Origin: Pelosinus sp. UFO1
Lineage (GTDB): Bacteria > Bacillota > Negativicutes > DSM-13327
Assembly: GCF_000725345.1 (NCBI RefSeq)
Contig: NZ_CP008852.1
Coordinates: 796,001-860,000, forward strand
Length of the DNA stretch: 64,000 bases
Reading direction: 5' to 3'
The notes under the pieces were generated by a model, which saw only the letters and a program-made list of their open reading frames with translations, ran no database searches and was not told the origin of the DNA. Each line of letters starts with the position of its first letter. Within the stretch, counting starts at the first letter, position 1. A program made the position numbers and the translations under genes. Shown here one piece after another: positions 1 to 64,000 of this stretch.

Positions 1-17
1 TAATAAGGTATAATAGT

Positions 18-68
18 AAAAAGATAAGGGGTAGTAGAGTTATTTTCTCTACTACCCCTTATCTTTTT
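18..68. terminator. Perfect 22-bp terminator hairpin
   Basis: A 22-bp perfect inverted repeat (18-39 and 47-68) with a 7-nt loop. The arms begin with A5 and end with T5, so it can stop transcription from either side. It closes whatever gene lies left of the window and can also end the leftward diguanylate cyclase transcript. The stretch 69-300 holds no gene that I can recognise. Confidence 0.9.
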
Positions 69-300
69 ATAATCACACGTCTATAAAGGGCGCGATGGAA
101 GCAGACGGGGGAAATGGTTTTGTCTTTGTTTAAGGCAACCTTAACTTACGGTGGATGTCCTCAAAAGTTCTGTCAATTATTGAGCGAGATTTGTTTGTAT
201 ATTTGCATAAATAGTTTAACTTATTTATGGATATTGTCTCTATTTATACAATTTTTACATACTCGTCTTTTATTTTTAGCGTAATTTTTTCACTTAGCTC

Positions 301-1203
301 TTACCCAATAGTTATGAGATTTCGACCATTGTTTTTGCTCTGATACATTAATTGATCTACACGCTTTATTAGACTGTCTATAGTATCTTCTGCTTTTACT
401 AACGTACCTCCACCTGATACAGTTACACACAATAACCCTTCGTTGATGTGGAGACATGATTTTTCTACCAAGATTCGAAGTTTATTAGCAGCATATTCTA
501 GTTTATTTTCTGTTAAATTACCACTGAGAATAGCTATTATTTCTTCGCCACCCCATCTAATGACTACATCAGAAGCTCTGAGGCCGTTAACTAGTGTCTT
601 GCTAACCATTTTTAAAACAGAATCACCAACGTCGTGACCATACTCATCATTTACTTGTTTAAAATGGTCAATGTCAAAAAAAAGTATTCCTAGTATAGCC
701 CCGTTTCTGTGCACCTCATGTAGCTTGGATGTCAGATAGTCCTCAGCAAAACGTCTATTCTTTAGGCCGGTAAGTGTATCAACCATTACTAGCGCATTCA
801 GCTGGTGGATTTCTTTTGTTAATTCATCGTGAACTGAGTTGTCTACAAATACTTCTGTTACTCCCAAAGTTTCGCCATCATCATCCAATAAAGGAATTAC
901 CCGTATAGACACTGGAACCCGATATCCTTCTTTATGATGAATGTAAACTTCAACTTCGCGAATTTGAGAGTCTTTTAGAGTAGCATCAATTGGACATTCC
1001 TTCGTACAGAGGTTATTTCCTTCTCCATCAATATGCATTAATATGTTACTGCAATAGGGTTTTTTAATTACTTCGGAATGTGAGTAGCCAGTAATCTTTT
1101 CAGCGCTCATATTCCAAAATAATATTCTCTTGTCTTTATCTACAATATAGAGACCATCATATAAGTTATTTAAGATGCTCGGATTGTAAAGTTTTTCTTT
1201 CAT
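301..1203 (-). CDS. PAS-GGDEF diguanylate cyclase
   Basis: Predicted cytoplasmic enzyme making cyclic di-GMP from two GTP. Residues about 8-125 form a PAS sensor domain with a C-terminal PAC-like part, and residues about 138-300 a GGDEF domain. The active-site motif is GGEEI (residues 218-222), a usual variant of GGEEF. An RxxD inhibitory site (R209, D212) sits five residues upstream, which suggests product feedback. There are no membrane segments, so the PAS domain should sense an internal signal. The start is supported by an AAGGAGG site upstream. It is a single-gene unit on the minus strand. The ligand of the PAS domain cannot be read from sequence. Confidence 0.93.
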   Translation of the reverse strand: MKEKLYNPSILNNLYDGLYIVDKDKRILFWNMSAEKITGYSHSEVIKKPYCSNILMHIDGEGNNLCTKECPIDATLKDSQIREVEVYIHHKEGYRVPVSIRVIPLLDDDGETLGVTEVFVDNSVHDELTKEIHQLNALVMVDTLTGLKNRRFAEDYLTSKLHEVHRNGAILGILFFDIDHFKQVNDEYGHDVGDSVLKMVSKTLVNGLRASDVVIRWGGEEIIAILSGNLTENKLEYAANKLRILVEKSCLHINEGLLCVTVSGGGTLVKAEDTIDSLIKRVDQLMYQSKNNGRNLITIG

Positions 1204-1505
1204 ATTCTGGTCGTTGCCTCCTTACGGTAATAGCACTAATTCGCCAAAACTTTTCAAACTCCTGTCCAAGCAGTTTAACGATATATAATAGCTAAGAACT
1301 CCCGCCCAATTTGTGGATTTAGCAGGAGTTTCGTACGTTTATGAGAAATGTTACAAAGATAGATTAAGGGCAGTAGATTTTGTTATTGGATTGATTTATC
1401 GGAAGAAGCGTCCTTGAGAGTCTGCATTAGGGCGAAAGTAAATGTTATTAAGCAAAATTTCCAAAAACATTGATGAAGATGTTGTTATTGGAGGCTCTTT
1501 TAATT

Positions 1506-2396
1506 ATGGAATTAAGACAAATTGAATATTTTTGTATGGTAGGCAAATTACAGAGTTTTACCAGAGCGGCGGAACAATTACATATTTCTCAGCCTTCTAT
1601 TACTCAGGCCATTCGCAAGCTGGAGGAAGAAATTGATGTTCAGCTTTTTGACAGGAGTAAAAAGAAAGCCGTTCTTACGGCAGAAGGTCAGGCTTTCCTC
1701 TCACGAATGGAAAAGATTCTTGATGACTGTCAACAAGCCGTTCAGGAAGCAAAGGACTTTAAAACATGGCGAAAAGGTACGGTTAAATTAGGTGTTCCGC
1801 CCATGATTGAATCTTACTTATTTCCTGACATTTTCTCTTGTTTTAAACAGGCCTACCCAGCTTTACAACTGATTGCTTTTGAAGAAACATCCTCCTTGGA
1901 TGCTGCTGCTAAACTAGAAAAAGACGAACTTGATTTGGCAATCATCATTCTTCCTGAGAATTCGGAAACTCTCAATACCTCGGTAATCACCCAGGAACAA
2001 CTTGTTTTGTGCATGCATCCCAATCATCCACTACGACAGCAGAATGCAGTACGATTTGATCAACTAAAGAACGAACAGTTTATCTTATTAAAAGAAAAAT
2101 CGTATCAGCACCAAGTTGTCATCAGTAGGTGTTTGCGTCAACACTTTATGCCTAATACGATACTTTCTTCCAATCAAATTAAAACAATAAAGAGTTTAAT
2201 CTCCAATGGTTCGGGAATTTCGTTACTAATGACGATGGTTGTTCGTGATGATCATCATATTGCTGTTGTTCCATTACAGGAACCTATTATATTTGATATT
2301 GGCTTAGCGTGGAAAAAAGATAAGTGTTTGTCCAATGCATCCATAGCGTTTATAAAGTTTATTAAAGAGCAGTACAAGCTTACAAAAAATCACTGA
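1506..2396 (+). CDS. LysR-family regulator of the glcD-glcF-dcuC unit
   Basis: LysR-type transcription factor, 296 aa from this start. Residues 1-60 hold the winged helix-turn-helix (MELRQIEYF..., with SFTRAAEQLHISQPSITQAI as recognition region). The rest is a substrate-binding-type effector domain. An in-frame start 36 bases upstream exists, but the ATG at 1506 has a GGAGG at 1490-1494 and gives the canonical LysR N-terminus, so I chose it. The gene runs in the same direction as the 2-hydroxyacid dehydrogenase genes and is followed by a terminator, so it is likely a separate unit that controls them. The inducer is unknown; an organic acid such as lactate or glycolate is an inference from the neighbours. 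Confidence 0.93.
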   Translation: MELRQIEYFCMVGKLQSFTRAAEQLHISQPSITQAIRKLEEEIDVQLFDRSKKKAVLTAEGQAFLSRMEKILDDCQQAVQEAKDFKTWRKGTVKLGVPPMIESYLFPDIFSCFKQAYPALQLIAFEETSSLDAAAKLEKDELDLAIIILPENSETLNTSVITQEQLVLCMHPNHPLRQQNAVRFDQLKNEQFILLKEKSYQHQVVISRCLRQHFMPNTILSSNQIKTIKSLISNGSGISLLMTMVVRDDHHIAVVPLQEPIIFDIGLAWKKDKCLSNASIAFIKFIKEQYKLTKNH

Positions 2397-2454
2397 TTCT
2401 GCTAAACAATAAATCATAACGACTTTTGATGTATTGTTGCCTAAACCATATAGT

Positions 2455-2490
2455 AAAAAGAAACGAGAATTTCACGTTTCTTTTTTTTTT
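2455..2490 (+). terminator. Terminator behind the LysR gene
   Basis: AAAAAGAAACG pairs with CGTTTCTTTTT, followed by a run of T. It separates the LysR gene from glcD. The remaining 2491-2716 is AT-rich leader sequence; a TATAAT-like hexamer lies near 2610, but no clear -35 was seen. Confidence 0.85.
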
Positions 2491-2716
2491 TGCTACTTTG
2501 TTATCAAGCATCGCTCATCCTGCTAAGAGGAGGCCTTAGTATTTTAAGCAGCAACAACTGTCAATTTCAATTAATTACAATTACTATAGGAGTAAGTTAT
2601 CAACTCATTGTTATAATATATTTCACTTTGATGATTGTACATGATAGTGTTTATTTATGGATATGGAATTGCAAAGTAAATAATTTTAGTTTGCAAATTT
2701 ATTGGAGGTAGAATGA

Positions 2717-4105
2717 ATGATAACCGATGAAATCAAAAAGAAAATTCGTAATATTGTTGGGGTAGAAAATGCGATTGATTCGAAAGACGAGTGTTTTGGC
2801 TATTCTTATGACTCATCCTTTGTGCCCATGTCATTAGAAAATATTCCCGATCTCGTAGTCATTCCGAGCACTACCGAAGAGGTATCAGCCGTCATGGCGA
2901 TTGCAAATGAATATGGTATCCCAGTCACACCTCGTGGTACCGCAAGTGGTCGCACGGGCGGCAGCATACCTGTCTGTGGTGGTATTTCTCTAGCGCTACA
3001 TCGTATGACAAAAATCATTGAACTGGATGAAGGTAATATGATGATTACCGTGGAAGCTGGCGTACGTACTATCGACATTTACGATTATTGTGCTGCCAAA
3101 GGTTTGTTTTTTCCTCCAGATCCAGCTAGTTGGAAGTATTCAACCATTGGTGGAAATGTAGCAGAAAACGCTGGTGGCATGCGGGCCGTTAAGTATGGCG
3201 TGACCAGTAACTATGTCATGGGGCTTGAGGTCGTATTAGCGGACGGTAGTATTATTAATACGGGCGGTAAAGCACTGAAAAACGTAACGGGCTATAATCT
3301 TACGCAATTGTTTACCGGTTCGGAAGGAACCTTAGGGGTTGTCACAAAGGCACTATTGCGCTTAATTCCGATGCCCAAAGTACGGAATACCATACAATTA
3401 ATGTTTTCTTCACTTGATGATGCTTGTAAGACCATTCACAAAATGCTGATGTCAGGAGTGATACCAGCGGCGGCAGAATTAATGGATAAAATTAGTATTC
3501 AAGCAGTAGCCAGACATCGTAAGCTTGAGATTGATTCTTCGATAGAAGCCTGTGTAATCTTAGAAATTGATGGAGCAAGCAATGACGATTTAGTAGAACA
3601 AGCTGAGAGAATTCAAACTATCGCTAGCGAATTTGACGTAATCGAAGTTCGGGTTGCGACTTCTCAGCAAGAGATCGATGAAATTTGGGCAATACGCCGT
3701 GGACTTAGTTCAGCCATTGGTGCTGCGGCTCCAAATAGATTTGGCGAAGATATTTCTGTACCACGAGATGCGTTTCCTGAGACCGTTCGTCTTATCCGCA
3801 AAATATCAGAAAAATATAAGCTGACAATTGCCGTTTATGGACATGCTGGTGATGGAAACATCCATCCTTCTGTACTTTGCGATCTGTCTAAGCCTGGAGA
3901 AGAAAAACGAGTTCATGAAGCTGTAGATGAAATTTTTGCGGCAGCTCTTTCGGTAGGCGGTACTTTATCCGGTGAACACGGTATTGGCATCACCAAACGG
4001 CCTCATATTGCCAAGGCTTTAGGTGAAGCAGGGGTCAATGCGCTGGAAATGGTCAAGCAGTCCTTTGATCCTAAGGGAATTCTTAATCCAAATAAAATTT
4101 GGTAG
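2717..4105 (+). CDS. glcD: FAD-linked 2-hydroxyacid dehydrogenase (GlcD family)
   Basis: Flavoprotein subunit of a glycolate/D-lactate-type dehydrogenase, 462 aa, the usual length. Residues about 40-220 form the PCMH-type FAD-binding domain (TPRGTASGRTGGSIP, then STIGGNVAENAGGMRAVKYG). Residues about 220-460 form the FAD-oxidase C domain with GHAGDGNIHP and GEHGIGITK, which carry flavin and substrate-site residues. It would oxidise a 2-hydroxyacid to the 2-oxoacid and pass electrons to the iron-sulfur partner encoded just downstream. The start has GGAGG at 2704-2708. The substrate may be D-lactate, glycolate or D-2-hydroxyglutarate; sequence alone does not decide. Confidence 0.92.
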   Translation: MITDEIKKKIRNIVGVENAIDSKDECFGYSYDSSFVPMSLENIPDLVVIPSTTEEVSAVMAIANEYGIPVTPRGTASGRTGGSIPVCGGISLALHRMTKIIELDEGNMMITVEAGVRTIDIYDYCAAKGLFFPPDPASWKYSTIGGNVAENAGGMRAVKYGVTSNYVMGLEVVLADGSIINTGGKALKNVTGYNLTQLFTGSEGTLGVVTKALLRLIPMPKVRNTIQLMFSSLDDACKTIHKMLMSGVIPAAAELMDKISIQAVARHRKLEIDSSIEACVILEIDGASNDDLVEQAERIQTIASEFDVIEVRVATSQQEIDEIWAIRRGLSSAIGAAAPNRFGEDISVPRDAFPETVRLIRKISEKYKLTIAVYGHAGDGNIHPSVLCDLSKPGEEKRVHEAVDEIFAAALSVGGTLSGEHGIGITKRPHIAKALGEAGVNALEMVKQSFDPKGILNPNKIW

Positions 4106-4118
4106 AGAGGAGTTTGAA

Positions 4119-5345
4119 ATGATAAATACAGATATAAAATCATACTTCAAAGACGTGGAAGATATTGTGAGTCAGTGTGACCGTTGTGGTACTTGTCTAA
4201 CAGTATGTCCTTTATTTGGAGCAAAAGATATAGAATCATCAAGTGCCCGCGGCAAAAATAATATAGCCAGGGGATTGATACAGGGAGTTGTTAAACCCAG
4301 TACTGAGATACTCAACATTGCTAATTTCTGCCTTTTGTGCCGAACTTGTGTAGATAACTGTCCTAGCAAGGTGAAAACCGATGATGCGATGATTGCTCTT
4401 CGTCAATATTTTGCCGATAAAAATGGTAGTCCTGGTGCTAAATATAAAGCGTTAGGTACCTTAATGAAGAATCGAACCCTTGTAAAATTATCTGCTGGGG
4501 CACTTAAGGTATTACGTAAGGTTGGCATGAATACGATGATCCCGCATGGTATGGCCCCTAGCGAATTTACCCGCAAGCAGTATTTGGCATCATTTGCAGG
4601 TCCTGCCGCCCTGGGGAGTGTTGCACCGATGTCGCCTATTAAGATATCAGATAAAAGCAAGGTTGCCTATTTTAAAGGATGCGGTATGCGCATGATGTTC
4701 CCTGATGCAGTAGAAGGGACACTTGCTATCTTACGGACACTAACAGAACCACAACTAATCAATAACATGTGTTGTGGATTACCCCACCTTGCTCATGGAC
4801 TTCGTACTGATTTTTTAGATATGGCAAAAGAAAATATTTCTTTATTTGAGAATGCTGATGTGATTGTTAGTGATTGTGCTAGCTGTAGCGGTACATTGAA
4901 GCACATTGGCGCTTATTTCACTGACGACCCAGTGTGGAAAGAGCGAGCAGCGGTCTTTAGTCAGAAAATCATGGGCCTGAGTGAATATCTCATCCATGTT
5001 GGCTATAAGCCTCAGCACAGTGTTAATACAAAGCTGACATTTCATGAACCGTGCCACTTGGGGCGAGGTCAAGGCATAAAAAAACAGCCTCGTGAGCTTT
5101 TAAAAGCAACTGGCAACTTTATTGAAATGGCAGGATCCAATATTTGCTGTGGCGGTGCTGGATCCTTCCATATCGACTATCATGATATTGCAGCATCCAT
5201 CTTAGAAAAGAAACGAATTAATATTGAAAATTCTGGGGCACAAATTGTTGTCTCAGAATGTCCCACTTGCCTTGTTCAGCTAAATAAAGCAGCAGCACAA
5301 AGTGGTGGTAAATTCAAGGTAATGCATATTAGCCAAGTCATTTAA
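4119..5345 (+). CDS. glcF: Iron-sulfur subunit of the 2-hydroxyacid dehydrogenase (GlcF family)
   Basis: Electron-transfer partner of GlcD, 408 aa. The N-terminus has two ferredoxin motifs, CDRCGTCLTVCP and CLLCRTCVDNCP, each expected to bind a 4Fe-4S cluster. The C-terminal half has two cysteine-rich CCG modules (CCGLPHLAHG and CCGGAGSFH), as in GlcF and HdrD proteins. The open frame extends upstream into glcD, but the ATG at 4119 has an AGAGGAG site and lies 13 bases behind the glcD stop, so the two are translated from one mRNA. No membrane segment is visible; the final acceptor (quinone or an electron-transfer flavoprotein) is not shown. Confidence 0.92.
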   Translation: MINTDIKSYFKDVEDIVSQCDRCGTCLTVCPLFGAKDIESSSARGKNNIARGLIQGVVKPSTEILNIANFCLLCRTCVDNCPSKVKTDDAMIALRQYFADKNGSPGAKYKALGTLMKNRTLVKLSAGALKVLRKVGMNTMIPHGMAPSEFTRKQYLASFAGPAALGSVAPMSPIKISDKSKVAYFKGCGMRMMFPDAVEGTLAILRTLTEPQLINNMCCGLPHLAHGLRTDFLDMAKENISLFENADVIVSDCASCSGTLKHIGAYFTDDPVWKERAAVFSQKIMGLSEYLIHVGYKPQHSVNTKLTFHEPCHLGRGQGIKKQPRELLKATGNFIEMAGSNICCGGAGSFHIDYHDIAASILEKKRINIENSGAQIVVSECPTCLVQLNKAAAQSGGKFKVMHISQVI

Positions 5346-5403
5346 AATAACTAAGGTTCAGGTCGGTGCGATAAGGATAGGAAATTTTAGGGAGGTTTAA
5401 TTA

Positions 5404-6663
5404 ATGATTTGGATTGGTGTTTTAATTGTACTTTTAACATTCCTCGCTATCATCAAACGTTATGAAACTAGGTTGGTTCTATTTGTAGCAGGTGTTGCAA
5501 TGGCTTTAGTCATCGGCAAACCTTTAGTTGCCATAGATGCATTTGCCAAAGCAATGGTGAACGAAGGGCTTGTAACCACGATTTGTACAGTGATGGGTTT
5601 TTCTTATGTAATGAAACTGACTGGCTGTGATAGTCATCTAGTAAACTTCTTAACTAGCTTATTAAAAAGATTTAAATTTATCCTGATACCAGGAGCCATA
5701 ATAATGACTTGGGTTCTTAATATTGCTTTACCGAGTACGGCTGGGTGCGCCGCTGCAGTTGGTGCTGTATTAATACCTACTTTGATTGGAGCTGGTGTAC
5801 ACCCTGCTATGGCTGCCGCTGCTATCATGTCCGGCACATTTGGTAGTACCATGAGCCCTGGTCTTGTTCATAATCCATTTGTCGCTAAGTTAGCTAATGT
5901 TGATGTGATGACAGTTATTGCTGGTCATACCTCAGCTGTGCTTATTGCACTTGCTGTTGCAGCACCGATACTAACTCTTGTTTCCTATTTGCGCAAAGAA
6001 GGTCCTAGTGCTGAGCGTGCCGGAAAATTAGCTATCAATGAGCAAGATTTTAAAGTTAACTTTGTAAAAGCGCTAGTTCCTATCGTTCCTCTTATATTGT
6101 TGGTGTTAGGCAGCAAAATGGTTGGTTTTATTCCTGCCGTTACAGTTCCCCAGGCTATGATTATGGGTGTCATACTAGGATTTATAGTAACATTGGGGAA
6201 CGCTCAAGAAATATCCAAAAGCTTTTTTAAAGGCATGGGTGAGTCTTATGGCGAAATAGTGGGTATTATTATTGCAGCTGCTGTATTTACACAAGGGATG
6301 GAGACAATTGGACTCACTGGTGCACTCATTGAAAAAATGAAGGAATCACAGGATATAGCTAGATATGCGGCATCTTTCGGCCCATATTTGCTTGCAATTT
6401 TGAGTGGTTCGGGTGATGCTGCCGCTCTCGCATTCAATGGTTCAGTTACCCCTCATGCTGCTCAATTTGGTTTTAAAATCACTGATATGGGCTCACTTGC
6501 TACAATATCTGGAGCTCTCGGACGTACTATGTCTCCAGTAGCAGGTGCTACCATTGTTTGTGCAACAATTGCTGGAGTAAACCCTATGGAGATTGCTAAA
6601 CGTACTGCCCCAGGAATGTGCGTTGCGATAATTGCCGTTTTAATTGTGTTCTCATTAAAATAA
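5404..6663 (+). CDS. DcuC-type C4-dicarboxylate/organic acid permease
   Basis: Inner-membrane carrier of 419 aa with about 11-12 hydrophobic segments. The duplicated motif around GTFGSTMSPGLVHNPF in the first half and GALGRTMSPVAGAT in the second half is typical of the DcuC family of anaerobic C4-dicarboxylate carriers. GGGAGG precedes the start. It is the third gene of the glcD-glcF unit, so it probably imports or exports the acid that the dehydrogenase handles. It is somewhat shorter than enterobacterial DcuC. A lactate- or malate-like substrate is as plausible as fumarate/succinate. Confidence 0.85.
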   Translation: MIWIGVLIVLLTFLAIIKRYETRLVLFVAGVAMALVIGKPLVAIDAFAKAMVNEGLVTTICTVMGFSYVMKLTGCDSHLVNFLTSLLKRFKFILIPGAIIMTWVLNIALPSTAGCAAAVGAVLIPTLIGAGVHPAMAAAAIMSGTFGSTMSPGLVHNPFVAKLANVDVMTVIAGHTSAVLIALAVAAPILTLVSYLRKEGPSAERAGKLAINEQDFKVNFVKALVPIVPLILLVLGSKMVGFIPAVTVPQAMIMGVILGFIVTLGNAQEISKSFFKGMGESYGEIVGIIIAAAVFTQGMETIGLTGALIEKMKESQDIARYAASFGPYLLAILSGSGDAAALAFNGSVTPHAAQFGFKITDMGSLATISGALGRTMSPVAGATIVCATIAGVNPMEIAKRTAPGMCVAIIAVLIVFSLK

Positions 6664-6683
6664 TTCGTCGTTTGACTCGATAC

Positions 6684-6730
6684 AAAGTAGTCTCAAACCT
6701 TGTAAACACAGGGGGAGAGACTACTTTTTG
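6684..6730 (+). terminator. Terminator after the dcuC-like gene
   Basis: AAAGTAGTCTC (6684-6694) pairs with GAGACTACTTT (6717-6727) and is followed by T residues. It lies between convergent genes and may serve both strands. Confidence 0.85.
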
Positions 6731-6743
6731 AGAAAATGACTTT

Positions 6744-7643
6744 TTACAGTTTTGTAAGCTTTTCAGCTATCAAATGCAGAGTGCGATTTGAACCTGCAAT
6801 CATTTCTAAAATGTCACAAATTGGCTGGTTTGCAAGCCGATCAATATCTAAGCGATTACTGTGGGTATCAAAAATAATAACATCGGATGAAATATTATTA
6901 AGAACAGATTTTGTAACGGCATTTTGAATAATATCCAGCGCTTTATTACTGGAAACAACTAGATCGTTGACTTCAAGCCTGATTTTTTTCAAATCAGCTT
7001 CAGCAGGCGAGACGTTACTTTGCAAATCCGACTTTATTTTTTCAATGTTATCAGCGATATGACGGTAAAATTTTGTAGCAATATATTGAATTAGTACACA
7101 GGCAGAATGGACAGATGCGGCGCGGGTTGCTGGAATGATTGTGACGTCTTTACGCAAGTAGGGGCGATAGGCTGGTGACAAAAGACCACCTTCACCAACA
7201 AAGCGGTCAACGCCGATTATATATTTGGCTTTTTGCAATCGCGCTGATATTTCTTCTTGCGGCATTTCACGATAGGCGATCGGCACAAACTCAACGCAGG
7301 TAATACCAAGGTTTTTGCAATAATTCCCTAATATAGTTGCATATTCTAAATGATTGTTAAAAATATAAACCGTTTCGTTTTTAGGAATACGAGCTACTGC
7401 AATAAAAAATTTTGAGTTGGGCATTAAGTCAAGTAGAACAATTTTTTCTTTTGGGACTACTTGTGACAGTGACTTTAGCTGTGTTTGGGCGCAAATATAG
7501 ATATCAGCAATGGAACTATCCTCAATTTCACAAGTCAAGTATGTCTGAATATCGATATTTTCACTTAACATTGATTGTATAATACCCGCGATTTCACCAG
7601 CAATCAATGGGCCGCTAGCAACAACAGCGATGTTCAATTTCAT
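6744..7643 (-). CDS. Unrecognised 299-aa protein, possible sensor/regulator without HTH
   Basis: I do not recognise a family with confidence. The N-terminus (MKLNIAVVASGPLIAGEIAGI) looks like the first strand and helix of a Rossmann-like or periplasmic-binding-type fold. Around residues 150-185 there is a glycine-rich segment (GVDRFVGEGGLL) followed by ATRAASVHSACVL. The C-terminal third is helical. There is no signal peptide, membrane segment or helix-turn-helix. GGAGAT precedes the ATG, and the gene lies 43 bases downstream of lysR2 on the same strand, so the two may be co-transcribed. The overall look recalls the N-terminal ligand domain of PrpR-type regulators, but that is only an impression. 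Confidence 0.6.
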   Translation of the reverse strand: MKLNIAVVASGPLIAGEIAGIIQSMLSENIDIQTYLTCEIEDSSIADIYICAQTQLKSLSQVVPKEKIVLLDLMPNSKFFIAVARIPKNETVYIFNNHLEYATILGNYCKNLGITCVEFVPIAYREMPQEEISARLQKAKYIIGVDRFVGEGGLLSPAYRPYLRKDVTIIPATRAASVHSACVLIQYIATKFYRHIADNIEKIKSDLQSNVSPAEADLKKIRLEVNDLVVSSNKALDIIQNAVTKSVLNNISSDVIIFDTHSNRLDIDRLANQPICDILEMIAGSNRTLHLIAEKLTKL

Positions 7644-7685
7644 AGTAGTATCTCCTTTTAAAATAATAAAGGCAATTTAAAGGTG

Positions 7686-8552
7686 TTAAACAAAAGTCTC
7701 TTTCGCTAAATCAAGGAAAGCTTGTGCAGCATGTGAAAGAGCTTTATTTTTTTTTATAGCAATGGCGATATCAATCATCACGGGAGTATTTAGCGGAATA
7801 GTGATCAGAGAAGTGTCACATAAATCCTGCGGTAAGATTGTGAGACCTGCATTACAGGCAACGAGGCTTTTAATGGTCTGGATGTGATTGGATTCAAAGG
7901 CTATCTGGGGTAGTGTATTGAGCCTTTCAAATTCCTTTATAATTATCTTTCGGAGCAGACAGTTTTGGGTAAGCAAGATTAATGGCTCATTTACTAGTTC
8001 GGACAGCTCAATAGAATTTTTTCTTTGAAAGCAGTGTTCTTTTGAACAGCAGACAACTAGCTCTTGTGAGCCGAGGCGAGTGTAATCGAGAAGGATATTA
8101 TTGTCACCTAAAATGACGATGCCAAGATCTGCTTTATCCTCAATTAATAATGTTTGTATCTCGGGGACATTACCTTCAATAAAAGAAAGCTTGATATTGG
8201 GATATTGTTTTTTAAACATTTTTAAAAACATAGGAATTGGCCGTGTTCCGGCAATTGGCGTAATTGCTAAAGTTAAAACACCGTTATTCAGGTTTTTTAA
8301 TTCATTTATTTCAAAAATTGTTGTTGATACGCCACGCATAATATTCTCGACATGCTTACAGAATACTTGTCCCTCGGTTGTCAGGATTGCTTGCTTTTGA
8401 TTACGGTCAAATAGCTGGATGCCGAGTTCTTCCTCTAAACTGCGAATAGCGTTTGTTACGGCAGGCTGTGATACGTAGAGCCGTTCTGCTGCCCGCGTGA
8501 AACTGTTTGTCTTACTTACCATAAGAAAGTATTCCAGTTGTCGTAATTCCAT
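7686..8552 (-). CDS. LysR-family regulator divergent from the lyase gene
   Basis: LysR-type regulator of 288 aa with N-terminal helix-turn-helix (MELRQLEYFLMVSKTNSF, then TRAAERLYVSQPAVTNAI) and a C-terminal effector domain. A GTG 15 bases upstream is also in frame, but the ATG at 8552 has GGGAG at the right distance and yields the standard N-terminus. The gene is divergent from the lyase gene that begins at 9027, the usual arrangement for a LysR protein and its target. Two near-identical 28-base sites in the shared intergenic region are candidate operators. It is a paralogue of the LysR gene at 1506. Confidence 0.92.
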   Translation of the reverse strand: MELRQLEYFLMVSKTNSFTRAAERLYVSQPAVTNAIRSLEEELGIQLFDRNQKQAILTTEGQVFCKHVENIMRGVSTTIFEINELKNLNNGVLTLAITPIAGTRPIPMFLKMFKKQYPNIKLSFIEGNVPEIQTLLIEDKADLGIVILGDNNILLDYTRLGSQELVVCCSKEHCFQRKNSIELSELVNEPLILLTQNCLLRKIIIKEFERLNTLPQIAFESNHIQTIKSLVACNAGLTILPQDLCDTSLITIPLNTPVMIDIAIAIKKNKALSHAAQAFLDLAKETFV

Positions 8553-8634
8553 AATCGTTGCTCCCACGCATTTATAATATAATTAATTCTATCATGGAAA
8601 ATCTAATTAGAGTGACTTTTATGCGGGAAAAGCG

Positions 8635-8662
8635 ATAAGATTTTCTTATGATAAAATAAGTT
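8635..8662. promoter_or_regulatory. Candidate LysR operator, copy 1
   Basis: A 28-base block beginning ATAAGATTTTCTTATGA and ending ATAAGTT, with an internal ATAAGA/TCTTAT palindrome. It lies upstream of the leftward LysR gene and recurs almost unchanged at 8886. Confidence 0.5.
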
Positions 8663-8750
8663 AAATTTATTCAACTATTAAAAAAGTAGAACAATAAATA
8701 GTTATAAGCTAAACTTTTTCGAAAAGAAGCTGTTTTATCCGATAGCTAAC

Positions 8751-8876
8751 CCGCTCTAATACGCCCACCTCTATAAGCGGTGCATAAAGAGCGGCTAAGC
8801 TCCTGGATAACGTCGACTAAGATTCAGTTGGAGTTTTAAATCCAACTGAATCTTAGTCGACGTTATCAGGAGAAGT
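8751..8876. repeat. Composite two-hairpin structured element, copy 1
   Basis: First a hairpin closed by CCGCTCT (8751-8757) and AGAGCGG (8788-8794) with a smaller CACC/GGTG stem inside. Then a linker, CTAAGCTCCTGGATAA. Then a very long hairpin of about 31 bp whose left arm runs CGTCGACTAAGATTCAGT and on, with the mirror arm ending TTAGTCGACG and a TTTTAAA-like loop. The same design with changed stem bases recurs at 15971. It has no ORF and no clear transposon ends. It may act as a terminator or boundary between the divergent genes. Confidence 0.7.
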
Positions 8877-8885
8877 AAATTTTGC

Positions 8886-8913
8886 ATAAGATTTTGTTAT
8901 GAAATGATAAGTT
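8886..8913. promoter_or_regulatory. Candidate LysR operator, copy 2
   Basis: Begins ATAAGATTTTGTTATGA and ends ATAAGTT, matching copy 1 in nearly every base outside a 4-base variable core. It lies about 115 bases upstream of the lyase start and so could position the regulator at the lyase promoter. Confidence 0.5.
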
Positions 8914-9026
8914 GCCGATATTTCACTGTTAATTCTGAAAATGATAACATTTAGTCAAGGTTATTCATTGCTTGCGCTATGTGCGCAGGGGGAGTGCTGA
9001 ACGAAATTTCGAAAGGGGTTTTATAA

Positions 9027-10373
9027 ATGCCATCAACAACAATTGACAGTCAAATTTTTGGATGTCTATTTAGTACTGACAAAATGAGGGAAATATTCAG
9101 TGATAAGAATATGGCTCAGAAATGGCTGGATACAGAAGCTGCACTGGCAAAAGCACAGGGCGAACTCGGTATTATCCCAAAAGAGAAAGCCGATGAAATT
9201 AATGCGAAAGCCAATGCGGAATTATTAAATATTCCACAGATTGGTGAAAACTACAAAAGTTCAATAACTATAGTACCGTTATTAAAAGAATTTAAAAAAG
9301 TATTGGACGGAAATGCCGGTGAATATGTTCACTGGGGTGCAACTAGTCACGATATTGTAGATACTGGACTGGTTCTACAGATGAAAGAAGCGTATGCCGT
9401 CATCTTAGAACAAATGAAAGCATGTCAAAAATCGACACTGAAGTTAGCCAGAGAGCATCGCGATACCATTATGTGTGGTCGTACCCACGTAATTCATGCA
9501 TTACCTATTACTCTTGGTTATAAAGTAGCGATCTGGGCAGATGAATTGGGCAGAAATATTCAGCGTTTAGAAGAAATTAAAGACCGAGTTTTTGTCGGCG
9601 AACTAGGTGGTGCTGTAGGCACACTTGCATCACATCCGGAAAAAGGACTTGAAGTCCAAGAAAGAATGATGGAAATTTTAGGTCTGAATGTTCCGGCAAT
9701 TGCTTGGCATGTAGCACGGGACAGTCAAGCAGAATTTGTTAGCGTACTTGCTATTTGTGCAGGTACAATCGGCAGAATTGCCAGCGAAATTCTTTCCTTG
9801 CAGAGAACTGAAATTATTGAATTAGAAGAGCCATTTTTCATGGGGAAAGTGGGTTCTAGTACCATGCCTCATAAACGCAATCCGCAAGTCGTTGAGAATA
9901 TTATCGCTGTTTGTCGTAGCGTTAGAAGTATAGCTCCGGCAATTGTAGAAAGCATGGTAAGTGAAAATGAACGTGACTGGGGCTGCTTCCTTACCGAATG
10001 GGAAGCAATTCCACGTGCTTGCCATCTCATGGGCGCAGCACTAGAAAAATCCATGGATGTATTAGAAAATTTAATCGTTTATCCAAAACATATGGAAGCA
10101 AACTTAAACAAATTAAGAGGCATAATGATGTCAGAATGTGTAATGATGCATTTAGCGCCTAAATTAGGGCGGATGACAGCCCACGATATTGTTTACAGGA
10201 CTTGTATGAAAGCATATGAAGAAGAAGAGCAGATGGACATAGCATTAAAGGCTGAACCCAAGGTCCGCGAAGCCTTTACCGACGAAGAAATTGCCGATAT
10301 GATAAACCCTCGGAAATATATTGGTTATGCGCCGCAATTTGCTGATCGTGTTCTTGCCAAATATAAAGCATAA
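9027..10373 (+). CDS. Aspartase/fumarase-superfamily lyase (adenylosuccinate lyase-like)
   Basis: 448-aa soluble lyase of the fumarase/aspartase superfamily, which eliminates fumarate-like products from N- or C-substituted succinates. The superfamily signature GSSTMPHKRNP lies near residues 275-285 on the flexible catalytic loop; GATSHDIVDT (about 103-112) and GRTHVIHALP (about 150-160) supply other active-site residues. It is most like the PurB/PcaB branch. Placement beside a LysR regulator and two dicarboxylate carriers, away from purine genes, argues for a catabolic substrate rather than adenylosuccinate. The exact substrate is unknown. GAAAGGGG precedes the ATG. Confidence 0.85.
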   Translation: MPSTTIDSQIFGCLFSTDKMREIFSDKNMAQKWLDTEAALAKAQGELGIIPKEKADEINAKANAELLNIPQIGENYKSSITIVPLLKEFKKVLDGNAGEYVHWGATSHDIVDTGLVLQMKEAYAVILEQMKACQKSTLKLAREHRDTIMCGRTHVIHALPITLGYKVAIWADELGRNIQRLEEIKDRVFVGELGGAVGTLASHPEKGLEVQERMMEILGLNVPAIAWHVARDSQAEFVSVLAICAGTIGRIASEILSLQRTEIIELEEPFFMGKVGSSTMPHKRNPQVVENIIAVCRSVRSIAPAIVESMVSENERDWGCFLTEWEAIPRACHLMGAALEKSMDVLENLIVYPKHMEANLNKLRGIMMSECVMMHLAPKLGRMTAHDIVYRTCMKAYEEEEQMDIALKAEPKVREAFTDEEIADMINPRKYIGYAPQFADRVLAKYKA

Positions 10374-10401
10374 CACATTTCAATAAATGTCCGAATTAAC
10401 G

Positions 10402-10450
10402 GGCGTATGCCGTAATAATTATGTGAATTTTCATTTATACGGCATACGCC
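10402..10450 (+). terminator. 13-bp hairpin after the lyase gene
   Basis: GGCGTATGCCGTA (10402-10414) pairs perfectly with TACGGCATACGCC (10438-10450). No T-run follows, so it may be a partial terminator or an mRNA 3'-end stabiliser inside the lyase-transporter operon. Confidence 0.55.
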
Positions 10451-10522
10451 TGGTTTCTAAGTTATAGTCAACATTTGTAGCAGATAAATTGGAATTTCTA
10501 AAAAAGGATGTGAGATAATGCC

Positions 10523-11932
10523 ATGAGCAAAGATATGCGTAATGGATTAATTGTATTGGCTGTTGGCGCCGTTATATGGTTCATGCCGGTTCCGGCAGGT
10601 TTAAAGGTGCAGGCGTGGCACTTATTCGCCATATTCGTGACTACGATTTTAGGCTATATTCTCCAGCCCTTGCCCATAGGCGCAATTGCCTTTATTGCTG
10701 TTACCTTTAGCGCTCTGTCCGGAACACTGAAGGTGGCAGAGGCTCTGATGGGCTATGGCAACGGGACAATGTGGCTGATTGTCTCAGCGTTTTTGTTTGC
10801 CCGCGGTTTTATAAAAAGCGGCCTGGGCCGAAGAATCGCTTTTGTTATTATTAAATTTATAGGCAGGTCTTCCTTGACCCTCGGTTATGCAATTACGCTT
10901 AGTGATTTTGTGATATCACCGGCAACGCCTTCCAGTGCAGCGCGGGCTGGTGGTATTATCTTCCCGATTATCAAGGGGTTATCTTCGGCCCTTGACTCTG
11001 AACCAGGGCCGACAGCTCGTAGATTTGGCGCCTATATCATGCTGGTTGAATATCATGCCAATGCCATTACCTGTGCCATGTTTATGACGGCTATGGCGGC
11101 CAATCCTCTTTCCGTTGAGATTGCCTCTAAAGCAATCGGCGTGCAGCTTACCTGGACTTCATGGGCTGTGGCCGCCTTTGTTCCCGGTGCTGTTTCTTTG
11201 CTGCTGATTCCGTACATTCTCTATAAACTGTATCCGCCGGAAATTAAGATGATGCCGGAGGCCAAAGGCTTAGCGATTAAGGAACTGGAAGCAATGGGAC
11301 CCATGACGAAAATGGAAAAAATTGTATCATTGGTATTTATAGGAGCAATGATCATGTGGGCGACCTCAGAAATTACCCATATTGAAGCAACTGTTGTCGC
11401 CATGAGCGCCGTTTGTGTCATGGTTATTTGTCAGGTACTTACCTGGCAGGATGTAATTGGTGAGAAAGGCGCATGGGATACGCTGTTTTGGATGGGTTCC
11501 CTTGTTGCTTTGGCAACAGAACTGGCAAAATCCGGCTTCATTGCATGGATTGCAAAATCGGCAGGGGTAGTAATTACGGCATCCGGTTTATCTTGGATCA
11601 TGGCCTTTGGCTTGCTGATTATAATTTACGTATATTCTCACTATGGCTTTGCTAGTGTTACTGCACATATTAGCGCGATGTACGCAGCGTTTATTGCCAT
11701 TTCTGTAGGGGCAGGGGCACCGCCGCTTCTTGCGGCATTAGCTTTTGCTTTTCTATCTAATGTTATGATACCCTTGACCCATTATAGCGGTTCGGCAGGT
11801 CCAATTCTCTTTGGCGCGGGCTATGTAACACAAGGGGAATGGTGGCGAATGGGTTTTATACTTACCACCATTAATGTAATTATCTGGCTCGGTATAGGCG
11901 GTGCATGGTGGAAGGTTCTTGGTCTTTGGTAG
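10523..11932 (+). CDS. DASS-family (SLC13/CitT-type) dicarboxylate transporter
   Basis: 469-aa inner-membrane anion carrier with about 12-13 hydrophobic segments. The pattern AISPAT-like DFVISPATPSSAARAGGIIFP in the first half and SHYGFASVTAHISAMY plus NVMIPLTHYSGSAGPI in the second half fits the divalent anion:sodium symporter family that includes CitT and TtdT antiporters. It follows the lyase by 150 bases and is likely in the same unit, so it probably brings in the lyase substrate, perhaps in exchange for succinate or fumarate. An AAGGATG site precedes the ATG at a slightly long distance. Confidence 0.87.
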   Translation: MSKDMRNGLIVLAVGAVIWFMPVPAGLKVQAWHLFAIFVTTILGYILQPLPIGAIAFIAVTFSALSGTLKVAEALMGYGNGTMWLIVSAFLFARGFIKSGLGRRIAFVIIKFIGRSSLTLGYAITLSDFVISPATPSSAARAGGIIFPIIKGLSSALDSEPGPTARRFGAYIMLVEYHANAITCAMFMTAMAANPLSVEIASKAIGVQLTWTSWAVAAFVPGAVSLLLIPYILYKLYPPEIKMMPEAKGLAIKELEAMGPMTKMEKIVSLVFIGAMIMWATSEITHIEATVVAMSAVCVMVICQVLTWQDVIGEKGAWDTLFWMGSLVALATELAKSGFIAWIAKSAGVVITASGLSWIMAFGLLIIIYVYSHYGFASVTAHISAMYAAFIAISVGAGAPPLLAALAFAFLSNVMIPLTHYSGSAGPILFGAGYVTQGEWWRMGFILTTINVIIWLGIGGAWWKVLGLW

Positions 11933-12008
11933 TAAAATTGCAAACTGGATAAATATTAAAGCAAGAAGGCACAAATAACACAAGACTCATAATTTAGGAG
12001 GGGAATTT

Positions 12009-13343
12009 ATGCCTAATCATTTGGTGCAAACACCGACGGAAGGGCCTCCAAACTCTTCGGCTACGCCTTTCTATGCGGGGTTGGGTTTTCAAGTTACAGC
12101 TGGAATTGTATTAGGTTTGGCATTAGGCTTTATCGCACCTAAAATAGCTATCGACATGAAGGTGCTAGGCGACATCTTCTTGCGTCTCATCAAGATGGTA
12201 GTGGCTCCACTGGTATTCTTAAGTGTTGTGCATGGTATCACTTCTGCTGGAGACATGAAAAGTGTTGGTCGTATCGGTTTGCGAGCTATTATTTATTTCG
12301 AAATTGTTTCAACGATAGTATTGATCATTAGCATGATCATTGCCAACTTTGCCGATCTCGGTACGTCTATGCACTTAACCGCTACGGCAGCGGCGAAAGC
12401 GGAAGCGGCGGCTAAATACGCAAAGAGTGGCGGTGGGATGACCATGCAACACTTTGTTGAAACGATTGTTCCCGAGAATTTCCTAGGGGCGTTTACTACT
12501 GGTGGATTACTTCAGGTTTTAACAATTTCAATCGGTTTTGGTGCTGCTGTTTTAATGCTAAAACCTGAGCAACGACTCGACGTTGAAAAATCACTGGCCC
12601 AAATGTCGGAGTGCTTTTTCAAGTTTGTTGATGTCATCATGAAATTCTCGCCATTCGGCGCATTTGGTGCCATTGCCTATTCCATTGGTAGCAGTGGCAT
12701 GACAGCTGTGATCTCCCTCGGATATTTACTGTTCGTTATGTATGCCGCGCTGGCATTCGTCATTATTGCTGTTTTCGGCATCATCATGCGCATCTATGGC
12801 TTTAATCACTTTAGGTTTCTGCGGTATTTCAAGGAAGAAATCGTAATTCTGTTTGCTACAGCATCATCCGAAAGTGTTTTACCCAGGCTCATTGAAAAAT
12901 TGCCAAAACTGGGATGTTCAAAACAATCCGTCGGTTTGGTGATTCCCACCGGATATGCATTTAACCTTGACGGCACCTCTGTCTATATGCCGCTGTGCAC
13001 ACTGTTTCTTGCCAACGCATATGGTGTCAGCCTCGACTTTCAGCAGCAAGTCGGAATTGTTTTGATCATGCTGTTAACCTCTAAAGGAGCAGCAACCGTC
13101 TCCGGAGGGACATTCATCGTTTTTGCTGCAACAGTGACGGCGTCCGGAATTCTTCCAGTTGAAGGGTTGCCGTTATTATTTGGTATCAATCGGTTTACGT
13201 CTCAAGCCGTGTGCGTTTGCAATGCTATGGGTAACGCCGTAGCAACAATGGTCGTCTCGAAATCCTCTGGCGAGTTTGACGCCAACACAGCGAGAATCGA
13301 GTATCAACAAACATTCGGAAAAGAGATTGGCCAAATAATATAA
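12009..13343 (+). CDS. DctA-type dicarboxylate/amino acid:cation symporter
   Basis: 444-aa carrier of the DAACS family (DctA/GltP). Eight hydrophobic segments with the two re-entrant loops are recognisable; conserved motifs include GYAFNLDGTSVYMPL and SKGAATVSGGTFIVFAAT, and MGNAVATMVVSK near the C-terminus, which form the substrate and cation sites. An alanine/lysine-rich insert (about residues 125-140) lies in an external loop. A TAGGAGGGG site precedes the ATG. It is the third gene of the lyase cluster and would take up C4-dicarboxylates or acidic amino acids by proton or sodium symport. Confidence 0.9.
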   Translation: MPNHLVQTPTEGPPNSSATPFYAGLGFQVTAGIVLGLALGFIAPKIAIDMKVLGDIFLRLIKMVVAPLVFLSVVHGITSAGDMKSVGRIGLRAIIYFEIVSTIVLIISMIIANFADLGTSMHLTATAAAKAEAAAKYAKSGGGMTMQHFVETIVPENFLGAFTTGGLLQVLTISIGFGAAVLMLKPEQRLDVEKSLAQMSECFFKFVDVIMKFSPFGAFGAIAYSIGSSGMTAVISLGYLLFVMYAALAFVIIAVFGIIMRIYGFNHFRFLRYFKEEIVILFATASSESVLPRLIEKLPKLGCSKQSVGLVIPTGYAFNLDGTSVYMPLCTLFLANAYGVSLDFQQQVGIVLIMLLTSKGAATVSGGTFIVFAATVTASGILPVEGLPLLFGINRFTSQAVCVCNAMGNAVATMVVSKSSGEFDANTARIEYQQTFGKEIGQII

Positions 13344-13374
13344 ATATTAATTCTGATAACGATGTGAAAAAACA

Positions 13375-13427
13375 AAAGCTACAGGTTGGCACTACTAGGA
13401 GGTGCTACCCTGTAACTTTATCTTTTC
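13375..13427 (+). terminator. Terminator after the dctA-like gene
   Basis: An 18-base arm starting AAAGCTACAGG (from 13375) pairs with an arm ending CCTGTAACTTT (to 13419), with G-U pairs, then a T-rich tail. Confidence 0.7.
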
Positions 13428-13539
13428 AAATGGAATTTGTACATACGTTAATTAGGTTGAATTAAGATACTAAAAAAAGATGTAAGGATATGACGAACGA
13501 TATTTAATAGGGTCAATATTAAGATTGGAGAGGTTGAAA

Positions 13540-15504
13540 ATGAGCATAAGAACAAAAATAATTTGTCTGTTGGTAAGTATGATCTTTGCTACAGGAATTT
13601 TGCTCAGTGGTACATATTTATATTCGTTGTATCAGTCTGTGCACGAAGATAATAAAGTAAATCTCCATAATCAAGCACTTCAACTCTCAGATGCTGTTGA
13701 CGCTTATGTTTCTTGTATAAAGAGTACAGGACTAGCAATATCGATGAATCCAATCATTGAAAAAGGTGATTTTATTGCGAAGCAAGCGCAACTAGAATAT
13801 TTTTTCAAGGCCATTCCAGGTGTCTACATTCTATCAATTACCGATATAAATGGTTCAGTTGTTAATACCTATCCATATAGTGCCAAGGCAATAAGCGCAA
13901 GTCGTGCTGATCGTGATTATTTTAAGGCTGTAATGACGACAGGGCAGCCCCAAATTAGTGATGTAATCGTATCGAAGGATACGGGCAAAGTTGCAATTGT
14001 GTTTGCATATCCGATAAAAAGTGATAACGCAGTAACTGGAATGCTGATTCAAGGTGTAGAGGTAGATTATTTGCAGTCTATAATTAGCAAAGAGCAGATT
14101 GGTAAGACTGGATATGCTGAAATAATCTCACCATCTGGTAAATTTGTCGCTCATAAAAACAAAGAATGGGTAATTGAAGGAAAAACAATTTCAGAAGAGG
14201 TAAAAGCATTAATAAAGGACTCTTCAATTATAGCTAATGAAATAACGGATGAAACAGGCGAAAAAAATATTGCAGCCGTAAATTCGGTGCCATCCTCAGG
14301 CTGGAGTGTTTTAGTAAATGTACCCAAGAAAGAAATATTAGAGAACTTTTATCATAGTTTAAAATCATCATTAATTATTTTATTTACGCTGGCCATACTA
14401 CTATCATTTTTATCATGGATAATTTTAAAACAAATGTTGCAACATCTTTCTATGATTATGGAGTTTATTGGATATTTAGGCGATGGAGAATTAAGAAAGA
14501 AACTTTCAATTAACGCATCAGGAGAACTGGGGCAATTAGCCAATGAAGTCAATAAAACGATCGATAAAATGCGTGATGTTACATTTAATCTAGTAAAGCA
14601 TTCTGAACATATAGCAGCATCTTCTGAAGAAATGACAGCGGGTGCTGAACAGTCCGCTCAAGCCTCAAACCAAGTAGCTGTATCTATTACGGAAGTTGCA
14701 CAAAGAGTAAATGAACAATTAAAACTTGTAGATTCTACAGTAGAAGTTGTTGAGGAAATATCAAAAGAAATTCAACAAGTTTCGCAAAAAGCAATGATCG
14801 TTTCTGAATCGGTAAAAAGGACAGAGCAAGCGGCTAATGATGGTGAGCGTTCTATAGAAACAGCAGTACGTCAAATGGGTGTAATTGAAGAAAAGACATA
14901 TGAGACTGCAAATGTAATTGGCGAATTAGAAGAAAAATCAAAACAAATTGGTCAAATTGTTGAAGCAATAGCTGCAATTGCAGGACAAACCAATCTTTTA
15001 GCACTGAATGCGGCGATTGAAGCAGCAAGAGCTGGAGAAACAGGAAGAGGTTTTGCTGTTGTTGCTGATGAAGTTCGTAAACTTGCTGAACAGTCGCAAG
15101 AATTCGCAAAACAAATTGCTACCTTAATTGCTGAAATTCAACAAAAAACTAATAATGCAGTACTATTTATGAATGAAGGTAGAAAGGAAGTCAATCGAGG
15201 TTCAGAAGTTGTAAATCTAGCAGGAAAAAGTTTTCGAGAAATTATTCAGATGATTAGAGAAATATCAAATCAGATACAAGGAATATCTGCTGCAACTCAG
15301 CAGATAATGAGCGGAGCTGAAAATGTGGTAAATGCTGTGCAAGGGATTGATAAAGAAAGTAAAATTATTGCGGAACAAACAGAAACAGTGTCAGCGGCGA
15401 CAGAGGAGCAATCGGCATCTATGGAAGAAATTGCGTCGGCGAGTCAATCATTGGCTACAATGGCAGAAGAGTTACAAAAAATAATAGGAATGTTTAAAGT
15501 TTAA
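13540..15504 (+). CDS. Cache-domain methyl-accepting chemotaxis protein
   Basis: 654-aa chemoreceptor. A membrane segment at about residues 8-30 is followed by an extracytoplasmic double-Cache-type sensor (about 35-275), a second membrane segment (about 278-300), a HAMP linker and a long coiled-coil signalling domain. The tip motif is present around [20 protein letters not shown] followed by [18 protein letters not shown], which binds CheA/CheW. A TTG 15 bases upstream is in frame, but the ATG at 13540 has GGAGAGG (13527-13533). Dicarboxylate transport genes just upstream suggest an organic acid ligand, which is inference. No che genes are in the window. Confidence 0.94.
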
Positions 15505-15532
15505 AAAACATTTAAAAATAGATAGTGAAAAA

Positions 15533-15584
15533 TACCCTCTCTTGTAGAATTTCAGTTATGAAATGGACAAGAGGGGGTAGTTTT
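15533..15584 (+). terminator. Terminator after the chemoreceptor gene
   Basis: TACCCTCTCTTGT (15533-15545) pairs with ACAAGAGGGGGTA (15567-15579), followed by a short T-run. Confidence 0.85.
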
Positions 15585-15696
15585 ATATGATTTGGACATT
15601 TCAAGGAGAGGAATAGATATGGAAGGCCTTGATGAACACTAATTAACTTTTCATCATATTATGTTATATAGAGCTTAAAAAGGGGGGCTATTATTT

Positions 15697-15981
15697 ATGA
15701 GGCAATACGGACCTCCGACCTCTCCGCCACCAACAGTTATTCCCCCAAAACCATCATATTCTTATATCATTGATTGCTTGTACTACACCACTTATGTATG
15801 GTTTAAGAATGGAAGACAATTTTGGTTTTATCCAACAAGCGTAGAGTATGGTGCAGTTACGGGCTATAGATGGACTGGAAGGCATTGGACTTTCTATGGT
15901 TTCGACTCAAGATTGATTGATGAGGTCGCATGTTTGGTTCCTACACCATATCGTAATTTATCCGATGACAAGTCGCTCTAA
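15697..15981 (+). CDS. Conserved small hypothetical protein, proline-rich N-terminus
   Basis: 94-aa protein with N-terminal MRQYGPPTSPPPTVIPPKP, then an aromatic-rich body (YTTYVWFKNGRQFWFYP, GYRWTGRHWTFYGFD). I know this pattern from small conserved proteins of spore-forming Firmicutes; function is unknown. A strong AAGGGGGG site lies upstream. The last codons and the stop (15971-15981) fall inside the first arm of a repeat element, so the native C-terminus was probably replaced when that element arrived. Confidence 0.75.
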   Translation: MRQYGPPTSPPPTVIPPKPSYSYIIDCLYYTTYVWFKNGRQFWFYPTSVEYGAVTGYRWTGRHWTFYGFDSRLIDEVACLVPTPYRNLSDDKSL

Positions 15982-16080
15982 GACTCCCATCTTCTCCAAG
16001 TGGGAGTCAAGAGCGACTAAGTCTCTGGATAAGTGCGACTAAGATCCAGATGGAGTTAAAACTCCACCTGAATAAAGTCT
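15971..16080. repeat. Composite two-hairpin structured element, copy 2
   Basis: The outer stem AGTCGCTCT (15971-15979) pairs with AGAGCGACT (16010-16018) around an inner stem GACTCCCA/TGGGAGTC. A linker CTAAGTCTCTGGATAA follows, then a hairpin CAGATGGAGT/ACTCCACCTG with a TTAAA loop preceded by GCGACTAAGAT. It matches copy 1 in order, linker and loop, while several stem pairs differ on both sides together. Confidence 0.7.
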
Positions 16081-16101
16081 TCTTTATAAGCTAACTTTAG
16101 C

Positions 16102-16137
16102 ATCTAGACACTGCTACTTTGTTGGCAGTGTCTAGAT
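16102..16137. terminator. 13-bp perfect hairpin between convergent units
   Basis: ATCTAGACACTGC (16102-16114) pairs with GCAGTGTCTAGAT (16125-16137). A second hairpin, TTTTTGGC/GCCAAAAA near 16169-16188, follows. Together they can end the leftward VWA-module transcript and rightward read-through. Confidence 0.65.
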
Positions 16138-16213
16138 ATTTATATGCCCCCTAAGACATTCCTTTGCCAGTTTTTTGGCGAGCTGCCAAAAATTAAATCT
16201 GTGTAGGTTGCAC

Positions 16214-17620
16214 TCAAATGTGACTTACTTCTTGGCTATTCATTGAATATCCATCTCTCATAAGATCACTTGTATATAATGTATTATCTTTTATTTCAAT
16301 AGTATTAAGTTTCTTAACTGCTCCATAAGGTTCTTTTAAGGAAAGCTTTTCTCCTCTCCCAGAAATAACCCATAATGTTTTATATCCCTTAGGTATTGAG
16401 AGAAGTTTATCTTCACCTTTGCCATCTGTAAAATACACTAACAAATTAGTCTTATTATTATTAGCATATTCAAAAACGGGGGTAAATTTAGTGCCTCCTC
16501 TTAGATTCATTCGAGCTTTTATATCCTTGACAGATTTGACTTTATACACACGTCTGATTTCACTATCACATTCTATAATCGTAATTTCATGATTAACATT
16601 TTTTACTATATTGAGTACTTCTTTTATGGCTTGATTAAATTCTTCGTCACTAATGCTTCCACTTATGTCAAGGGCAACAACAACTTTTGCTTTATGACTC
16701 CTAAGTTGACCTCTTAAATCGAATCGATCGGGCTGTCTTCGATTTCTTCTTGTTATAATCTTCTTTTTATTACTTTCAACAGTTCCCATCATCCTCTTAA
16801 GATATAAATTCCAAGGCAATTCAGCCTTGCTATTTTTAAGTGATGATATCATGCCTTCTAAATAGTTTGGAATATTGCCTTTTTGCGAAGCATCAATAAA
16901 CTTCTCAGTAAATTCTTTAAGGGTTTTTTCATCTATATCACTAGAATCTTCCCAAATATCATGGGTTTTTTCAGGGGCATAATCAGTTTCTATTTTCTCA
17001 TCTTTATTACTATCATCCTCTGCTGCATCTTCATCTTCTTCTAATAAATCTATGGCAATTTGAATTTTTTCTGCATAATATTCAAAGGATTCAAAGGGCA
17101 AGAGTTTTAAAGAGTAATTTAAATTTACCCATTCTAAAGTTGTAGCATAGGGGGGCAGATGATCTAAATATGTATTTACTACTACATCCATTGCCATATT
17201 AACAGCTAATGTTCCATATTTAGCCTTACATTCTTTTGCTCTTATTAAATGCATAGATAATATATGGAGTATTTCGTGTTTAATTGTACTTTCCATTTGT
17301 TTTATAGTAAGGGTTAAAAAAATTATGGGGTTAAAATAGATAACATATTTCGAACCTTTAAAATTCACGGCAGTAGGACTGCTTATATCAAATCTTATTT
17401 CTCTTGACATTTGAAACAAAAAATATCCATAGAAATTATCTTTGTCTTCCATCAGACTTAAATTCACTTTATCTACAAGGCTAAAAAACTCTTCATTAAA
17501 ATCTTTTGGTATATTTATTTTAACATTATTATCTCTACGATTTTCTTTTATAAAAATGTTAATAATTTTCGTTACTTTTTCATAAAGCACTTTAACAAGG
17601 GTTTCAAAATAAGTTTCCAT
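16214..17620 (-). CDS. VWA-domain protein with putative metallopeptidase domain
   Basis: 468-aa cytoplasmic protein. Residues about 60-180 resemble the predicted metallopeptidase domain that often precedes VWA-like domains, with an HExxH-type motif HEILHILSMH. An acidic linker (about 195-235) follows. The C-terminal part from about 310 is a VWA domain with an intact metal-ion site: DISGS (the DxSxS motif), a GGTKF threonine and FTDGKG. Such proteins work with a MoxR-type ATPase, which is encoded 6 bases upstream in the same unit. The usual role is protein-complex maturation or stress response; the target here is unknown. Confidence 0.85.
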   Translation of the reverse strand: METYFETLVKVLYEKVTKIINIFIKENRRDNNVKINIPKDFNEEFFSLVDKVNLSLMEDKDNFYGYFLFQMSREIRFDISSPTAVNFKGSKYVIYFNPIIFLTLTIKQMESTIKHEILHILSMHLIRAKECKAKYGTLAVNMAMDVVVNTYLDHLPPYATTLEWVNLNYSLKLLPFESFEYYAEKIQIAIDLLEEDEDAAEDDSNKDEKIETDYAPEKTHDIWEDSSDIDEKTLKEFTEKFIDASQKGNIPNYLEGMISSLKNSKAELPWNLYLKRMMGTVESNKKKIITRRNRRQPDRFDLRGQLRSHKAKVVVALDISGSISDEEFNQAIKEVLNIVKNVNHEITIIECDSEIRRVYKVKSVKDIKARMNLRGGTKFTPVFEYANNNKTNLLVYFTDGKGEDKLLSIPKGYKTLWVISGRGEKLSLKEPYGAVKKLNTIEIKDNTLYTSDLMRDGYSMNSQEVSHI

Positions 17621-17626
17621 ACATTA

Positions 17627-18754
17627 TCACCTTATTGCATTATAAGATTCAAAATAGGATTCTACAAAAGCTTCATTTTCTATGGCATGTTTGTATACTT
17701 CAGGATAACTATTTTTAATATCCTTCATGATTCCTATCATTAAATCTACAGGATATATTTTTAAAAACTCAATCAGTCTGTCAATATAATAACTTGTGTC
17801 ATAATCACCATTTTTTATATTGGCTTCTAAGTTTTTTAGAATATTCTTTGCGGATAGATAAAGTCTTGTATGACTTTCGTTTTTTACTCTTTCTATAATA
17901 GAATGATGAAGAGAATCTCCTGAAAAAACATCTTCATAAGAAAGTAGTGAACTATAATCTGATTCAACAAAGCTAACAAACTCTTCTGCAATGAATTTCC
18001 CGACATTTCCTTTTATAACATTTAAAAACACGGATCTAGGTATTGAATCTTTTTTCTCCTTATAAATTTTATAAATGCTAGAAATTCTTTCGTAGCTTCT
18101 TGGAGTTGCTCTTATATCATCTTCATTTATTTTATGTAAATATTCTGGGAAAGTTGAGATAAACTCGATAACCTTTTGCTCAATTCCTATATTGATTGCC
18201 CAATCTAACCACTGCATATAATCAGGTTCCATGTGTAACCACACAAATCTATTTTCTTGCGCTACATCCATATCTACAACTTGGTAATCAAAATCCGAAC
18301 CATATTTACTTGAAGGATTCATAGCGGCTATTATTTTTACATCTTCGTGTAACTTATATCCATTAATTTCTCTATTTAATATTAAATTCATAAGTTCCTG
18401 TTGTACTGTATGTTCACAACGATTTATTTCGTCGATAAATAAAAGAACTGTTTTTTGTTGCGCTATTGCTTCATCAATTTCCCTTAACTTATTATGAACG
18501 GCATATACTGTAGTTTTCTTTTCAACTTTACCTCCTTTAGAATTAACTTTTGTATAAGATTCTATAGTTGGAAGACCACCTATTTCACCTTCTTTAAGGA
18601 GATTCCCGTCAATAACAATTAAACTCCAATTATTTACACTCGCAATTTCCTTGGCTAAAGCTGTTTTTCCTATGCCACTTTCGCCAACGATTAAAGGTAC
18701 TTCTCCAGTAGATAGTACTAAATCAACACTTTTTAATGTATCTATAAAATTCAT
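17627..18754 (-). CDS. MoxR-type AAA+ ATPase
   Basis: 375-aa AAA+ ATPase. Walker A is GESGIGKTA (about residues 24-32) and Walker B is LLFIDEINR (about 104-112); AMNPSSKYG is the sensor 1 region and ATPRSYERI lies in the lid. The family couples ATP hydrolysis to remodelling of a partner, usually together with a VWA protein, and the VWA gene follows by 6 bases. AGGTGG precedes the ATG. The C-terminal 130 residues are helical and show no further domain that I recognise. Confidence 0.9.
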   Translation of the reverse strand: MNFIDTLKSVDLVLSTGEVPLIVGESGIGKTALAKEIASVNNWSLIVIDGNLLKEGEIGGLPTIESYTKVNSKGGKVEKKTTVYAVHNKLREIDEAIAQQKTVLLFIDEINRCEHTVQQELMNLILNREINGYKLHEDVKIIAAMNPSSKYGSDFDYQVVDMDVAQENRFVWLHMEPDYMQWLDWAINIGIEQKVIEFISTFPEYLHKINEDDIRATPRSYERISSIYKIYKEKKDSIPRSVFLNVIKGNVGKFIAEEFVSFVESDYSSLLSYEDVFSGDSLHHSIIERVKNESHTRLYLSAKNILKNLEANIKNGDYDTSYYIDRLIEFLKIYPVDLMIGIMKDIKNSYPEVYKHAIENEAFVESYFESYNAIR

Positions 18755-18765
18755 TATATCTCCAC

Positions 18766-19572
18766 CTATTTCATCTTTAGCTTTTCATCTACAGCTATTT
18801 TTTTTGCCTTTTTACTTCCATATTTATAAATAATCATCATCTTGTCCATTCGCATAATATCACTATTCTTATTTATAGTACTATTTAAATAATCTCTAAC
18901 ATATTTTTCTTCAACATCTTCATTTGATAATGCTTCCTTTAAAACTTGTTCTAATTCATCTTTAGATATTTCTATTTCTTGCATAACATATTTAATCACT
19001 AAAATATTTACTTTCAAAAATTCTAATATCTTATTTTTATCTAAATCAGAGATAAGTCTAATAGCCCTCTCATCATTCTTGACAGCAATAAGCTCTGCAT
19101 TATGTGTAGGTGAATTTATATATCTTAATGCATCATAACTTATTTTTACCGCTTCTTCTTGTACACTTTTGTAAGGTTCTTTTATAAACTTTATTGAATC
19201 GTAATTTTTTCTTACAGCTAATAATTGCAATTCCTCACTTGGATTATTAGCATATTTAATAGCCCATCCAGTCTGATTTATAGCGAATTTAATTAATGTA
19301 TCGGTTGGATTTTTAATATACTCTAAGTTAACCCATCCATCATTTATAACTTTTATCATCATATCTTCTGTAGGGTTATTTATAAATTGAATCGCTCGAG
19401 CATTATTGTCTATAGCTGATTCTTGCATCTCTCTAGTTGGATAATCTATATATTGTAACGCAAGTCCGTTTTTTTTAATAGCCAATAACTTCATCTCATC
19501 TGTAGGATTATTTATATATGCTATAGCATTAGGATTATACTTTATCATTTCAATAAACTTTGATTTTTCCAT
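18766..19572 (-). CDS. DUF4116-like tandem-repeat protein
   Basis: 268-aa protein built of about seven repeats of some 24 residues between residues 5 and 185. Each has the pattern of a conserved NPT/NPS turn followed by a helix, alanine, and a second helix, as in NPTDEMKLLAIKKNG, YPTREMQESAIDNNA, NPTEDMMIKVINDGW and NPSEELQLLAVRKNY. This matches DUF4116-type solenoid repeats. The C-terminus is helical and lysine-rich. It is the first gene of the three-gene unit, 11 bases before the MoxR gene. A role as substrate adaptor or scaffold for the ATPase is inference. Confidence 0.7.
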   Translation of the reverse strand: MEKSKFIEMIKYNPNAIAYINNPTDEMKLLAIKKNGLALQYIDYPTREMQESAIDNNARAIQFINNPTEDMMIKVINDGWVNLEYIKNPTDTLIKFAINQTGWAIKYANNPSEELQLLAVRKNYDSIKFIKEPYKSVQEEAVKISYDALRYINSPTHNAELIAVKNDERAIRLISDLDKNKILEFLKVNILVIKYVMQEIEISKDELEQVLKEALSNEDVEEKYVRDYLNSTINKNSDIMRMDKMMIIYKYGSKKAKKIAVDEKLKMK

Positions 19573-20337
19573 AATGGTACTTTCCCTCTGTCATTATTTT
19601 TTTATATGTAATTATTACTTATTATCTTTACGTTAATCTAAATAGAATAATTATACCACTGTATAAAAAAAGGGGCTATAAATGCTACTGAAACAATAGT
19701 GATTGACATGCAAAAAAAAGCCGCATAAAATGTGTAATTCAGAATTAGATAATGAGAATATACGTCGATATAGTAGTTACGGAGAACCGTATCATTGGTA
19801 ACGGCTAAAATTATGAAAGAAGGGACAAGGGGACAGGTCACTTGTCTCGGCAAAAAACAGTGTATTATGGAATAAAAGATTAGGTTTATTTCAATGTTCG
19901 ATGATCGTTTATAGTCGGTAAGAGCTTATTTTCAAGAACGGCTATGGTGATGGGCAATTTATGACTGTGAGTTAGTGATGGTTTTTGAACATATTAGAAA
20001 GGGAAATCCTTGCTGTTGACGAAGTGTAAGGAAAAACTTAATCGTAAAAAACAGATGAACAGGCATATTGTTTCATTGAAAGGATATTGGTATATATGAA
20101 GTTAGATTTTGATAGAAATGAAATACCAAATTATTTAAGATTGGAAGCCACGAATTTCGTGGTTTTTTTGTTTGTGTGAATTTGGTAGGGGGGAGTTTGC
20201 TAATGAATTAAAGCTTGTAAAAATTGAGTGTGGGGTGTTTATCAAATGCGTATGAATTTTTGCAAAAACATATTGCAAATAGTTCTACTTTTTCGGATTG
20301 CCATTAGTCTTTATACTAAACATGCGAGGTGGATACC
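19573..20337. other. Gene-free stretch
   Basis: No convincing coding region. A small inverted repeat GACAAG...CTTGTC (19824-19846) around GGGGACAGGTCA resembles remnants often seen near REP-type elements. A short terminator-like hairpin, CCACGAA/TTCGTGG with a following T7, lies at 20148-20168, but no gene clearly ends there. Confidence 0.5.
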
Positions 20338-22464
20338 ATGACTAGCAAAGAATTAGATCTAATTCTTCTCTTAGCATCACGAAATGAATATATTACATAC
20401 CATGACCTGAAAACAACATTGCAAAAATCAGAAAGAACAGTTCGGTATTATTTAGAACAAGCCAATCAACTTCTACAGCAAAATCACTTGCCTCATATTG
20501 AGCAAGATCGCAAACTTGGTGTGAAATTAGAATTTACGGATTATCAAAAAGAACAGTTTTCCTATCTACTTAATTCTGCGCAATATCATGTGGAGTATTA
20601 TTCGGCGGAAGAACGGGTGCTCATGATCTTATTCTCGATTTTAGATGAAATCACACCCACCTTTGCGACCACTTTTATTGACGAATTAATTACGAGCAAG
20701 AGTTCTATCGATTCAGATATGAAAACAATCCGCAAGCTGGCTCAAGAATATGGGGTAATTGTTAAAAGTACGCCTAAAGAGGGGTTTAAGCTTCTTGGCG
20801 ATGAATGGTCAATCCGTTTATTTATTAATAATGTTATTAATAAATATATCAATTTAGAAATGATGATTGATAATCGTAGCAGTCATTCTGTTTTTTCTAA
20901 GAAAGAAAAGGTCGTTATTGCGTATTTACAGAAAGAACTTCCTGCTAAAATTTATCAGTCTCTTCAACAAATAGCCCAAGCAGAAGGATTAGTCTTTAAT
21001 GAAATACATTGCTGGCAAATGTCGATTATTTTTGCTATTTGGTATAAGCGCTTTACGCAAGGGTATATGGTCAATAGTACGAATAGTCTGCCACTTCGTT
21101 ATGAAAAACTGCATTCGTATCAAATCGTTATTCAACTATTGCAAGACGTAATGGGGATTCAGGCGAGAACAATCAGTGAATATGAACGCTATTATTTATG
21201 TTTTATTATTGATAGCTTTAATATTAAAAATCTAGCGTCTTTGAAAATCGACTGGGGAGGATTGCAATTACTGACCATTCAGTTGATTAAAGAAATGGAG
21301 CAGATTACATTGATTCCTTTTCTTGAAGATAAAGAACTTTTTGAACGATTATTCAACCATATTGAGCCTTTGGTTAACCGTAGCAAAAATGGGGTAAGTA
21401 TCTTTAATCCTCTTAAAAATATGATTATGGAGCAATACAGCACTACGTATAATGCAGTTCGTAAAGCTGTCCGAATCTTAGAAGTATATTGCCGCCAAAA
21501 GATTTCTGAAGAAGAAATTGCCTACATTACTCTTCACTTTAGTGCTTCAGAAGAAAAGCTTGCTCAACATAATCCGGGTAAGTATAGAGTTGTTGTTATT
21601 TGCGGTCATGGGGTAGCAACTGGCGAATTATTAGCGGAAAATCTAAAAAAATATTACCAGTTTGATGTACTGGGGGTTGTCAATGGTTATGATATTCATG
21701 CCATTAAGCGGTTGGGAGCTGACTTCGCCTTAAAAACGATTGATATTGAAATTGAAAATTTGCCTTCTTTAAAAATAGATCCGCTTTTGACAGAGTATGA
21801 TCGAAAAAAAATAAAAAGATTTATCGAAAGTAATCCTGATATAGAAAAGTCGGGCGGATCTAATTTTGATGCAGTTGATTTTTTTAAAGAAATTTGTAAA
21901 GTTGCTGAAAAACACAGCATGAAAATAAAGATGGAAAATTTCATTGAAGATCTTGAACAACTATTTGAAAAAAATAAAATCATTCTAAATCGACAGGGGG
22001 TTCAACCAATGATTCATGAAGTACTTAAAGACCAGCATATTTTATTGCAGTATACAACAAAAGATTGGGAGACCTGTATTAAAGATGCGGCGCAGCCATT
22101 ACTTGATGATCACTATATTAATCAAGATTATATTGAGGCAATGATTGCAGCTGTCAATAAATATGGGCCATACATTGTCGTCGGAAAAGGAGTAGCGCTT
22201 GCTCATGCGCGCCCAGAAGATGGCGTGATCAAACTAGGACTGAGTGTTATGACGTTAAAAGAACCAATTTCTTTTGGTCATGAAACAAATGATCCTGTAA
22301 AATTAGTTTTTTGTTTAGCAGCAACCGACAATTTTTCGCATTTGAAGGTTATGAAATCCATAGTTAATATTATTAATGAAGAATGGAAAATTGATAAAAT
22401 ATCAAACCAATATACTATTGATGATTTTAAACATGTATTAGATGAGTTCGAGGAGGTCGTATAG
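20338..22464 (+). CDS. PRD-domain transcriptional activator with C-terminal PTS EIIA
   Basis: 708-aa BglG/MtlR-type regulator. N-terminal helix-turn-helix domains (about 1-180) are followed by two PRD modules (about 190-400), an EIIB-like domain (about 410-510, starting VVICGHGVATGELL) and a C-terminal EIIA domain of the fructose/mannitol or ascorbate type (about 560-705). The likely EIIA phosphohistidine is in ALAHARPEDG. PTS proteins phosphorylate the PRDs and EIIB/EIIA domains to set activity. A GTG at 20329 is possible; the ATG at 20338 fits the GCGAGG site better. It sits directly upstream of the PTS genes it should control. Confidence 0.9.
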   Translation: MTSKELDLILLLASRNEYITYHDLKTTLQKSERTVRYYLEQANQLLQQNHLPHIEQDRKLGVKLEFTDYQKEQFSYLLNSAQYHVEYYSAEERVLMILFSILDEITPTFATTFIDELITSKSSIDSDMKTIRKLAQEYGVIVKSTPKEGFKLLGDEWSIRLFINNVINKYINLEMMIDNRSSHSVFSKKEKVVIAYLQKELPAKIYQSLQQIAQAEGLVFNEIHCWQMSIIFAIWYKRFTQGYMVNSTNSLPLRYEKLHSYQIVIQLLQDVMGIQARTISEYERYYLCFIIDSFNIKNLASLKIDWGGLQLLTIQLIKEMEQITLIPFLEDKELFERLFNHIEPLVNRSKNGVSIFNPLKNMIMEQYSTTYNAVRKAVRILEVYCRQKISEEEIAYITLHFSASEEKLAQHNPGKYRVVVICGHGVATGELLAENLKKYYQFDVLGVVNGYDIHAIKRLGADFALKTIDIEIENLPSLKIDPLLTEYDRKKIKRFIESNPDIEKSGGSNFDAVDFFKEICKVAEKHSMKIKMENFIEDLEQLFEKNKIILNRQGVQPMIHEVLKDQHILLQYTTKDWETCIKDAAQPLLDDHYINQDYIEAMIAAVNKYGPYIVVGKGVALAHARPEDGVIKLGLSVMTLKEPISFGHETNDPVKLVFCLAATDNFSHLKVMKSIVNIINEEWKIDKISNQYTIDDFKHVLDEFEEVV

Positions 22465-22650
22465 ATGGCGAAAAAAGACTAACTGTTATTACAAGAGGTG
22501 GCGGATACAAGTGGCATTAACTTGATATTTCATGGAGGCGTAACGCATCTTAGCAAGGAATGAATACGGCTAGTCGATGGTATCAGTGGCCAAATGGTAG
22601 GGATAGAAAATAATTATTTTTATGCTGTTAGAAGCAGTAGTTATACATAA
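22465..22650 (+). pseudogene. Short frame broken by two stops, possible decayed small gene
   Basis: An ATG overlaps the end of the regulator gene and has a good GAGGAGGT site. The 62-codon frame that follows contains a TAA at codon 6 and a TGA near codon 33, then ends with TAA at 22650. Between stops the translation looks protein-like (for example EVADTSGINLIFHGGVTHLS). No family is recognised. It could be a decayed gene of the PTS operon, or just leader sequence. RNA recoding is possible but less likely. Confidence 0.4.
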
Positions 22651-22717
22651 AAAGAATAGGATAAAAGACATTTTGTATGTTGGTAGAAAAAATTAGATTA
22701 TTTAGAAAAGAGGGGTA

Positions 22718-23026
22718 ATGATGAAGAAAAAGGTCAAAATGTTAATGGTGTGTGGGGCGGGGTTAGGCAGTAGTTTTGCTTGTCAGATGAGTGTGGAAGA
22801 TGTTTTGCGCAAGATGGGGGTGGAAGCGGACTTGGATCATTGTGATATTTCGTCGGCAGTTTCAATGAATCCAGAAGTTATCATTACGGCTATGAATTTT
22901 AAAACACAATTTGAACAGTTTACGATTCCCGATACAACGACAATTTTATATTTAAAAAATATTGTTGGTAAAGCAGAAATTGAAGAGAAATTGACTCCAG
23001 TATTACAGGCTAAAGGTGTGCTATAG
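22718..23026 (+). CDS. PTS EIIB component, ascorbate/lactate type
   Basis: 102-aa cytoplasmic phosphocarrier. The phosphocysteine lies in MLMVCGAGLGSSFACQM, the standard P-loop of the SgaB/UlaB-type EIIB family. It takes phosphate from EIIA and gives it to the sugar carried by the membrane component encoded next. GAGGGG precedes the ATG. No separate EIIA gene follows; the only EIIA domain nearby is on the regulator. Confidence 0.9.
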   Translation: MMKKKVKMLMVCGAGLGSSFACQMSVEDVLRKMGVEADLDHCDISSAVSMNPEVIITAMNFKTQFEQFTIPDTTTILYLKNIVGKAEIEEKLTPVLQAKGVL

Positions 23027-23057
23027 AGGTAGCGATAAAAAGTAAGGGGGATTTTTG

Positions 23058-24338
23058 ATGTCAATTATTAATTTCATCATTACCAATATTTTGACGCAAG
23101 CGGCGATTACAATTGCTTTAATTGCTATGCTTGGTTTGATTCTGCAAAAAAAATCTACTGGTCAAACTATAGCTGGAACGTTTAAAACACTATTAGGTTT
23201 TCAGGTATTATCTGCTGGTGCTGGTATCATTGTTGGGAGTTTGATTTATTTTGGCAAGATTTTTAGTGAAGGCTTTCATATGCAAGGTATTATACCTTCA
23301 ATAGAAGCGATCAATGGACAGGCTATGAATGAGATGGGACTGGGCAGCCCGATTGCTTTTACTTTTCTAGCGATTTTCATTGTAAATATTATCATTGCCC
23401 GATTTACTAAATGGAAATATATATTTTTGACTGGTCAGGCTATTTTGTGGATGGCCACGATGTGTACGGTATTTGGTTATTTTGCGGGTTTGAGAGGCGC
23501 AACTTTGATTATTGTCGGTGGTATTATTGGGGGCATTTTTGCTGTGGCAATGCCGGCTATTGCTCAGCCTTTGATTCGCAAGATAACCGGTAGCGATGAT
23601 ATTGCTTTAGGACATTTTTGCACCATCGGGTATCTCTTTGAAGCAGGGGTGGCCAAATTGGTTGGTAACCCGGAAGATTCTACAGAAGATATCAAATTGC
23701 CTAAAGCATTTGAGTTTTTACAAGATACTTACCTATCTGTTATGGTCGTTATGGTACCACTATATTTAGTAACAGCGTTTTTTGCTGGACCTGAATTTTG
23801 TGGAAAATTAGCCGGCCATACGGATTATCTGGTACATGCATTTTTGCAAGCCATTCAGTTTGTCGTTGGGGTCTATGTATTGTTGGCTGGAGTACGCTTG
23901 ATTTTAGCAGAGATTGTGCCTGCATTCCGCGGTATTGCTATGAAACTGGTGCCGAATGCTATACCAGCGCTTGATTGTCCGGTACTGTTTCCCTATGCAC
24001 CGCATGCTGTTATTATTGGCTTCATAACTACTACTATTGGTACAATCATTGCAATGTTTGTCTTACCGACGTTTGGTTTAGCGATGATCTTACCGGGGAT
24101 GTTAACTAACTTTTTTGCTGGCGGCACGGCGGGGATTTTTGGTAACGCTACTGGCGGCAAACGGGGAGCGATTATTGGCGGGATTGCCCATGGATTTTTT
24201 ATTACACTGTTGCCAGCGCTGTTAGTGACTATTTTTAATAACCTAGGATTTGCCAATTCGACGGCTACGGATGTTGATACGGTTGCTGCCGCATTATTAT
24301 ACGCTTGGATTATTACGCCACTGATGAATATATTCTAA
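23058..24338 (+). CDS. PTS EIIC permease, ascorbate type (UlaA/SgaT family)
   Basis: 426-aa membrane component with about 10-11 hydrophobic segments, matching the UlaA/SgaT family: AGTFKTLLGFQVLSAGAG near the N-terminus, GHFCTIGYLFEAGVAK in the middle, and FFAGGTAGIFGNATGGKRG towards the C-terminus. It translocates and phosphorylates a sugar acid or pentose-like substrate with EIIB. The ATG at 23058 has a GGGGG site; a TTG one codon earlier is less likely. An aldolase further down hints that the product is converted to a ketose phosphate. Substrate not proven. Confidence 0.9.
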   Translation: MSIINFIITNILTQAAITIALIAMLGLILQKKSTGQTIAGTFKTLLGFQVLSAGAGIIVGSLIYFGKIFSEGFHMQGIIPSIEAINGQAMNEMGLGSPIAFTFLAIFIVNIIIARFTKWKYIFLTGQAILWMATMCTVFGYFAGLRGATLIIVGGIIGGIFAVAMPAIAQPLIRKITGSDDIALGHFCTIGYLFEAGVAKLVGNPEDSTEDIKLPKAFEFLQDTYLSVMVVMVPLYLVTAFFAGPEFCGKLAGHTDYLVHAFLQAIQFVVGVYVLLAGVRLILAEIVPAFRGIAMKLVPNAIPALDCPVLFPYAPHAVIIGFITTTIGTIIAMFVLPTFGLAMILPGMLTNFFAGGTAGIFGNATGGKRGAIIGGIAHGFFITLLPALLVTIFNNLGFANSTATDVDTVAAALLYAWIITPLMNIF

Positions 24339-24356
24339 GATAAAGAGGGTATCTAA

Positions 24357-24746
24357 ATGTTCTTCTTTAAGAAAAAAAATCAACCTACAGAGACGGTAGC
24401 TAGTATAACAAAAACGGAGGTTGTTGGGCCGGATCTGCGTATCAGAGTCGAACAGCTGAAAAATGAATTAGAGGTAGCAAATGGTGATTTGAGGCTACAG
24501 ATATTAAATGAATTAGGTAGCAAGTCATTTGTATTACAGGAAACGGATGCTGCTATCCAATATTATGAAATGAGCATTCAAGAAAATCGTACCTTGGGAA
24601 AAGCCTATACCGATTTGCTTAAATTGTACAATATCAAGAGGAAAGAAGCAGTTAATAGTAAGAACGATGAACAATTACAGCAATATTTAAGTAAAATTGA
24701 TGATCTGATGAAGCTTTCTAAAGACGTAATTCGCGGTTTAGACTGA
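24357..24746 (+). CDS. Small helical (TPR-like) protein of the PTS operon
   Basis: 129-aa soluble protein. A basic N-terminus (MFFFKKKNQ) is followed by a helical region with a TPR-like pair at about residues 45-95 (LGSKSFVLQETDAAIQYYE, then GKAYTDLLKLYN). It lies 18 bases behind the EIIC gene and 43 before the aldolase, so it belongs to the operon. No enzymatic motif is visible; a role as partner or adaptor is a guess. Confidence 0.65.
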   Translation: MFFFKKKNQPTETVASITKTEVVGPDLRIRVEQLKNELEVANGDLRLQILNELGSKSFVLQETDAAIQYYEMSIQENRTLGKAYTDLLKLYNIKRKEAVNSKNDEQLQQYLSKIDDLMKLSKDVIRGLD

Positions 24747-24789
24747 GTGAAAGTTATCTTACAGTAAAAAACAGGAGGATTTGTACGGT

Positions 24790-25632
24790 ATGTATACAAC
24801 CTTGAAAAAAGTAACAGATAAAGCGACACGTTTGAATTTTACAGTAGGGGCATTTAATATGCATAATTTAGAAATGCTGCCCGCAATGATTAGAGCAGCA
24901 AAAGACATGGGATCGCCCATTATTATTCAAACTAGTGCAGGAACTGCTGAGTATATTGGCTATGGCGTAATTGCGAATGTATGTAAGTATTTGGCGGAGT
25001 ATGAAAGTGCTGAAGTGGTACTACACTTAGATCATGCTAATCATTTTGCCGATATACGAAAGGCGATTGATGCGGGTTATTCTTCTGTTATGTACGATGG
25101 TTCGTCCTTGAGCTTTAAAGAAAACGTGCTGAGAACACAGGAAGTTGTTGAGTATGCTCATGCACGAGGTGTATCGGTTGAAGGTGAACTGGGAACAATC
25201 GGCGGAATAGAAGATGGTGTTGCTGTACAAGAAAATAAAAAAGCGTATACGAATCCAGAAGATGCCAAACGATTTGTTGCTGAAACTGGTATTGATGCCT
25301 TAGCAGTTGCTGTTGGTACCAATCATGGTCAGTATAAGTCAAAGACGGAATTAAATATACCTTTATTAAAAGACATTCACGGAACAGTGGATATTCCTCT
25401 GGTGATTCATGGCGGAACCGGAGTAAAGGATGAAGATATTCAGCAATGCACCAATCATGGAGTACGCAAATTTAATGTAGGAACTGAATTGCTAGTCGGG
25501 TGGACGCGGGAAGCAGCAAAATTATTCTCGCAAAGCAAAGATAATGCCTCATTGCGAAAAAATATTGTTCCTTGCAATGAAGTGGTTGCTAATGTGATTA
25601 AACATAAAATTGGCATTTTCTTGAATGCTTAA
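24790..25632 (+). CDS. Class II aldolase (fructose/tagatose-bisphosphate type)
   Basis: 280-aa zinc-dependent aldolase of the FbaA/GatY/KbaY family. HLDHANHF (about residues 78-85) contains the catalytic Asp and first zinc His; EGELGTIGG, the second zinc ligand region, and LVIHGGTGV with the third His follow. It cleaves a ketose bisphosphate to dihydroxyacetone phosphate and an aldehyde. The ATG at 24790 has an AGGAGG site; an upstream TTG is less likely. As last gene of the PTS unit it probably completes the breakdown of the imported sugar. Whether it prefers fructose, tagatose or another ketose is not readable. Confidence 0.9.
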   Translation: MYTTLKKVTDKATRLNFTVGAFNMHNLEMLPAMIRAAKDMGSPIIIQTSAGTAEYIGYGVIANVCKYLAEYESAEVVLHLDHANHFADIRKAIDAGYSSVMYDGSSLSFKENVLRTQEVVEYAHARGVSVEGELGTIGGIEDGVAVQENKKAYTNPEDAKRFVAETGIDALAVAVGTNHGQYKSKTELNIPLLKDIHGTVDIPLVIHGGTGVKDEDIQQCTNHGVRKFNVGTELLVGWTREAAKLFSQSKDNASLRKNIVPCNEVVANVIKHKIGIFLNA

Positions 25633-25850
25633 AAGACGATTTACTATGATATTAATAATGTTCAAAGAGAGCTTGTAGAATCTTATTATAGGCGGATAAT
25701 TATCATTTGGTCATGAATTGATTTAATATTGTGAAGTTTCTCGGGTTGTTATGAATCTTGTCGAACAGACCATATGGTTATGAACTATGCCATTGGACGT
25801 TCTTGAAGATCTATAACAACCTCTTATTTTGTAAAAGGGGTACTTATAAA

Positions 25851-26453
25851 ATGAACAAAAAACTTATATTATTGGCTGGATATCCAGGTACGGGAAAAAC
25901 ATATTTGTGTAATATTATACTAGAATGGAGAAATTGCTTTGTTGTATTATCACCAGATGATATTAAAGAAAAGTTTTGGGATGAATTGGGATTTGATAGT
26001 TTAGAAGAAAAAGAGAAAACTATACAACTGAGCTGGGATTATTACTATAAGAAAATGAAAGAAATAATGCAAGGTGGGTCATCCATTATTTCCGATTATC
26101 CTTTTAGTGAAAAACATAAATCAAAAATAGAGTTGCTATCGGAGCAATATGGTTATCAAATTGTTACTATTCGATTAACTGGAGATTTGGATGTTTTGTT
26201 TGAGCGACAGAAAAAAAGAGATCTTGACACTAACAGACACTTAGGGCATATTCTTAATTGCTATCATTATGGAGAACATGTAAAGAACCGGAGTGAAGCA
26301 GATGGCTTAGTTGATTATAAAGAATTTACAAAGCGTTGCCGAACTCGGGGTTATGGAAATTTTGAGTTGGGGCATTTAATTGAGATGGATATGACAGATT
26401 TTAGTTCTATTGATTACTCTGAGTTACTTCGACAATTAAAAAAATTAGAATAG
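25851..26453 (+). CDS. P-loop kinase of the AAA_33/zeta-like type
   Basis: 200-aa small kinase. Walker A is AGYPGTGKT (residues 8-16); LSPDDIKEKFWDELGF resembles the substrate-binding segment of sugar or nucleoside kinases; a basic lid (RQKKRD) lies near residue 122. The open frame runs further upstream, but the ATG at 25851 has AAAAGGGG and starts directly before the P-loop. It follows the PTS operon by 218 bases and may or may not be part of it. The substrate is unknown; a zeta-toxin role is unlikely as no antitoxin gene is visible. Confidence 0.75.
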   Translation: MNKKLILLAGYPGTGKTYLCNIILEWRNCFVVLSPDDIKEKFWDELGFDSLEEKEKTIQLSWDYYYKKMKEIMQGGSSIISDYPFSEKHKSKIELLSEQYGYQIVTIRLTGDLDVLFERQKKRDLDTNRHLGHILNCYHYGEHVKNRSEADGLVDYKEFTKRCRTRGYGNFELGHLIEMDMTDFSSIDYSELLRQLKKLE

Positions 26454-26596
26454 TTCTATTGGAATCATCAAGAAACACAGGAATCTAAAATGTCCCCTTC
26501 TTTCAGGATCTGCTCGGGTTTCTACTTAAGCAATATCCTGAATCCAAGAAGACTATCTTCCTTAGAATCCGGATGTTAAAGCAAAATTAAATAAGT

Positions 26597-26644
26597 AGAG
26601 CAAAACTTGAGTATTAGTATACACCAGGTTTTGCTCTTTTTTTT
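26597..26644 (+). terminator. Terminator before the nuo leader
   Basis: AGAGCAAAAC (26597-26606) pairs with GTTTTGCTCT (26628-26637), followed by T8. Confidence 0.88.
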
Positions 26645-27254
26645 ATCTACCTTCTTATTGGATGTTTGCTTTCAATAAAATAATTTATCGGTAAGAGCTA
26701 GCAAGAAATAACCTCATTAATTCCCCCAATAATTATAAATAGCATAAAGAAATGCTCTGAGAAAATTGAAAAAGTGGTATGGATTAAGGTACGGAGAAAG
26801 TTATTACTAGTAATATAAAAAGAAATAAAAAATTAAAAAAACTATAGATAGATGAAGGGATTGTATACATTGTGACGAAGATTGTAATCTCGTGAAAGAA
26901 TTTATACTGTGACATGAATCACTTTAATTATTCCTTATTTATGATACAATCGTCAAAAACAGATAAAAACATGAATTGAGAGATAAGATAGATATATATG
27001 CTTAGCTTGCATTTTGTATTCTGTATTCAATATTCTGTATTCTAAAGTAGTAAATGCGCTGGAGGAGTGGGTGAGAAAAACAAGCGGATATGATTTTGGA
27101 ACGAATGGAATAAAGAAATAGATGACTATAATAGCCGGAGCTTTACGCGTTTTTTAGTATAAAAAAAGGCTGTCAAAAGAAGGTATGATGTCGAGTGTGA
27201 GTGGCAGACTACTATTGTACGTAAGTAATTCTTTATCGAAGGAGGAGAGATAAT
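26645..27254. other. Long nuo upstream region
   Basis: A 610-base AT-rich stretch without a gene. It holds a CRP-like palindrome (26908-26922) and TACAAT hexamer (26944-26949), treated separately, and a 12-base direct repeat TATTCTGTATTC at 27017-27028 and 27031-27042. About 300 bases of transcript would precede nuoA. Confidence 0.6.
26908..26949 (+). promoter_or_regulatory. CRP/FNR-family site and -10 box for the nuo operon
   Basis: TGTGA-N6-TCACT at 26908-26923 matches the CRP-type consensus with one change. A TACAAT hexamer at 26944-26949 would start transcription near 26956, putting the site centre at about -41.5, the class II activator position. A second, looser GTGA...CGTGA pair lies just upstream (about 26871-26895). 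Confidence 0.55.
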
Positions 27255-27617
27255 ATGTTACTAGATTTTGGAAATATTGGATTATTACTGCTCGTTGCTT
27301 TGGTTTTTCCCCTATTAGCGTTAGGGACTGCATTTTTTATTCGCCCTCGCCCTCGCCAGCATGGTATAGAAAAATCTTTGCCTTATGAGTGTGGTGTAGA
27401 TACGGTTGGCGAGACTTGGGTACAATTTAGAGCAAGTTATTTTTTGTATGCATTAGTATTTGTCGCTTTTGATATTGAAACTGTTTTTCTATATCTTTGG
27501 GCGATTAAGTTTCAGCAGTTGGGAAAGTTTGCCTTTATTGAAATGTTTATTTTCCTTAGTATTTTATTGGTAGGGCTAGGATATGCCTGGAAGAAAGGAG
27601 CCTTGGAATGGAAGTAA
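27255..27617 (+). CDS. nuoA: NADH-quinone oxidoreductase-type subunit A
   Basis: 120-aa membrane subunit with three hydrophobic segments and the conserved ESGxxP-like region, here [10 protein letters not shown], whose Cys lies in the mobile TM1-TM2 loop by the quinone site. [21 protein letters not shown] is the conserved second helix. First gene of the operon, with GGAGGAG before the ATG; its end overlaps nuoB by 10 bases. Confidence 0.95.
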
Positions 27618-28123
27618 CTAAACTGCAATCACAAGAAGAGCAAGACAATGATTTGTTGCAGAAAAATATAATTTTAACAAGTTTTGATACCGTATTAAAA
27701 TGGGCGCGAAGTAATTCACTGTGGCCGCTGTCTTCGGGTCTTGCTTGTTGTGCGATAGAGATGATGTCGGCTGCCGCCGCGCGGTTTGATTTGTCAAGAT
27801 TCGGGTACGAGGTTTTTCGTGCTTCACCAAGACAAGCTGATTTGCTCATTGTTGCGGGCACCGTGACTTGGGCAATGGCTGGTCCGTTAAAGCGTTTGTA
27901 TGAGCAGATGCCTGAACCCAAATATGTCATCGCCATGGGCAGTTGTGCAAATTCTGGAGGTCCTTTTGCCGACTCGTATTCGGTTGTTCCCGGTGTGGAC
28001 AAGATTTTACCAGTCGATGTGTATATTCCTGGTTGCCCGCCGCGTCCGGAAGCTTTGATTCACGGAATGTTGGAATTAAAACGCAAGATTAAGAATCCCG
28101 AGGTTGCGAGGAGAAAGTCATGA
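27608..28123 (+). CDS. nuoB: Complex I subunit B, cluster N2 carrier
   Basis: 171-aa peripheral subunit that binds the terminal 4Fe-4S cluster N2. The paired cysteines are in [10 protein letters not shown], with further ligands in MGSCANSGG and GCPPRPEA. It hands electrons to quinone at the NuoB/NuoD interface. The start overlaps the end of nuoA and has AAAGGAG. Confidence 0.96.
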
Positions 28124-28602
28124 GTAATCAAGACATAAATAATTCATTGGCTGAGCTACAAGCTCGGTATTTAGAGGACGTAAAAATTATTGGCGAGGAA
28201 GCGCAGTCAGCTTTACTTGTGGAGCCACATCGTTTGCTAGATATACTCGAGTTTCTTAAAACTAACGAGTCGTATCAATTTAACATGCTGCGTAATCTGA
28301 CGGCAGTCGATTATTTGGAATATATAGAAGTTGTTTATCATTTATATTCCTTGCCGCTTCGTCAGTCGATTACAGTAAAAACCCGTTGTGGTATGGAAGA
28401 TTCTCAAATTCCATCAGTCACCGTTATTTGGCCTTCTGCAAATTTTCAGGAGCGGGAAATATATGATTTGTTAGGCGTAAGATTTACCGAGCATCCTGAT
28501 CTAAGGCGTATTTTACTGCGAGATGAGTTTGATGGACATCCATTGCGCAAAACGTACAATATTGGTAATGCAGGGGGAAAGGAGGTAAAGAGTTCATGCT
28601 AA
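28120..28602 (+). CDS. nuoC: Complex I subunit C (30 kDa)
   Basis: 160-aa peripheral-arm subunit with the typical C-terminal signature around [21 protein letters not shown]. It is separate from nuoD, unlike the NuoCD fusion of enterobacteria. Its start overlaps the nuoB stop by four bases and its end overlaps nuoD by seven, so translation is coupled. Confidence 0.95.
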
Positions 28603-29693
28603 AGACAGAAACCTTTACTTTGAATATGGGACCGCAGCATCCTAGTACGCATGGTGTATTACAAGTCGTGCTGGAATTGGATGGCGAAACGGTAGTTCAA
28701 GCTATCCCGAATATGGGGTATCTACATCGTGGCATTGAAAAGTTGGCGGAAAGTCGAACTTATGCCCAATTTATCCCCTATACGGATCGGTTGGACTATG
28801 TTTCATCCATGGGAAATAACTTAGGATATTGTCAGACGGTAGAAAAGATGATGGGCATTAAAGTGCCCGAACGTGCGGAATATTTGCGAATCATTATGAC
28901 TGAATTGAATCGAATTGCCAGTCATCTGATTTTTATGGGCTCGCTGGCAATTGACCTTGGCGCTTCTACCGGAATGATGTTTGGTTTTCGCAGTCGTGAG
29001 CGGATTTTGGATTTGTTTGATATGGCCTGCGGTGCTAGGCAGACCTATACTTATATACGATTTGGCGGTGTCTCAGCTGATATACCGGCAGAGTTTATCC
29101 CCGCACTGCAGCGTTTTTTGACAGATTTTCCTGCTATGCTTGATGAATACCACCGTTTATTGACAGGCAATGAAATTCTGTATCACCGTTTAAAAAACAC
29201 TGGCGTGATTAGTGGTCAAAGAGCAATAGAAATTGGTCTGACTGGACCTGCCTTGCGGGCTTCAGGCGTTGACTATGATATTCGAAAAGTGGAGCCATAT
29301 GGTATTTATGACCGTTTTGATTTTAGTGTGCCACTAGGCCAAGTTGGTGATTGTTGGGACCGTTATATCGTCCGAATGGAAGAAATGAAGCAGAGCGCTA
29401 GTATTGTTGCACAGGCGCTGGAGCAAATGCCTGAGGGTATTGTTATGGCTACTATTCCCAAAGTGTTGAAGCCACCAGCTGGTGAGGTGTATCATTCCAT
29501 CGAAAACCCGCGCGGCGAGCTAGGGTATTATATCGTTAGCGATGGCGGAGTTAACCCCTATCGCCTCCATGTGCGCCGCCCATCCTTTATTAATCTGCAG
29601 GTACTGAATGAAACCTGCCAAGGCTTGCTTATCGGTGATGTTGTAGCTGTACTGGCGACATTAGATTCATTGATGGGGGAAGTGGATTGCTAA
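28596..29693 (+). CDS. nuoD: Complex I subunit D (49 kDa), quinone site
   Basis: 365-aa subunit related to the large subunit of NiFe hydrogenases. [11 protein letters not shown] near the N-terminus carries the quinone-contacting His; [12 protein letters not shown] carries the conserved Tyr and Asp. The C-terminal [19 protein letters not shown] is typical. The hydrogenase metal cysteines are absent, as expected for complex I. In the usual 14-gene order nuoE, F and G would follow; here nuoH comes next. Confidence 0.96.
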
Positions 29694-29718
29694 ACTTTAT
29701 TAAGAGGAGTCATAAGGC

Positions 29719-30759
29719 ATGCAAGAGATAACAGGATTGTTTAAAATTGCAGAAATACTAAGAGCTATCTTAGGACGCTTTCTACCTGACCCACAGTTAG
29801 TAGATATCTGCATGAGTTTAATAAATATTGGGGCTATTTTTACGATTATTTCCTTGACGGCAGTTGTATTGGTTTACACTGAGCGAAAGGTAAGTGCCTT
29901 CATGCAGCGACGGTCAGGTCCTAACCGCGTCGGTCCAGGGGGTACGTTACAGTCGGTAGCGGATATGATTAAGCTAATGGCAAAAGAAGATATTATGCCA
30001 GCTGGCGCTGACAAATGGATGTGGATGTTGGCACCGATGCTCTTGTTTATCCCCGCAGCTGCAGTTTTTGTAGTGTTTCCCTTTGATAATAAGGCTATTT
30101 TTGCGGATTTAAATATTGGTATTTTTTATTTTATAGCTATGTCCTCCCAGTCGGTTTTACCGTTTCTGATGGCAGGGTGGGCCTCGAATAACAAGTATTC
30201 TTTGGTGGGCGGTATGAGGACGGTCGCCCAAATGCTTAGTTATGAGGTTCCGATGGTGCTTTCGATTCTAGGAATCGTGATGATGTCGGGATCGATGCGG
30301 ATGAGCTCGATAGTAGCCGCACAACAGCATACTTGGTTTATCCTTTTACAACCTATTGCCTTTGTGGTTTATGTTATTACGGCAACAGCAGAAATTAATC
30401 GGGCGCCTTTTGACTTAGTTGAAGGTGAGTCAGAAATCGTTGCTGGACCATTTACCGAATATACTGGCATGCGATGGGCTCTGTTCTTTTTGGCAGAGTA
30501 TGCAAATTTATTGGCGGTTTCAGCGATAGCAACCACATTGTTTTTGGGTGGTTGGAGTGGACCATGGCTTCCTGGTTGGGTCTGGTTTTTTCTTAAAGTT
30601 GGCGGAATGATTTTCCTATTTATGTGGTTTCGCTGGACGTTTCCCAGGCTGCGCATTGATCAACTTATGTCTTTCGGATGGAAAGTGTTACTACCATTGG
30701 CGCTACTTAATATCATTGTTACCGGAATTGGCATGTATATTTACGAGTTTTTTAGTTAG
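29719..30759 (+). CDS. nuoH: Complex I subunit H, membrane anchor of the peripheral arm
   Basis: 346-aa membrane subunit with about eight helices. [21 protein letters not shown] and the acidic loop [21 protein letters not shown] are the family hallmarks lining the quinone chamber and the first proton path. RAGGAG-like AGAGGAG precedes the ATG, 25 bases behind nuoD. Confidence 0.96.
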
Positions 30760-30770
30760 GAGGGGAAGCT

Positions 30771-31247
30771 ATGGTTGGTAAAGGATTATTAGAGGGCATG
30801 CGCGTAACCTTAAAAGCTTTTTTTAACAAAAAAGAAACGCTGCAATATCCCGAAATAAAGCTAACCATGCCCGATCGTTTTCGTGGCGGTGAGCTGGAGT
30901 TAGATGATAAAAAATGCATCGCGTGCGGACTGTGCGCAAGGGCATGCCCTAATCATGTTATTGAGATGACTACAGGCATTGATGAACAGAAAAAACGGCA
31001 CTTAAAATCATATCTATATCATTCAGGATTGTGTCTGTATTGTAATTTTTGTATTGAAGCATGTCCGACAAATGCTATTTGCTGGGACAAAAATTATGAG
31101 AATTCTCGGTACTTTAAAAATGACTTGGATGTTAATTGTTTAGCGATTGCAAAGCAAAAGTCAGCGGCAACAGTCGATGTAGTCCAAGTGGACAAGCCCA
31201 ATGCTGAGCAAGAGGATACCTTAAGAGGAGGGAGCAGGGATGAATGA
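30771..31247 (+). CDS. nuoI: Complex I subunit I, two-cluster ferredoxin
   Basis: 158-aa subunit with two 4Fe-4S motifs, CIACGLCARACP and CLYCNFCIEACP (clusters N6a/N6b). Without NuoEFG it would be the outermost cluster chain and so the probable entry point for electrons from a ferredoxin-like donor. The last bases overlap nuoJ. GGAGGGG precedes the ATG. Confidence 0.95.
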   Translation: MVGKGLLEGMRVTLKAFFNKKETLQYPEIKLTMPDRFRGGELELDDKKCIACGLCARACPNHVIEMTTGIDEQKKRHLKSYLYHSGLCLYCNFCIEACPTNAICWDKNYENSRYFKNDLDVNCLAIAKQKSAATVDVVQVDKPNAEQEDTLRGGSRDE

Positions 31248-31749
31248 GCTGAGCTATACTGTCGCATTTTATATATTTGCGGCGATTACAGTAGCTGCTG
31301 CCTTTGGAGTTGTGACAAAAAGTAATCTTGTACACAGCGCATTACTGCTGGCTTTATGTTTTATCGGCGTAAGCGGGTTGTATGTGCTATTGCAGGCGGA
31401 CTTTTTGGCAGCAGTCCAAATTCTGATCTACAATGGGGCAATTGCTATTGTTTTTGTTCTTGGGACGATGCTTACCAGGCGTAGTCAGCGGCATGGGACG
31501 AATGATACGGACGTAAATATTCCGTCTCGCGTAGTTACACTGGTAAGCGGCTTGTTTGTCGTTGTTACCTTGGGAGTCATAGCTACTACACCCTGGCATT
31601 ATTCCAGTAGTGTCATTGTTGAAGATACCCCATCACTCCTTGCTCAGTTAATACTGACCGATTATATGGTGGTAATGGAAGCAGGGGCAGTACTCTTACT
31701 GGCAGCTATGATTGGTGCGATTGTTTTGGCAAAGGGAGTGGAAGAGTGA
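31240..31749 (+). CDS. nuoJ: Complex I subunit J
   Basis: 169-aa membrane subunit with five helices; the third carries the usual GAI-x-V-F-V-L pattern (YNGAIAIVFVLGTML), where the conserved pi-bulge lies. The start overlaps nuoI and the stop overlaps the GTG of nuoK, so translation is coupled. Confidence 0.93.
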   Translation: MNELSYTVAFYIFAAITVAAAFGVVTKSNLVHSALLLALCFIGVSGLYVLLQADFLAAVQILIYNGAIAIVFVLGTMLTRRSQRHGTNDTDVNIPSRVVTLVSGLFVVVTLGVIATTPWHYSSSVIVEDTPSLLAQLILTDYMVVMEAGAVLLLAAMIGAIVLAKGVEE

Positions 31750-32054
31750 TTGGATTAGTTCATTTTTTAACAGTCGCGGCTATCATATTTGCGATTGGCT
31801 TGTATGGGGTATTGAGCAAGAGGACAATCGTCGGTATTCTGATGAGCATTGAGCTGATGCTTAATGCGGTCAATATAAATTTAATTGCCTTTTCACGCTT
31901 TATAACACCGGAGGTTTTAACCGGACAAATATTTGCCATATTTACGATTACAGTAGCGGCTGCTGAAGTAGCGGTTGGAATGGCAATGATCTTTCGAGTA
32001 TATTATGATCGGAACACGGTGCATGCTGCGAGACTTGATGAGATGCGCTGGTAA
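31746..32054 (+). CDS. nuoK: Complex I subunit K (MrpC-like)
   Basis: 102-aa three-helix membrane subunit. Conserved glutamates lie in the second helix (GILMSIELMLNAVNIN) and in the third (TVAAAEVAVGMAMI). It begins with GTG overlapping the nuoJ stop. Confidence 0.94.
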   Translation: MIGLVHFLTVAAIIFAIGLYGVLSKRTIVGILMSIELMLNAVNINLIAFSRFITPEVLTGQIFAIFTITVAAAEVAVGMAMIFRVYYDRNTVHAARLDEMRW

Positions 32055-32082
32055 GATTGCATTAGAGAGTAGGTGAAGAAAT

Positions 32083-33987
32083 TTGTTTAGCCAATATGCG
32101 TTGTCTCATGTTGTGCTTATTCCGTTGTTACCGGCAATAAGCTTTATAATATTGGGATTTTTTCTGCGTCGTCTTCCTATATTGGCAGCGACGGTATCTG
32201 TTTGCATGAGCTTAATCAGCTTTGTCTTGTCCTTAGGGGTAGGCTATGGTGTGATAGCTAATAATATCACGGTGGATAATCCGTTGATTCAGAGAATACC
32301 TTGGTTTTCTATATCAGGACTCACTGTTGATATGGGAGTATATATTGATCCTATATCGGCTATGATGCTGGTAATCGTTACATTGGTAGCTCTGATGGTG
32401 CAAATCTATTCTATTGGATATATGCGTGGTGATACTGGATTTGGACGTTTTTTTGCGTACTTATCATTGTTTGCATCTGCCATGTTAGGATTAGTTATTG
32501 CGGTTAACTTTGTGCAGTTGTTTGTTTTTTGGGAATTGGTTGGATTATGTTCCTATCTCTTAATTGGCTACTATTTCCACAAGATTTCTGCGCGGGAAGC
32601 TGCTAAAAAAGCCTTTATTACTACGCGCATTGGTGATTTCGGATTGCTGGTTGGAATCTTGTTTTTGCAGATTTTATTTGGTACGTTGGATTTTCAGCAG
32701 ATAGCATCTAATTTGCCTCTATATGTTGCAGAGCATGGCACAAATTTGCTGGCGATAGTAGGCATCCTCTTATTCCTTGGTCCTATTGGAAAATCTGGAC
32801 AATTTCCGCTGCATGTATGGCTGCCTGATGCGATGGAGGGGCCAACACCGGTATCAGCCCTTATTCATGCCGCTACTATGGTAGTAGCTGGGGTGTACTT
32901 AGTAGCTAGAGCTTTTTTCTTATTCAGTGTTTTGCCAAATGCAATGGAGGTAATAGCCTGGATCGGAGCGTTTACAGCTTGCTTTGCTGCTAGTATCGCA
33001 TTTACCCAGCGGGACATTAAACGCATTTTAGCGTACTCTACTGTCAGTCAGTTGGGGTATATGATGTTAGCGCTTGGAGTAGGTAGTGTTACGGCCTCCA
33101 TGTTTCATCTGATGACACATGCCTTTTTCAAAGCATTGATGTTCTTAGCAGCCGGCGCGGTATTACACGGTTTGCCAGATAAAAATGACATTTTTGAGAT
33201 GGGCGGCTTGCGTCAGAAAATGCCAGTTACTTTTGCCGCTATGACGATTGGTGTACTCGCTATATCCGGTATTCCGCCATTTGCTGGATTCTTTTCAAAG
33301 GATGAAATTCTGTTGGTGGTTTCCCAGGTTAGTATGCCATTATACACCATTGCCGTAGTGACTTCTTTTATGACGGCGTTTTATATGGCAAGATTGCTGA
33401 TTGTCGTCTTTTGTGGACCGGAGAAACCTGACAATCATCCCCATGAGGCGCCAATGTCCATGCGAATACCATTGGTAGTGCTTGGCGTTCTTGCTGTTAT
33501 TGGCGGTTATATACCTTATGCTAACCATTTTGGTGACTGGGTTCGTTTTGGTTCGGCATCACACGAGGGCTTAAATTGGAGTATCGCGGCAACGTCGACG
33601 GTATTGTCTATACTAGCGATTTCCTTGGCTTGGTATATATACGGTTCGGGCAAGGTTTCATCTGATAAACTGTCCAGACGTTTTAGCACTTTATATAAGC
33701 TAAGTTTCCACAAATATTATATTGATGAGTTTTACTTGTGGCTCAATCACACCTTTGTTGATGGATTAGGCAAGATTTTATATTGGTTGGAGCTTCATTT
33801 TGTTGAAGGTATTGTAAATGGGATAGCTGGTTTACCGGTTGGACTTGGCGATTTGGTGCGCAAAGGCCAGACTGGTAAGCTGCAGCGATATGGTTTAATC
33901 ATGTTCGGAGCCATGTTAATCGTTGTAGTATGGTTAGTGTTACTCAGCCCACTATTTAAGGGTGTCTTATCGGGAGGTGATTACTAA
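32083..33987 (+). CDS. nuoL: Complex I subunit L, proton-pumping antiporter-like
   Basis: 634-aa Mrp-antiporter-like subunit, full length, with the C-terminal extension that forms the long lateral helix. FFAYLSLFASAMLGLV and VFWELVGLCSYLLIGYY (with the key Glu) and the LPDAMEGPTPVSALIHAATMV lysine/histidine helix are present. It starts with TTG after a GTGAAG site. The next gene begins one base after its stop. Confidence 0.95.
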   Translation: MFSQYALSHVVLIPLLPAISFIILGFFLRRLPILAATVSVCMSLISFVLSLGVGYGVIANNITVDNPLIQRIPWFSISGLTVDMGVYIDPISAMMLVIVTLVALMVQIYSIGYMRGDTGFGRFFAYLSLFASAMLGLVIAVNFVQLFVFWELVGLCSYLLIGYYFHKISAREAAKKAFITTRIGDFGLLVGILFLQILFGTLDFQQIASNLPLYVAEHGTNLLAIVGILLFLGPIGKSGQFPLHVWLPDAMEGPTPVSALIHAATMVVAGVYLVARAFFLFSVLPNAMEVIAWIGAFTACFAASIAFTQRDIKRILAYSTVSQLGYMMLALGVGSVTASMFHLMTHAFFKALMFLAAGAVLHGLPDKNDIFEMGGLRQKMPVTFAAMTIGVLAISGIPPFAGFFSKDEILLVVSQVSMPLYTIAVVTSFMTAFYMARLLIVVFCGPEKPDNHPHEAPMSMRIPLVVLGVLAVIGGYIPYANHFGDWVRFGSASHEGLNWSIAATSTVLSILAISLAWYIYGSGKVSSDKLSRRFSTLYKLSFHKYYIDEFYLWLNHTFVDGLGKILYWLELHFVEGIVNGIAGLPVGLGDLVRKGQTGKLQRYGLIMFGAMLIVVVWLVLLSPLFKGVLSGGDY

Positions 33988-33988
33988 A

Positions 33989-35524
33989 ATGGTTGATTTT
34001 CCATTATTAACGGCAATTTTACTAACGCCTATCTGGGGGATACTAGTATTGTCCTTTATGCCGCGTGAAGCTGACAAAACGATAAAAATGATATCAGCTG
34101 TAACGATGGCAATCGCTCTCGGCCTAACCTTGTATGCCTACTGGGCCTATGATGTTAGCTTGGGTGGGCTTCAATATATAGAGAATGTCCCTTGGATTAC
34201 CGAGCTTGGAGTATCGTATGCTTTAGGTGTGGATGGAATTTCCTTGCCGCTGCTGCTATTAACTATGCTAGTTGGTTTTTCCACTATCTTTGTTTCTTGG
34301 AATGTGGAGAAACGCTCTAAAGAATTCTTTATTCAATTGCTGCTCTTGGTAGTCGGTGCAATCGGAACGTTTGTATCTCAGGATTTGTTCATATTCTTAT
34401 TGTTTTATGAACTAGGGATAATACCAAGTTATATTATGGTAGTTGTTTGGGGTTCTTCGGAAAGAGTGAGTAAAGAATACGCGGCGATGAAGCTGACAAT
34501 TTACTTATTGTTAGGCTCAGCCTTCATGCTTGCCGGGGTTATCGCGTTATACGTTAATGCTTTTCCGGCAGGGATGCGAACATTCAGTATGCAAGTTCTA
34601 GCTCAGGCTCATATGATTGGAAACTTATCAGAAGATGTTCAAGTCTTCACATTTTTCTTATTGCTACTTGGCTTTGGTTCTACTTTATCAATGTGGCCCT
34701 TTTATAGTTGGGCACCGGATGGTTATGCGGCAGCTCCGACAGGGGTATCTATGCTCCATGCTGGAGTGTTAAAGAAAATTGGCGGCTACGGCTTGATTCG
34801 AATTGGGTTGCTGATTTTACCGCTAGGGGCTAAATTCTGGGCACCGTTTATTGCGTTTTTTGCAGTGGTTAATGTTTTGTATGCCGCGTTTGTTACCATA
34901 GCGCAAAAAGACTTAAAATATATTGTCGGGTATTCGTCAATATCTCATATGGGATATATACTGATTGGTTTTGCAGCCTTAAATGTTATCAGTATTGATG
35001 GTGCGATTGCAAATATGTTTGCCCATGGGATAATGAGCGCCTTATTTTTTGCAATGATTGGTCTGGTCTATGATAAAACAAATACTCGGCAGGTTCTCAG
35101 TCTTGGCGGGTTAGCACATCAAATGCCCCGTGTTGCTACTGGCTTTATGTTAGCTGGGATGAGTTCCTTGGGACTTCCAGGGTTAGCTGGATTCGTCCCC
35201 GAGTTTACGAGCTTTGTGGGCGCGTTTAAAGTATACCCCCTCTTTACTCTTCTAGCCATTTCCGGTATTGTTTTCACTGCGCTTTATATATTGCGCGTGC
35301 TGGCAAATGTGCTATTTGGGCCGCGGCGTGAAGAATTTGATACTTGCCGTGATGCCTCTGGAGTTGAATTAGTATCCCTTGTATTATTGGGGACTGTTTT
35401 AGTAGTAGTTGGTGTTTTCCCACAATTATTAATGGGTATGGTTAATAGTGGTATGGAGCCGGTAATGGCGTTACTGGTTAAGCTGCACGTTACGCCGACC
35501 TTGCTGGGAGGTGTTTTTCAATGA
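33989..35524 (+). CDS. nuoM: Complex I subunit M, proton-pumping antiporter-like
   Basis: 511-aa membrane subunit with about 14 helices. The key Glu lies in LFYELGIIPSYIMVV, and the central lysine/His segment in YAAAPTGVSMLHAGVLKKIGGYG. An upstream in-frame start inside nuoL exists, but the ATG at 33989 has GGGAGGTG and sits directly behind the nuoL stop. Confidence 0.95.
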   Translation: MVDFPLLTAILLTPIWGILVLSFMPREADKTIKMISAVTMAIALGLTLYAYWAYDVSLGGLQYIENVPWITELGVSYALGVDGISLPLLLLTMLVGFSTIFVSWNVEKRSKEFFIQLLLLVVGAIGTFVSQDLFIFLLFYELGIIPSYIMVVVWGSSERVSKEYAAMKLTIYLLLGSAFMLAGVIALYVNAFPAGMRTFSMQVLAQAHMIGNLSEDVQVFTFFLLLLGFGSTLSMWPFYSWAPDGYAAAPTGVSMLHAGVLKKIGGYGLIRIGLLILPLGAKFWAPFIAFFAVVNVLYAAFVTIAQKDLKYIVGYSSISHMGYILIGFAALNVISIDGAIANMFAHGIMSALFFAMIGLVYDKTNTRQVLSLGGLAHQMPRVATGFMLAGMSSLGLPGLAGFVPEFTSFVGAFKVYPLFTLLAISGIVFTALYILRVLANVLFGPRREEFDTCRDASGVELVSLVLLGTVLVVVGVFPQLLMGMVNSGMEPVMALLVKLHVTPTLLGGVFQ

Positions 35525-36936
35525 ATATTGCGCTGTTGACCAGTGAGATAGCCGTTGTAATTCTTGCTTTGCTTATCATTGTCTTTGACTTACTGATGCC
35601 GCGTCAAGAAGCTCGCCGTAGTTTAGGGTATTTTGCAGTTTGTGGTTTATTGGGGATTCTAGTTTATACCTTTAACCAACATGGAACTTCAGCTACGGTG
35701 TATCATGGTTTTTTTGTTGTTGATAAATTTGCTTTGTTTTTCAAGCAGTTATTCATAGTGGCGACGATCTTAACACTGCTGTTTTCCTTTGATTATATAG
35801 AAGGACTAACTCACAATACTGGGGAGTTTTATGCATTATTACTCCTAAGTTTAGTGGGTATGATGGTTATGGCGTCCGCAAATGATTTATTAACGGTGTT
35901 TGTTGGCTTGGAATTGATGACCATTATATTTTATATTTTAGTTGGATTTGATTTAAGAAGTATTAAGTCAAGTGAAGCTGGCACAAAGTATTTGATTCTT
36001 GGTTCGGCAGCGAGCGCAGTTTTGCTGTATGGTATGAGCTGGGTATATGGCTTTACCGGCAGTATTGTGCTGAGTCAAATCGCTGCTCATCTTACTGCTA
36101 GTCCGGCTATGCTTTTAGGATTAGGGCTTATGCTTGCCGGTTTCTGTTTTAAATTGTCTATTGTTCCTTTTCATATGTGGGCTCCTGATGTTTATGAAGG
36201 CGCGCCGATTCCCGTTACTGCCATGTTGGCGATGGCATCAAAAGCTGCTGGGGTTGCGGTATTACTGCGGGTTTTCTTAGTAGCATTTGCAGACTTACAA
36301 GCATATTGGTTGACTATTGTCAGTCTATTAGCTGGGCTAAGTATGATTGTAGGTATTGTAGTTGCGATATGGCAGACTAATACCAAGCGCATGTTGGCCT
36401 ATTCCTCCATAGCGCAAGCTGGTTACATTTTATCGGGTCTCTTGGCTGCTGATGCAGCCGGAGTCAAGGGGATGTTATTTTATGCTGTGCTGTATATGGT
36501 GGCCAATGTTGGTGCCTTTGCAGTCACTACTGCCGTTAATAACCAATACGGTTCAGATAAAATTGATGATCTTTCCGGATTGTCCCAAAAGTCGCCGTTC
36601 TTGGCAGTGGTTATGACGGTATCATTGTTATCTATGGCAGGCCTTCCGCCAATGGCAGGCTTTGTCGGTAAGATGTATATATTTATGGCAATTACAGATA
36701 AAGGTTACTTCTGGATTGCTATGTTAGGGCTTGTAATGTCGATGGTTTCGGTGTATTATTACATGCTTGTGGTCAGAGTGATGTACAGTAAGGAAGCAAA
36801 GAATGAGCAGGAGTTTACTGCTAGTGTATCACTGCGTATTGTGGCTCTGATTAGTTTGATTGCAACTTTGTTTATTGGTATATACCCTGGCCCATTAGCT
36901 GAGCTAGCAAATGCTGCTGCTCGGTCGCTCTGGTAA
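35521..36936 (+). CDS. nuoN: Complex I subunit N, proton-pumping antiporter-like
   Basis: 471-aa membrane subunit. The conserved Glu is in VFVGLELMTIIFYILVGF and the lysine helix in MWAPDVYEGAPIPVTAMLAM followed by SKAAG. The ATG overlaps the nuoM stop by four bases. It ends the operon; three hairpins follow. Confidence 0.95.
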   Translation: MNIALLTSEIAVVILALLIIVFDLLMPRQEARRSLGYFAVCGLLGILVYTFNQHGTSATVYHGFFVVDKFALFFKQLFIVATILTLLFSFDYIEGLTHNTGEFYALLLLSLVGMMVMASANDLLTVFVGLELMTIIFYILVGFDLRSIKSSEAGTKYLILGSAASAVLLYGMSWVYGFTGSIVLSQIAAHLTASPAMLLGLGLMLAGFCFKLSIVPFHMWAPDVYEGAPIPVTAMLAMASKAAGVAVLLRVFLVAFADLQAYWLTIVSLLAGLSMIVGIVVAIWQTNTKRMLAYSSIAQAGYILSGLLAADAAGVKGMLFYAVLYMVANVGAFAVTTAVNNQYGSDKIDDLSGLSQKSPFLAVVMTVSLLSMAGLPPMAGFVGKMYIFMAITDKGYFWIAMLGLVMSMVSVYYYMLVVRVMYSKEAKNEQEFTASVSLRIVALISLIATLFIGIYPGPLAELANAAARSLW

Positions 36937-36981
36937 AGGAAAAGGAATTTTTCCTCCAAAACTTTTAATTAAAACTTTAGC

Positions 36982-37019
36982 AGCTATAAATGATATGGAG
37001 AACCATATCATTTATAGCT
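36982..37019. terminator. 17-bp perfect hairpin behind nuoN
   Basis: AGCTATAAATGATATGG (36982-36998) pairs with its mirror (37003-37019) around an AGAA loop. No T-run follows, so it may protect the 3' end of the mRNA rather than terminate. Confidence 0.6.
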
Positions 37020-37023
37020 AAAG

Positions 37024-37068
37024 AACTCCTGTCAGATTATTGTATAAATCTGGCAGGAGTTTATTTTT
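37024..37068 (+). terminator. nuo operon terminator
   Basis: AACTCCTGTCAGATT (37024-37038) pairs with AATCTGGCAGGAGTT (37047-37061) with one G-U pair, then TATTTTT. Confidence 0.9.
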
Positions 37069-37080
37069 GCTCGCCAACCG

Positions 37081-37113
37081 AACTGCCAACAATTACTCGT
37101 TGGCAGTTTTTTT
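37081..37113 (+). terminator. Second terminator, intron insertion site
   Basis: AACTGCCAAC (37081-37090) pairs with GTTGGCAGTT (37099-37108), followed by T7. The group II intron remnant begins three bases after the T-run. Confidence 0.85.
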
Positions 37114-37115
37114 AT

Positions 37116-37290
37116 GTGCGCCCAGCATGGGCGCTTACTAGTCGATGTAAGTCCGATACAGGGGCTGATAGTGCCAACCTTAGCTTAAGACAAGGCTCCC
37201 CATCGTGAGGTGAAATCTGAAGGAAATTGGTGGCAAAGCTCTGCTCCGCATACCAAGAATATGATTGGCTGTGACTTATATCATAGCGTA
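37116..37290 (+). mobile_element. 5' remnant of a group II intron
   Basis: Begins GTGCGCCCAGCATGGGCG, the 5' end of a large class of bacterial group II introns, and continues through domain I landmarks: GTAAGTCC, TTAGCTTAAGACAAGG, ATCGTGAGGTGAAATCTGAAG and GGTGGCAAAGC. No reverse transcriptase ORF and no domain V/VI or 3' end were found, so it is dead. It lies right behind a terminator hairpin, the preferred target of group IIC introns. Confidence 0.8.
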
Positions 37291-37367
37291 GTAGATGCAG
37301 TCTGTTTTATCACTAGTTATGATATTGATTAAAAATAAAGTGACTTAATAACTGTAAGGGTGATGTA

Positions 37368-37691
37368 ATGTTTCGTTTAGGCGTAGATATAGGCTATTCT
37401 ACATTCAAATATATCATTTTAGATGACAAAGAACGAGAGATAGGTAGTGAATATGTGTTCCATAGAGGGAATATTGAAACAGCATTTAGTAACATGCTGC
37501 AAAAAATAGAAAATGAATATAAAATCAAGGAATTTTACTTTGGTATTACTGGGGATCAAGCAGAGCGGATGCCTAAATTGGGAACGTCGCAGTGTTGTAG
37601 TAGTGCAAAAGATCAAGTTAGTATATACGGAGATAATATTGAAAAAGTACCAACTGTTACAAAACAATATGAGATGGTAATGAGTGTTTAA
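37368..37691 (+). pseudogene. Truncated CoA-dehydratase activase-like (BadF/HgdC) fragment
   Basis: 107 aa starting MFRLGVDIGYSTFKYIILDD, the phosphate-1 motif of ASKHA ATPases of the 2-hydroxyacyl-CoA dehydratase activator family, followed by the GNIETAF and FYFGITGDQA segments. Full proteins are at least about 250 aa and contain a CxxC-type cluster site and further ATP motifs; these are missing. From about residue 75 the sequence no longer looks like the family. A remnant, probably left after the intron and repeat insertions next to it. Confidence 0.65.
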
Positions 37692-37744
37692 GGTAAGCGT
37701 GGCAATAATACTTACAGTTATCTGTCCATTGATGCCATATTAAA

Positions 37745-37819
37745 TGAAATAAACCAATTTTAAAATCCCAGAAGCCTTCAAAATCAAGGTTTCTGGGATT
37801 TTAAAATTCTGGTGGGCAT
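37745..37819. repeat. 23-bp-stem hairpin repeat, copy 1
   Basis: A hairpin with arms 37756-37778 and 37786-37808, core CCCAGAAGCCTT/AAGGTTTCTGGG, loop CAAAATC, flanked by TGAAATAAACC on the left and GGTGGGCAT on the right. The flanks and loop recur at 43007, and the core again at 60045. It can act as a bidirectional terminator. Confidence 0.8.
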
Positions 37820-37873
37820 GTCCGCGTACTGGCGGGCTTTCCGTTGTCAATTTAGGGCATACTAAAAAAATAC

Positions 37874-37904
37874 TTGACTTGGAGTTAACTTCAAGTGATA
37901 GACT
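37874..37904 (+). promoter_or_regulatory. MerR-type promoter 1, for the aldo/keto reductase at 37999
   Basis: -35 TTGACT (37874-37879), 19-bp spacer, -10 TAGACT (37899-37904). The dyad CTTGGAGTTAACTTCAAG sits between the hexamers, as in promoters that MerR proteins untwist to activate. Confidence 0.85.
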
Positions 37905-37998
37905 AAATTTCAGGAAGTAAACAATTTTGCATCAAAAGTTATTGAATTAACCGATGATGTTTTATTTGGATAAGTTCTTATAATTAGGAGGATGGATT

Positions 37999-38982
37999 AT
38001 GAAATATCGAACAATAGGGAAAACAGGAATTCAAGTCTCAAGTTTATGTTTTGGTACGATGTCTTTTGGCGGAAACGCTGATGAAGAAACATCCAAAGCA
38101 ATGTTTAAGCGTTGTCGTGAAGCTGGTATCAACTTTTTTGATACTGCAAACGTTTATAGTCAAGGGCGGTCTGAACAAATACTAGGAGAATGTATTGCTG
38201 ATTGCAGAGATGAAATTGTACTTACTACAAAAGTTTTTTATCCAACAGGAAAAGATATTAATGCCGGGGGACTTTCTCGTCGTCACATTATGCTTGAATT
38301 TGAAAAAAGCTTACGACGGTTAAAAACGGATCGCATTGATTTTTACTTTGTGCATTGTTTTGATGAGAATACCCCTATGGAAGAAACACTTCGTGCACTT
38401 GATGATCTTCAAGCACAAGGTAAAATCCTCTATCCAGCGGTAAGTAATTGGGCAGCTTGGCAAATTACTAAGGCATTAGGGATTTCTGCAAGAGAGCAGC
38501 TTGCTCGTTTTGAATTAATACAACCCATGTATAACCTAGTTAAACGTCAAGCTGAGGTTGAGATTTTGCCTCTCGCCGTTTCTGAACAAATCGGAGTTAT
38601 ATCCTATAGTCCTTTAGGAGCTGGACTTCTTACAGGTAAATATGGGGTGAACAAACGGCCAGAGCAAGGACGGCTAGTTGAAGAAAAAAGATATACGGAT
38701 CGTTATACAGATGAAATAAATTTTGTTGTAGCCGACCGATTTAATGCATATGCTGCGGAACATGGCTTGCATCCTGCAACGCTTGCAGTTGCCTGGGTTA
38801 TGTCTAATCCTGCAATAACAGCCCCCATTATCGGGGCAAGAAATTTAGAACAGCTCGAGTATTCCCTCGCTGCTATTGATGTGGATATGAGTCCAGAATG
38901 GCGTAATGAAATCTCTTCACTTTCTATTACTCCTGCACCTGCAACAGATCGTGCAGAAACCCTGCTACCTAGTTGGACATGA
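37999..38982 (+). CDS. Aldo/keto reductase
   Basis: 327-aa NADPH-dependent oxidoreductase of the AKR superfamily (TIM barrel). The catalytic tetrad is visible: Asp and Tyr in FFDTANVYSQG, Lys in LTTKVF and His in FYFVHCFD. The C-terminal NADP-binding part contains PIIGARNLEQLEYSL. It reduces aldehydes or ketones; the MerR-type promoter upstream points to reactive aldehydes. AGGAGG precedes the ATG. The MATE gene follows by 40 bases. Confidence 0.93.
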   Translation: MKYRTIGKTGIQVSSLCFGTMSFGGNADEETSKAMFKRCREAGINFFDTANVYSQGRSEQILGECIADCRDEIVLTTKVFYPTGKDINAGGLSRRHIMLEFEKSLRRLKTDRIDFYFVHCFDENTPMEETLRALDDLQAQGKILYPAVSNWAAWQITKALGISAREQLARFELIQPMYNLVKRQAEVEILPLAVSEQIGVISYSPLGAGLLTGKYGVNKRPEQGRLVEEKRYTDRYTDEINFVVADRFNAYAAEHGLHPATLAVAWVMSNPAITAPIIGARNLEQLEYSLAAIDVDMSPEWRNEISSLSITPAPATDRAETLLPSWT

Positions 38983-39022
38983 TTTTTGGATGAACATCTC
39001 TATCTAAACATAGGAGGGAAAT

Positions 39023-40378
39023 TTGGAACAGAAATTTGTAGCAGCAAAAAAGTTATTTACGAATCAGGATTTATACAAATTATTTCTGCCCGTTATCGTA
39101 GAGCAGTTTTTAGAATATCTAGTAGGATTGGTAGACTCCATCATGGTAGCGCATGTGGGGGAAGCAGCCGTGTCTGGCGTATCTTTGGTGGATTTTGTCA
39201 TGGCACTACTCATTAGTTTGTTTGCAGCGCTGTCTACTGGTGGCGCAGTGATTGCGGGGCAGTATCTGGGCAGGAAACAGAAGGAAGAATCGAGAGAAGC
39301 AGCAAATCAGCTCGTATGGTTTTCCGGTGCCATATCTATCATAATCATGGTCATTATCTATCTAGCGAAACCGCTTATTTTAAATGGTCTGTTTGGGCAG
39401 ATTACGGATGAAGTACGTAGGGATGCGAATACTTATCTGATGATTACAGCCATATCCATTCCCTTTTTGGCACTATATAATGCGGTCGCGGCAATATTTC
39501 GTACCATGGGTAATTCAAAACTGCCTATGAATATAATGCTGGCTATGAACATAGCGCATGCGGTAGGAAATGCAATACTTATTTACGGCTTCCACTTTGG
39601 GATTGAGGGTGTTGCCATACCGACCTTGCTATCACGTATAGCGGCTGCAGTTATTATAATCACATTGGCTTTCAACAAAAAGCATTCCATATATATAACG
39701 AAAAGTTTAAAACATAAATTTAACTGGTCGATGATCAAAAGAATCTTAAGCATAGGTGTTCCATATGGAATAGAAAATGGTTTGTTCTATCTGGGAAGAA
39801 TTATCGTGCTCAGTCTTGTTGCTACGTTCGGTACGGCAGCAATTGCGGCAAATGCGGTGTCAGGCACCATTGTAATGTTCCAAGTGGTGCCGGGGATGGC
39901 AATTGGTCTTGGATTAACTGTAGTTATAGCAAGATGTGTAGGCGCAGGGGATTATGAACAGGCTAAATATTATACCAAAAAGATTATGGGTATTGTGTAT
40001 GTGGCTCATGTGGTGAGTTGTGCAGTGGTACTTGCTTTACTGCCTTCCATAATGGATGTTTATGGGCTATCTGAGACGGCGACTGCGATGACCACGAAAA
40101 ATGTATGGTGGCATGCAGCATTTATGGTTGTAATTTGGCCCCTTGCTTACACCTTACCAGTGACGTTCCGTGCATCGGGAGATGCCAAATATCCCATGAT
40201 TGTTGGTATTTTGTCCATGTTTTTCTGTCGTATTGCACTAGCTTATTTACTAAGTATTTATTTTAATATGGGAATGTTCGGCACATGGGTAGCTATGTTT
40301 ATTGATTGGATTGTCAAGTCAATCATTTTCGTTCACAGATATATAAGTGAACGATGGACTCAGTTTCATGCAATTTAA
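39023..40378 (+). CDS. MATE-family efflux transporter
   Basis: 451-aa membrane protein with 12 hydrophobic segments in two homologous halves, typical of MATE cation- or proton-driven exporters (PVIVEQFLEYLVGLVDSIMV, GTAAIAANAVSGTIVMF). It begins with TTG after AGGAGGG. It probably shares the MerR-dependent mRNA of the preceding reductase, so its cargo may be an electrophile or its adduct; this is inference. Confidence 0.9.
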   Translation: MEQKFVAAKKLFTNQDLYKLFLPVIVEQFLEYLVGLVDSIMVAHVGEAAVSGVSLVDFVMALLISLFAALSTGGAVIAGQYLGRKQKEESREAANQLVWFSGAISIIIMVIIYLAKPLILNGLFGQITDEVRRDANTYLMITAISIPFLALYNAVAAIFRTMGNSKLPMNIMLAMNIAHAVGNAILIYGFHFGIEGVAIPTLLSRIAAAVIIITLAFNKKHSIYITKSLKHKFNWSMIKRILSIGVPYGIENGLFYLGRIIVLSLVATFGTAAIAANAVSGTIVMFQVVPGMAIGLGLTVVIARCVGAGDYEQAKYYTKKIMGIVYVAHVVSCAVVLALLPSIMDVYGLSETATAMTTKNVWWHAAFMVVIWPLAYTLPVTFRASGDAKYPMIVGILSMFFCRIALAYLLSIYFNMGMFGTWVAMFIDWIVKSIIFVHRYISERWTQFHAI

Positions 40379-40380
40379 CT

Positions 40381-40519
40381 GATTTCTGTATAGGATCCCG
40401 CAAACGTCTGAAAGTAAATGCGGTTGCCCAGTACTATCAGCATTGCGTCGAGAAAGTTGCCGGAGTCCTACAGAGTCTGATTAAGGAAGACAAGGTCAAG
40501 TATAGGAGGGAGGGTAAAT
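40381..40519 (+). other. Possible coding remnant between MATE and reductase genes
   Basis: An open stretch reading KRLKVNAVAQYYQHCVEKV and on to LIKEDKVKYRREG looks like the C-terminal helices of some protein, but lacks a start and runs into the next gene in the wrong frame. I cannot name the family. It may be a scar of gene loss. Confidence 0.3.
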
Positions 40520-41674
40520 ATGGAATATCGAATTTTAGGAAGAACAGGTATCAAAGTAAGTGCCATTGGGATTGGCGGTGAGGGATTTGAAAATAAAAAA
40601 TATGAAGATTGCGAAGCAATCATTGATTGTGCAATCAGTGAAGGTATTAATTTTATTGATCTATATAATTCAAATCCAGAAGCTAGAAATAATGTTGGTA
40701 AAGCGTTAAGTAAATATCCTCGAAGTAGTTTTGTTATTGAAGGACATCTATGTTCTACTTGGGATAACGGACAATATCGACGTACCAGGGAATTTAATGA
40801 AGTTGTTAATGCATTTGAAGACTTCTTAACTAGAATGCAGTTAGACTATGTCGATGTAGGGATGATTCATTATGTTGATGATCAAAAAGATTTTGATAAC
40901 ATTTTTAATGGAAAAATAATTAAATATGCAGCAGAATTAAAGGAAAAAGGAGTTATTAAGTCTTTAGGAATATCCACACATAATACAGATATTGCTTTTA
41001 GAGCAGTGGAAACAGGAATCATTGATGTAATTTTATTTAGCATCAATGCTGCTTATGATATGCTGCCAGCCAGTGAGGATGTAAATATATTATTTGAGGA
41101 AAGTACTTTTAAAAACAGAACTTATGAAGGTATTGATCCAAAACGTGATAGGTTATACCATACTTGTCAAAATGAGGGTGTTGCATTGACTGTTATGAAG
41201 GGATATGCTGCGGGAGTGTTATTAAGTGACAAAGGATCGCCCTTTGAAAAAGCACTGACACCAGTACAATGCTTACATTACTGTTTAACGAGACCGGCAG
41301 TTGCTTCCGTAATGGTTGGAGTATCTAATATAAATCAAATACTTGCAGCAACCGCCTATGTCACTGCAAGTAATAAAGAAAAAGATTATAGTGAAGTTCT
41401 TGCAAAAGCACCAAGGAATTCATTTAGCGGACATTGTATGTATTGTGGACATTGTGCCCCATGTTCGAAAAAGATAGATATTGCATCAGTAAATAAATAT
41501 TTAGATTTGGCATTAATTCAAGAAGATGTTCCTGAAACATTAAAGAATCATTATGATTTATTAGAACATCACGCAAATAAATGCATAGAATGTGGGTTAT
41601 GTATGAAAAATTGTCCATTCAATGTAGATATTATTAATAAAATGAAACAGGCTGTTACACTTTTTGGCAAATAA
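40520..41674 (+). CDS. AKR-ferredoxin fusion with altered catalytic tetrad
   Basis: 384 aa. Residues about 1-285 are an aldo/keto reductase-like barrel; residues about 300-375 carry two cysteine clusters (CMYCGHCAPC and CIECGLCMKNCP), as in ferredoxin-fused AKRs. The tetrad is not standard: after Asp47 the motif reads DLYNSN, with Asn52 where the catalytic Tyr is expected, and the usual TK strand reads VIEGHL, without Lys. His117 remains (MIHYVD). It may therefore not be a classical NADPH carbonyl reductase. AGGAGGGAGG precedes the ATG. Confidence 0.85.
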   Translation: MEYRILGRTGIKVSAIGIGGEGFENKKYEDCEAIIDCAISEGINFIDLYNSNPEARNNVGKALSKYPRSSFVIEGHLCSTWDNGQYRRTREFNEVVNAFEDFLTRMQLDYVDVGMIHYVDDQKDFDNIFNGKIIKYAAELKEKGVIKSLGISTHNTDIAFRAVETGIIDVILFSINAAYDMLPASEDVNILFEESTFKNRTYEGIDPKRDRLYHTCQNEGVALTVMKGYAAGVLLSDKGSPFEKALTPVQCLHYCLTRPAVASVMVGVSNINQILAATAYVTASNKEKDYSEVLAKAPRNSFSGHCMYCGHCAPCSKKIDIASVNKYLDLALIQEDVPETLKNHYDLLEHHANKCIECGLCMKNCPFNVDIINKMKQAVTLFGK

Positions 41675-41777
41675 GCAATTATGAGGTATATGGAATACTA
41701 TAGCTTTTCAAAACTTGCACTTACATGCATTGAAATTATTCTGGAAAATAACTGAAAATAAAGGAGACGATATCGAC

Positions 41778-42899
41778 ATGGAAAAGAAAAAATTGGGATT
41801 TGGATTTATGAGGTTACCTGTAAAGAATCAGAATGATCCAGCAAGTATTGATATGGATACATTAAATCAAATGGTAGATACTTTTTTGGAAAGAGGCTTT
41901 ACTTATTTTGATACAGCTTATATGTATCATATGAATAAGAGTGAGATAGCAATAAGAGAAGCGTTAGTAAAACGTCATAAAAGAGACAGTTTCACGTTAG
42001 CGACAAAATTACCAACAATGTTTTTAAAAACAAAGGAAGATCAAGAAAGAATTTTTAACGAACAATTAGAAAAATGTGGTGTGGATTACTTCGATTATTA
42101 TCTTCTTCATAATCTTGGGGTAGCCCATTATGAGATAGCACAAAAATTTGATAGTTTTGCATTTATTCAGCAAAAGAAAAAAGAAGGAAAGATCAGGCAT
42201 ATCGGATTTTCTTATCATGATAATGCTGATTTATTGGATGAAATCCTGACAGCACATCCGGAAGTAGATTTTGTCCAGTTACAGATTAATTATCTGGATT
42301 GGGACAGTGAAAGTATTCAGTCAAGAAAGTGCTACGAAGTGGCAAGAAAGCATAATAAACCTGTTATTATTATGGAGCCTGTCAAAGGCGGTATGCTTGC
42401 GAAAGTGCCTGAAAAAGCAGAGCAACTATTTAAAGAATATCATCCTGACATGTCTATACCATCATGGGCTATCCGTTACGTGGCAAGTCTTGAGGGAATT
42501 ATGATGGTATTAAGCGGAATGTCTGATATGGAGCAGTTACTGGATAATATGGGTTATATGCAAGAGTTTAAGCCATTTGTTCAGGAAGAATATGATCGTG
42601 TTGAAAAGGCAGTTAGGATTATTAATGAAGCAATTGCCATTCCCTGTACAGCTTGTCAGTACTGTGTAGAAGATTGTCCGAAAAACATAGCGATTCCGAA
42701 GTATTTCTCGTTATATAATACGGAAAAACAAACTTTGAGCACCGGGTTTTCTATACAAAGAGTATACTATGATAATTATACAAAAACACATGGAAAAGCA
42801 TCCGAGTGTATCGGATGCAAAAAGTGTGAAAAAAATTGTCCACAGCATATTGAGATTACAAAATATTTAAAAGATGTAGCGGGTGTTTTTGAAGCATAA
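41778..42899 (+). CDS. AKR-ferredoxin fusion oxidoreductase
   Basis: 373-aa aldo/keto reductase with a C-terminal 2[4Fe-4S]-type domain. The tetrad is complete ([21 protein letters not shown]). The cluster motifs are [12 protein letters not shown] and [13 protein letters not shown]. The fusion suggests ferredoxin-linked rather than only NADPH-linked electron supply. An earlier in-frame ATG at 41715 lacks a ribosome site; the ATG at 41778 follows AAAGGAG. It is downstream of the tetrad-altered paralogue and may be co-transcribed with it. Confidence 0.9.
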
Positions 42900-43006
42900 C
42901 TTCCTTTCCAAAGATATGGAACAGAAAAATCCTAAGTGGATGAGAAATGTCTATACGGATTAAATACTCCAGAGCTGTTAGAAAGAATTATGAGGATTAC
43001 ATGTTC

Positions 43007-43087
43007 ATGAAATAAACCAATTTTAAAATCCCACAAGCCTTCAAAATTAAGGATTGTGGGATTTTAAAATTCTAGTGGACATATAAT
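43007..43087. repeat. 23-bp-stem hairpin repeat, copy 2
   Basis: Arms 43019-43041 and 43049-43071; core CCCACAAGCCTT/AAGGATTGTGGG, loop CAAAATT. Same flanks as copy 1. The G-C pair of copy 1 (CAGAA/TTCTG) is replaced by C-G here (CACAA/TTGTG), so the stem is kept by paired change. It follows the reductase operon. Confidence 0.8.
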
Positions 43088-43217
43088 GCGTATAGTCTGT
43101 TACATAAGTGATTGTGAAAGGATTAGGCAATCATTTGGGACGAATGCGATAACGGTCTCTTTCTTATTTGTTGCATAATTATAATAAGGATGCTGAAGCT
43201 TGCTCCATAACTTTATA
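43082..43217 (+). repeat. 130-bp intergenic repeat, copy A
   Basis: Runs from TATAATGCGTAT through GTCTGTTACATAAGTGATTG, ATTAGGCAATCATTTGGGAC, GATAACGGTCTC and TTTGTTGCATAAT to GAAGCTTGCTCCATAACTTT. Two further copies lie at 50351 (inverted) and 51454. No ORF, no terminal inverted repeats seen. Here it lies directly upstream of the FliB-like gene. Confidence 0.8.
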
Positions 43218-43296
43218 GGAAAAATAAGGCTCTATTTCAATTAGCCAGGCTACTTATAACGAAATCACATAAGACCATTAAGTATAGGAGAATATA

Positions 43297-44553
43297 ATGC
43301 TTACCTTTAAGAAAATACTTGAACCACAATACCTTAAGAAGTTTCATTGCATAGCATCCGCCTGTCAGGACAGTTGCTGTACGGGCTGGGACGTCGTTGT
43401 TGATAAGGCTACCTACGATATTTACCAGCAAAGTCAGAATATACTTTTAAAACCTATGTTTCATGATCACATTATGATCAATATTGACAGTACCGGGAAC
43501 TCTTCCTATGCGCGAATTGCAATGAATAATTATGTTTGCCCATTTTTAACGGAAGATAGACTTTGTATAATTCAAAAGACATTGAATGAAGAATCGTTGT
43601 CTATAACTTGTGATACCTATCCACGCACTTTTAATAATCTTGACGGATTGCTGGAACGATCGCTGTGTGTATCATGCCCTAGTGCTGCTGAACTGGTGCT
43701 GATGAATGAAGAGCCAATGCAATTTAATAGTAGTGAAACCGTTGTTTTGGTTCGGAATAACCAGATTCCCGTATTAAATACTGGTGACGACGTGAACGCT
43801 AAACCATATCGCTACTTTCAGGAGATACGCAACTTCATTATTACTCTATTGCAAGATAGAACGTATCCACTGTGGCAGCGCTTAGTTATTCTCAGTGTGT
43901 TTTGCGACCGCCTCGACCAAGTTAGCGCGGAGTTATACGACGAAGATATTCCATATATTATTGCGTATTTTAAGGATAAAATTCAGAAGGGAGAATTCCG
44001 TGAGTCAATGGATAATGCTGGCGACCGGTCGGAGATACAACTGCAGGTAATGAGAATTCTAATTGACCATCGTTTAAATGGAAACTTTGTAAGCAAGAAG
44101 TTTCTTGTCTATGTGAATGAGTTTGTCAAAGGGCTTGGCGGTATCGATGGTATTTGTCAAGAAACAATTAGTTTGCGGTATAAAGAGGCATATACTACAT
44201 ACTATCAGCCGTTTATGGAAAAACACGAATATGTCCTAGAAAATTACCTAGTGAATTACGTATTTAAGAACCTGTTTCCCTTTAGGCCACAGAAGAGTAT
44301 TTATTTTGACCAAAAGAGCATCTATACAGAATACATCCTATTGGTAATCCATTACTCCCTGATTAAAACTTTATTGATTGGCATCGCAGGCTATCATCAG
44401 GAGAATTTTAACAGCAAGCATGTGATAACGCTTATCCAAACATTTGCCAAGTCAATTGAACATAACCTGCCCTATCTTAAGCAAGCAGTGCAGTTTATTG
44501 AGGCGAGTAATATGAACAATACGAGCGGCATGACGATATTAATCAAGAATTAA
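43297..44553 (+). CDS. FliB-type lysine N-methylase-like protein
   Basis: 418-aa protein resembling flagellin lysine N-methylases. The N-terminus has the cysteine cluster CIASACQDSCCTGW, followed by CPFLTEDRLCIIQ and CDTYPRTF, the pattern of the metal-chelating CxxCxxCC domain. No flagellin or motility gene is nearby, so the substrate could be another protein. A modest AGGAGAAT site precedes the ATG. The gene stands alone, just after a repeat copy. Confidence 0.8.
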   Translation: MLTFKKILEPQYLKKFHCIASACQDSCCTGWDVVVDKATYDIYQQSQNILLKPMFHDHIMINIDSTGNSSYARIAMNNYVCPFLTEDRLCIIQKTLNEESLSITCDTYPRTFNNLDGLLERSLCVSCPSAAELVLMNEEPMQFNSSETVVLVRNNQIPVLNTGDDVNAKPYRYFQEIRNFIITLLQDRTYPLWQRLVILSVFCDRLDQVSAELYDEDIPYIIAYFKDKIQKGEFRESMDNAGDRSEIQLQVMRILIDHRLNGNFVSKKFLVYVNEFVKGLGGIDGICQETISLRYKEAYTTYYQPFMEKHEYVLENYLVNYVFKNLFPFRPQKSIYFDQKSIYTEYILLVIHYSLIKTLLIGIAGYHQENFNSKHVITLIQTFAKSIEHNLPYLKQAVQFIEASNMNNTSGMTILIKN

Positions 44554-44737
44554 TGCATTATTCCTTAAAGATGTCAGGCATTGTAAGTCAAGACACTAGG
44601 GTGAATCGGTATTGTTGTTAATAATGCGATTAGAGAGTCATGTGTAAGTCCTAGAAAATGCACAGGCTATTTTTTATCCCGTGACGAGAATAGTAAATGG
44701 GATGGGATTTGTCATTCATACTTTTAGGAATTTACTG

Positions 44738-44768
44738 TTGACTTGGAGTTAACTCCAGATGATATGCT
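44738..44768 (+). promoter_or_regulatory. MerR-type promoter 2, for the merR gene at 44789
   Basis: -35 TTGACT (44738-44743), 19-bp spacer with TTGGAGTTAACTCCA, -10 TATGCT (44763-44768), only 20 bases from the merR start. Indicates autoregulation. Confidence 0.88.
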
Positions 44769-44788
44769 GTTTTTGGAGGTGAAATCGT

Positions 44789-45157
44789 ATGACGATTACA
44801 GAAGTGAGTAAAAAGTTTGATGTTTCCCAGGATACACTCCGCTATTATGAACGCATCGGACTAATTCCGAGTGTAAACCGTAATAAAAGCGGGATTAGGA
44901 ATTATACGGAAGAAGATTGCAGATGGGTTGAATTTGTCAAATGTATGCGAAGTGCAGGTCTTCCGATTGAAGTATTAATTGAGTATGTTGGGTTGTTTCA
45001 ACAGGGAGATGAAACAACTGGGGCAAGAAAAGAACTCTTAATTGAGCAACGTAAACAGCTCTTAATAAAAATGGAAGAGATGCAGAAAACGGTGGAACGC
45101 CTGGATTATAAAATTGCAAGATATGGACAGGCAGCAGGCGGAATCGTTTTGTGGTAA
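44789..45157 (+). CDS. MerR-family regulator, AdhR-like (copy 1)
   Basis: 122-aa regulator. The N-terminal winged helix reads TEVSKKFDVSQDTLRYYERI, with the dimerisation helix from about residue 78. Cys52 in VEFVKCMRSAG corresponds to the redox/electrophile-sensing Cys of Bacillus AdhR, which responds to formaldehyde and methylglyoxal; Cys44 also occurs. The last 12 residues (GQAAGGIVLW end) differ from the paralogue at 59471, as if the C-terminus had been changed by a small frameshift or rearrangement. It has its own MerR-type promoter and sits just before the reductase at 45303. Confidence 0.93.
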   Translation: MTITEVSKKFDVSQDTLRYYERIGLIPSVNRNKSGIRNYTEEDCRWVEFVKCMRSAGLPIEVLIEYVGLFQQGDETTGARKELLIEQRKQLLIKMEEMQKTVERLDYKIARYGQAAGGIVLW

Positions 45158-45165
45158 AAAAGTAT

Positions 45166-45196
45166 ATGACTTGGAGTGAACTCTAAGGTTTACATT
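45166..45196 (+). promoter_or_regulatory. MerR-type promoter 3, for the reductase at 45303
   Basis: -35 ATGACT (45166-45171), 19-bp spacer with TTGGAGTGAACTCTAA, -10 TACATT (45191-45196). Confidence 0.8.
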
Positions 45197-45284
45197 GGCA
45201 ATACAAGATAGTTAGGAGGTTCTCAAATTCAGTTGTGCAAAAATAGTTTTGCTCAACCAGATACGAAGATCAGGAAAAAATTAG

Positions 45285-46148
<864 letters not shown>

Positions 46149-46190
46149 AAGAGAAAAACAATCTAAATGAACGGATGGCTAATTTCTGTA

Positions 46191-46221
46191 TTGATTTAGA
46201 GTTAACTCCAAGAAGTATAAT
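46191..46221 (+). promoter_or_regulatory. MerR-type promoter 4, for the DUF362 gene
   Basis: -35 TTGATT (46191-46196), 19-bp spacer with TTAGAGTTAACTCCAA, -10 TATAAT (46216-46221). A 15-bp hairpin (46245-46287) lies in the leader, possibly ending read-through from the reductase or attenuating the new transcript. Confidence 0.85.
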
Positions 46222-46400
46222 TGCTTCATAAAAGCAAATAAAGATATAGCCTAACAATTTTATAATTATTAGAATTGTTAGGTTATAACTACTCTGAGAT
46301 AAAGTTAATAGGTAAAGGCACAGAAAATAATGAAGAAATATGATACACGCACTGGTGGGAAAGCATAAAATAACTAGCCGGAAAAAGGGGAGAGGTTAAA

Positions 46401-47432
46401 ATGAATGGTATGACGAGACGTAATTTTTTACAACTTGCTGGCGGAGTAGTGATCAGTTTGGCTTCTTATAGCATGACCGGTGTCAGTGCTGGTAAAGTTA
46501 AAGATGCTTGGCCGGATGCCGCGAAATCCAATGTATTTTTTACAAATGACATCAGTGTTAACGGGCTGCAGGAGATTTATTCTCGTATCAACAACGGAAT
46601 AACCGGGAAAGTAGCTATAAAATTACATACGGGTGAGCCACATGGTCCAAACCTTCTGCCGATTGAGCTTATTAAAGGCTTACAACCTAAAATTCCGAAC
46701 AGCTCGATTGTAGAATGTAATGTAATGTATCCCAGTCCGCGTCGTGAAACGGCTACCCATCGTGAAGTAATAAAAACAAACGGTTTTGATTTTTGTCCAG
46801 TAGATATTATGGATGAAGAAGGCGACGTTATGTTGCCAGTACCGGGAATGCAAGAATTTTTGGCGAACGGTCAAGGTTATACTCAAGGTAATCATCTTAC
46901 CGAAGTAGCTGTTGGCAGTCATCTCTTAAATTATGACTCGCTGTTTGTTTATACCCATTTTAAAGGCCATGCCATGGGCGGTTTCGGCGGATCTTTAAAA
47001 AATATCGGTATTGGTATAGCTTCGGGTCATGCGGGAAAAGCGATGGTTCATGGCTTCGATTTTAATCAACCTAACATTAATTTTATGAATTACATCGGTC
47101 CGGGTTTTCTTGAAAGAATGGTTGAATCGGGCAAGGCTACTACAGAGCATTTTAAAGGTCATATCACTTATATTAATGTATTGAAAAATATATCGATTGA
47201 TTGTGACTGCGATGCACATGGCGCTCCGCCCAAATGTCAAGATATCGGTATCCTTGGCTCAACTGATATTGTAGCAATTGACAAGGCCTCCCTTGATCTT
47301 GTGACCAATCTGCCAGCTGAACAAAATCACGATCTCCTTGAACGTATCGAATCTCGCAGTGGCCGCCATCAAGTTGAATATATGAAGACACTCGGCATGG
47401 GTAATACTGACTATAACCTCATCCAACTATAA
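46401..47432 (+). CDS. Tat-exported DUF362-domain protein
   Basis: 343 aa. The N-terminus MTRRNFLQLAGGVVISLAS is a twin-arginine signal (RRNFL), so the protein is folded and probably carries a cofactor before export. The body matches DUF362 (KLHTGEPHGPN, THFKGHAMGGFGGSLKNIGIG), a family often linked to iron-sulfur proteins; a CDCDAHGAPPKC stretch may bind metal, but a full ferredoxin domain is absent. GGGGAGAGG precedes the ATG. Under a MerR-type promoter, so part of the island regulon. Function unknown. Confidence 0.85.
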   Translation: MNGMTRRNFLQLAGGVVISLASYSMTGVSAGKVKDAWPDAAKSNVFFTNDISVNGLQEIYSRINNGITGKVAIKLHTGEPHGPNLLPIELIKGLQPKIPNSSIVECNVMYPSPRRETATHREVIKTNGFDFCPVDIMDEEGDVMLPVPGMQEFLANGQGYTQGNHLTEVAVGSHLLNYDSLFVYTHFKGHAMGGFGGSLKNIGIGIASGHAGKAMVHGFDFNQPNINFMNYIGPGFLERMVESGKATTEHFKGHITYINVLKNISIDCDCDAHGAPPKCQDIGILGSTDIVAIDKASLDLVTNLPAEQNHDLLERIESRSGRHQVEYMKTLGMGNTDYNLIQL

Positions 47433-47452
47433 TGTGATTTCGAAGTATAAAA

Positions 47453-47495
47453 AATAAGTGTGTAAGTTCGCAAGAACTTACACACTTATTTTTGT
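47453..47495 (+). terminator. Terminator after the DUF362 gene
   Basis: A 17-bp perfect stem (47453-47469 with 47474-47490) closed by a GCAA tetraloop and followed by a T-run. Confidence 0.93.
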
Positions 47496-47625
47496 ATTAA
47501 GAAAACCGTTTTAGAACTCTTCACGTTCGCCCATTACAGACATATTGGAATAATGTATATGCACCAATCCCATTCCGGCTCGGTTTTCATAAATACTTGG
47601 CTTGTTTAATCTATGGTGAGCGAGG

Positions 47626-48351
47626 TTAGCGGGCTCTGCTGCTTATAACTTTGTTTAGCACTGCGGTCGCATTATCGGCTTCTTTCTTGCCAACGTTGGC
47701 TTCAAGTACGGAGATGAGGCTTCTCATTTGCATCTCGGTCAACCCTACGTTAAACCCGACGTTGAAATGTGACTGAAGCTGGCTGTTGACACCTTCCATA
47801 CTGGACAGAGCCGAAATGGTTGCAAGCTCTCTACTTTGGAAATCCAGGATGTCGCGTCCGAAAATGTCTCCGAAAAGATGCCCCTTTAAAAACTGATCAA
47901 TTTGAGGCGCGAAAAAAGTTAATTGTGACTTGTACGGCGCTCCTACCAGTTGAGTCTGGATTTCTGTTCCGCGTTCTATACTGCTTTTTCCGGCAGGCAA
48001 CGGGTTTGCTTCCCGGCCAAGCTCATCTTTGATGCCTTTACCCTCGCGCTCCTCCATGACAGTCATAAAGGTGCTGATACCGTTAAGGCTGCGGGGGAAT
48101 CCTGTGTAGGCATACATCTGTACCAAGACTTCTTTTATTTCATTTACGGTCAAACCAGCATCTAGTCCTTCGTTTAGGGCCGTTTTCAATTTTTCTAAAT
48201 TGCCGTTGGCTGTGAAAGCGGCAATAGTGACAATGCCCTGCTGTTTGGCGCTCAAGTCTTGAATATTTGTCGTCTGCGCCTGTGAAATCGATGTGAAATT
48301 AAGTAACGAGAGGAAAATACCCGCCAAAATTACAGCAATTTTATTATTCAT
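47626..48351 (-). CDS. Exported carboxymuconolactone decarboxylase-like protein
   Basis: 241 aa. The N-terminus (MNNKIAVILAGIFLSLLNF, cut near SISQAQ) is a Sec signal peptide. Two CMD/AhpD-like helical repeats follow (about 35-115 with EIKEVLVQMYAYTGFPRSLN, and about 155-235 with GLTEMQMRSLISVLEANVG). The CxxC of AhpD peroxidases is absent, so it is more like a decarboxylase or a binding protein. Last gene of a leftward trio with the cupin and hydrolase. Export is unusual for this family. GGCGGT precedes the ATG. Confidence 0.87.
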   Translation of the reverse strand: MNNKIAVILAGIFLSLLNFTSISQAQTTNIQDLSAKQQGIVTIAAFTANGNLEKLKTALNEGLDAGLTVNEIKEVLVQMYAYTGFPRSLNGISTFMTVMEEREGKGIKDELGREANPLPAGKSSIERGTEIQTQLVGAPYKSQLTFFAPQIDQFLKGHLFGDIFGRDILDFQSRELATISALSSMEGVNSQLQSHFNVGFNVGLTEMQMRSLISVLEANVGKKEADNATAVLNKVISSRAR

Positions 48352-48435
48352 GATATTACCGCCTTTGTTTTACAATTTTTAATTTAAGCTTAAAATTCTT
48401 GGACAGTAGCATTGACTGTCAAAGGAAAATGTGTG

Positions 48436-48942
48436 CTAAAACGACTTTACCGGCAAATATTGATCATCGCTGACCTGTTCCAACCATTCAACGCTTTTGC
48501 CATCGAGCACTCCTGTGAGTGCGATATGCGTCATGGCAGTTGTTGGTGAAGCTCCATGCCAATGCTTGATCCCAGGTGGAAACCAGATCACATCGCCAGC
48601 GTGGACTTCTACAATTGGACCACCCCATTCTTGTATCCAACCAACGCCGGCTGTAACTATCAGACGTTGCCCTGTCGGATGGGTGTGCCAAGCGGTGTGG
48701 GCTCCTGCCTCGAACGTGACGTAAGCAGCTGAAAAGTGTGTCGAATCATTTGCAGGGAATAAGGGATCAACACGTGCGTTGCCGATAAAATGTTCAGATG
48801 GAGCTTTATAGGAAGGCTGCGAACCGGCTCGAATAATTGTTTGTGAATTTTGGTTTGCTTCGGCAGCTATTGCTTCACCTGAGAAAAGGGTTACTGAAAC
48901 GAGCAGAGAGAGTGATAGAGCCATTACTGTTAGTCGTCGCAT
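48436..48942 (-). CDS. Exported cupin-domain protein
   Basis: 168 aa with a Sec signal peptide (MRRLTVMALSLSLLVSVTLF, cut near AIAAEA). A single cupin barrel: motif 1 HTAWHTHPTGQRL, motif 2 PPGIKHWHGASP, giving the His/Gln metal ligands. Small cupins of this kind often stand next to CMD-like and AKR genes. It may bind or turn over a small carbonyl compound. AAAGGG precedes the ATG. Middle gene of the leftward trio. Confidence 0.88.
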   Translation of the reverse strand: MRRLTVMALSLSLLVSVTLFSGEAIAAEANQNSQTIIRAGSQPSYKAPSEHFIGNARVDPLFPANDSTHFSAAYVTFEAGAHTAWHTHPTGQRLIVTAGVGWIQEWGGPIVEVHAGDVIWFPPGIKHWHGASPTTAMTHIALTGVLDGKSVEWLEQVSDDQYLPVKSF

Positions 48943-49181
48943 TTTGTCATCCCTTTCAAATTAATTATTTTACTGATGGTGTGAAGTTATATGAGTAAAG
49001 TGCTGTTTAGAACAAAGCAAAGACATGAAAAACAGCACAATGAACGGACTATAGAATTTGGCGGCGTCTAAAAAATTGACGCCGCCGTTCTACTGATGAC
49101 CGACGAAATTTGTTAATAACCCATTATATTTCAATACTGAGCAAAAGAATTTAGAACGAGTATGGCGGCAAATCCGCTTAA

Positions 49182-50201
49182 TTAAAGACTTTTACCGTAA
49201 AATTCCGTCAGCTTTGCGACTACTATCGGTACATATTGAGGCTTGTCGTACAAGTCCATATGCGTAGCCCCCGGAATGATGAACAATTCTCTCGGCTCTT
49301 TTGCTTTGTTGTACCCATCTTCACTGTAATAAAGCGTATCAGCCTCAGAACCAGCAACAAAAAGAACCGGACGCGGCGAAATCGTGTCGATCTGATCATA
49401 TGGGAAGAAGTCCATCTGTCTAGCAAGGCTTGTGAATACATAACGAGCTGGAGCATTCGGATGCTGACCTCTCGGCGTACGGTAATATTCATAACCTTCC
49501 TTGTAAAGTACTGGTGTCTTATCTGTGAACTGAGCCGGTGAATCAGGTATTGCCGCAGCAAGACGAACTTCTTCACCGCGTGCTTGGCGCGTACGTTGTT
49601 TACCGACTTCCTCCAATCTCTTTACGCGTTCTTCATAAGACATCGAATTGTTTAATCCTTCCCTGCGGGCACGGCCTAAATCAAAGGTGCTAACGCCAGC
49701 AACGCTTTTGATCCTATAATCTCTCTGAGCAGCTTTGATTGCGTAAACACCACCCGTGCAAATGCCCAGTGCACCAATGCGATTTTCATCTACTTTGGAA
49801 AGCGTCGTGAGATAATCCACTGCACTGCTCACATCTTCAATACGCATGTCCGGAATTTCCATCAAACGAGGTGTACCTCCGCTTTCTCCCTGGTAAGAAG
49901 CGTCATAAGCCAAAGTAATAAATCCCTGTTCAGCAAGCTTTTGTGCATAATGCCCAGAAGTTTGTTCTTTTACGCCACCAAAGGGGTGAACTACGACTAT
50001 GGCCGGATACTTTTTACTTTTATCAAAGTTGGCGGGGGTATATAGATTCCCGACCACGGTAATCGCATTGTTTGGGAAAGTTACTTTTTGGACGCTCACG
50101 CCCTGATTGGTATCAGCCATATTCTGTGCCATCGAAATATTCATAAGGTTAAACAATGAGAAAATAATCCCCGTCAAAATTAAAGTGATTTTTTTAGCCA
50201 A
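49182..50201 (-). CDS. Exported dienelactone hydrolase-like alpha/beta hydrolase
   Basis: 339 aa from a TTG at 50201 that follows AAAGGTGG; a longer frame to 50249 lacks a better site. The N-terminus (MAKKITLILTGIIFSLFNL, cut near ISMAQ) is a signal peptide strikingly like that of the CMD-like protein. The mature part is an alpha/beta hydrolase whose nucleophile elbow reads GICTGG, with Cys as in dienelactone hydrolases; Asp lies in VAGSEADTL and His in IPGATHMDL. First gene of the leftward trio, with MerR-type promoter 5 upstream. Confidence 0.86.
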   Translation of the reverse strand: MAKKITLILTGIIFSLFNLMNISMAQNMADTNQGVSVQKVTFPNNAITVVGNLYTPANFDKSKKYPAIVVVHPFGGVKEQTSGHYAQKLAEQGFITLAYDASYQGESGGTPRLMEIPDMRIEDVSSAVDYLTTLSKVDENRIGALGICTGGVYAIKAAQRDYRIKSVAGVSTFDLGRARREGLNNSMSYEERVKRLEEVGKQRTRQARGEEVRLAAAIPDSPAQFTDKTPVLYKEGYEYYRTPRGQHPNAPARYVFTSLARQMDFFPYDQIDTISPRPVLFVAGSEADTLYYSEDGYNKAKEPRELFIIPGATHMDLYDKPQYVPIVVAKLTEFYGKSL

Positions 50202-50275
50202 TATTACTACCACCTTTCTGTTTTTGTTACAGCTTATTGCTTTCAGCAATCGTCATTTTTACCTTCTTAAGATTA

Positions 50276-50306
50276 GGACTATCACTTGGAGTAAACTCCA
50301 GATCAA
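50276..50306 (-). promoter_or_regulatory. MerR-type promoter 5, for the hydrolase-cupin-CMD trio
   Basis: Read on the minus strand: -35 TTGATC (50306-50301), 19-bp spacer with CTGGAGTTTACTCCAAG, weak -10 TAGTCC (50281-50276). Confidence 0.75.
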
Positions 50307-50350
50307 ATATTCAAGGTGCTTACTCAGTAATATCCAATATCCTCCTTTCT

Positions 50351-50457
50351 TTATAAAGTTATGGAGCAAGCTTCATAACTTTATTATGCAACAAATGAAA
50401 AAACGACCGTTATCCCATTCGTCCCAAATGGTTGCCTAATTCTCTCGCAATCACTTA
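50351..50457 (-). repeat. Intergenic repeat, copy B (inverted)
   Basis: Minus-strand copy of the repeat at 43082. It keeps AAGTGATTG, ATTAGGCAA, CATTTGGGACGAAT, GATAACGGTC and TTTGTTGCATAAT, and ends with a perfect ATAAAGTTATG/CATAACTTTAT hairpin. With copy C it flanks the araC-type gene in opposite orientation. Confidence 0.8.
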
Positions 50458-50464
50458 GAGATAT

Positions 50465-50496
50465 GAGGGGAGTGCAGCTTTAGCTGCACTCCCCTC
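50465..50496 (-). terminator. 14-bp hairpin behind the araC-type gene
   Basis: GAGGGGAGTGCAGC pairs perfectly with GCTGCACTCCCCTC around a 4-base loop. No T-run on the minus strand, so the strength is uncertain. Confidence 0.6.
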
Positions 50497-50512
50497 AAAA
50501 AGTATTTATTCT

Positions 50513-51415
50513 TTATTCATATTGCGCTCTCAGGCGCTTTATATCTTCTCTAGGTGGAAACCCAAACATACGGGAATATTCACGGCTGAATTGCGATGGA
50601 CTTTCATAGCCTACCCGAAATGCGACATCAGCGGCATCTGTTGACTCGGATAATAAGAGGCGCCGTGCTTTCTGCAATCTCAGTTGTTTTTGGAACTGAA
50701 TAGGGCTCATAGCGGTTACTTCTTTAAAATGCCTATGAAGTGAAGAAACACTCATATTTGCTGTTTCCGCAAGCTCCTCAATCTGAAAAGATCGATCATA
50801 GTTATTCATGATTTGTTTGATAACGCTTCTAATTAGATAAGTATAGCTTCCTTCGATTGCAATTTGCTCCAGTGTAACCCCGTGTTGCCCTTGCAGAACC
50901 CTATAGAGAATTTCCTTCACAAATAGTGGAGCAAGTACTGGGATATCCTTAGGAGTGTCTAGCAAACGAGCTAACCTGATTACCGCATCCAACAAAGATA
51001 ACTCCATCCGACTGACAAACATAGCTCGCTTAGCATTTTCTTTCGGGCCAACTCGAACTTGAAAATCACTTAAAACCTCTAAGACTTGACTTGATGTAAA
51101 TTCAAGTTTGAGAGACAAATACGGAACGTCGGAAGAGGCTTCCATGACTTGGCCAGTAATCGGCAAGTCAATGGATGCAACAAGGTAATCAGCAGGAGTG
51201 TACCTAAAACGCTCCTGTGCCAGCCATATTTCCTTGGCACCCTGAACGATAATACATAAGGAGGGATTGAGAACTCCGTAACTTTGTCCGGTAACATTAG
51301 ATTGACGATTGAAAAATAAAGACGGAATAGCAGTGGCGTGAACACCGTCCCGGCCGGAATAACGCTCAATGAGTTTGGCAAGCTCATCCTGCTGCTTATA
51401 TATTTGTTCAGACAT
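50513..51415 (-). CDS. AraC-family regulator (YqhC-like)
   Basis: 300-aa regulator. Residues about 25-170 form the AraC_N-type ligand domain (YGVLNPSLCIIVQGAKEIWL) and residues about 195-295 two helix-turn-helix motifs (SVSSLHRHFKEVTAMSPIQF, and DVAFRVGYESPSQFSREYSR). Relatives such as YqhC activate aldehyde reductase genes, which suits this neighbourhood. AGGAGG precedes the ATG. It is divergent from the MFS gene at 51636 and flanked by inverted repeat copies B and C. Confidence 0.9.
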   Translation of the reverse strand: MSEQIYKQQDELAKLIERYSGRDGVHATAIPSLFFNRQSNVTGQSYGVLNPSLCIIVQGAKEIWLAQERFRYTPADYLVASIDLPITGQVMEASSDVPYLSLKLEFTSSQVLEVLSDFQVRVGPKENAKRAMFVSRMELSLLDAVIRLARLLDTPKDIPVLAPLFVKEILYRVLQGQHGVTLEQIAIEGSYTYLIRSVIKQIMNNYDRSFQIEELAETANMSVSSLHRHFKEVTAMSPIQFQKQLRLQKARRLLLSESTDAADVAFRVGYESPSQFSREYSRMFGFPPREDIKRLRAQYE

Positions 51416-51453
51416 AAGATCCTCCTTGTTTCTTCATACTTGATAGTTCTATT

Positions 51454-51588
51454 ATAATGCATATTTGTCTGTTACATAAGTGATTGTGAGAGGATTAGGC
51501 AATCATTTGGGACGAATACGATAACGGTCTCTTTCTTATTTGTTGCATAATCATAATAAGGATGCTGAAGCTTGTTCCTTAACTTTAT
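51454..51588 (+). repeat. Intergenic repeat, copy C
   Basis: About 130 bases matching copy A almost base for base, from TATAATGCATAT and GTCTGTTACATAAG to TTAACTTTAT. It occupies most of the region between the divergent araC-type and MFS genes, so it probably contains their promoters or has displaced them. Confidence 0.82.
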
Positions 51589-51635
51589 TATGAGCGCAAC
51601 ATTATCAACATAGATAAAGGAGTAGATAGAACATC

Positions 51636-52799
51636 GTGAATAACACCTGGAAAATTTACATGCTGGCCAGTATCAGTTTTTTGGTTGGTACGTCACAATT
51701 CGTCATAGTGGGTATTCTAGATAAAGTCGCTGCTTCTGTTGGTGTATCGGTAGCGACTGCTGGGCAGCTTATTACCGCATTCGCCCTCGCCAACGCAATC
51801 GGCACGCCCATTGTTATCGTGGCGACGGCAAAGATGAACCAAAGCAGGCAACTACTGCTGGCCCTCGCCATTCTTTTACTTGGTATCGTTTCAACGCTAA
51901 CTCTTCCGGGCTTTGGCTTTCTAATGGTGTCTCGTGTCGTACTCGGGATCGGAACGGGTGTCTTTATCGTTACTGCTTATTCTATAGCTGCGAAGTTAGC
52001 TTCTCCCGGACATCAGGGGGAAGCGATGTCTAACGTCTCAATGGGCTTTAGTGCATCACTTGTCTTCGGTGTTCCTATCGGACGCGTTATCACGGTAGCA
52101 TATGGTTGGCAGGCGATATTTTGGATTATAGGGTTTTTCAGCCTGTTGGGAATCTTCGCCGTAGCACGAACCATTCCTGCCACAATAGGCGAAGGTAGTA
52201 CTCCTCTCGGTAAGCAATTTTCCCTTTTAAAAAAGCCGAATATCATTGTTGCACTCGGAGTAACGTTCTTTGTCTTTATCAGTTATTCGGTAGTTAACAC
52301 ATATATCACTCTGTTCTTGGCTTTTGTCAAACCAATGAGTGAACAGGAAATGAGCAGCATTCTCTTTGCTTTAGGTATTGCAAGCTTGATAGGATCTAAG
52401 CTTGGTGGATTCTTAGCGGATCGAATTGGTATTACTTATACGCTCATTGGCAGCATAGTTGTCCAAGCCATTGCTCTCGCATTGCTGCCCATTACTTCTA
52501 GTTCGATAATCTTTACCATCGTATTGATTATGTTTTGGGCGACCTCAGCCTGGACTTTTGGACTAACCCAGAGTTTTAATATAGTCTCCCTTGCTCCAGA
52601 AGCTTCCGGTATCATGCTGAGCCTGAACAGTTCATTCGTGCAGCTTGGCTTTGCCGCTGGCGCTGGCATTGGGGGAATCGCCGTGGGAAGTTCATCGATA
52701 ATGGCGATCAGTTGGATTGGTGCCGCCTCGGTCGCGTTCGCGGCCTGCATCGCGTCCGTCTTTTTTGGATTTACCCGCTTGTTATCAATTGCGCGGTAA
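51636..52799 (+). CDS. Major facilitator superfamily exporter
   Basis: 387-aa membrane protein with 12 hydrophobic segments, resembling AraJ/YdhP-type drug or sugar exporters (GTSQFVIVGILDKVAASVGV, then RVVLGIGTGVFIVTAYSIAA). It starts with GTG; an AAAGGAG site lies somewhat far upstream. It is divergent from the AraC-type regulator, which is its likely controller. Cargo unknown. Confidence 0.88.
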   Translation: MNNTWKIYMLASISFLVGTSQFVIVGILDKVAASVGVSVATAGQLITAFALANAIGTPIVIVATAKMNQSRQLLLALAILLLGIVSTLTLPGFGFLMVSRVVLGIGTGVFIVTAYSIAAKLASPGHQGEAMSNVSMGFSASLVFGVPIGRVITVAYGWQAIFWIIGFFSLLGIFAVARTIPATIGEGSTPLGKQFSLLKKPNIIVALGVTFFVFISYSVVNTYITLFLAFVKPMSEQEMSSILFALGIASLIGSKLGGFLADRIGITYTLIGSIVVQAIALALLPITSSSIIFTIVLIMFWATSAWTFGLTQSFNIVSLAPEASGIMLSLNSSFVQLGFAAGAGIGGIAVGSSSIMAISWIGAASVAFAACIASVFFGFTRLLSIAR

Positions 52800-53025
52800 T
52801 TAATTTCTAGAAGATGGACCCGGCAGATACTCAGCTTCAAAACAGCAAAGCATACACGAAACCATATCTTAGTAGGAAGTGTTAGTCAGAATAAAAACTA
52901 CAAGCTTTTTATGCCGATGATCGGGAGCCAGTAGAAATTGAAAATCAACAACAACTCTTTGCCTGCTGATGGGAAAGGGAGAAATAATGACTGCGAAATG
53001 AAATTAGGAAAGGGAGAAGAAGAAT

Positions 53026-53871
53026 ATGACACAGAAAAATGATCAGGTCTGGTTTATTACAGGAGCGAACAAGGGCTTGGGCGCAGCAATCGCCAAGGAA
53101 GCCTTAGACAAAGGATACAAGGTTGTTGCTGCAGCACGTAAAACAGAAGGGATGGAAAAATTTCTTGGTGACTCTCCGAACCTGCTGATCGTCAGGCTAG
53201 ACATAACCAATGATGAGCAGGTGCAGTCAGCCGTTAACGCCGCTTTGGTTCGGTTTGGGCGCATTGATGTGCTGGTCAACAACGCTGGATACGGGCTGCT
53301 CGGGCATTTTGAGGAAATATCTGAAAAGTTGATCCGCCAACAGATAGAAACTAATGTTTTCGGGACGATGAAACTTACCCGCGCCGTGCTCCCGCTCATG
53401 CGCAAGCAGGGGTCGGGCTGGATCATTGTTGTCAGCTCAACTTCGGGAATCAGGGCGGTTGGAGGCGGCTCCGTGTACAGTGCCTCTAAATTCGCATTGG
53501 AAGGCTGGACTGAAGGCCTGAGCATGGACCTTAAACCTTTCGGCATCCGGTGCATGCTGGTTGAGCCGGGCCCATTCCGCACCGACTTTTTAAATGCAAA
53601 GGCCTCCTGCACCTTCTCTGATTTAGAGATTGACGATTACAAGCAGCAACGTGAAATTATGCACAGTAATTACATTTCGGCAGACCAAAATCAACCAGGT
53701 GATCCCGCAAAACTTGCCAAGGCGCTGATGACAGCGGTGAACGCATCCAATCCGCCTCTGCGTTTGATCGCGGGCAAGAATGCCGTAGCCTCTATTGACC
53801 AGTATCTCAAGGAACGTCGCTCAGAACTTAAAGTCTGGCGTGAAGTCTCAAGCTCCACTGATTTTGACTAA
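53026..53871 (+). CDS. Short-chain dehydrogenase/reductase
   Basis: 281-aa classical SDR. The cofactor motif TGANKGLG (residues 12-19) and AAARK point to NADP(H); NNAG follows, then the catalytic Ser in VVSSTSGIRAVGG and YSASK with Tyr and Lys. It would reduce a carbonyl or oxidise an alcohol. GGGAGAAG precedes the ATG. The nucleotide composition of 53.0-55.0 kb is richer in G+C than the neighbouring reductase genes, which hints at separate acquisition. No MerR-type promoter was found upstream. Confidence 0.92.
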   Translation: MTQKNDQVWFITGANKGLGAAIAKEALDKGYKVVAAARKTEGMEKFLGDSPNLLIVRLDITNDEQVQSAVNAALVRFGRIDVLVNNAGYGLLGHFEEISEKLIRQQIETNVFGTMKLTRAVLPLMRKQGSGWIIVVSSTSGIRAVGGGSVYSASKFALEGWTEGLSMDLKPFGIRCMLVEPGPFRTDFLNAKASCTFSDLEIDDYKQQREIMHSNYISADQNQPGDPAKLAKALMTAVNASNPPLRLIAGKNAVASIDQYLKERRSELKVWREVSSSTDFD

Positions 53872-53990
53872 GAGGCCGGTGAATTGTATCGTTGTTTTCG
53901 CAGAGGACAGTTGTTTAGTTCAAGAGTTGGTCACATCAGACGGACTAATGATCTTAGAAATTCTTTAATGTAAAGGAGGATTCTACGAGT

Positions 53991-55070
53991 ATGAAATATC
54001 AAAAACTATTTGCAGCACTCCTACTAGTAGCCAGCATTATAATGCCAGGGAATGCAATGGCTGCCGAAAGCAGCAGGCCCAAACCGCTGATTATCCAAGA
54101 GCAGGGAAGTTTCGCAGTCGGGGGAACAGTAAGCAGCAATCCTGGCACCTTTGATCTAATTAAACGGACTCCTGAGGGACAGACGCTCCACGGTGATCAT
54201 GCTTCTGTTTTCTATCAGATCCCGGCGAAGGCTCGCAAACTTCCCCTCATGTTCCTGCATGGAGCCGGGCAGTCTGCGAGAACCTGGGAAAGCACGCCGG
54301 ACGGACGCGAGGGCTTTCAAAATATTTTCCTGCGTCGAGGCTTTGGAGTCTACTTAATAGACCAGCCACGTCGCGGCGAAGCAGGACGCAGCACTCTGCC
54401 AACCACAATTACGCCTACGCCCGACGACCAGTTTTGGTACGGTATGTTCCGCGTCGGCAATTGGCCTGACTTCTTTCCAGGCGTACAGTTTCCACGCGAC
54501 CCAGAATCCTTGAATCAATACTTTCGCCAAATGACGCCCAATACGGGCCCCTACGATGCCGGTTTGATCTCGGAGTCAGTTGCCGAGCTGTTTGACAAAG
54601 TTGGACCAGGAATTCTCGTCACTCACTCACAAGGTGGAGGTCCAGGTTGGATGATGGCTATCAAGAACCAAAATGTCCGCGCCGTCGTTGCCTATGAACC
54701 TGGCAGCGGATTCATCTTCCCGGAAGGTGAGGTGCCTTCTCCGATGCCTAGCTCCGCTGGCACGCTTGAGGCGTCTAGTGTACCTCTATCAGATTTCATG
54801 CAGCTCACGAAGATTCCGATTGTCATCTATTACGGCGACAATATTCCAAATCAGCCTTCGGAAAATCCGAGTCAGGATAATTGGCGCGTACGTCTGGCGA
54901 TGGCAAGGCTTTGGGCGGATGCCGTGAACCGCCATGGCGGTGATGTCACTGTAGTGCATTTGCCCGAAATTGGAATTCGTGGTAATACACACTTTCCTTT
55001 CGCGGATCTGAACAATGTAGAAATCGCAGACCTTCTTTCTAAATTTCTTAAGGAGAAGGGCTTGGATTGA
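53991..55070 (+). CDS. Exported alpha/beta hydrolase
   Basis: 359 aa with a signal peptide (MKYQKLFAALLLVASIIMP, cut near AMAAES). Alpha/beta hydrolase features: oxyanion region MFLHGAGQSART, nucleophile Ser in VTHSQGGGPG, and a C-terminal His in IRGNTHFPF. Resembles secreted esterase-like proteins of unknown substrate. AAAGGAGG precedes the ATG. It follows the SDR by 120 bases and may share its mRNA. Confidence 0.87.
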   Translation: MKYQKLFAALLLVASIIMPGNAMAAESSRPKPLIIQEQGSFAVGGTVSSNPGTFDLIKRTPEGQTLHGDHASVFYQIPAKARKLPLMFLHGAGQSARTWESTPDGREGFQNIFLRRGFGVYLIDQPRRGEAGRSTLPTTITPTPDDQFWYGMFRVGNWPDFFPGVQFPRDPESLNQYFRQMTPNTGPYDAGLISESVAELFDKVGPGILVTHSQGGGPGWMMAIKNQNVRAVVAYEPGSGFIFPEGEVPSPMPSSAGTLEASSVPLSDFMQLTKIPIVIYYGDNIPNQPSENPSQDNWRVRLAMARLWADAVNRHGGDVTVVHLPEIGIRGNTHFPFADLNNVEIADLLSKFLKEKGLD

Positions 55071-55233
55071 ATAAAAAATAAGCTTTATAAGCAGACAAAT
55101 CTGCCTTAAGAAATTATTATACGAGGGGCGTATTGATAATCGCTTTAGGTTTTTTTGTCGTTGCAATGGATACAGCTTTGAGATATCTCCAAATCGAGCT
55201 TGTTGTTATAATAAAAAATTTTTTAAAAAGCTA

Positions 55234-55264
55234 TTGACTTGGAGTGAACTTAAAGTGATAGGAT
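55234..55264 (+). promoter_or_regulatory. MerR-type promoter 6, for the flavodoxin unit
   Basis: -35 TTGACT (55234-55239), 19-bp spacer with TTGGAGTGAACTTAAA, -10 TAGGAT (55259-55264). Confidence 0.85.
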
Positions 55265-55291
55265 GAAAAATAAAATGAGTGGGGGATAGAA

Positions 55292-55933
55292 ATGAGATTT
55301 AAGAAGACAATCATAGGAATTGCACTTTTAGCGGTTGCCGGTTTTGTATTTGCAGGAGTACAGTCCCTGGAGTCGTCAGGATTAGAAAAACTAGCGGCTG
55401 AGAAGCCGCCTACTGTAAAGGATGCGGATAAGAAGGAGCAAACAGCTATGGGAAAAGATAAGAAAATCTTGATTGCCTATTTTTCGCATACTCGCAATAC
55501 GAAAGCATTTGCGGAAGGAATCCAGAAGGAAATAGGCGGTGATTTGTTTGAAATCGAGCCGCAGGATGCTTATCCGCAGGATCACGAGGCAGTAGTGCAG
55601 CAGGCAAAAGGGGAAGTCAATTCCGGTTATACACCGAAGCTGAAAAATAAAGCCCTAGATATCAGCTCTTACGATGTAATTTTTATTGGTACGCCGATTT
55701 GGTGGTATACCGTTGCGCCGCCGGTAAGAACATTCCTCACGGAATATGATTTGTCTGGCAAGACGATTATTCCATTCAGTACGCATAAAGGTAGCGGTCT
55801 TTCCGGCATTGATAAGACCATAAAAGAGCTTCAGCCGAAGGCAAAAGTTTTAGAAGGATTTGCTATCTGGGACGATCGTGCGAAAAATATGCAGCCGGAT
55901 ATTGCTAAATGGCTTCAGAGGCTAACGTTTTGA
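55292..55933 (+). CDS. Membrane-anchored or exported flavodoxin (copy 1)
   Basis: 213 aa. The N-terminal 25 residues (MRFKKTIIGIALLAVAGFVF) form a signal peptide or anchor, followed by a lysine-rich linker and a flavodoxin domain from about residue 52. The FMN phosphate loop is SHTRNT; the ring-binding loops are GTPIWWYTVAPP and STHKGSG. Flavodoxins are normally cytoplasmic, so this one is likely to carry electrons on the outer face of the membrane. It overlaps the next gene and has a MerR-type promoter. Confidence 0.88.
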   Translation: MRFKKTIIGIALLAVAGFVFAGVQSLESSGLEKLAAEKPPTVKDADKKEQTAMGKDKKILIAYFSHTRNTKAFAEGIQKEIGGDLFEIEPQDAYPQDHEAVVQQAKGEVNSGYTPKLKNKALDISSYDVIFIGTPIWWYTVAPPVRTFLTEYDLSGKTIIPFSTHKGSGLSGIDKTIKELQPKAKVLEGFAIWDDRAKNMQPDIAKWLQRLTF

Positions 55934-56574
55934 TTAGAAATCTGCTTAATCTGGCAATGGCGGTACTCATCTTGATGGTTGTGGACTACCGCTTTATCGG
56001 AAATACCGTCCATGAAATACTAGGATTGTCGGCTGCCTTGCTTATTATCGTCCATAATGTGGTGAATCGCCGCTGGTATCTGACCCTTTTTAAGGGCAAA
56101 ATGAATCTGCGCCGTTTACTGAATACGGTTGTTAATCTGCTGCTGTTTGCCACGATGATGCTGCTTATCGTAATGGCTGTATTGATTTCGCAGACGATAT
56201 TCGCTGCGGTTTCGCTTAATGGCGATATCGTGGCGCATCAGCTGCATATGATGGCAGGATACTGGTTCTTTATTCTCGTCTCGATACATTTGGGGCTTCA
56301 CTGGGAAATGCTTGTTGGAAAGATGTACCGCTGGCTGGAAATCAGCTGTACAAGCCGAGATATCATGGTGAGCCGTATTTTCTCGATTTTCATTATCGGT
56401 TATGGGAGCTATGTCTCTTTTTCGAGGCATATAGGCTCGAAATTGCTTGTTCAGCATACTTTCAGCAATTGGGCAACAGCACCATCCATGTCCAGTTTTG
56501 TGTTCGACTATTTGGCGATCATGGGTTGCTATATCGGCGTGACATATTATCTTATGAAACTATTAAAAGTATGA
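55930..56574 (+). CDS. DUF4405-type membrane protein
   Basis: 214-aa membrane protein with about five or six hydrophobic segments. Paired histidines in adjacent helices (VHEILGLSAALLIIVHNVV and HQLHMMAGYWFFILVSIHLG) resemble cytochrome b-type heme ligands, the feature of DUF4405 proteins. I chose the TTG at 55930, coupled to the flavodoxin stop and following AGAGG; an ATG at 55909 is possible. Position between two anchored flavodoxins suggests that it moves electrons across the membrane to or from them. Confidence 0.8.
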   Translation: MIRNLLNLAMAVLILMVVDYRFIGNTVHEILGLSAALLIIVHNVVNRRWYLTLFKGKMNLRRLLNTVVNLLLFATMMLLIVMAVLISQTIFAAVSLNGDIVAHQLHMMAGYWFFILVSIHLGLHWEMLVGKMYRWLEISCTSRDIMVSRIFSIFIIGYGSYVSFSRHIGSKLLVQHTFSNWATAPSMSSFVFDYLAIMGCYIGVTYYLMKLLKV

Positions 56575-56606
56575 ATGAAAATGATTTATACAAGAGAGGT
56601 ATAAAG

Positions 56607-57269
56607 TTGATTTTAAATAAAAAGTCTGTGGGAATAATACTGGCGGTAGTAGTAGGTCTGTTGTTTACAGGGATACAGTTTCAGCATTTTGGGGAATCAC
56701 CGTCTCCATCAATGTCTGCTGAAAAAAAAGCATCTGATGCGAAGAATGCTTTGAGTAAGGAAGAACGGGCACAGCCACCTTTAGCCCCAAAGGGGAAAAA
56801 GGTTCTGATTGCATACTATACACGTAGTGGCAATGCGCGTGATGTAGCTCAGGAAATCAAGCAGCAATTCGGTGGAGATTTATTTGAAATACAGACGCGC
56901 AATGCTTATCCGGAAGCTTATCCAGATGTAGTCCTTCAGGCAAAAAATGAAATCCAACAGGGTATCAAACCTGAACTGAAAAATAAAGTGCAGGATATCA
57001 GATCTTATGATGTAATTTTTATTGGCACGCCGGTTTGGTGGGGAACACTTGCACCGCCAGTAAGCTCATTCTTGTCAGCATATGATTTTTCGGGCAAAAC
57101 AGTCATTCCTTTCTGTACCTATAAGACCACTGGGCTTGGCGGAATTGTCGGTGACGTAAAGACAATCCTGCCGAATGCAAATGTATTGAATGGTATTGCG
57201 GTAAAAGACGGGGAAGTAAGCCAATCTAAAGATGCAATCACTGTATGGCTCGAAGGGCTGAAACTCTGA
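56607..57269 (+). CDS. Membrane-anchored or exported flavodoxin (copy 2)
   Basis: 220 aa from a TTG that follows AGAGAGG; an ATG at 56571 overlapping the previous stop is the alternative. Signal/anchor MILNKKSVGIILAVVVGLLF, a linker, then a flavodoxin domain with YYTRSGNARD and GTPVWWGTLAPP. It is clearly a paralogue of copy 1, and the two frame the DUF4405 gene. Same transcription unit. Confidence 0.87.
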   Translation: MILNKKSVGIILAVVVGLLFTGIQFQHFGESPSPSMSAEKKASDAKNALSKEERAQPPLAPKGKKVLIAYYTRSGNARDVAQEIKQQFGGDLFEIQTRNAYPEAYPDVVLQAKNEIQQGIKPELKNKVQDIRSYDVIFIGTPVWWGTLAPPVSSFLSAYDFSGKTVIPFCTYKTTGLGGIVGDVKTILPNANVLNGIAVKDGEVSQSKDAITVWLEGLKL

Positions 57270-57277
57270 AAAATCTC

Positions 57278-57308
57278 TTAACTTGGAGTGTCCTCTAGAT
57301 GATAGGAT
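57278..57308 (+). promoter_or_regulatory. MerR-type promoter 7, for the reductase at 57372
   Basis: -35 TTAACT (57278-57283), 19-bp spacer with TTGGAGTGTCCTCTAG, -10 TAGGAT (57303-57308). Confidence 0.8.
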
Positions 57309-57317
57309 AAAAGATAA

Positions 57318-58361
<1,044 letters not shown>

Positions 58362-58439
58362 CAGGAAAAATCGTAATTGCTTCAAAAGTATTCAATGCTG
58401 ATTACTGAGCTGGCAGAAAATAAATGGAGGCAGATAAGT

Positions 58440-59075
58440 ATGAATGTTTTATTGGTAAATGGTAGCCCTCACGCCAATGGTTGTACCTATACGGCACTTG
58501 AAGAAGTGGCAAAGACGCTAAACACCGAGGGTATTGAAACACAGATATTCCAGGTTGGAACAAAACCTCTGGCCGGTTGTATTGCCTGCAAAACTTGCGC
58601 AAAAAACGGGCGCTGCGTTTTTTCGGATAGTGTCAACGACTTCCTTGATCTCGTCAAAGATGCCGATGGATTTATTTTTGGTTCCCCTGTGCATTATGCG
58701 GCCGCAAGCGGTGCGATTACTTCCTTCATGGATCGCGCATTTTATACGGACTTGCTTGCAGGTAGACAGTCTTTTTACTTAAAACCAGCTGCGGCCATTG
58801 TTTCTGCCAGGAGGGCAGGAACAACTGCTACCTTTGACCAGCTTAACAAGTATTTCACCATATCGGAGATGCCTGTGATCTCATCTCGTTATTGGAATAT
58901 GGTTCACGGTGCCACTCCGGAAGATGTGAAAAAAGATCTGGAAGGACTGCAGACAATGCGCGTACTGGCAAGGAATATGGCATGGTTTCTGAGGTGCAAG
59001 GAGGTTGGCATGAAAGCTGGCGTGCAGTTCCCTGTGAAGGAAGAACGCATAAACACTAATTTTATTAGAGAATGA
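58440..59075 (+). CDS. NADPH-dependent FMN reductase-like flavoprotein
   Basis: 211-aa flavodoxin-fold oxidoreductase. FMN loop GSPHANGCTYT, cysteine pair in GCIACKTCAKNGRC as in iron-sulfur flavoprotein-like members, and GSPVHYAAASGAITSFMDR. Likely reduces FMN, quinones or electrophiles in the cytoplasm. The ATG at 58440 follows TGGAGG; an upstream ATG is less likely. Confidence 0.9.
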   Translation: MNVLLVNGSPHANGCTYTALEEVAKTLNTEGIETQIFQVGTKPLAGCIACKTCAKNGRCVFSDSVNDFLDLVKDADGFIFGSPVHYAAASGAITSFMDRAFYTDLLAGRQSFYLKPAAAIVSARRAGTTATFDQLNKYFTISEMPVISSRYWNMVHGATPEDVKKDLEGLQTMRVLARNMAWFLRCKEVGMKAGVQFPVKEERINTNFIRE

Positions 59076-59096
59076 TCCAGATTTTTCCATAAATAG

Positions 59097-59204
59097 GCTC
59101 GTATCGAAGATGTGGTAGCGGCTCTTTTAATTAAGTTAACACCTGAAGAAATTGCGTTGCTGGAAGAGTCGTATGTGCCGCATTCAGTGCTTGGTATGAT
59201 GTAA
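59097..59204 (+). pseudogene. C-terminal fragment of an aldo/keto reductase
   Basis: 36 in-frame codons ending in TAA. They read IEDVVAALLIKLTPEEIALL and on to ESYVPHSVLGMM, the typical end of a long-chain AKR (an EEI..LEE.Y.PH..G tail). No barrel or start remains. It shows that a seventh AKR gene was lost here. Confidence 0.7.
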
Positions 59205-59239
59205 TCGTGGTGCGGATATTCTGATGTCTCCTATATCTT

Positions 59240-59270
59240 AGTGCAGAACAACATGAGCTGCACTTTTTAT
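59240..59270 (+). terminator. Terminator behind the reductase unit
   Basis: AGTGCAG (59240-59246) pairs with CTGCACT (59258-59264), followed by T5. Confidence 0.75.
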
Positions 59271-59306
59271 TTTAATGCAATCACTTCTACATGACTATGA
59301 TACAAG

Positions 59307-59350
59307 AATGCACGATAACTTTGTAAACATTATCGTGCATTCTTTATATA
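59307..59350. terminator. 13-bp hairpin before merR copy 2
   Basis: GAATGCACGATAA (59307-59319) pairs with TTATCGTGCATTC (59331-59343), followed by a T-rich tail. Confidence 0.75.
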
Positions 59351-59414
59351 TATTGGTGGTGATGGATTGATTCATTATAGTACGGTAGCTGATAACTGAT
59401 CTATTTAAAAACTC

Positions 59415-59445
59415 TTGACCTAGAGCTAATTCCAAGTGTTATAAT
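59415..59445 (+). promoter_or_regulatory. MerR-type promoter 8, for merR copy 2
   Basis: -35 TTGACC (59415-59420), 19-bp spacer with TAGAGCTAATTCCAAG, -10 TATAAT (59440-59445), 26 bases before the merR start. Confidence 0.87.
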
Positions 59446-59470
59446 ATCAGATATTAGGAGGTGAAACAGC

Positions 59471-59857
59471 ATGGCGATTGCAGAAGTAAGTAAAAAATTT
59501 GATATTTCACAGGATACACTCCGCTATTATGAACGCATCGGACTGATTCCCCGTGTGAACCGTAATAAAAGCGGAATCAGGGAATATACGGAAGAAGACT
59601 GTAGGTGGGTCGAATTTATCAAATGTATGCGAAGTGCAGGTCTTCCGATTGAAGTATTGATTGAGTATGTTGCGCTGTTTCAACAGGGTGATGAAACAGC
59701 TGAGGCAAGAAAAGAACTCCTAATCGAGCAGCGTAGGCAGCTCATAATAAGAATGGAAGATATGAAGAAAACGCTGGAACGCCTGGATGATAAGATTGCA
59801 AGATATGAACAGGCAGTAGTTGAAGCAGAAAAAACACTGAGAAGGCCAGAGGACTAG
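59471..59857 (+). CDS. MerR-family regulator, AdhR-like (copy 2)
   Basis: 128-aa close paralogue of the regulator at 44789, differing at few positions. Winged helix AEVSKKFDISQDTLRYYERI, Cys52 in VEFIKCMRSAG at the AdhR sensing position, coiled-coil end RLDDKIARYEQAVVEAEKT. This copy has the longer, normal-looking C-terminus. It is autoregulated by the promoter at 59415. GGAGGTG precedes the ATG. Confidence 0.93.
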   Translation: MAIAEVSKKFDISQDTLRYYERIGLIPRVNRNKSGIREYTEEDCRWVEFIKCMRSAGLPIEVLIEYVALFQQGDETAEARKELLIEQRRQLIIRMEDMKKTLERLDDKIARYEQAVVEAEKTLRRPED

Positions 59858-60044
59858 TTTTTTATTATTAAAGAGGTATTTAAGAAATTAAAGAAGAATG
59901 GAATTAAAACGGAAGAAAATCAATAATTGGACCTTGTAATCGCGTATATAACAGATGCGACACCCTAGCTCTTTTGGGGGGGGGCGTAATCTTTTCGTAA
60001 AATTAGATTTTTGCGTATAGTATTAAATTGTATGGACACATTTA

Positions 60045-60087
60045 AAAACTCCCAGAAACCTTCAAAATCAAGGTTTCTGGGAGTTTT
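60045..60087. repeat. Hairpin repeat, copy 3
   Basis: AAAACTCCCAGAAACCTT pairs perfectly with its mirror around CAAAATC. Same core and loop as the repeats at 37745 and 43007, and the same right flank (CTAGTGGGCA). It separates merR copy 2 from the convergent hydrolase gene. Confidence 0.8.
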
Positions 60088-60190
60088 ATCATCTAGTGGG
60101 CACACCTATTACTTATCCAGTTACATGCGACTTAGTAAAACTATACACAAGATCAATGGACGCCTTGTCAATAGCTACAATAGCTGTTAA

Positions 60191-61564
60191 TTATTCGATA
60201 CTGCTCTGCCTGGCTAATTCTGTAATACGAGCCCAGTTCGCATTGACGGCAGCCGCAATTTTCTTCTTCCCATCGATGTCCAAATGCAGTCCGTCAACTG
60301 CCAATTTCGAAGGAAGGATTCCATTCGTGTATTTCATTTCACTCGCCACATCGATATGCACCTGAGTCCGGATGAAATTGTTAACTAACCGCATTTGCTC
60401 CTGCCAATCCGGGGTCGTAGGCTCATTAAAAACTTTTTTGATATTGTCCGGATTAATCGGCGGCAGCGTCATAAATACAGGCCGGATATTGTTAACGAGA
60501 CATTTTTCTTTCAACACCTTCAAATCTGCTATAACATTTTCTGCGGTGACTCCTCCCCGTAGACTGTTTGTACCAGCCAAAATTATTAGGTACTGAGGAT
60601 GAAAAGGCAAAACATCCCGCTCAAACCTTTCTACCATTGTTTCACTTGTATCACCGCTTTTGCCAAGGTTTATACTTGGGAAATCAAGATAATACTGATA
60701 GCTGTATTCCCAATCCGCCGGTGAATAGGAAATACTGCCGCCGCCGTGAGTGATACTGTCACCGAATGTAGCCACTGTAACATGTCTATTAGGGTTTATA
60801 CTGAATTTCCCGGCGTCTGAATACACCCCCACCGGATTTCCATCTTGGTCCAGGCCCCTGACTCTCCAGTAAAAAGCGTTCTTAGAAATTCTAGGATTTT
60901 TATCATAATAGTCAAATCCGACAGCTAATGCGGAGTTGATCCTATGGATGGATGGAACAATTCCGTTGGGGTTTTCCGGCAAATCATCTAGTATTTCAAC
61001 TTCATAATTTTCCGCTCCGGCGATTGGAATCCAAGCATAGACCGGATATAAGAGCGTAGCACCGGTACTCTGATTGAAAATGGAAGTAGGAATAGGTTTT
61101 TGAATAACGTTTTGCTGCCGATCAATATATACCTTTTCCGCATCAGAAAAAAGACCTATGGGGTTGCCATCCACATCCAGTCCGCGAACGCGCCAATAAA
61201 AGGAGTCTTCATTTAAATACACTGATAGGTCAGCATTAAACCCGTTAACATAGATCTTTTTTGTTGAAAAGAAACAAATTGGATATGTCGCAGATTTGTC
61301 GGGAGTTTTTGGGGGTTTAGTTAATAACTCAAGTTCATAGGCTACCGCTCCTTCGACCTTGGTCCAGGTCAACACAGGCTTTATAGAAGCCGGCCCTTCT
61401 TGGGAAAAATGAACGGTTGGAACGGGTTTATTTATCCGCGCATGTGCCAAGCATGCAGCCCACGCCGACACCACATTGGTAGTCCCGGAAAATCCTGCCC
61501 AAACTAGCATTGCAACACTTAATGAAACAATCAAAAAAGCACTTCTACATAATATCCTTCTCAT
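60191..61564 (-). CDS. Exported SGNH/GDSL hydrolase with two Fn3-like repeats
   Basis: 457 aa with a signal peptide (about residues 1-34). Two tandem beta-domains follow, each ending in FYWRVRGLDxDGNPxGxxSDA (about 45-150 and 155-262), like carbohydrate- or surface-binding Fn3-type modules. The C-terminal esterase domain (about 268-450) has GDSITHGG with the catalytic Ser, GTNS, and DGLHLDIDG with Asp and His. It should deacylate an extracellular substrate such as a glycan ester. A MerR-type promoter lies just upstream on this strand. Confidence 0.88.
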   Translation of the reverse strand: MRRILCRSAFLIVSLSVAMLVWAGFSGTTNVVSAWAACLAHARINKPVPTVHFSQEGPASIKPVLTWTKVEGAVAYELELLTKPPKTPDKSATYPICFFSTKKIYVNGFNADLSVYLNEDSFYWRVRGLDVDGNPIGLFSDAEKVYIDRQQNVIQKPIPTSIFNQSTGATLLYPVYAWIPIAGAENYEVEILDDLPENPNGIVPSIHRINSALAVGFDYYDKNPRISKNAFYWRVRGLDQDGNPVGVYSDAGKFSINPNRHVTVATFGDSITHGGGSISYSPADWEYSYQYYLDFPSINLGKSGDTSETMVERFERDVLPFHPQYLIILAGTNSLRGGVTAENVIADLKVLKEKCLVNNIRPVFMTLPPINPDNIKKVFNEPTTPDWQEQMRLVNNFIRTQVHIDVASEMKYTNGILPSKLAVDGLHLDIDGKKKIAAAVNANWARITELARQSSIE

Positions 61565-61636
61565 CGATTGCCTCCCTTAATTACTATGAAGAGTTTTAAT
61601 TAACGTACTGCATAAGTAAAAGTAGTATTTTCATTT

Positions 61637-61667
61637 ATGTTACAACGTGGAGTGCACTCAAAGTCAA
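61637..61667 (-). promoter_or_regulatory. MerR-type promoter 9, for the SGNH hydrolase
   Basis: Minus strand: -35 TTGACT (61667-61662), 19-bp spacer with TTGAGTGCACTCCACG, -10 TAACAT (61642-61637). Confidence 0.8.
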
Positions 61668-61720
61668 TAGGTTTGATAAAAAAAATTAACCCAACAGCCC
61701 AACGGCTTAACGCGAAAAGG

Positions 61721-61750
61721 CCCTCCCAATTATGATGGGAGGGTTGTTTA
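61721..61750 (+). terminator. Short hairpin between divergent promoters
   Basis: CCCTCCCA (61721-61728) pairs with TGGGAGGG (61736-61743), then TTGTTT. It lies between promoters 9 and 10 and may insulate them. Confidence 0.7.
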
Positions 61751-61768
61751 ACTATACGCAAAAAAAAC

Positions 61769-61799
61769 TTGACTTTGAGTTCACTCCAAGTAGTAGACT
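61769..61799 (+). promoter_or_regulatory. MerR-type promoter 10, before the merR remnant and the reductase at 61992
   Basis: -35 TTGACT (61769-61774), 19-bp spacer with TTGAGTTCACTCCAAG, -10 TAGACT (61794-61799). Confidence 0.88.
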
Positions 61800-61819
61800 G
61801 ATTCCATGGAGTTAAACAG

Positions 61820-61903
61820 ACGATTGCAGAAGTAAGTGAGCAATGCATATTTTACAGCATACACTTCACTATATCAAACGGGATGCTATTGATGCCGTTG
61901 TAG
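61820..61903 (+). pseudogene. Decayed 5' fragment of a third merR gene
   Basis: The stretch begins ACGATTGCAGAAGTAAGTGAG, nearly identical to codons 3-8 of the two intact merR genes, and stays colinear with them for some 60 more bases (CATACACTTCACTAT against GATACACTCCGCTAT). There is no in-frame start, and a TAG ends the frame at 61901-61903. The ATG at 61806 is in another frame. The fully formed promoter 10 lies at the expected distance upstream. Confidence 0.7.
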
Positions 61904-61991
61904 GCGTAATTGCGGCACTTTTACTCGAAACAGCATTATCTGTTTAGTTACAATTCCTTCATTAAATTTAGAATAAAAAGGTGGGTTTATT

Positions 61992-63140
61992 TTGCTGTAT
62001 AGAAAGTTCGGAAAAACAAATGAGATGGTTTCTGCTTTAGGTTTTGGCTGTATGAGGCTGCCGATTATTGACAATGATCCAACTAAAATCGATGAAGAAA
62101 AAGCATTACAGTTGATACGGCATGCTATTGATTCTGGAGTCAACTATATTGATACGGCCTATCCTTATCATGGAACCGGTTTTACTCAGGGGGGAGCAAG
62201 TGAGCCTTTTGTTGCTAAAGCTCTGAAAGATGGCTATAGAAACAAAGTCAATATAGCAACAAAGCTTCCAACTTGGCTGATAAAAACGAGAGCAGATATG
62301 GATCGATATTTAAATGAACAACTGGAACGGCTTGAGACAGATGTAATTGACTTTTATTTACTCCATAATTTAAATAATAATGTTTGGCCGCAGTTAAAAG
62401 AGGCAGGAGTTAAAGAATTTTTGGATCAGGCCATTAAAGATGGGAAAATCAGATATGCCGGGTTTTCCTTCCATGAACAAGGCGGGTTATTTAAAGAAAT
62501 AGTAGATTACTATGACTGGTCATTTTGTCAAATTCAATATAATATTTTAGACGAAAATTACCAAGCGGGAAAAGAAGGTCTGGAATACGCTGCTAAGAAA
62601 GGCTTAGGCGTTGCCATTATGGAACCGTTAAGGGGAGGTAACCTGGCAAGGTTGCCCAAAGATGCAAAAGCTGTTGTTGATCAAGCCGACATCACAAGAA
62701 CTCCGGCAGAGTGGGCCTTGAGGTGGGTCTGGAATCACCCTGAGGTATCCGTTGTATTAAGTGGCATGAATGAGATGGAGCATGTTATTGAGAATATTAG
62801 AGTGGCTGGGGAAGCACAAGCCAATTCTTTAACGGCAAAAGAAGTAGCTATTGTTGAAGCAGTGAAGAAAATCTTTAAAGACAAAATAAAAGTCAATTGT
62901 ACAGGATGTGCTTACTGCATGCCTTGCCCTATCGGCGTCAATATCCCGATATGCTTCTCTACATATAATGATCATTGGGTTTTTGACGGTGCACCTGAAG
63001 CAAAATTTATGTATGGAGCATGGTCGAAAATGGGGGCTCCTGCTTCTAAATGCGTGGAATGTGGTAAATGCGAAAGTCATTGTCCACAAGGGCTTGAAAT
63101 TCGCAAGCAATTAAAGAACGTCGTAGAAGCGTTTGAATAG
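61992..63140 (+). CDS. AKR-ferredoxin fusion oxidoreductase
   Basis: 382 aa; starts with TTG after AAGGTGG. Aldo/keto reductase barrel with complete tetrad (YIDTAYPYHGTG, IATKLP, YLLHNLN), then a C-terminal domain with CTGCAYCMPCP and CVECGKCESHCPQ. Close in design to the protein at 41778. It probably uses promoter 10, reading through the merR remnant. Likely cytoplasmic reductase fed by ferredoxin or NAD(P)H. Confidence 0.92.
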   Translation: MLYRKFGKTNEMVSALGFGCMRLPIIDNDPTKIDEEKALQLIRHAIDSGVNYIDTAYPYHGTGFTQGGASEPFVAKALKDGYRNKVNIATKLPTWLIKTRADMDRYLNEQLERLETDVIDFYLLHNLNNNVWPQLKEAGVKEFLDQAIKDGKIRYAGFSFHEQGGLFKEIVDYYDWSFCQIQYNILDENYQAGKEGLEYAAKKGLGVAIMEPLRGGNLARLPKDAKAVVDQADITRTPAEWALRWVWNHPEVSVVLSGMNEMEHVIENIRVAGEAQANSLTAKEVAIVEAVKKIFKDKIKVNCTGCAYCMPCPIGVNIPICFSTYNDHWVFDGAPEAKFMYGAWSKMGAPASKCVECGKCESHCPQGLEIRKQLKNVVEAFE

Positions 63141-63151
63141 TTATTAAGAAA

Positions 63152-63190
63152 GCTGCAGACATATTAGAATGTTTCTAATATGTCTGCAGC
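63152..63190 (+). terminator. 18-bp perfect hairpin after the last reductase
   Basis: GCTGCAGACATATTAGAA (63152-63169) pairs with its mirror (63173-63190). No T-run follows, so termination is uncertain. Confidence 0.65.
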
Positions 63191-63311
63191 AATGCGGAAT
63201 TGGATAAGCAATATTTCTTTTGCAGGACATATGTGGAATATGGTGAAAAGATAGAGTGAGTCGTAAGAAATAGATACTGGTGAATAAAAATATGTAATGG
63301 AGAGCTATACA

Positions 63312-64000
63312 ATGAAAGTGTTATATTATGATTGTTTTTGCGGCATCAGCGGCGATATGAATCTAGGTGCACTCTTGGATTTGGGGGTAGATGAAGCTTA
63401 TTTAAGGCAGGAGTTGTCTAAGCTGAATCTAGATGCTGAATATGAGCTGCAGGTAAAAAAGGATAACAAAAAAGGAATAAGCGGAACTAGAGTGGATGTA
63501 GTATTAAAGGATGTAATGCATATTCATAAGCACGACCACCACGGCGAACATCATGACCACCATCATCATGAAGCACAGGCCGGTATGGAGTCTGACAATG
63601 GTCATACTCACCATGCTCATAGAAACTTAAAGGATATTGAAAATATAATAATAAGCAGCAGTTTAAGTGATAGAGTTAAAAAAATAAGCTTGGATATTTT
63701 TATGGAGGTAGCTAAGGCCGAAGCAAAGGTTCATGGAAAGCCTCTATATGAAGTGCACTTCCATGAGGTTGGGGCCGTTGACTCAATTGTTGATATTGTG
63801 GGAGCCGCTGTGTGTTTAGATTATTTAAAAGTTGATAAGATTATGGCTTCATCGGTTCAGGTAGGAGGAGGGTTTGTAAAATGTGCTCATGGTATCATTC
63901 CCATTCCGGCACCTGCAACAGTAGAAATCTTAAAGAATGTCCCCATAAAATCAGGTATAGTGCCTTTTGAAACAACTACGCCTACTGGGGCTGCGATATT
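63312..64000 (+). CDS. larC: LarC nickel-pincer cofactor synthesis protein, cut by window end
   Basis: The N-terminal 229 codons of LarC, which inserts nickel into the pyridinium bis-thiocarboxylate cofactor of lactate racemase and related enzymes. It starts MKVLYYDCFCGISGDMNLGA, typical of the family. A long His-rich loop (about residues 72-108, HKHDHHGEHHDHHHH) should bind nickel. VHFHEVGAVDSIVDIVGA and GIIPIPAPATVEIL follow. GGAG precedes the ATG. The frame is open to the last base; larB, larE and larA may lie beyond the window. Confidence 0.94.
   Translation, partial: MKVLYYDCFCGISGDMNLGALLDLGVDEAYLRQELSKLNLDAEYELQVKKDNKKGISGTRVDVVLKDVMHIHKHDHHGEHHDHHHHEAQAGMESDNGHTHHAHRNLKDIENIIISSSLSDRVKKISLDIFMEVAKAEAKVHGKPLYEVHFHEVGAVDSIVDIVGAAVCLDYLKVDKIMASSVQVGGGFVKCAHGIIPIPAPATVEILKNVPIKSGIVPFETTTPTGAAI

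Follow-up and report, generated by a model that had tools for sequence, protein, structure and literature searches.

A short, gene-less repeat of Bacillota with two conserved hairpins, a TTTAT-directed insertion rule and exchangeable modules

The two copies of a composite two-hairpin repeat found in the window, the whole 64,000-nucleotide stretch of the Pelosinus sp. UFO1 genome analyzed here, belong to an element that has moved since this genome (G000) and that of a close relative (G006) split, that has hairpins maintained across the phylum by compensatory change, and that brings its own TTTAT at the right end, so that the target is regenerated on insertion. We favor, at somewhat better than even confidence, a non-autonomous element resembling the PATEs, mobilized in trans through a single-strand (HUH-type) mechanism and carrying modules like those of BOX. 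The left end is joined directly 3' to a TTTAT-like 5-mer; transposition would proceed through folded single-stranded DNA, and an HUH-type enzyme would be supplied in trans, as in ISDra2 and as is thought for PATEs.

Architecture and fold of the element

Both window copies (Table 1) bear out the order of parts given in the preliminary description, namely a nested hairpin, CTAAG, a linker with TGGATAA, CGACTAAGAT and a second hairpin, and the outer closing pairs co-vary as claimed there, from CCGCTCT/AGAGCGG in copy 1 to TCGCTCT/AGAGCGA in copy 2. A second stem of about 31 bp in copy 1 had been set against a shortened one in copy 2; the difference in length holds, but the length in copy 2 is that of the normal form. 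The G006 orthologue of copy 1 (locus L263) has the normal right end, GAATCAAGTCTAGTTTAT, and the long stem is therefore a later, lineage-specific change. It represents a local palindrome correction, the right arm having been remade to match the left, rather than the ancestral form. The fixed ends of the element read CCGAT...TTTAT and, by eye, have no clear terminal inverted repeats. The short form is about 126 bp, and the G000 copies span 131-538 bp including one TTTAT, with some shorter copies in other genomes. The element contains no gene and is too short to encode a transposase.

Table 1. Features of the two copies, in window positions (position 1 is the first letter of the window)
Feature	Position	Strand	Remarks
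TTTAT target adjoining copy 1 on the left	8734..8738	+	
Copy 1, short form, no module, right end rewritten	8739..8866	+	model match G000:C1:804734-804866, 109.7 bits
Hairpin 1 of copy 1	8744..8801	+	outer stem CCGCTCT 8751-8757 / AGAGCGG 8788-8794
Hairpin 2 of copy 1, about 31 bp	8800..8872	+	longer through palindrome correction in this lineage
GGATAA linker of copy 1	8805..8810	+	complementary to left-edge TTATCC
TTTAT target adjoining copy 2 on the left	15957..15961	+	
Copy 2, short form	15962..16087	+	model match 811957-812087, 138.1 bits
Hairpin 1 of copy 2	15967..16023	+	
GGATAA linker of copy 2	16027..16032	+	
Hairpin 2 of copy 2	16037..16079	+	
Right-end TTTAT carried by copy 2 itself	16083..16087	+	

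Compared with 200 dinucleotide shuffles, the fold of copy 1 has z values of -11.3 on the + strand and -14.5 on the - strand, and that of copy 2 has values of -6.7 and -8.5; on the + strand none of the 200 shuffles folded equally well for either copy. The preliminary description had proposed collecting copies and modeling their covariation, and both alignments made in this way support the fold. The first (A2) holds 34 copies from 17 genomes, seven of them from G000, and uses 34 of the 50 listed short copies; 91.5% of its cells pair, 18 of 47 pairs show change on both sides, and its covariation score is 0.190 compared with 0.120 +/- 0.005 in shuffles, none of 500 reaching it. The second (A3), a phylum-wide set of 32 chosen copies, scores 0.223 compared with 0.092, again with 0/500 shuffles reaching it. 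About 94-97% of cells are paired in the helix between TTATCC and GGATAA (helices 1 and 2 in A2; helix 1, hairpin foot included, in A3), and the folding and both alignments place palindromes near both termini. All 32 aligned copies agree at linker positions such as TGGA of CTGGATAA, so the prospect raised at the outset, that the copies would prove to be simple terminators lacking linker conservation, does not apply.

Strong covariation and conserved unpaired motifs flanking the stems would also be expected of a structured RNA, whether one that inserts through RNA, by reverse splicing or reverse transcription, or one that acts in trans or in cis, and pairing is possible between the left 5-mer and the internal GGATAA, formally as with an intron exon-binding site. 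We nevertheless regard an RNA as rather unlikely. The window gave no Rfam match at gathering thresholds, the other best scores being weak and far below gathering, and copies are found in all four gene arrangements. An apparent strand signature, 85 G-U against 38 A-C pairs overall, stemmed from two G-U-dominated columns; with these removed the counts are 34 and 38, so no single folded strand is clearly favored. A likeness to group I or group II introns, searched for through Rfam alone, was also set aside, as no GUGYG start and no domain V were seen.

That the element is nothing more than a terminator of transcription or a gene boundary is scarcely credible. Copies are intergenic, with some at gene ends, but they occupy all four gene arrangements, copy 1 is flanked by divergent genes, a consensus scan scored no terminator inside either window copy, and the empty sites described below show insertion. 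The boundary or terminator role is thus unsupported by the gene arrangements and the terminator scan.

Target site, insertion and modules

Insertion takes place 3' of TTTAT or a near variant, in fixed orientation. In a set of 134 insertions, counted as distinct by their flanks (three pairs among them look alike), the left 5-mer is TTTAT in 108, and positions -1 to -5 hold 2.00, 1.87, 1.87, 1.85 and 1.11 bits of information; none of the positions +1 to +12 exceeds 0.20 bits, which indicates no right-side preference. Membership in this set demanded a CCGAT left end and a TTTAT right end, so mutated ends are missing from it, while the left 5-mer was unconstrained. The right end is TTTAT in 43/43 listed G000 copies, with 5-mers other than TTTAT in 6/43 at the left and 0/43 at the right (Fisher p=0.026); L082, L087 and L088 appear in the copy listing without an acceptable left end.

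Empty and filled sites could be compared at L075/L142 and L035/L150, where the targets CTTAT and TCTAT, respectively, are single in the empty site and the filled right end is TTTAT. The target duplication sought by the preliminary description does not exceed 3 nt at these sites; one of 3 nt or less would be possible because target and right end have TAT in common. One candidate rule was that the internal GGATAA guides the element by pairing with TTATCC. The two are paired in most copies, but the target letters ignore guide changes, and a simple guide rule is unsupported because the target stays TTTAT where GGATAA drifts (e.g. to GGATCC in G404).

The shared TAT would be compatible with a classical MITE that is mobilized by a DDE transposase and duplicates 2-3 nt (TA or TAT), and the two ends, compared by eye, have a weak GAWGACT similarity (GATGACT at the left, GAAGACT at the reversed right end). 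In addition, two inverted left ends at L310 in G027 enclose a partial ORF of the integrase-core type (PF00665; its 25.3 bits fall short of the curated 32.6), though no relative of this ORF was found in the other loci examined. A TA-duplicating DDE enzyme is expected to insert in both orientations. The target here is asymmetric and orientation-locked, TTTAT-like on the left with no matching signal on the right in the 134 insertions, and we hold the MITE reading to be very improbable. Of the three options that the preliminary description had offered, a non-coding RNA, a boundary element and a MITE, it is the mobile element that the empty sites support; it is not a classical MITE, because its target is read on one side only and no duplication exceeds 3 nt.

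In G000 the model search gave at least 54 element places scoring no less than 54.5 bits; this count is a minimum, as 150 of 1298 first-look candidates were scored, and it omits weaker model matches elsewhere (e.g. at 520656, 1665406, 1745708 and 2846885). The comparison with G006 covered 28 of 43 G000 sites, and at 12 of these 28 the element is absent from G006. At the L075 site G003 and G004 are likewise element-free, so the G000 copy there is the derived state. A bias of orientation with respect to replication is expected of the IS200/IS605 family. The G000 copies show none, 23/54 being co-directional (p=0.34, with replichore borders taken from the GC skew of 19 stretches).

Head-to-tail copies with one common TTTAT occur at L328, L329, L220 and L243, the last with up to three copies, an arrangement made possible by a right end that supplies its own TTTAT; at L328 the two copies have consensus departures in common. 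These arrays, together with the one-sided target and the hairpin near the 3' end, would fit a rolling-circle HUH enzyme of the IS91 or Helitron type that makes head-to-tail copies directly. Tandems are, however, also expected from simple reuse of the right-end TTTAT as a target, and a rolling-circle enzyme seems to us quite unlikely.

Hairpin 1 holds zero to four tandem modules of about 100 bp, with 0/1/2/4 modules in 22/24/6/1 of 53 loci (L027 was motif-scored as having none, yet its 235 bp correspond to one). The loop of hairpin 1 may accept cargo, and such tolerance would explain the range of module numbers. The length class differs at 9 of 14 sites filled in both G000 and G006. Module exchange at filled sites probably reflects recombination between copies, perhaps when a copy inserts in tandem at the right-end TTTAT and the array then collapses.

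Distribution and the search for a mobilizing enzyme

The element was detected in 26 of 398 Bacillota genomes in a phylum-wide sample (E<=1e-6) and in 23 of 60 genomes of relatives, with 68 and 67 first-look candidates in G404 and G165, respectively; several of these genome-search results are counted among the matches listed. The exact left-end pattern had no match in viral contigs, nor did blastn of one copy match plasmids or phages. The titles and opening lines of abstracts in the open-access literature searched gave no description of this repeat.

A scan of genome contigs for the exact left-end pattern gave 82 stretches with 85 left ends, 78 of them with a right end no more than 300 bp away. 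The remaining seven (L166, L174, L196, L214, L218, one in L220, and L230) have poor right-end scores and look truncated, diverged or one-hairpin. Among the loci with listed ORFs, no element copy was recognized as enclosing a gene. Locus L228, considered as an autonomous parent with distant halves, consists of two separate elements flanking a PhzF-like gene (named by eye).

None of the enzyme candidates examined, at RAYT, other Y1 and TnpB loci, fits as the parent. At the thresholds used, element ends were found at 0/20 RAYT loci and at none of 10 further Y1 loci. In another scan, of 30 Y1 loci, one locus (L116) has only the degenerate remains of a right half, close to a Y1 frame of 71 aa. The TnpB search (PF07282) covered 10 element-bearing genomes and gave no match in eight of them, G000 included. 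Two of six fetched TnpB loci (L309 and L310, both in G027) are near element copies; TnpB lies outside the element ends there and the copies are ordinary, and it was rejected as the parent. An IS605-type parent with matching palindromes was not found within the limited genomes and thresholds of the search.

The element could also be a REPIN-like repeat moved by the resident RAYT (TnpAREP). G000 has one intact RAYT of 253 aa, the only PF01797 match in that genome at E<=0.001 (another search adds a 196-aa partial RAYT and fragments), and a RAYT homologue is present in 23/23 element-positive compared with 7/37 element-negative relatives (Fisher p=1.7e-10, uncorrected for relatedness). Across the phylum, however, a homologue (E<=0.001) is present in only 15 of 26 element-bearing compared with 117 of 372 other genomes (p=0.009), and RAYT was rejected as a general mobilizer. 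In the 18 of 20 loci that were readable the RAYT genes have G- or C-rich flanks of their own, by eye of the types GGGGACGG, GGGGACAGG or GGGTCAGGC, rather than the element, and by eye no GTAG tag stands at its hairpin feet. Mobilization by the resident RAYT is thus unlikely in our estimation.

Six of the 11 carriers with no RAYT detected (G404, G165, G181, G188, G333 and G431) gave no PF01797 match. The failure to find a parent, these six carriers and the lack of replication-strand bias are observations that run against an HUH enzyme. A bolder reading is a phylum-wide class of short, structured mobile elements that insert after TTTAT, reshuffle their modules at fixed sites and are moved by machinery that is neither Y1 (IS200/IS605, RAYT) nor DDE, with the conserved fold as the recognition object of a novel enzyme or of an RNA-based process, which we consider possible if doubtful.

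Comparison with known systems

The single-strand, PATE-like reading rests in part on likeness to described families. In the parts of the literature consulted, PATEs have subterminal palindromes and no inverted repeats, target duplication or transposase, and show strain-specific insertions even where a strain's IS200-type genes are all pseudogenes (PMC3119063); they are known from Haloquadratum (PMC3119063) and Halanaerobium (PMC7290912). The element shares with them, as so described, the absence of genes, subterminal palindromes, a conserved terminal oligonucleotide, no long duplication, many copies and presumed movement in trans. It differs in that no IS605-type parent carrying matching palindromes was found, and in having two unlike stems, a fold and ends conserved across a phylum, and tandem modules in hairpin 1.

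ISDra2 requires single-stranded DNA and targets the 3' side of TTGAT (PMC2806898), IS200/IS605 elements make no target duplication, and the portion consulted of a table of Halanaerobium IS605 elements has both strands present (PMC7290912). Like the element, ISDra2 and IS608 have hairpins close to their two ends, insert 3' of a particular 5-mer and make no target duplication. Unlike them, the element has no tnpA or tnpB and no strand bias, and the target is constant even in some lineages in which the supposed guide has changed. REP/REPIN sequences too are short, palindromic and non-autonomous, and a Y1 enzyme is presumed to mobilize them (PMC8266576); RAYT occurs in many carrier genomes. The element has no GTAG (or CGTC) tag by eye and flanks none of the 20 RAYT loci, and RAYT was undetected in 11 of 26 carrier genomes.

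One fold with fixed ends can be traced through a whole phylum, and dated insertions, a sharply defined target, tandem arrays and the exchange of modules at shared sites come with it; the movement of the element is therefore testable, and clean substrates for an enzyme search are at hand. Finally, the BOX elements of Streptococcus pneumoniae are described as having two conserved outer parts, between which tandem modules vary in number, and inverted repeats similar to ISSpn2 (PMC3049150). By description rather than by sequence, the outer parts and variable tandem middle modules are alike, whereas the ends here are TTTAT-directed and without clear inverted repeats. The element would thus unite modules of the BOX kind with insertion by an IS605-like rule, a combination absent from the portions of the literature consulted.

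Copies, carriers and fold

The element is a real, mobile, phylum-wide two-hairpin repeat, and on re-reading, both places in the window match the composite two-hairpin structure of the preliminary description. BLAST found dozens of copies in the 5.1-Mb, single-contig genome of Pelosinus sp. UFO1 that contains the window, and the suggested covariance model, built from 34 copies, places the element at 54 sites there at 54.5 bits or more, a lower bound, since the model was applied to 150 of the 1298 first-look candidates. The commonest short form reads TTTAT followed by CCGATGACTAAACCGCTCTAAGACTCCC...GGGAGTTAAGAGCGGCTAAGTCCCTGGATAAGTGCGACTAAGATTCAGATGGAGTTAAAACTCCATCTGAATCAAGTCTTCTTTAT, and longer forms house tandem modules of about 100 bp in the loop of hairpin 1, with motif counts at 53 loci giving no module at 22, one at 24, two at six and four at one (locus L027 counts as having none, yet is long enough for one). 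Two module types are distinguishable by eye through paired stem changes, GGATT-TTCG-AATCC versus GGGTC-TCCG-GACCC. The ORFs flanking the 54 loci are arranged ++ at 16, -- at 14, +- at 13 and -+ at 10, with one undetermined, and no copy at these loci lies inside an ORF by a heuristic that considers ORFs of at least 80 aa. Around the replication terminus, placed by GC skew between 2.3 and 2.45 Mb, a stretch of 1.35 Mb (about 1.50-2.84 Mb) holds none of the 54 counted copies (chance about 6e-8, calculated post hoc); at 1.67 and 1.75 Mb within it the model scores two hits, both weak.

Carriers number 23 of 60 relatives and 26 of 398 genomes across the phylum, UFO1 counted in both, and include Sporomusa malonica, S. 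acidovorans, S. silvacetica, Pelosinus fermentans JBW45, Syntrophomonas wolfei subsp. methylbutyratica, Desulfosporosinus sp. PR and a Massilibacillus MAG; searches of viral contigs (by the exact left-end pattern), plasmids and phages gave no match. The fold is conserved in an alignment of the 34 short copies, where 91.5% of cells pair and double changes occur at 18 of 47 pairs, and in one of 32 chosen copies including phylum-wide carriers, where the values are 94.5% and 17 of 47 and slid versions reach at most 47.2%. Two measures on the latter alignment are less clear: 4 of 500 shuffles did at least as well in double-change pairs, and 22 of 500 in further pair types. G-U and A-C cells are in balance once two columns are set aside, and therefore neither strand is marked as the folded one; both window copies fold far below shuffles, alike on the + and - strands, and no terminator was scored inside either.

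The second stem of about 31 bp noted earlier for copy 1 is present, its right arm being a near-perfect complement of the left across that length, but it is a derived feature and not the normal state, since the orthologue (L263) in the close relative G006 has a normal right end. A near-perfect stem is the expected product of template switching within a quasi-palindrome, and we infer that the right arm of copy 1 was rewritten in this way.

Window features and their surroundings
Feature	Window position	Surroundings or content
Copy 1	8739-8866	Between a LysR-type regulator gene and a divergent lyase-family gene
Copy 2	15962-16087	Overlap with a 94-aa ORF (no Pfam match) at the ORF's 3' end; opposite a convergent DUF2201 (VWA-like) gene
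Stretch of ~3.5 kb unmatched at the syntenic place in G006	11975-15516	Well-matched stretches on either side; dicarboxylate transporter and chemoreceptor-like ORFs (naming by eye)
Weak group II intron D1-D4-3 match	37199-37305	32.1 bits against a gathering threshold of 32

Insertion sites and module exchange

Flanks of 50+50 bp were joined for 43 UFO1 sites, and 28 of these were compared with G006 and two further genomes, G004 and G003. Twelve are element-free in G006, eight aligning over the junction with few changes and four showing small gaps beside it, while 14 are occupied, L077 lacks the element with a further deletion, and L018 is ambiguous. The insertion at L075 is derived in UFO1, because G003 and G004 are empty at that site as well. 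Among 134 insertions distinct by their flanks, the left 5-mer is TTTAT in 108, ATTAT in 10, CTTAT in six, GTTAT in five and TCTAT in two, with three others seen once each, and the right flank carries no signal. All 43 listed UFO1 copies end in TTTAT on the right, six having another 5-mer on the left. The proposed search for target-site duplications was made by comparing empty with filled sites: CTTAT and TCTAT targets are single when empty and the filled site ends in TTTAT on the right, so the right TTTAT is element-borne and any duplication spans at most 3 nt. Neighbouring head-to-tail copies have one TTTAT in common at L328, L329, L220 and L243.

At several UFO1 copies a convergent ORF runs 4 bases into the right end of the element, its TAA stop lying within TTTAT, and insertion at that stop codon thus rebuilds the stop. 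Single-hairpin derivatives (L166:2165+, and L230 and L174 on the minus strand) stop right behind hairpin 1, their ends reading CTAAGTCTACTTTAT or similar, and look as if hairpin 2 had been lost by deletion between repeated CTAAGTC feet.

At 14 sites filled in both UFO1 and G006 the flanks match and the element differs in length class at nine, UFO1 being shorter at seven (L010, L012, L015, L016, L019, L020, L033) and longer at two (L027, L028); module type also differs at some. Such changes are not expected from slippage alone, and we favour module exchange, either by recombination between copies or by tandem re-insertion and collapse. Sporomusa malonica loci (e.g., L182:1040+) bear another apical extension on hairpin 1, CCTGTGCCCTTTAGGGTATAC / TATACCCAAAGGGCACAGG, so this portion of the hairpin seems open to exchange between lineages.

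Enzyme and kinship to known elements

Both the anatomy of the element and its target rule favour a putative single-strand HUH mechanism, for which ISDra2 (PMC2806898) and palindrome-associated transposable elements, or PATEs (PMC3119063, PMC7290912), give precedent; the absence of strand bias (23 of 54 UFO1 copies) speaks weakly against it. The enzyme evidence leaves this case unclosed. A RAYT (TnpAREP-type Y1 transposase) occurs in 23 of 23 carriers among the 60 relatives and in 15 of 26 phylum-wide, and six of the 11 carriers without one have no match to the Y1 domain PF01797. RAYT genes that could be read are flanked by sequence other than the element; at L122-L140 the flanks are G-rich and C-rich (GGGGACGG/CCGTCCCC and similar), resembling repeat families of their own. 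TnpB is present in two of 10 searched carriers and was not found in UFO1, and at two of six TnpB loci element copies lie nearby, TnpB not being enclosed by them. In genome G027 two inverted left ends of the element flank a partial integrase-core (rve) ORF (L310:121-891), possibly by chance, as no relatives of this ORF occur in the other loci examined.

Because no parent element was found, membership in the IS200/IS605-derived PATEs is not established. The element works like a PATE, and its modules are BOX-like.
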